DNA of 21,072 nucleotides from a virus: the IMG/VR virus record IMGVR_UViG_3300044796_000108, positions 1 to 21,072 of that record, one strand, 5' to 3'. This document shows, piece after piece, positions 1-21,072 of the stretch. Within the stretch, counting starts at the first letter, position 1; every line of letters starts with the position of its first letter. The notes below the pieces were generated by a model. The model was not told the origin of the DNA. It ran no database searches and saw only the letters and a list, made by a program, of their open reading frames with translations. The translations under genes were made by a program, and so were the position numbers.

Positions 1-384
1 CCAGACCTGCGGCGCGGCTCCATTGCTGGCCGACGTCACAAGCCCCTTGGCGTTGACCGTCACGGTGGCGTTGGTGTAGGTGCCCGGCGAGGTATTGACC
101 GTGGCCAGGGTGCCAGCCGCCGTGACGTTGGTGCTGCCGTCGAAGTTGACGTTCCAGGTCAGGTCGCCGGTGATGGCGATGTTCCGGGCCGCGGCCAGCT
201 TGGTCGCCGTGTCCGCCGCGCCTGCGTAGTTGATCTTGTCGTTCGCCTGGAGGAAGCCGAAGCTTGCCTTCACCTGATCCGCGGACATGAGCTGCCACGG
301 GCCAGGGGTGTTGGACACGCGCCCCATGATCCCCGCGCCCGGCGAGCCCAGGCGGACGGTGGTGATGGTAGTCAGGTTCGGCAT
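1..384 (-). CDS. Tail fibre protein, N-terminal part (truncated by window edge)
   Basis: The first 128 codons of a gene running off the left edge. It starts at an ATG whose A is the last base of the preceding gene's TAA (TAATG), with AGGGGAG about nine bases upstream. After a short N-terminal stretch the protein contains YAGAADTATKLAAARNIAIT and then a GTY-N-TVTVNAKGLVTSASNG segment. That Gly-Tyr-x-x-x-TVTVNAKGLVT pattern is characteristic of phage tail-fibre shaft repeats. Position after the gp16-like gene is where T7 places its fibre gene (gp17). The role inferred is host recognition by a trimeric fibre attached to the tail. The N-terminus does not obviously match the T7 gp17 virion-anchor domain. 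The receptor-binding end lies outside the window. Confidence 0.8.
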   Translation of the reverse strand, partial: MPNLTTITTVRLGSPGAGIMGRVSNTPGPWQLMSADQVKASFGFLQANDKINYAGAADTATKLAAARNIAITGDLTWNVNFDGSTNVTAAGTLATVNTSPGTYTNATVTVNAKGLVTSASNGAAPQVW

Positions 385-3300
385 TACCAGGGGCTCCCCT
401 GCGCCTGCGCGGCGGCTTCCGTGGGGTGCAGCGCGGTGAAGGCGACACCGGTGATCTTATCCCAGACGGCCTCACTGTGCTGGCGCTTGTCGTCCAGCGT
501 CATCTGGGGATTGTCCTTGATCTGATCGAGCGTGATCCGCAGCTTCTGGATCGCCTTCTCCGTGCGCTCTAACTCCGCGAGGCGCTGCGACTTCGCCGGC
601 AGGGGCTCATCCGGGTTGACGCCGCCCAGCCGGTCGGCCTTGGCTTGCGCCATCGCGCTGGTGTAGGGCTCCCTGGCCGCGTCAAGTTCGGTGTAGAAGT
701 CCTGTAACGGCTGGGCGCTGGCCGTGGGGTGCCTCACGATGATCCCGCGCACGAAGATGTTGGACAGCACGTCCTTGAGGTCCGACGTGTCGCCGCCGGA
801 CATGGGCGCGTTTAAAGCAGCCAGCGCGCCGTCGCCAATCTGGTCGCCCCAGCCGGTGACAAGATGGTCGAACATCATCGGGGAGAAGCCCTCGCCGACG
901 TGGCCAGCACGCATCAAGGGGTTGGTGAAGGCGGCCAGACGCTTCGCGGGCTCGCTGGTGTAGTCGGTGTAGCGGTCCTCGGGCAGGCGGTTCTTGAGGC
1001 TGTCCGGCACGAGCGGGCGGCCGGTGTTCCAGTTGTGGTTGGCGGCGACCTCAGTGATGGGGGTGGCGAAGTCCGGCAGCAGCGGGCCGACGAACTCGCG
1101 CACGAGGTCCGCGGTCCAGCCGTCGAAGGCGTGGCCGTTGTTCTCGTACATCATCTCCATAATACGCTCGGGGATGTCGCCGAAGATGTAGCCGATGTTC
1201 GCCGGCAGGCGGAAGGTGAAGCGCTGACCAGCGATGGGCGGCGTGATCAGGGCGGCGGAGCGCATGTTCCGCGGCAGGTCCATGTAGCGCGACCCGACCG
1301 GCAGGTGCTTGTCCGCCTCACGGTTCAGGACGTAGTTGATGATCTTGGGCAGGAGGATCGTAGCGACGCCGGCCGCCAGGACCTGCCCAAGCTTGATCCC
1401 CTTGGCCGTGGGGCTGGCCTCGGAGGAGAAGCCGGCGCGGTAGCCCTGCTCCATGCCGAGGATGTGCGGACGCCAGAAGGCGGTCAGCGAGGCCATGTAG
1501 CCCAGCAGCGCTTCGGTGCCGCGCTCAGCGTAGTCCAGGCCCGCCCGGCGCGCGGTGGCGGCCGACTTGGCGGCGTTCTGGCCGAGGGTGTTCTGCGCGT
1601 GTTGGCGGATGCCAATGCGGTTGGCGGCGTCCAGGCGGGTGCTCACCGCCTCAAGGCCCTCAACCCACTGCATGGGCTCCTTGAACGTGTTCCACGCCTT
1701 GTCCCAGAAGCCGGTCTTCTCCAGCAGCTCGTCGGTGGTCATGTGCTCGAAGAACTTGTCCGAGGTCAGGTCCTGCGAGATGTGCACCAGCCCGCCACTG
1801 GCCAGCAGCTCCTGATACCCCTTGCCACCGGACAGCGCCGGGATCAGGCCGCGGTAGAAGGTCAACACCGGCGGCGGGTGCGAGGGGTCCATCGTGAACT
1901 GATTGAATTGGTGCCAGATGGCCATGCGGAAGGGGAAGGTCCCCAGCGTGACACCGGCGCGCACGACGCGCGTCACAAGCTCCAGCCCCTTGAGGATGGT
2001 GTCGGCTTCTTCGGGGCGGTTCACGCCCTTGATCATTTGGGCGATCAGCGGGTCGTTGACCGTCCACTTCTCCAGCACGCCGTTGTTGCGGTAGACGAAC
2101 TCGTTGCCGCCCATCTTCCTCTGGAGGCGGTCGCTGATCACCTGAGCCCACGACGACTGAAGCTGCTTCCACTGCTCCAGCGCTTCCGGGGAGGCGTCCT
2201 CGGGCGGCTTGGAGTAGCCGTACTGCTTCAGGATCGCCTCGACCTCGTTCTCGTCCGGCGTCAGCTCGCCGACCTTCTTCAGGCCGAACTGCTCGACCAT
2301 GGCCGGGTCCGAGGTCAGGCGCGTGATCAGGTTGCCGATGGCGAGGTTGCGCAGCGCGGCCTTGACGCCCGAGAAGCTGTTCTGGATGGCGACGCCGAAC
2401 GGGTTGGACAAGTTCTCCGCACCACCCTTGACCTTGGCCAGACGTCCGCTCACGCCGCTCCGCTTCACGGTGGGCGCGTCCTCCTGCTGCTCGCGCCACG
2501 GCAGATAGATCGGGTTGCCCTCGACCATGCGGTCGTAGGCGTCGGCGCTGATGTAGCCGCTGTCGCGGAGCATCTTCAGCACGCCGTTCTGGGCCTGGGT
2601 CAGCATCTGGCTGGCCTTCATGAAGCCCTGCATCTTCGGGTTGCCGTCGTTTAGACGGGCCTCGATCTCCGCGGCAGCCATCGGGTTGAAGCCGCTCTCG
2701 ATCCCGAAGCGCTTGACCTTGTCCTGCGAGCGCATGGCGTTCATGAAGGCCATCCACTCGGACATCTTGCCGTGCTTCAGCGCCTCCGCCTTCGCGTCGA
2801 AGAAGCTCGGGATGGACTTGTCGGGCGTGCGGCTCAGCATGTCCACACCGCCGTACTTCAGCACGTGGGCCGCCATCCCGCGCCAGCCGTAGTTGGCCAG
2901 ACGGAAGTCGTCCTCCGTGTCCAGGTCCTTGTCGCGGTTCAGCAGCCCCTGCTGAACGAGCCGGTCGTCAATCCGCTTCGCCATGGTGATCTCGGAGACC
3001 CACTTGTCACCGAAGTCGTCAATCCAGTTGGCGGTCTTGTACTCCTCCATGGGCTGTTCGGCGACGTTCGCGTTCATCTCATCGAACAGCTGATCGTCGG
3101 TCGCGCCATGCCAGACGTTGCCAGCGCCCACGCTCGCACCCTTGCGCATGTTAAGGTCTTGCTCGGCGACCGGCTCCTCGGGGGTCTCCGTCTCATTGAT
3201 CTTGGAGATGGCTTCCTTCTCGGCGGCGATCTCACTCTCGATGCTGCGGCCCGGCGCGGTGTAGTCGGCCTCGCCGTGGGGAGCCTGGGCGGCCACGTCG

Positions 3301-4973
3301 TATTCGCTCTGCTCAACGCTGCCCTTACCCCACAGGCGCGCCTTGGCCAGATACTCCTGGGTCTCCTGCGGCAGGAACGCCTCGTCGCGGTCGGCCGGCA
3401 CGCGCTCGTAGCGGACGCCGCCGCGGACGTTCTTGTCGATAGTGGCTTCGAGCTTGGTGCCAGGCCCCTTGGACAGATACTCGCTGGCCCGGCCCGGCCC
3501 GGCGTTGTAGCCGATCATGACCGCGTTCTGATTGCCACCGTAGCGCCGGTTGAGGTCGCGGATGATGGTGTCGGCCACCATCGCGTTGTACTGCGGATCG
3601 TGTAAACGGCTCGGATCGAAGCCGTACTGGCGCGCCGTCGCCGGCATGATCTGGAACCGACCCACCGCGCCCTTGGGGCTGATCGCGGCGTCGGGGTTCT
3701 TGAGGCCGCCAGTCTCGATCTTGCCAACCGTCTCAAGCTCGTGCGTGCCGAAGGTAGGGACAAGCTCCTTGCCCGGCTGCTCGACCGTGGTCTCGCCGGG
3801 GGTGATGCCCGCGCGCTCCGCAACGCTCTTGGCCGCGCCGAACGCGCGCTTCGGAGGCGTGAACGGCTCGGGGTCGCTGGGGGCGGTGTAGCGGAACTTG
3901 GGCGTGACCGGGTCGCCATTGACGTCCTGGGCGAAGACTTCCTCGCGGAACTTGGGGTCGGTCTTGGCGCGCTGCGCGGCTTCCCACGGAGGAATGCCGG
4001 TCTTGACGTAGATGTCTTGGAGGTTCGAGGCGACGTGGCTTTCCGCAGGCGAGACCTTGCCCGGACCCATGGAAGACACCACGCCGTGCGCCAGGAGCGC
4101 CAGGGAGGCCGCCGTGAAGAAGTCCTGGGCGTCGGGCACCTTGTGGTCCAGGAGGGCTCCAGTCGCCGTGCTGGTGGCCGTATTCGCCGCGATGTCCGAC
4201 ACCGCCGCCACAGCCTCTGGCGCGACCATGCCGACCGCCTTGCCCGCGACAGGGCCAGCCAGACCGCCCGCGCCGCTCGCCAGAGTGACCTTGGCCGTCT
4301 GCCCAGCGGCCTGCGCGCCCGCCTGGACCGCCTGCTTCCACGTGTGGATTTCGTTGCGCTTGTAGGCCAGGATGACAGACTGCCGCGTCCCCTCGGTCAG
4401 CGCACCGGCAGACGCCGAACCCGTCACCGAAGCGCCGATGGCCGCGCCCACAGCTTCCGACGTGCCCGTCTCGCCCGCGCCCGGCACAGCCGCACCAGCG
4501 AGGCCGCCGATCCGCGCGCCCACGGGGGCACCGCGGACGAAGCCCGCCAGCTGGGTGGGGAGGTCGCCGATCTCCTGGCCGCCGGCAAAGGCCAGCTGGG
4601 TCATGAAGTCCTTGGAGTGGAAGTCCGCCGGCAGATGTGCGGTGCCTCCGCTCTTGATGAAGTTCGTCTCCAGGCCGGTCACAGAGTGATCCCAGCCCGC
4701 CGCAAACGCGGTCAGGGGGTCGCTGACGCTGCCCTGGGGCGCGCGCTGCATGTTGCCGGCGACGGCCTTACTGACGGTCGCGGAGGTCGGCTGGCCCTCA
4801 CCCCAATACTTCTGGATGCGGTCCAGCGGCACGCCGCCGTCCACCAGCGCCTGGGTCCGAGCCTGCTTCCACGCGTCGGCCTTCTGCTGGGGCACGCCGC
4901 CGTCGATCAAGGCTTGATAGGCCGAGGCCCCAGGAGCCATCTGGGGCGAGTTCGTGGTGCCGATATCGGCCAT
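384..4973 (-). CDS. Giant internal virion (ejection) protein with internal lytic transglycosylase, T7 gp16-like
   Basis: A 1529-residue ejection protein expected to leave the capsid at infection and help the genome cross the cell envelope. Residues 17-59 hold a tandem repeat of a short helical unit (YQALIDGGVP / TQALVDGGVP). Residues 130-300 are Gly/Ala-rich and weakly hydrophobic. Residues about 405-550 form a family-1 lytic transglycosylase: KIETGG with presumed catalytic Glu420, then SPKGAVGRFQIMPATA and GYNAGPGR. Residues about 1000-1290 resemble the LPD38 'large polyvalent protein' domain (PFRMAIWHQFNQF; LTAFWRPHILGMEQGYRAG). T7 gp16 (1318 residues) carries its transglycosylase at the extreme N-terminus, so this internal placement differs. 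The ATG lies one base after the previous stop, with GGGAAAG upstream. Family and role are well supported; LPD38 is recognised by pattern only. Confidence 0.88.
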   Translation of the reverse strand: MADIGTTNSPQMAPGASAYQALIDGGVPQQKADAWKQARTQALVDGGVPLDRIQKYWGEGQPTSATVSKAVAGNMQRAPQGSVSDPLTAFAAGWDHSVTGLETNFIKSGGTAHLPADFHSKDFMTQLAFAGGQEIGDLPTQLAGFVRGAPVGARIGGLAGAAVPGAGETGTSEAVGAAIGASVTGSASAGALTEGTRQSVILAYKRNEIHTWKQAVQAGAQAAGQTAKVTLASGAGGLAGPVAGKAVGMVAPEAVAAVSDIAANTATSTATGALLDHKVPDAQDFFTAASLALLAHGVVSSMGPGKVSPAESHVASNLQDIYVKTGIPPWEAAQRAKTDPKFREEVFAQDVNGDPVTPKFRYTAPSDPEPFTPPKRAFGAAKSVAERAGITPGETTVEQPGKELVPTFGTHELETVGKIETGGLKNPDAAISPKGAVGRFQIMPATARQYGFDPSRLHDPQYNAMVADTIIRDLNRRYGGNQNAVMIGYNAGPGRASEYLSKGPGTKLEATIDKNVRGGVRYERVPADRDEAFLPQETQEYLAKARLWGKGSVEQSEYDVAAQAPHGEADYTAPGRSIESEIAAEKEAISKINETETPEEPVAEQDLNMRKGASVGAGNVWHGATDDQLFDEMNANVAEQPMEEYKTANWIDDFGDKWVSEITMAKRIDDRLVQQGLLNRDKDLDTEDDFRLANYGWRGMAAHVLKYGGVDMLSRTPDKSIPSFFDAKAEALKHGKMSEWMAFMNAMRSQDKVKRFGIESGFNPMAAAEIEARLNDGNPKMQGFMKASQMLTQAQNGVLKMLRDSGYISADAYDRMVEGNPIYLPWREQQEDAPTVKRSGVSGRLAKVKGGAENLSNPFGVAIQNSFSGVKAALRNLAIGNLITRLTSDPAMVEQFGLKKVGELTPDENEVEAILKQYGYSKPPEDASPEALEQWKQLQSSWAQVISDRLQRKMGGNEFVYRNNGVLEKWTVNDPLIAQMIKGVNRPEEADTILKGLELVTRVVRAGVTLGTFPFRMAIWHQFNQFTMDPSHPPPVLTFYRGLIPALSGGKGYQELLASGGLVHISQDLTSDKFFEHMTTDELLEKTGFWDKAWNTFKEPMQWVEGLEAVSTRLDAANRIGIRQHAQNTLGQNAAKSAATARRAGLDYAERGTEALLGYMASLTAFWRPHILGMEQGYRAGFSSEASPTAKGIKLGQVLAAGVATILLPKIINYVLNREADKHLPVGSRYMDLPRNMRSAALITPPIAGQRFTFRLPANIGYIFGDIPERIMEMMYENNGHAFDGWTADLVREFVGPLLPDFATPITEVAANHNWNTGRPLVPDSLKNRLPEDRYTDYTSEPAKRLAAFTNPLMRAGHVGEGFSPMMFDHLVTGWGDQIGDGALAALNAPMSGGDTSDLKDVLSNIFVRGIIVRHPTASAQPLQDFYTELDAAREPYTSAMAQAKADRLGGVNPDEPLPAKSQRLAELERTEKAIQKLRITLDQIKDNPQMTLDDKRQHSEAVWDKITGVAFTALHPTEAAAQAQGSPW

Positions 4974-4974
4974 G

Positions 4975-6579
4975 TTACTTTCCCACGCGCTTCAAGTACG
5001 CGTCCAGGTCTTCCTTACCATCCCACTTCGGCTGTGTCGAGGCATTCGCGCTCGGGGCCATCGGCGCTTGGCCGGCGCTCAGGCCCGCCTTGGTGGGGGC
5101 GATGACCTTCCAGTGATCCAGGTAGTGGCCGATGAAATACTGCGAGTGCGGGTCCAACAGGGCCTGCTGCGCTTCAGCCGGGCTGTGTCCCTGGCCCACG
5201 TACCAATTGACCGCGTTCTGCACGGCAACCTTGTAGGCATAGAAGCTCTTGATCCCGTCCGCGGTGGCGGTCGAGCCGGACGCGCCCAGCTGGAGCTTGT
5301 AGGCGTCCACGAAGGAGTTGACCTGAGCCTGGAGCTGTGCCATGCCAGGGGTCTTGCTACTGTCCAGCGCCTTCGAGAGGACCTCGCCGTCATGGTTCGA
5401 GATTTGCCGCTGCGCGACCGCGCGCCAGATTTCCGCCGGCTCCAGCGCGCCGGGCTGGCCGGGGGCGATGGCAGTGCGGCCGATGAAGTCGCTGAAGACA
5501 GACGGGTTGCTGGTGACGAGCCGCCCGGACGCGCTATCCTCCGTCGCGGTCTTGATCATCTCCGTGAAGCTCTTGATGGCTTCGGGCTTCGCGCCCAGCG
5601 AGGCGAGACTCATGGCGATCTTATTGGCGTTCTGGGGCGGGAGCCAGGAGCCATCCGGCTGCACTCCCGAGGCGTACAGCTGGCTCAGGGCGGTGTTCAC
5701 CTTGTCTTCCGTCTGGCGGCGCTGGTTCTCATTGGCGACGTTGGCGTCGCGGATGCGCTGCTCCTTCACGGTCTGGGCATAGCGGTCTACACTATCGCGC
5801 TGCTCAGTGTCCAGGTAGAGCTGCGCCTCAGGCAGCGAGTGGAACAGCTTGGCCGCCTTCAGCGGGCCGTCCGGGTCGTTCGGGTCCGACTGGTCGATCA
5901 GACCGCGCGCCTGCGCCAGGGTGATCGAGCCCTTCGTAACCGCGTGGTCGGCGTCTAAACGCTCGATGGCCTCGGGGGTGGCGTTCGAGCCGAGCCCGGA
6001 CTTCAGCGCGTCCACGCTGTCGCCTACCAGCCCGCGCTGGAGGTTTGCGGAGCTTGGGTCGTTATACGCCGCACTTTCCGCGGCGTTTGCGGTGGTCTTC
6101 AGGTCCTGGATCGCCTGCATCCCGGCGAGCGATCCCATGTCGGCGAGGCCGCGCTCCATGAAGTGCTGGGTGAGGTCGGCCTTCTTCTCCTGCCACCACG
6201 CCTTGCTCTGCTCGGTCGAGAAGCCGCTGTCCATGCTGTCGAGCATGGGGCCGAGGGTCTTCTCCCTCCAGGTGTCGAACAGGTGTGCGTCGTGCGTGGG
6301 CGCGGCGGCGTCCGCGGCGATGGCCTGCCGCCAGGACTGCTCCAGCGCGCCATAGGTGCGCGTGACGTTCGCCACGCCGGTCAGATGCTCGCGCATCGTG
6401 ACTTCATTCTCGTAGCGCTGGCCGGCCGCGTCTACCTCACCGCCCAGCTGGCGCGTATCCTGGGCGATCTGGCTGAAGGACGCCTCGATGTGGCGGCCCT
6501 CCAACTCCCTGGCCTCGATCCCCTTGTCGCTGGGTTGGAGGCCGTTGATCGGGTTCTCGTACTGGCGGATATTAGGCAT
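4975..6579 (-). CDS. Internal virion protein, T7 gp15-like (position-based)
   Basis: A 534-residue, mostly helical, Ala/Gln-rich soluble protein without signal peptide or membrane segment. It lies between the gp14-like and gp16-like genes, where T7 encodes gp15, a component of the ejectosome tube that spans the periplasm. It starts with MPNIRQYENPINGL and has long predicted helices from residue 35 onwards (for example KEQRIRDANVANENQRRQTE). The first codons overlap the previous gene's end by eight bases, and the stop lies one base before the gp16-like ATG. I see no catalytic motif. T7 gp15 is larger (747 residues). Assignment rests on gene order, length class and composition, so other core or internal virion roles are possible. 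Confidence 0.65.
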   Translation of the reverse strand: MPNIRQYENPINGLQPSDKGIEARELEGRHIEASFSQIAQDTRQLGGEVDAAGQRYENEVTMREHLTGVANVTRTYGALEQSWRQAIAADAAAPTHDAHLFDTWREKTLGPMLDSMDSGFSTEQSKAWWQEKKADLTQHFMERGLADMGSLAGMQAIQDLKTTANAAESAAYNDPSSANLQRGLVGDSVDALKSGLGSNATPEAIERLDADHAVTKGSITLAQARGLIDQSDPNDPDGPLKAAKLFHSLPEAQLYLDTEQRDSVDRYAQTVKEQRIRDANVANENQRRQTEDKVNTALSQLYASGVQPDGSWLPPQNANKIAMSLASLGAKPEAIKSFTEMIKTATEDSASGRLVTSNPSVFSDFIGRTAIAPGQPGALEPAEIWRAVAQRQISNHDGEVLSKALDSSKTPGMAQLQAQVNSFVDAYKLQLGASGSTATADGIKSFYAYKVAVQNAVNWYVGQGHSPAEAQQALLDPHSQYFIGHYLDHWKVIAPTKAGLSAGQAPMAPSANASTQPKWDGKEDLDAYLKRVGK

Positions 6580-7258
6580 GGCCCACCTGTCCGAAAGTTG
6601 CGCCGATGGCGGAGTAGTTCACAGCCAGGAAGCCGTCCGGCAGCTCGATCACCGCCTCGGGCCGGATGCTTTGCACTTCCTGCGCGATCACGCCCATGTA
6701 GCGGGTGTGGCTCGGGTCGCCGCGGTACTCGAAGGTATAGATGCCGATGCCGTCCTTGCGGCGGCCTTCCAGGTGCAGTTCGGTCTTGGCGCGGGCGTCG
6801 GACAGGGCGAACAGCCCCAGGATGGTGCTGCCGATGCCAGCGATGCCACTGCCCGTCGAAGCGTCCTTGGCGGCGGCAGCTTGGCCCTCCAGAGCGGTGG
6901 CCTCTTCATTGTACGCGTTCACGTTGATCGACCCCTGGAGGCCGATCAGCTGCTTGGTGATCGCCCCTTGGCTGACGCTGGACGCCAGGAGATATTGCGC
7001 CGAGCCGCCCGACGCAAGGCCGGCCGCGCCAGTCTCCGCCTTCTCTGCACCGATGGTCTGGGTGATCTGACGTTGGGCCTGGACCTCTTGGAGGTTCTCG
7101 CTTTCCTGAGCCAGCTGGGCGTTCTGCTGGGCGTACTGCGCGCCCTGCGCATACGCCTTCGAGGACGCCTCCTCGCCGGCCGCCTGGAAGAAGTCACCAA
7201 CGCCGCTGAAGATGTCGGAGACCGCACCGCCCGAGCCGAAGATATTTGACGACGCCAT
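6572..7258 (-). CDS. Internal virion protein (gp14-like position) with C-terminal Peptidase_S74-like chaperone
   Basis: A 228-residue protein in two parts. Residues 1-150 begin with Gly/Ser-rich segments. An Ala/Gln-rich helix follows (about residues 32-75), then a small hydrophobic Gly/Ala stretch (IAGIGSTILGLFAL, 139-152), as expected of a membrane-interacting T7 gp14-type ejection protein. Residues 153-228 match the intramolecular chaperone (Peptidase_S74) pattern: SDARAK, then IYTFEYRGD, YMGVIAQEVQ, PEAVIE and FLAVNY. In the endosialidase family, self-cleavage occurs before the Ser of this SD-x-R-x-K motif, with Ser and Lys five residues apart. Here Ser153 and Lys158 have that spacing, so release of a 76-residue C-terminal piece is predicted. 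The start forms TAATG with the nozzle gene stop. S74 is usually found on fibres and spikes, so its place here is unusual. Confidence 0.78.
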   Translation of the reverse strand: MASSNIFGSGGAVSDIFSGVGDFFQAAGEEASSKAYAQGAQYAQQNAQLAQESENLQEVQAQRQITQTIGAEKAETGAAGLASGGSAQYLLASSVSQGAITKQLIGLQGSINVNAYNEEATALEGQAAAAKDASTGSGIAGIGSTILGLFALSDARAKTELHLEGRRKDGIGIYTFEYRGDPSHTRYMGVIAQEVQSIRPEAVIELPDGFLAVNYSAIGATFGQVGHA

Positions 7259-10200
7259 TACCGATCCTCGGTCTGGATGAACGCTTCAACCGCGCAGACC
7301 GTGCAGGGGTAGGGGCGGGTGATCTCCCACGCCGGCTGGCTGTTGAAGGTGTACGTGTCCTCCAGTGTATCCCAATAGACCCCCGAGTACAACTGGAGCT
7401 TCGTGTAGGCCGTGCCGCCGTCCGAGGCGAACGCGCACGGGTGCATAGTGACGAAGTCCGTTCCCCAGGAGACGCCCTGGGCGTTGTTGAATAGCATCGC
7501 CAGCATGTGCGTGCGGCGCGTCTTGCCGAGGGCCGGGCCGTTCTGCGCGCCGGTGTCCTGAGGCGACAACGGACGCAGCAGCTGGCCCTGACTGGTGAAG
7601 GCCGTGCCGATGCAGAAGGGCGTATAGAAAGGCGGCTCATCCGCCCCGCCGAAGTTCTGCTGACCGCTGTTTAAACCATTCGTGAACCAATTCTGCGTGG
7701 CGCGCCAGTAGACCTCGCCGGTGGTGTCGTCCGAGATGACCGTATTGAGCCCGGTATAGCCAGACGCCACGCTGCTGATCGAGCCGTTGGTGGTGTCCAC
7801 GGTGTACATGTTGCTGCCGTAGTTGTAGTTCAGACGGCCGGCGGTGATGTTGTTGAGCGTAATCTGCTCGCTGGTGCTCGGCGCGTAGGTCGAGGCCGTG
7901 GACCACTCCACGAACGCCGCGGTTCCCTGGACGTTGATCTTGGCGAGGTAGGTCTGGCTCTGGGTAGAGTTGATGAACAGGCCGATCAGGTTCCCGTCCG
8001 TCTGGTCGTAGGAGAAGCCAATGATGCTCACCGCGTCCGAGTTGGCCCAGCCGCTGTGGATGTTCGCCGCGGTGATGTGGCCGAGCGTGGTGGTCTCCAG
8101 CGACGCGCCGATCACGACGTGCTTGTAGAAGGCCAGCAGGTAGGTGGTCGCGCTCGCTGGCTGGCCCGCGCTGTAGAAGGTGTTGGCCGGGCCGGGCGCG
8201 ACGAAGGGGTACTTCTCGCTGATCCCGTAGCTCGGGCAGACCTGGAAGCCGGTGTTCGTGTCGATCACCGCGATGTAGGCCGTGCTCAGGCCAGAGGGGT
8301 TGGACGGGATCGCCTGATAGGTATACACGCCGACATGCACCGGGACGACCGGGGTGTAGGGCGAGGTCCCATTCCACGCGCGGTAGGGGTTGTTCACCGC
8401 GTTCACCGTCACGTCGGACTGACGCATCGGGTAGACGGTGCCCAGAGCGGCGTTGTAGTGGAAGCGCATCAGGCTGTAGTGGCCGTTGGCGTCGCCGCCC
8501 ATCAGACACCAATCGCCCGTGGCCGCGTCCAGGGTGCCGGGCGTCGAGGCCGCGTCGCCGTAGTTCCAGAGGTTCGAGCCGCTGTCCCACTCCGCAAGCT
8601 CGGCCTGGGTGTCCATGTTGTAGACCCGCACCCGGCATTCGCCGATCCCGGTCCCGCTATATTGCCACGCGGTCCAGACTAGCCGGCGCTTGAAGTCGGG
8701 CATGAAGACGGTGTCGCCCTCAGAGTGGGTGTTGATGTACTCCAGCGACGTGTTGGTCTTGGACACCGGCGGCCCGCCGCCCCAGATGATCGGGGTGCCG
8801 ACACCGTCCGCGGACAGGCTCTCCAGCCACGCCTTGGTCAGGAGGCTCGTGCCTTGACCGACCGGGACGTCAACAGTGCCGCCGGTGGTGACGGTGAAGG
8901 AGCCCATGTCCACGCCACCGGCCACCACGTCCACCGTCTGGCCAGCCATCAGGCCGAGGCCATACAGACGCACCTTGTCCGGGGAGCCGGTGATGTAGCT
9001 CGCACCAGCGGGTTGCAGACCGCCGTCCACGAACCAGCCGCTCTGGATGGTGTCGTCCTCATCGAACATCTGGTGCATGCGCTCCACGTAGCAGACGAGC
9101 GTCGTGGGGTCTTGGGTGACGAGGGTCAGGGTGTCGGTGTTGCCGTCCTCCGTGCCGCCCGAGCTGATCGAGAGCACCGTGCGGCCCGAGCCGAGCGTGT
9201 GGCGGTGCCAGCCGACGATGCTGGCCGGCTGGGTGGCGAAGGGGCTCTCCCGGCGGTAGGTGACGCCGATCAGCTGGCCGTCATTGGTCAGCGCCCAGAT
9301 GCAGGGCCACTTCTCCTCCTGATAGGCGATCTCCTTGATCCCCTTCTTAGTCAGGTGCTTACCGCGCTTCGTGAGGTTCGAGGCGCTGTACTTGCCGCTG
9401 TACACGTCGGCGATGTACTCCAGCAGCTTGAGGGAGCCGCGCTGGACGAAGCTGATGCTCAGGCCGGTGCGTCGGGGCTGCACGTCGGCGCAGCCGTACT
9501 TGCTGTTCCGGTGGGCCTGAATGCTCGTGGGCGTGATCGGGTCGGTCAGGTTGCTCGCCTGGATCGACCACTCGCCGCCCTTGGTGCCCATGACGACGCC
9601 CTGGTGGTCCGGGATGCACCAATAGATCGTGTTCGCGTCGTCGGCCTCCAGCGGGAAGGCGACGGCGTTATCGTCGGTGACGGTGCTGTCGTATTCGCTC
9701 GGGGCGAAGGATAGCGTGGCCGCCGGCTCATTAGCCTCCGTGCCGTCAATGCGGTTGGGCTGCGCGCCGGCCAGATAGAAGCGGCCCAGGTGGAAGCAGC
9801 CTGACGAGGGGTACGACGTGCCGGTGTAGAGGCCCAGCGCCCACTGAGTGATCGGCTGCACCGTGCCGCCGTTGGTCAGCGTGCCGCCCTTGTCGAAGAC
9901 GGTCATCTGGGTCGCCGAGTTGACCGCATTGATCTCGCCCCACAGCCAGCTGGCGACTTGGGTGTTGCCGACGACCGCTTCCCAGCTGGTGGGGCTGGTG
10001 TCGGGCTCCGCGCCGGTGCTGTTGGCGATGGCTTGGTAGTAGGCGTTGTTGTAGGTGACGTAGTTGCCGGTCACGTAGGCCGTGCCGCTGGCCCACGCCA
10101 CGGGCTCCGACCAGATGCGAACCATCCGGCCGATATCGCTCGCCTGGAAGCCCAGACCATCATTGACGCCGGGGTAGCCGGTGGTGCTAGCCCAGAAGGT

Positions 10201-11130
10201 GGGCGAGCTGCTGGGCGTGTTGCCGCTGTTCGTGTCCGACAGCGACTGATAGCGGGTGCCGCTGTAGACGACGGTGTCGCCGTAGTTGTAGTTCGTGGTC
10301 GAGGCCCACGTCGGATAGGTCAGGTTCCACTCCGAGCCCGTGACCCACGTCAGCTGGGCGAGGTTCCCGATGAAGTCGTCATAGGGGCCATCTTCGAGGA
10401 TCGCGGCCCCCAGGGTGAACACCGCGTCCTGGGTCGCGCTGGGCTCGGTCGCCACGAGCTTCTGCGGCGGGTGCGCGCCGTCCACGAGGATCGCCTGATC
10501 CTGGCTCTGGATCAGCACGACGTTCGGGATATCGGCCTCACCCCAGACGGTAGTGAAGTCGGTGATGCGGCCGACCGAGCCGGGGTTGTTGACCCACGTG
10601 ATCGTGCTGCCGTCGAAGGGCTGGTTCGTGATCGGGTCATAGATCGCGAACGTGGTGGTCGAGAGGACCTGAATTTGGAACTCGCGGTTGCACAGGAGGA
10701 GCGCGGCAGTGAGCTGCGACGCCGGGCCAGTCAGGAAGACGACGCTGTCGCCGGTGTTCCAGCCGTGCGTCCCCGCGGTCGTGATCACTGCCGGCTTAGC
10801 AGTGCTGATGCCGGTGATGGCCTGCGGGTTGAGGTCCAGCAGGTAGCCGCCGGTGTCGGTGATGAACCGCGCGTGGCCGGGGGTCAGGATCAGGTCGTAG
10901 GGATCGTTGGCATTGAAGGCGAAGCTCAACGTCCGGCCGGGGAAGCCGTTCTTGGTGACACCCAGCGTCTCAGTGCCCGAGCGGCGGTTCCACGCGCCCT
11001 CCTCAATCGGCATCCCGTTGAGGCAGACGTTTAAACCCTGCTTGTACTCGGGGTCATCGGCGCGGCCTTGGGCGAGCGGGGTCCATTCGCCGGACAGGAA
11101 CGATCCTTGGAAGTATGACGCCTTGGCCAT
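7258..11130 (-). CDS. Tail tubular protein B / nozzle, T7 gp12-like, with inserted domains
   Basis: A 1290-residue tail nozzle protein, against 794 in T7 gp12. The N-terminus has the family signature: FLSGEWTPLAQGRAD, then YKQGLNVCLNG, then a GAWNRRSGT segment. Two chitin-binding-like (CBM5/12-type) modules sit at residues about 273-316 and 346-386 (YNYGDTVVYSGTRYQSL; YVTGNYVTYNNAYYQAI). The family's core continues to about residue 765 (QTVDVVAGGVDMGSFTV). Its usual C-terminal part resumes only at about 1166 (PFYTPFCIGTAF, QNGPALGKTRRTHMLAML, ending PYPCTVCAVEAFIQTEDR). The intervening 400 residues look like an extra beta-rich domain. The ATG overlaps the gp11-like stop as TGATG. The protein closes the tail and carries fibres in T7. 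The extra domains are inferred to be surface-exposed binding or stabilising modules. Confidence 0.88.
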   Translation of the reverse strand: MAKASYFQGSFLSGEWTPLAQGRADDPEYKQGLNVCLNGMPIEEGAWNRRSGTETLGVTKNGFPGRTLSFAFNANDPYDLILTPGHARFITDTGGYLLDLNPQAITGISTAKPAVITTAGTHGWNTGDSVVFLTGPASQLTAALLLCNREFQIQVLSTTTFAIYDPITNQPFDGSTITWVNNPGSVGRITDFTTVWGEADIPNVVLIQSQDQAILVDGAHPPQKLVATEPSATQDAVFTLGAAILEDGPYDDFIGNLAQLTWVTGSEWNLTYPTWASTTNYNYGDTVVYSGTRYQSLSDTNSGNTPSSSPTFWASTTGYPGVNDGLGFQASDIGRMVRIWSEPVAWASGTAYVTGNYVTYNNAYYQAIANSTGAEPDTSPTSWEAVVGNTQVASWLWGEINAVNSATQMTVFDKGGTLTNGGTVQPITQWALGLYTGTSYPSSGCFHLGRFYLAGAQPNRIDGTEANEPAATLSFAPSEYDSTVTDDNAVAFPLEADDANTIYWCIPDHQGVVMGTKGGEWSIQASNLTDPITPTSIQAHRNSKYGCADVQPRRTGLSISFVQRGSLKLLEYIADVYSGKYSASNLTKRGKHLTKKGIKEIAYQEEKWPCIWALTNDGQLIGVTYRRESPFATQPASIVGWHRHTLGSGRTVLSISSGGTEDGNTDTLTLVTQDPTTLVCYVERMHQMFDEDDTIQSGWFVDGGLQPAGASYITGSPDKVRLYGLGLMAGQTVDVVAGGVDMGSFTVTTGGTVDVPVGQGTSLLTKAWLESLSADGVGTPIIWGGGPPVSKTNTSLEYINTHSEGDTVFMPDFKRRLVWTAWQYSGTGIGECRVRVYNMDTQAELAEWDSGSNLWNYGDAASTPGTLDAATGDWCLMGGDANGHYSLMRFHYNAALGTVYPMRQSDVTVNAVNNPYRAWNGTSPYTPVVPVHVGVYTYQAIPSNPSGLSTAYIAVIDTNTGFQVCPSYGISEKYPFVAPGPANTFYSAGQPASATTYLLAFYKHVVIGASLETTTLGHITAANIHSGWANSDAVSIIGFSYDQTDGNLIGLFINSTQSQTYLAKINVQGTAAFVEWSTASTYAPSTSEQITLNNITAGRLNYNYGSNMYTVDTTNGSISSVASGYTGLNTVISDDTTGEVYWRATQNWFTNGLNSGQQNFGGADEPPFYTPFCIGTAFTSQGQLLRPLSPQDTGAQNGPALGKTRRTHMLAMLFNNAQGVSWGTDFVTMHPCAFASDGGTAYTKLQLYSGVYWDTLEDTYTFNSQPAWEITRPYPCTVCAVEAFIQTEDR

Positions 11131-12293
11131 CAGATGCGACAGGTGATCCAGTCGTCTTCGGGCGGCTCAGTCGGGCCTTCCTCGATCCCGTTGACGGTGC
11201 GGGCTTCGCCCATGAATTGCTTGTAAATTTGCCCGATCTCGCCGAGCTTCTCCCCGGACTGAGTGATGGTCTCGCAGGTCTCCAGCGCCATGCGAGCGGC
11301 CAGCCCCTCGCAGAACATAGGGTCGAACTGCGGCACCGCGCTCACGTCCGCGGCGAAGCGGAAGATCACCGGCTCGCTGGTGCGGGTGGTGAACACGCCG
11401 TTCTCGTAGGTCCAGTCGTCGTACATGCGACCGGTGGGCGCGCCCAGGAAGCTGGTGGCTCCCGCCTTGGGGTCCTGCGGAGCCGTCCGCAGGTAGCCGT
11501 TGGGCAGCATGTAGACGTTGCGCGAGGACGACTGCGTCGCCGGCCCGGAACCCACCGGGTAGAGGAACTGGATTTCCGTCAGGGTCGCGCCGGTCAGCGT
11601 GTACCAATTCGAGGAGGGCGGCTGGTCGATATTGTTGTCGATCAGCGACAGGTAGACGTTGTTGCTGGTGTCGTACACCAACTCGCCCGAGTAGTAGGGG
11701 TTGGGCGTGGGCGCGAGGCCGATCTTCGTCCAGTGAACGCCGCCATCCGTGGTCGGGTTGTTATTCAGGTTTCCGTTGACCGCAGAGGCGTACAAGTAGC
11801 CGTCCGAACCGATGGCCTGATCACCCAGGGCGTAGTTGGTGGTCGAAGACCACTCGACCGGGCCGCCCTGGCTGGAGCCCGAAGCCCACGGTAGCGCCAC
11901 GACGGGGCCGAAGTATTGCGCCCAATTCACGTAGTCGGTGCCCGGCGTGTTCCCCATATTCGAGGCCACGAGGCTATAATAGATCACGCCGTTGTAGGTG
12001 ACGACCGCGCCGAAGTTGTAGCTAGTGCCACTGGCCCAGGCCGAGAAGGTCACGCGCATGGACGTGGTGCCCAGCGGGCGCAGGACGGCCTTGCGGATGC
12101 TGAACATCCAGACATTCCGGCGCAGCTCGGCGACCCGCAGCTTGTCGTAGACGAAGAACATCTCCGAGCACTGCTTCGTGTCGTCCCCGCCGTTGGCGAC
12201 GGTGTTGAAGACGCTGATGCGCTTCGCGCCGCCGAGCCCGAGCCGGCCACAGGCGCGGTTGGCGATGTCAATGGGGGCGGTGAAGACAGACAT
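11130..12293 (-). CDS. Tail tubular protein A / head-tail adaptor, T7 gp11-like, with three carbohydrate-binding-like repeats
   Basis: A 387-residue homologue of the T7 gp11 adaptor (196 residues), which joins portal to nozzle. The family's helical N-terminus is clear (IDIANRACGRLGL, then VYDKLRVAELRRNVWMFSIR to about residue 80). It resumes after residue 240 with NVYMLPNGYLR, EPVIFRFAADVSAVPQFDPMF and a helical C-terminus. Between them, at about 84-235, lie three tandem aromatic modules with the W-x-x-x-x-x-Y-x-x-G-x-x-V-x-Y pattern of CBM5/12 chitin-binding domains: FSAWASGTSYNFGAVVTYNG; VEWSSTTNYALGDQAIGSDG; YYSGELVYDTSNNVYLSLID. The same module type occurs in the next gene. The ATG is preceded by TTAGGAG nine bases upstream. 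The stop overlaps the nozzle start. Confidence 0.88.
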   Translation of the reverse strand: MSVFTAPIDIANRACGRLGLGGAKRISVFNTVANGGDDTKQCSEMFFVYDKLRVAELRRNVWMFSIRKAVLRPLGTTSMRVTFSAWASGTSYNFGAVVTYNGVIYYSLVASNMGNTPGTDYVNWAQYFGPVVALPWASGSSQGGPVEWSSTTNYALGDQAIGSDGYLYASAVNGNLNNNPTTDGGVHWTKIGLAPTPNPYYSGELVYDTSNNVYLSLIDNNIDQPPSSNWYTLTGATLTEIQFLYPVGSGPATQSSSRNVYMLPNGYLRTAPQDPKAGATSFLGAPTGRMYDDWTYENGVFTTRTSEPVIFRFAADVSAVPQFDPMFCEGLAARMALETCETITQSGEKLGEIGQIYKQFMGEARTVNGIEEGPTEPPEDDWITCRI

Positions 12294-12318
12294 TCGGGAC
12301 GGCTCCTAAGCCCGACCC

Positions 12319-12594
12319 TTAGTCGTTGGGGATGCGGGCCAGCGTAACATACGCGCCGGACGCGCCGGACGCAAGGACGAGTTGCACCTGACCGGGCGGC
12401 AGCTGCACGGTCGCGTAGGTCGTGCTCGGCGTTGCGGCCAGGATTTGGTTCGTCCCGTCGCTGATGTTCAGCGCAGGGGACGTGCCCAGGGTGCCGGCAC
12501 AGAGGATGGCATAGAGACCACCATTCACCTGGGCGGCGGTGGTCAGCGCGCCAGTCTGGTTCGAGGCCAGTCGGACTACGTCAGCGGTACGCAT
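12319..12594 (-). CDS. Small beta-rich virion-type protein, unknown function
   Basis: A 91-residue protein between the capsid block and the gp11-like adaptor. It is beta-rich, with many Thr, Ala and Gly residues, and reads like a compact sandwich (GGLYAILCAGT, ATVQLPPGQVQLVLASG, AYVTLARIP). It has no signal peptide or catalytic motif. The ATG follows TAAGGAG with an eight-base spacer, and that TAA is the stop of the preceding gene, so it is probably translated by re-initiation. Genes in this position in related phages are often minor head or head-completion proteins, but I do not recognise the family. Confidence 0.72.
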   Translation of the reverse strand: MRTADVVRLASNQTGALTTAAQVNGGLYAILCAGTLGTSPALNISDGTNQILAATPSTTYATVQLPPGQVQLVLASGASGAYVTLARIPND

Positions 12595-12606
12595 CGGGCG
12601 GGCTCC

Positions 12607-12813
12607 TTAGAGGCCGGGGAACTCGCTGTAGCGCGGGTCCAGAAGGCGGTTGCGGATGGCGCGGATCGCCAACTCCACGTCCTTGCGGGTCGGGGTGTTG
12701 GTGCTCAGAACGCGCAGCTCGAAGTCCGCCGAAGCGGTGCTGGACGAGCCCACCACGACGGCGTCGGCCGAGACACCGGCTCCGCGGGTCGTGCTGTAGT
12801 AGAGGTTCGCCAT
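12607..12813 (-). CDS. Small virion-associated hypothetical protein (paralogue of the gene just upstream)
   Basis: A 68-residue protein made of a short strand, a Ser/Ala-rich loop, a strand pair around TASADFELRVLS and a C-terminal helix (RKDVELAIRAIRNRLLD) ending in FPGL. The pattern MA-x-x-Y, A-S-x-D-F, helix, F-x-P recurs in the adjacent 66-residue gene, which suggests an ancient tandem duplication. The ATG is preceded by TAAGGAA at eight bases, and that TAA is the upstream gene's stop. I do not recognise a family. Location and size suggest a minor capsid or head-completion component. Confidence 0.7.
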   Translation of the reverse strand: MANLYYSTTRGAGVSADAVVVGSSSTASADFELRVLSTNTPTRKDVELAIRAIRNRLLDPRYSEFPGL

Positions 12814-12825
12814 GGGTCGGGTTCC

Positions 12826-13026
12826 TTACGGAGTGAAGAAGCTGGAGCCCCGGCCGGACGCCAGGATGCTGTCCAGGGCGGCCTTGAGCTTGGTGAGGGT
12901 CGTAACCTTCGTGTCGTCGTAGGTGAACGTGAAGTCACCGGAGGCGGCCGAGGCATGGTTCGCGGTGGCTTGCTGGGTATCCCCAACCTTGAGCCCCATC
13001 GTCCCGTTGATGTACCGCGTCGCCAC
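12826..13026 (-). CDS. Small virion-associated hypothetical protein (first of a paralogous pair)
   Basis: A 66-residue protein starting at a GTG with AGGAG eight bases upstream. No in-frame ATG fits better. It has a beta-hairpin segment (ASGDFTFTYDDTKVTTLT) followed by a helix (KLKAALDSILASG) and a C-terminal FFTP. The organisation parallels the following 68-residue gene. It is the first gene after the long inverted repeat that follows the capsid-associated gene. The function is unknown, and a structural role is inferred from location only. Confidence 0.68.
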   Translation of the reverse strand: MATRYINGTMGLKVGDTQQATANHASAASGDFTFTYDDTKVTTLTKLKAALDSILASGRGSSFFTP

Positions 13027-13045
13027 TGATCAATCTCCTGTTGGG

Positions 13046-13104
13046 TTCCGCCCCCGGCCGAGGAGGCGATGCGCGGAGGACAGGCGCGCGAGCCGGGGGC
13101 GGAA
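13046..13104 (-). terminator. Perfect 13-bp inverted repeat after capsid-associated gene (possible terminator or attenuator)
   Basis: Arms at 13046-13058 and 13092-13104 (TTCCGCCCCCGGC and its exact complement) enclose a 33-base GC-rich loop. The repeat begins five bases after the TAA of the upstream gene. There is no U-tract after the stem in either direction, so it is not a textbook intrinsic terminator. RNA processing, mRNA-end protection or partial attenuation are alternatives. Confidence 0.4.
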
Positions 13105-13109
13105 ACTCG

Positions 13110-13658
13110 TTACTGGCCGACGACGTAGTTGCAGGTCACGCCGACGTTGTGGGAGGCCGCCGTATTCGCGGCGGTATGGACCGCGACCACGATGTCGAAG
13201 TAGCCGCCCGGATCGGACGACAGGCCGGCGGCGGACCAGAGCGGCTTGTTCTGGTTGGCGACGCCGAAGCTCTCCAGGATGTCGTACACGCCCGCGCCGT
13301 AAGCGCCGGTCAGCGCGGCAGCGAACAGGTTGACCGAGATGGATGCGCCTTGGTTGGCGACCGAAGTGCCATCCATGGTGCTGTCGGAGTAGTAGAGGCC
13401 GACGTCCCAGGCCAGCGACGGGGAGCCGCTGTCCAGCGCCGCGTCGTTACGCAGCTGGAGGTTCTTGATCTTGGCGTTGGTCGGAACCCGCAGCACCTTG
13501 TAGGTCGAGCTGGTCGAGACCAGACCGCCGGTGGTGGGCGTGAAGTAGTCGGAGACGTTGCGGGTCTCGCCGACGCCGCCTTCACCCGCCGTATTCGGCG
13601 TGACCGGAACGGTGTCCAGGTTGGTGATCGAGGCGGACTTGAGGGTATCAGCAGTCAT
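13110..13658 (-). CDS. Putative capsid-associated (decoration-type) protein
   Basis: A 182-residue, beta-rich protein directly downstream of the major capsid gene. Low-complexity Thr/Gly/Ser segments alternate with hydrophobic strands (KVLRVPTNAKIKNLQLRND; LAWDVGLYYSD; GYFDIVVAVHTAANTAASHN). It has no signal peptide, membrane segment or active-site motif. The ATG has AAGGAA seven bases upstream. Placement between capsid and tail-adaptor genes, with hairpins on both sides, suggests a protein made in quantity as a head decoration or cement protein. I do not recognise a named family, so the role is inferred from context. Confidence 0.7.
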   Translation of the reverse strand: MTADTLKSASITNLDTVPVTPNTAGEGGVGETRNVSDYFTPTTGGLVSTSSTYKVLRVPTNAKIKNLQLRNDAALDSGSPSLAWDVGLYYSDSTMDGTSVANQGASISVNLFAAALTGAYGAGVYDILESFGVANQNKPLWSAAGLSSDPGGYFDIVVAVHTAANTAASHNVGVTCNYVVGQ

Positions 13659-13687
13659 GTTCGTGTTCCTTCAGACCGGAGAGGATA

Positions 13688-13713
13688 GGGCGGGCCTTCT
13701 TTACGACCCGCCC
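13688..13713 (-). terminator. GC-rich hairpin after major capsid gene (possible terminator or attenuator)
   Basis: A 7-bp inverted repeat, GGGCGGG / CCCGCCC, with a 12-base loop. It starts seven bases after the capsid stop codon on the minus strand. The downstream bases (TATCCTCTC) are only weakly U-rich, so termination would be partial. The context TAACGAGCTT before this hairpin resembles TAACGAGTTT before the next gene's hairpin. Confidence 0.4.
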
Positions 13714-13720
13714 AAGCTCG

Positions 13721-14635
13721 TTACGGAGTGATGTCGGCCCCCGTGGTGTCGGCGGCCAGGATTTGGATGACCTTGCCGGGTTGAGTGCGCGTGGCACCGT
13801 AGGAAGCCTGGGTGAGCAGCTGGTAGGGCCGGCCAGACAGGTCCGAACGGATGTCCACGTAGTTGGACAGGTCCTTCCACATGCCCAGGTACATGCCGCT
13901 CTTGACGAAGGCGATGCACTGGCGGAGGTTGGACGACACGGTCAGGCGCTCGGACACGACGATGTCGAAGCCGAGGAAGCGCTTGACCCGCCCGTCCACC
14001 AGGACCGGCTTGTCGTTGTACTCCCGCGAGACGAACTCGACTTGGTTCAGCATGTCGGAGACTTGCTTCGAACCCACGACCAGGGTCGGGGGGTCCATGT
14101 CGAGGTCGTTGTGGTAGTGCTGGAGGATGCGCTGCGCTTCGATGATCTTCGCGGACGTCATGCCGACCGAGGAGGCTGCACCGAAGGTATCGCTCACCTG
14201 GAAGTTGGCGGTCGAGAAGGTCTCGGGCGACAGACCCGCGGCGTCCTGACCCACTTGGGCGGTGCCGAAGGCGGCGGCGATGATGGCGTCGTCCCATGCA
14301 CGGCCAACGGCGTTACCCGCGTTCTGCACGTACTTGGACTTCGGGTCCACGATGGTCTTCAGCTCGTCAAAGCTGTCGATCAGCTGCGGAAGCTCACCGT
14401 CCTGAGGGAACACCCAGCGCCGGGTGAAGTCCGCGTCCACGCGGTTCAGCGGGGCGAAGCGGCCGGCGGGGGCCTTCATCTGGACAGCGCCGACTTGGTT
14501 GATCGGCGACGCTTGCTTACCGACGTGGAAGCCCTCTTCGAGCTTGCCACGGAGCTTGGAGCCCATTTGCTGGAGCTTCAGCTCCAGGTTGGTCGAGAAT
14601 TGGGTCGTCCACAGCTTGTAAAGGTTCTCGGACAT
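13721..14635 (-). CDS. Major capsid protein
   Basis: The coat protein, 304 residues from the preferred ATG. An in-frame GTG 12 bases upstream (14647) would add four residues, but it abuts the GGGA of the Shine-Dalgarno site (AGGGAG, 11 bases before the ATG), so the ATG is favoured. The pattern fits the HK97-fold 'phage capsid' group: a helical N-terminus, DADFTRRWVFPQDGELPQLI, then KSKYVQNAGNAVGRAWDDAI, TLVVGSKQVSDMLNQ, GFDIVVSERL and FVKSGMYLGMWKD. It follows the scaffold gene, as in T7, and has its own promoter-like sequence and long leader. I saw no slippery site near the 3' end that would give a T7 gp10B-type extension. Confidence 0.88.
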   Translation of the reverse strand: MSENLYKLWTTQFSTNLELKLQQMGSKLRGKLEEGFHVGKQASPINQVGAVQMKAPAGRFAPLNRVDADFTRRWVFPQDGELPQLIDSFDELKTIVDPKSKYVQNAGNAVGRAWDDAIIAAAFGTAQVGQDAAGLSPETFSTANFQVSDTFGAASSVGMTSAKIIEAQRILQHYHNDLDMDPPTLVVGSKQVSDMLNQVEFVSREYNDKPVLVDGRVKRFLGFDIVVSERLTVSSNLRQCIAFVKSGMYLGMWKDLSNYVDIRSDLSGRPYQLLTQASYGATRTQPGKVIQILAADTTGADITP

Positions 14636-14845
14636 GGCCTGTGCCACTCCCTGAATGATGTTTCAGCAAGTGGCTTGTCCTTACGGGGCCGTGAACACCC
14701 ATCCGCCGCCGAGCGGTTATGAATGGGGGCTGGCCCGACCCCCGCCGGCTCCCCGATGTCGCGCACGCAGGGGGCCGCCGCGGGCCGCTCAGAATTCCCT
14801 CCCCCTGCGCGAGCCGGGGGAAGGGACCCGAGTGCCAGCCTGAGT
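14636..14845 (-). other. GC-rich untranslated leader of capsid transcript
   Basis: No gene is supportable in this gap. On the minus strand it carries two inverted repeats. One at 14797-14824 has a 9-bp stem (one G-U pair) and a 10-base loop, and would lie close to the 5' end of a transcript started at the adjacent promoter. The other, at 14725-14743, pairs GGGGG with CCCCC around nine bases. Short open frames here look like shadows: they overlap the capsid start or lack a ribosome site. The inferred role is mRNA stabilisation or translational control. Confidence 0.45.
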
Positions 14846-14875
14846 AATGTAGACCAACCCGGTAGGGGTTGTCAA
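14846..14875 (-). promoter_or_regulatory. Putative sigma70-type promoter for the capsid gene, with inverted repeat in its spacer
   Basis: On the minus strand there is a perfect -35 box TTGACA (14870-14875), an 18-base spacer and TACATT (14846-14851, four of six matches to TATAAT). It begins ten bases after the scaffold stop. The spacer contains AACCC-CTACC-GGGTT (14856-14870), a possible operator. Placement in the only long non-coding gap of the head block supports a real promoter. Confidence 0.55.
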
Positions 14876-14884
14876 GTACCCCGA

Positions 14885-15757
14885 TCAGCGCGTGTAGTCG
14901 GCGTCACTTTCACCGGTGATGATCGTGAGCAACGCCTTCATTTCCCGCGCTTCCGGCGCGCCGCCCGCGTTGTAGCGACCGACCCACGCGCTATCGGCCA
15001 TCAGTTCGGCCTTGCGCGCCACAGCCTGTTCGACCGTGCGGACGCCCGAGTTGAAGTTCGGGTTCCCGTTGGCGATGAAGCGACCTTCGCCGTTCAGTTC
15101 ACCGACGCGTCTAAACGCCTCCATGGTCTTGGCGTAGCCGACCTGCTTCTCAAGCGCCATGACGACTTCCGGGTCCACGCCAAGCGCAATCGCGCCGCGC
15201 TGGGCCAGGAACTTGTTGGCCTCGAAGTTCGCGCCCCAATTCTTCTGAAGAGCAGCGCGCTCCTCGATCACCTTGGCGTCGATCTCGGTCGCCGCGGCGG
15301 CCTTCTGGCCGTCGAGGTACTTCGTCAGCTCGTTGGCGAGGGCCGGCGCGCGGTCGGCGGGTAGCTTCAGGTCCGAGGCGGTCTGGCGCAGGAAGGCGGT
15401 CAGACTGTCGTCCAGCGGGGTGCCGTCCGCGCGCTTGACCGTCGAGAAGTCGTACTTGTCCGCGGTCTCAGGGACGCCCAGCCGCGCGTACAGCGCCTTC
15501 CAACCGGCCTCGTCGTTCGCGTCCTTGGGGGCGCGGATGATCTGGTCCGCCGGCACGCCGATGTGGCGTTCGGCCTCGCGGTGGGCCTTGACGGCTTCGA
15601 GCGCCGCCTCATTGGCCGGCTTCTCGTGCCAGCCCTTGGTCTGGATGTGACCGATCAGTTCCGGGTCCGCGCCCTGATACCAGGGAGTGGCCGGGGTAGC
15701 AGCTGGGGTCGGGGTCGTGACTGTACCGCCGCCAGCGCCAGTTTCGCCGTCAAACAT
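14885..15757 (-). CDS. Capsid assembly scaffolding protein
   Basis: A 290-residue, hydrophilic, largely helical protein immediately upstream of the capsid gene, the T7 gp9 position. It has an acidic start (MFDGETG), a Pro/Thr/Ala linker to about residue 26, then helical segments (EAALEAVKAHREAERHIG; DAKVIEERAALQKNWG; EQAVARKAELMA) and a conserved-looking GVPETADKYDF motif frequent in phage scaffold proteins. It is expected to guide procapsid assembly and then leave the head. The ATG has a strong AGGAGG site six bases upstream and overlaps the preceding gene by eight bases. No protease motif is visible. Confidence 0.83.
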   Translation of the reverse strand: MFDGETGAGGGTVTTPTPAATPATPWYQGADPELIGHIQTKGWHEKPANEAALEAVKAHREAERHIGVPADQIIRAPKDANDEAGWKALYARLGVPETADKYDFSTVKRADGTPLDDSLTAFLRQTASDLKLPADRAPALANELTKYLDGQKAAAATEIDAKVIEERAALQKNWGANFEANKFLAQRGAIALGVDPEVVMALEKQVGYAKTMEAFRRVGELNGEGRFIANGNPNFNSGVRTVEQAVARKAELMADSAWVGRYNAGGAPEAREMKALLTIITGESDADYTR

Positions 15758-16055
15758 TGTCGTCCTCCTGGGACACTAGGCCGTATTGGTGGCCTGAGTA
15801 TAGAGCAAAAAGCTGCTCAGGTTCAAGATGTAAGTGGTTCGCGATCCGCAACCACACTTCGCGGCGGCCTTCAAGACGCGCGTGGTGGCGCGCGTCTTCA
15901 CTCCAGGTGCTTGTGTCGGCCCGGCAAAACTTCGCCAAGTCGATCAGAACATCCTGGCCAGCTGGCGAGCCGAACGTCAGCTGGTAGGTACGCTTCCGCG
16001 ACCACAGGAAATCCAGGGCCTCGGACATCTTCTGCTTCAGCTCGCGGACGTCCAT
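15750..16055 (-). CDS. Bbp19-like phage protein
   Basis: A 101-residue protein. The ATG at 16055 forms TGATG with the upstream stop and is preferred over GTG codons at 16058 and 16067, which would add one or four residues. The segment TFGSPAGQDVLIDLAKFCRAD followed by ARLEGRREVWLRIANHLHLE matches the small family named after Bordetella phage BPP-1 Bbp19, whose genes lie between portal and scaffold in podoviruses. Family members have no proven biochemical role that I know of. A packaging or head-assembly accessory role is inferred from neighbourhood. Family recognition is by motif only. Confidence 0.78.
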   Translation of the reverse strand: MDVRELKQKMSEALDFLWSRKRTYQLTFGSPAGQDVLIDLAKFCRADTSTWSEDARHHARLEGRREVWLRIANHLHLEPEQLFALYSGHQYGLVSQEDDNV

Positions 16056-16291
16056 CACGGCACCCACACGTAGGGGTCAGCCTGGGCCGCGAGCGCAAGC
16101 AAGGTCGGCAGGTCGCGCAAGTAGTCTGCGGGGTGCTGCCGGAAGCGCTCCAGCTGCCACAGACTATCGCTGCGCGACCAATCCCGGTCGGGTAGGTCAG
16201 TCGTCGCGGTGAGCGACAGCTTCCCGTCCCGTTGTTCGTACCGCCGCATGACGCCCTCCTTGGCGTCGATACAGACGAGATGGCGTATCAT
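16055..16291 (-). CDS. Small conserved-position hypothetical protein downstream of portal
   Basis: A 78-residue, charged, soluble protein (MIRHLVCIDAKEGVMRRYEQ at the start, LWQLERFRQHPADYLRDLP further on). ATG 16291 overlaps the portal TGA and has AAGGAGG six bases upstream. An adjacent in-frame GTG (16294) is less likely. The stop overlaps the Bbp19-like start, so portal, this gene and the next appear translationally coupled. I do not recognise a domain. Confidence 0.72.
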   Translation of the reverse strand: MIRHLVCIDAKEGVMRRYEQRDGKLSLTATTDLPDRDWSRSDSLWQLERFRQHPADYLRDLPTLLALAAQADPYVWVP

Positions 16292-18042
16292 CACTGTCCT
16301 CCTTGGCTCCCCACGATGGGCACCGGCGGGCCGGGCTGTTGCTGCTGGGCTCCCGGCGGCCCGCCCATGCCAGCCTTGGCCTGCGCAGCCTGGGCCTTCA
16401 TCATGGCGGCTTGCGCCGGCGCGGCCTGGATTTGCTCCTGGCGCTTCTGCGCTTCGGCGCGGGCCTGCCGCTTCTGGGCGATCTGCTCGGGCGATGCCAT
16501 CCAGCTTTCCGGGACGCTCTGGATTTGGGCGATCTGCGGGATGGCCGTGTCGAAGTCGAAGGGGTCCAGGTAGCTCGGGTCCTGGGTGATGTTGACGATC
16601 TCCTTGACCGTCTCCACCGTCCGCATGAAGCCGGCGGCCTCCTGCGCGCGCATCGCACGGCTCAGGGGCGACGTGTAAACGACCTCGTACTCGCCGCGGG
16701 CTTCGGCAAGCTCGGGCGGCATGGGTGGCAGCATGCGCAGCTGGATCAGCAGGTCAAGCTCGCGCTCGATCATCGGGCCGAGGTATTCGCTCTGCTGCCG
16801 GCCCACGGTCGGGGCCAGCAGGATGCCCTTCTCGTTGGTGCGCTCGATCACTTCGGTCGCCGTCATGGTCGGCGTCTCGGTCAGGATTTGGAACAGTGCC
16901 ACGAGGAACGCGTCCATGATGAGGGACTTCTCCTCGTCCATCATCTCCTTGTTCAGCGACAGGTTGCCGACCGGCAGGGGCTGCACCAGCAGCTTGCCAT
17001 CTTGGTTCACGCCACCCTTGTTCAGCGCGCCGGGCCGCATCGAGAAGTCAATGATCCCGTCGTCGGCGGCCAGCAGCACGGGGTCAACCGCGCGGTGGCC
17101 CTGCTTCAGGAAGGTGCGCTTCTGGGCATTCAGGGTCTTCAGCGCTGGCAGCACCATCATCGCGGGCGAGCGCCCGTAGGTCTCGCCGGGGGTCTGGTCG
17201 TAGCGGCTGATGGCCACGGGGAAGGTGTGGTAGCCGCCCTCTTCGAGCAGGCACTTGCCCTGGAGTGAGATGTAGTAGCTCGCGAAGCGCTTGCCCTTCG
17301 GCCCCAGCGCGCCCGGCTCGTAGTCCGGGTTGGGCAGCACGCGGTGCAGATAGTCGCCCGGCGTTTGGTCGCCGGTGGTCATGCCGTTCTTGACCTGCTC
17401 GGGGCAACGCTCGCCCCAGCGCTCCCAGGCTTGCTGGGGCGTGAGCCGGAACCAGCGGATGAAGCTATTGACCAGCCCCTGGTGGTTCTCGCGAATGAAC
17501 AGCTCGCCGAGCGGGATGGCCTTGTAGCGGAGCGCCCGCATCGGGGTGTTCGCTTCGTCCACCGCTTGGTCCACGAACATGGCCCCAGTCCCGAAGGCCC
17601 CGAGGCTCTGGTAGTTGTTCTGGTTCTGGCCAGAGAAGTTGCCGATGGGCGCGTAGCGCGCCTTGAAGAGCATCTTGGTCGCGTCCTCGAACCACATGCG
17701 GACGCGCCGCACCTTCATCAGGTCCGGGTTGCTCGGGGCGAGGCCGTGCCAGAACATGTTGCGCGGAGTGAGCAGGCTGTCCAAGATCGCGGCGAAGCGG
17801 TGCAGCGCCATCATGCCGTTGGCGTCCACCTGCCGGTCGGTCTTCTTGACGCCTGGCCAGTTGAAGTTGCCGAACATGAAGGTGTTGCGGGAGGTCGGCA
17901 GGATCAGCTCCGCCACTTCCTCCCACTGGCCGCCGAAGGTATTGCGCCACAGCTGGTCCTGCGAGAAGTCGCGCAGGGTCTCTTCCACGATGCGCTCCTC
18001 GCGGGACGAGTAAATCTGGCTTCCGTCTGGCTTGTACAGCAT
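16291..18042 (-). CDS. Portal protein (head-to-tail connector, T7 gp8-like)
   Basis: A 583-residue portal, close to T7 gp8 (536). The N-terminal region fits the head-to-tail connecting protein family (PF12236 type): WRNTFGGQWEEVAELILPTS, DANGMMALHRFAAILDSLLT and TPRNMFWHGL (about residues 32-101). Further family-like segments are QNQNNYQSLGAFGTGAMFVD, FIRWFRLTPQQAWERWGE and EVVYTSPLSRAMRAQEAAGF. The C-terminal 80 residues are Gln/Ala/Pro-rich with a coiled-coil-like helix. The portal forms the twelve-fold ring through which DNA is packaged by terminase and to which the gp11-like adaptor binds. The ATG shares a base with the preceding TAA (TAATG). Confidence 0.92.
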   Translation of the reverse strand: MLYKPDGSQIYSSREERIVEETLRDFSQDQLWRNTFGGQWEEVAELILPTSRNTFMFGNFNWPGVKKTDRQVDANGMMALHRFAAILDSLLTPRNMFWHGLAPSNPDLMKVRRVRMWFEDATKMLFKARYAPIGNFSGQNQNNYQSLGAFGTGAMFVDQAVDEANTPMRALRYKAIPLGELFIRENHQGLVNSFIRWFRLTPQQAWERWGERCPEQVKNGMTTGDQTPGDYLHRVLPNPDYEPGALGPKGKRFASYYISLQGKCLLEEGGYHTFPVAISRYDQTPGETYGRSPAMMVLPALKTLNAQKRTFLKQGHRAVDPVLLAADDGIIDFSMRPGALNKGGVNQDGKLLVQPLPVGNLSLNKEMMDEEKSLIMDAFLVALFQILTETPTMTATEVIERTNEKGILLAPTVGRQQSEYLGPMIERELDLLIQLRMLPPMPPELAEARGEYEVVYTSPLSRAMRAQEAAGFMRTVETVKEIVNITQDPSYLDPFDFDTAIPQIAQIQSVPESWMASPEQIAQKRQARAEAQKRQEQIQAAPAQAAMMKAQAAQAKAGMGGPPGAQQQQPGPPVPIVGSQGGQ

Positions 18043-18311
18043 TAGAAGCCCCTGTTATTCGTGAACAGGGACAGCACCGCGGGGCTGGAGATGAGCGAAT
18101 TACCGAGGCCGGACGCGGCGTTGGCGGGGTTCTGCTGCTTCTTGCGCTCGTCCAGTTCGTCCTGGAGCTGCTGCTTGAGCGCGTCGCCCATGCCCAGGTC
18201 GGTCGCGGCCGGCGACAACATGGCGTTCTTCGCGCTCTGGGGGCCGGGCAGGTTCGTGCCGATGCTCCCGACGCCCATTGCGAGCGCGTTGATCGCGGGG
18301 GTGATCGCCAT
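18042..18311 (-). CDS. Small hypothetical protein upstream of portal
   Basis: An 89-residue protein, soluble overall, with a Gly/Ala-rich N-terminal half (MAITPAINALAMGVGSIGTN) and a charged helix (DALKQQLQDELDERKKQQNP) before a Gly/Ser/Leu-rich end. AAGGTG lies seven bases before the ATG, which is three bases beyond the preceding stop. The stop overlaps the portal start, so it is probably co-translated with the portal. A structural or assembly role is possible, but no family is recognised. Confidence 0.68.
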   Translation of the reverse strand: MAITPAINALAMGVGSIGTNLPGPQSAKNAMLSPAATDLGMGDALKQQLQDELDERKKQQNPANAASGLGNSLISSPAVLSLFTNNRGF

Positions 18312-18314
18312 AGC

Positions 18315-18521
18315 TTACACCTTGTCGTGGGGCGGCCCGGCCATCGCGACCAGACAGCCACCCTGCACGTCACGAACCTCGTCACGCGCGAGCAGGCGCT
18401 TCTTGGCGTCGGCGATCACCGCACGGCATTCCGCCGCGCTCGCGGCCGATTGGACGCTGAGCTGCGGAGGGTTGCCGACGCCGTAGAAGTAGACCCAGAT
18501 CAGGGCTACATAGGCGAGCAT
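18315..18521 (-). CDS. Small membrane-anchored or secreted protein with two cysteines
   Basis: A 68-residue protein with an N-terminal hydrophobic segment (MLAYVALIWVYFYGVG) that would act as signal anchor. A predicted extracytoplasmic part follows, with Cys32 and Cys56, which could form a disulphide bond. No lipobox precedes either cysteine. The ATG has AAGGAG five bases upstream, and the AA belongs to the preceding TAA stop. It sits beside another one-helix protein between terminase and portal. A lysis role (holin or spanin type) is possible but not shown. Confidence 0.66.
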   Translation of the reverse strand: MLAYVALIWVYFYGVGNPPQLSVQSAASAAECRAVIADAKKRLLARDEVRDVQGGCLVAMAGPPHDKV

Positions 18522-18530
18522 GAACGCTCC

Positions 18531-18710
18531 TTAGAGCTTGGCTTCGACCTTCGAGGCGTCGGCCGCGACGGTGGCTTCGGCCGACTTGACGTCGGCTTCG
18601 ACCTTGGTCACGTCCGCGGCGACGGCCGACTTGGGGTGCGCCTTGGCATAGACCACGGCGGCGATCACCACAGCGTCGGCGACCAGAATGACGATGACGA
18701 GGAAGGACAT
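18531..18710 (-). CDS. 59-residue single-pass membrane protein with heptad-like repeats
   Basis: The ATG at 18710 and TAA at 18531-18533 bound 59 codons. Residues 2-22 form one hydrophobic helix (SFLVIVILVADAVVIAAVVYA). The rest is an Ala/Val/Lys repeat with seven-residue periodicity (ADVTKVE, ADVKSAE, ATVAAD, ASKVEAK), suggesting a coiled coil. Third codon positions are almost all G or C, as in neighbouring genes, which supports coding. A GGAG lies eight bases before the start. Candidate roles are a small holin-like protein, an inner-membrane spanin subunit or a superinfection factor. None can be chosen from sequence alone. Confidence 0.62.
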   Translation of the reverse strand: MSFLVIVILVADAVVIAAVVYAKAHPKSAVAADVTKVEADVKSAEATVAADASKVEAKL

Positions 18711-18743
18711 GGGAGGCTCTCCAGCAATTCGAGCCCCAATGTA

Positions 18744-20228
18744 TCAACCGAAGACGTCGAAGTCAACATCCCTGGCGACCTGGGGTGCCATGCGCGCCCC
18801 CTGGTTCGAATTCGGGCCGAGCGCCACGGCCTTGGAGAAGCGCTTGGCCATCACGCCGATCCGCGTGGCCGACATCAGGTCGTCGTTGATCTTGACGATC
18901 AAGCCGTCCTTGCGGTGGTAGAGGCGGAACTCCTCGAACCACTCGGTCAGGTGCTTGGCGACCTTTAAACGCCCCGTGCGGAACCGCTCTTGCATCTCCA
19001 TGATGCCAGCCTCGGTCGAGAACCCGCCGTCCGGGAAGGTCGCGTGGGTCGGCAGCATCCGCACGCCGTAGGTCTTGTACTGCTTGGCCAGGGTCGTGGT
19101 CTCGCCGTTCGACGCCTCGCGCCGCTGGTTGCCGTCGTGCGGCCACGCGCACGGGACTTCCGCGCCGATCCGCTTCATCTGGACGGTGTGCTGGAGTGGG
19201 AACTGGTCCTTCAGTTTAAACGCATGGTGGACGTGAAGGACGTCGTTCTCGCGATCCCATAGGAGGAGCACCGCGGCGAACGCGTGGTTGATCCCGAAGT
19301 CGATTGCCCAGAGCTTGGTCCAGTAGAAGGGGATGCGCTCGGCCGGGATGGCGTCTTCCCAGATGCTCTCCTCCGACACCTGGAAGACCTTGCCCTCGCC
19401 CAGCATCGGCACACCGCGGACCCGCGCTTCGCGCTCGTGGGCGGCGTAGGAGGCAATGATCTTCTCGCGCTCCTCCAGCGGGATGTGCTGGGCGTCGTCA
19501 ATGGTCATCTGCGTCAGCACGCGCTGCGCCGCGCCGGGATCGGAGGGGTCCGGCATGAAGAACTTGCGGGCGACGTCGGTCATGCCGTTCAGGGGGGTGA
19601 ATGTCGTGTAGACGAAGCCCCCGGTGGCGTTGGTGCGGGTCAGGACCTCGCTGTAGATGTCCTGCGGCGGCTCTTCGTCCATCCAACAAAAGTCAATGGC
19701 CTCGGACTGGTGCTTCTGCCGGCCCTGCTCATACGACTTGAACGTCACCGTGGAGACGCCGTCGCAGGTCCCGTCCGGCCGGAAGTGCTTGACCTGCCCG
19801 GTGTCGAACGCGTCCGTCACGCCGCGCGCCAGGGAGGGCCGCTCCACGATGCAGTCCTTGGGGATGTAGCCAGTGCCGAGGGCCGCCTCAACGCCGGGCT
19901 CGCCGAAGAGCTTGCGCTGCGGGGCGTCGCGCACGAGGACCCCCGTCTCCCCATCCACCCAGGCGCGCACCGGCTTGCGGAACTTCCGCCCCGGCCACCA
20001 CTCGGGATAGAGCCCGGTCAGGTGGTAGGCCGTCTCCGCGCTGCCCGCCTCGGTCTTGCCCTGCTGGTTGCCGGCGCTAAGCAGGCGTTCGCGGTGGGTC
20101 CTGCCGTTGGCGAAGAACTCCAGCTGCTTCGGGTACGGCTTGAAGAACTCCAGCTTGTGGTAGAGCTTGCGGTCGTGTAGCGCCTGGAGTGACTGCTCAA
20201 GCTCCTGGAGCTGTTGGAGGTCGGTCAC
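18744..20228 (-). CDS. Terminase large subunit (TerL)
   Basis: The 494-residue packaging motor. The ATPase domain has Walker A SAGNQQGKTEAG (residues 51-62, Lys58), Walker B IDFCWMDEEPP (Asp184, Glu185) and a coupling motif YTTFTP. The nuclease domain has the acidic residues expected of the RNase H-like fold: WAIDFG (Asp310), WPHDG (Asp365) and KINDD (Asp449/450). It starts at GTG 20228, whose TG is shared with the terS TGA (GTGA), with GGAG six bases upstream. The motor cuts concatemeric DNA and drives it through the portal. All key residues are present, so it should be active. Length is normal for the family. Confidence 0.95.
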   Translation of the reverse strand: MTDLQQLQELEQSLQALHDRKLYHKLEFFKPYPKQLEFFANGRTHRERLLSAGNQQGKTEAGSAETAYHLTGLYPEWWPGRKFRKPVRAWVDGETGVLVRDAPQRKLFGEPGVEAALGTGYIPKDCIVERPSLARGVTDAFDTGQVKHFRPDGTCDGVSTVTFKSYEQGRQKHQSEAIDFCWMDEEPPQDIYSEVLTRTNATGGFVYTTFTPLNGMTDVARKFFMPDPSDPGAAQRVLTQMTIDDAQHIPLEEREKIIASYAAHEREARVRGVPMLGEGKVFQVSEESIWEDAIPAERIPFYWTKLWAIDFGINHAFAAVLLLWDRENDVLHVHHAFKLKDQFPLQHTVQMKRIGAEVPCAWPHDGNQRREASNGETTTLAKQYKTYGVRMLPTHATFPDGGFSTEAGIMEMQERFRTGRLKVAKHLTEWFEEFRLYHRKDGLIVKINDDLMSATRIGVMAKRFSKAVALGPNSNQGARMAPQVARDVDFDVFG

Positions 20229-20983
20229 AGCGCGCTCCAGTCTTCCTCGTCGTCCTTTAGCTCACCGCCTCCGTCACTAGGTCCCTCGCCGCCCGGTGCG
20301 ACCTCAACAGCAGTTGGGTCTTCTCGATGTCCTGCCGGCACGTGTCCAGGTCCGTCATGTAGCCCACTTCGTAGCGGCGCTGCTGCCGTAACCTGTCCTC
20401 CAGTAGCTTGATCTCCCTCTCGATGGTCTCCAGAACTTCCTTCATCGTGTACCTCCTGAAATTCCGCGTCAATGATAGTGGGGTCCACCCCGGCTTGCAA
20501 GAGCAATGGCCGCGGGTCAATGTTCATCATGGACGCGAGGTTCCGAATTCTCGCGACCGTGGCTTCGATGCTGGGCTCGGGCTTTATCACTTCGATCCTC
20601 TGGAGCTTGACTGGGGCATGGCCAGACTGATCCAGGAGCATGCCGATGGCCTTCACCCGGTCCTTATGGCCAGCGTCCAGCACCACGTCGATCAGCGCCT
20701 CGGCGGCCAGGAGCCCGCTGAACTTCATCCGGCTAGCGGCGATCTTGTTCACCGCGTCGATCACGTCTTCGTCGTGCATGAGCCGGTGCAGCGCGACCCG
20801 TCTGGCCCCGTCCGTCCCGCCAAAGCCAGCCATCGCCGCGGCTCGGCCAGGGTCCTTCCCCCCGGTCTCGACCATCGCCCAGACGAAATTCTGTTGATTT
20901 TCCGTCAACTTAGCCATGCACGGCAAGTTCCGGTACTTCTCCGGGGCTGTCACAATCGGGCGGTTGGCGGTGTCGTGGGGCAT
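20225..20983 (-). CDS. Terminase small subunit (TerS)
   Basis: A DNA-recognition subunit upstream of TerL, 252 codons from ATG 20983. An internal ATG at 20917 (MAKLTENQQNFV) would give 230 residues and matches the usual family N-terminus, but its ribosome site is weak. The upstream ATG would lie at or next to the predicted transcription start. LTENQQNFVWAMVETGGKD and AAAMAGF begin a helix-turn-helix-type DNA-binding region. Helical segments follow to IIDAEFQEV near residue 178. From residue 180 to 242 the frame overlaps a second gene in another frame. There its codon use becomes atypical and its product Gly/Asp-rich, before an acidic end (KDDEEDWSAL). The stop overlaps the TerL GTG. Confidence 0.83.
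   Translation of the reverse strand: MPHDTANRPIVTAPEKYRNLPCMAKLTENQQNFVWAMVETGGKDPGRAAAMAGFGGTDGARRVALHRLMHDEDVIDAVNKIAASRMKFSGLLAAEALIDVVLDAGHKDRVKAIGMLLDQSGHAPVKLQRIEVIKPEPSIEATVARIRNLASMMNIDPRPLLLQAGVDPTIIDAEFQEVHDEGSSGDHREGDQATGGQVTAAAPLRSGLHDGPGHVPAGHREDPTAVEVAPGGEGPSDGGGELKDDEEDWSAL
20257..20445 (-). CDS. Nested out-of-frame small coiled-coil protein inside terS 3' end
   Basis: 62 codons entirely inside terS in another frame. The ATG at 20445 has AGGAGGT five bases upstream, the strongest ribosome-site match in the packaging block. The product is a charged amphipathic helix pair (MKEVLETIEREIKLLEDRLR at the start, CRQDIEKTQLLLRSH later). In the overlap this frame ends codons mostly with G or C, as real genes here do, while the terS frame does not, so this frame looks like the one under stronger codon selection. 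The TAA stop lies 28 bases before the TerL GTG. Function unknown. A packaging-related role or a regulator of terminase is conceivable from location only. Confidence 0.65.
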   Translation of the reverse strand: MKEVLETIEREIKLLEDRLRQQRRYEVGYMTDLDTCRQDIEKTQLLLRSHRAARDLVTEAVS

Positions 20984-20990
20984 GCATTGC

Positions 20991-21019
20991 TACATACGTT
21001 AGCTCGGGCTATCTGTCAA
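20991..21019 (-). promoter_or_regulatory. Putative sigma70-type promoter upstream of terS
   Basis: On the minus strand there is a perfect TTGACA (21014-21019), a 17-base spacer and TATGTA (20991-20996, three of six matches). The predicted start of transcription, about seven bases further, falls at or next to the ATG at 20983. It shares the exact -35 box with the capsid promoter. The remaining bases to the window end (21020-21072) hold nothing I can identify. Confidence 0.48.
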
Positions 21020-21072
21020 TGGCCGCCGCGTGCGTTTTGATTGAGCCGCATAGATTTCGCGAGCTTGATCGC

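Follow-up and report, generated by a model that had tools for sequence, protein, structure and literature searches.

The 3' end of the small terminase gene (terS) of a podovirus-like phage encloses a complete second gene of 62 codons in another frame. We consider it likely that translation occurs in both frames, that an extension of terS overran a gene already present in the slot between terS and the large terminase gene (terL), and that the TerS tail thereby encoded is probably under selection as well. The DNA analysed, called the window here, is a single IMG/VR record of 21,072 bp, a metagenomic contig; family matches of its portal, capsid and terminase genes marked the phage as podovirus-like. 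All features of the locus lie on the minus strand (Table 1).

Table 1. Features of the terS-terL junction in the window.
Feature	Position	Strand	Basis or remark
terS, small terminase subunit, 252 aa	20225..20983	-	HMM homologs in about 90 relatives
Nested gene, 62 aa + TAA	20257..20445	-	Codon signal; start position kept in relatives
AGGAGGT ribosome-binding site	20451..20457	-	Formed by terS codons CAG GAG GTA (Q-E-V)
terS core-end codons, DAEFQEV	20450..20470	-	Conserved among terS homologs
terS tail coding stretch past the core, 74 codons	20228..20449	-	Overlaps the nested gene at 20257-20445
terS C-terminal peptide KDDEEDWSAL, acidic-W terminus	20228..20257	-	Sequence
GTGA, terS stop overlapping terL start	20225..20228	-	Sequence
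terL, large terminase subunit, 494 aa, GTG start	18744..20228	-	Terminase_6N / 6C; PHROG terL

The terS gene sits directly upstream of terL, and the nested ORF lies fully within terS, in frame +1 relative to it. The original prediction had placed a ribosome site five bases before an out-of-frame ATG inside terS, and the minus-strand sequence verified this arrangement: AGGAGGT, the five bases ACACG, then ATG. The coordinates also agreed with the predicted gap of 28 bases between the nested stop and the terL GTG. The codons for KDDEEDWSAL contain GGAG-N6-GTG, a possible ribosome site for terL. Throughout the window, AGGAGG with an ATG 4-9 nt downstream occurred four times against 0.95 expected, with plausible gene starts at two of the three other sites.

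Some further features of the window were recorded. At 16289-16303 (-) the sequence AGGAGGACAGTGATG forms a tandem GTG and ATG behind a perfect ribosome site, where a 79-aa ORF (16294-16055) starts. A 1529-aa protein encoded at 384-4973 (-) has a lytic-transglycosylase-like stretch (ISPKGAVGRFQIMPATARQYGF...YNAGPGRASEYL) and, by eye, the look of an ejection protein. Opposite its gene lie antisense ORFs of 596 and 454 codons, at 864-2654 (+) and 3741-5105 (+), of a kind typical of high-GC shadow frames.

The terS product is a TerS of the Terminase_2 / PaP3-SF6 type, with a PaP3/SF6-like core at about residues 21-178 and a disordered tail at 179-252. The closest solved TerS was that of PaP3 (6W7T), matched by the terS profile with an E-value of 1.5e-15, and the DNA-binding domain of SF6 TerS (4ZC3) was matched by sequence profile at 6e-5. 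Terminase_2 (PF03592) was matched by 45 of the 56 members of the terS alignment. The window sequence alone had no match in Pfam and a single one in PHROGs (phrog_2538, E 0.0097). An AF2 model computed with 56 sequences was confident over the core, where helices spanning residues 28-119 (pLDDT about 90) provided the N-terminal HTH and the helical oligomerisation core, and fell to a pLDDT of about 50 in the tail. In the fold comparison, the SF6 DNA-binding domain matched the model with a TMt of 0.78, but at a weak E-value of 3.7.

The nested product, which includes the stretch MKEVLETIEREIK..., had been described as a coiled coil. Its helical nature was borne out, but AF2, given the single sequence without an alignment, returned a two-helix hairpin instead (pLDDT 91). 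Searched alone against phage proteins, the 62-residue protein had no homolog; none was found in viral contigs, annotated phages, plasmids or 11 named relatives, and no family matched in Pfam, PHROGs or NCBIfam. It is therefore an ORFan in all collections searched, which leaves the nested frame with no independent test by conservation. BFVD and the fold library gave generic hairpins only (E > 0.8). Two candidate homologs were rejected: the slot protein of relative L205, which did not rise over the shuffled background (z 0.8), and the A4 family described below (hhalign probability 0.1%). Because other phages put unrelated genes at this place (an endolysin in PaP3), the chances seem about even that the predicted hairpin protein is an accessory rather than a core packaging part.

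The lack of homologs, together with the fact that an ATG and a Shine-Dalgarno (SD) sequence may arise by chance, would suit a spurious nested ORF and a long-tailed terS that exists alone. We find this very unlikely in view of the gene-like codon usage, the perfect SD and the confident predicted fold of the ORF, the conservation of its start position in a dozen relatives, and the presence in L100, L101, L104 and L246 of an ORF at (nearly) the same place that belongs to a recurrent small-protein family.

The coding signal over the overlap belonged to the nested frame. Its GC content by codon position was gene-like (.60/.33/.87), and that of the terS frame (.89/.60/.33) was the same pattern moved by one base, so terS lacks an independent codon signal in this stretch. 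The KDDEEDWSAL codons gave.64/.36/.82. A sliding codon model, built on the codon usage of the other genes, favoured the terS frame to about 20488 and the nested frame from about 20473, quit the nested frame at about 20293-20278 and settled on terS again near the end. Both measures thus agreed with the expectation of genome-typical codons in the nested frame, atypical ones in terS over the overlap and a return to normal terS usage in KDDEEDWSAL. According to Pavesi et al., the frame with typical codon usage is the older one (PMC3744397); judged by this criterion, the nested frame would be older than the terS frame in the overlap. Among the points against our best explanation is that, measured against this genome, the synonymous codons of the nested gene were less typical than expected, by 3 sd.

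Searches with terL, portal and capsid sequences yielded about 300 relative loci, designated L with a number, the longest relatives being about 44-46 kb. The terS HMM found 88 distinct terS sequences, with a few more among the capsid matches. Most terS cores ended in DAEF(S/E/T)EV or a near variant, beyond which 0 to about 96 residues followed. Since the initial codon/SD gene caller overlooked short or weak slot genes, starts were then taken straight from the junction sequences. The codons for E-E-V at the core end read GAGGAGGT or similar and serve as a ribosome site. With the SD in the EV codons, a small gene starts at +4 nt (+1 frame) in the window, L100, L101, L205, L211, L213, L153, L246 and L163, and terL itself begins at this position and frame in L020, L023, L165, L219 and L266; in L104 the next gene begins at -5. 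The contents of the slot vary among relatives, different genes occupying one start base.

The usual immediate stop of terS arises because the slot gene, beginning ATG GCT GA(x), holds a TGA in the terS frame (EVKDG*). Many relatives have the resulting three-residue tail, and a long tail is therefore not essential in the clade. Where the terS frame meets no stop within the slot gene, terS continues across it, for 74 codons past the core in the window, 68 in L100, 96 in L101 and 25 in L104. Among the relatives examined, the slot gene ends before terS in the window only. L205, whose terL is the closest to that of the window by identity (60%), has a 58-aa slot gene with the same start and frame and a terL start at the matching place, but its terS ends after EVKDG, with almost no overlap. 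L100 and L101, also IMG/VR contigs, share with the window the start position and frame, a long terS tail (68-96 aa) and the acidic-W terminus; their slot genes differ in being longer (137-158 aa), in belonging to the A4 family and in extending beyond the end of terS as far as the terL start. A terminase tree grouped the window with L208, L100, L101, L110, L117 and L227 with weak support and placed L100 and L101 as sisters.

This distribution supported the proposed extension of terS across a small gene that was already in place, since the start point is conserved in relatives where terS usually stops. Relatives with a normal terS stop do occur (for example L205, L213 and L020), but the position and frame of the nested ATG are conserved in them too, so that the claim is refined rather than refuted. 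The early stop in relatives such as L205, three codons past the core, and the derivation of the window from a single metagenomic contig might raise the suspicion that terS truly ends near 20445 and that an indel or miscalled stop lengthened its frame. Such an assembly or sequencing error is highly improbable: a dozen independent contigs have exactly this distance between core end and ATG (+4 nt, +1 frame), which excludes an indel there, and comparable readthrough occurs in L100, L101 and L104. The reverse order of events, in which the small gene originated inside a long terS tail that already existed, could draw on the ORFan status of the gene and on terS tails of 25-47 aa that have no overlapping gene (L231, L227, L232). 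We judge this de novo overprinting improbable, as the codon usage makes the nested frame the older one and the slot with its +1 start is widespread, usually next to a short terS.

Several slot proteins had features of their own. A4 is a helical family found in the slot of L121 (L121:3347-3592), L100 (L100:3623-4033), L101 (L101:3127-3600), L104 (L104:3189-3470), L246 (L246:3242-3496) and others, and also between terS and terL in L217, L224, L129 and L099. Its signature is L..AA..L..T..SLG.......Y..A..L, and the members tested against Pfam and PHROGs had no match. The slot protein of L213 is Cys-rich, and the slot gene of L153 (L153:1003-1215), with a +4 start and a 62-nt overlap with terS, looks by eye like a ribbon-helix-helix DNA-binding protein. 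The L100 slot protein contains EWTADP and that of L101 (3127-3600) DTWTVLP, which resembles the WTV ends of terS in L121, L124 and L104, albeit in another frame. A viral scan for further L101-like loci recovered L101 alone.

The C-termini of terS fell into recognisable types. GLEDLL or a similar end was present in 20 of the 88 sequences; in L127, L126, L122, L141, L103, L116, L157, L138 and others it was encoded by CTGGAGGACTTGCTATGA-like DNA, whose codons double as a GGAGGA ribosome site and the ATGA start of the next gene, so that protein motif and SD constraint are confounded. Acidic-W ends, a motif defined only after the window had been seen, terminated 14 of 85 terS proteins against 56 of 7971 other ORFs (a background of 0.7%). 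They were present in the window, L100, L101 and L104, and straight after the core in L287 (EGDDEWTV) and L291 (TDWAGV). The TGG AGC of such an end may double as a ribosome site for terL.

The charge of the window's tail pointed to probable selection on terS as well. With a pLDDT of about 50 and a net charge of -8 over the overlap, the tail is predicted to be a disordered acidic C-terminus of the PaP3-like kind. When the nested protein was recoded with genome codon usage, the expected charge across the overlap was +2.8 (z -4.7); the minimum among 179 control windows of other genes was z -2.6. The recoding score varies with a gene's own codon usage, reaching -7.1 in L025, a control without terS overlap, and the weaker permutation test is therefore the fair one. 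A permutation that redistributed the synonymous codons already used in the nested gene over its positions, a null that takes out its codon bias, gave z -2.8 (P 0.0024), a value reached by one of the 179 within-genome control windows (z -2.85). The permutation z was -3.3 in L101 and -2.4 in L100, which are sisters, while the lowest value among 37 slot genes without terS overlap was -2.3; in L104 no charge effect was found. Substitution counts by codon position between L100 and L101 were near saturation, with many indels, and uninformative. The openness of the terS frame was dropped as evidence for the tail, since the frame stayed open in 37% of recodings with nested protein and genome codon usage fixed, which is not significant.

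On these results, selection probably maintains the acidity of the terS tail and in doing so biases the synonymous codons of the slot gene. The earlier idea that the small gene dominates selection accordingly held for codon usage, but the tail charge and the acidic-W C-terminus also suggest selection on terS. It is less probable, though a chance to be reckoned with, that the nested gene is real and the tail a passive extension without function, the slot gene merely having no stop in the terS frame. The frequency of chance openness, the missing codon signal in the terS frame and the commonness of short-tailed terS would all fit a passive tail. This tail, however, is much more acidic than the sequence of the nested protein requires, has the acidic-W end of other terS proteins, rare as such ends are in the background, and stops exactly upon the terL start.

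A frameshift product joining terS to the nested frame had also been suggested. An SD-like AGGAGG does lie just upstream of the frame change, as an SD-like element lies just upstream of the frameshift in prfB. But the site has no stop and no evident slippery codon, the nested frame has its own ATG, and the fusion occurs in no relative. With each frame having its own start or stop, nothing points to a programmed frameshift, and we regard it as extremely improbable.

The nearest known arrangement is that of Pseudomonas phage PaP3 (Bruynoghevirus). Like the window, PaP3 has a PaP3-type TerS and, between terS and terL, an unrelated gene that starts in the 3' end of terS. In its record this gene, orf2 (T4-lysozyme-like, endolysin), overlaps terS by 68 nt, in the +1 frame as in the window ((2370-1979) mod 3 = 1); it overlaps the acidic TerS tail, and its end coincides with the terL start. 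A lysozyme or endolysin gene is likewise annotated beneath the terS match in other records that have a PaP3-like terS. The difference is that orf2 extends far past terS, whereas the window gene is 189 nt long, lies fully inside and encodes an unrelated hairpin. Residues 122-152 of PaP3 TerS form an acidic tail that could not be seen in the crystal and is not needed for DNA binding; the tail of P22 TerS, by contrast, was reported to be essential for DNA and TerL binding (PMC7672466). Overprinted pairs in viruses and bacteria, which yield two proteins from a single stretch, resemble the window in that one frame has genome-typical codons and the other atypical ones (PMC3744397, PMC4683798); in the window, however, the frame that looks younger extends an old gene at its C-terminus and is not a new stand-alone gene. 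The overlap of a slot gene with the terS tail is thus already known from deposited annotation (PaP3), and the window adds complete nesting, a start point fixed within DAEFxEV and the effect on charge. It represents the extreme of an overlap arrangement that is already known, not a new kind of system. Phage annotations seldom include a gene that lies completely inside another on its strand, since such genes are apt to be dropped by gene callers.

In the explanation we favour, the terS core-end DAEF(x)EV codons of this podovirus-like clade form an SD site, and the ATG 4 nt on in the +1 frame opens the slot. The slot of the window holds the 62-codon gene for the predicted hairpin, which would be translated from its own AGGAGGT. 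As this gene offers no stop in the terS frame, ribosomes translating terS would traverse it entirely and make a disordered acidic tail ending in EEDWSAL, with the stop upon the terL start codon (GTGA); this would keep the translation of terL directly next to that of terS. Of the two overlapping frames, that of the slot gene would have come first, and terS would have been extended across it later. The tail might act as an adaptor contacting TerL, DNA or the portal, and the hairpin as an accessory protein. More tentatively, and with the chances somewhat against it, the slot could be an exchangeable position whose cargo also encodes the TerS adaptor tail in another frame. A swap of cargo would then rewrite the tail, selection on the tail would shape the synonymous codons of the cargo, and the window would represent full nesting with both products functional.

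The conserved start point explains how the nesting in the window arose, and it illustrates how an out-of-frame start can lie within the codons of a conserved protein motif. At this locus the shared coding of a motor-protein tail and an unrelated small protein can be put to the test. The case also calls for caution, since unannotated genes can hide in the terS 3' ends of this clade.
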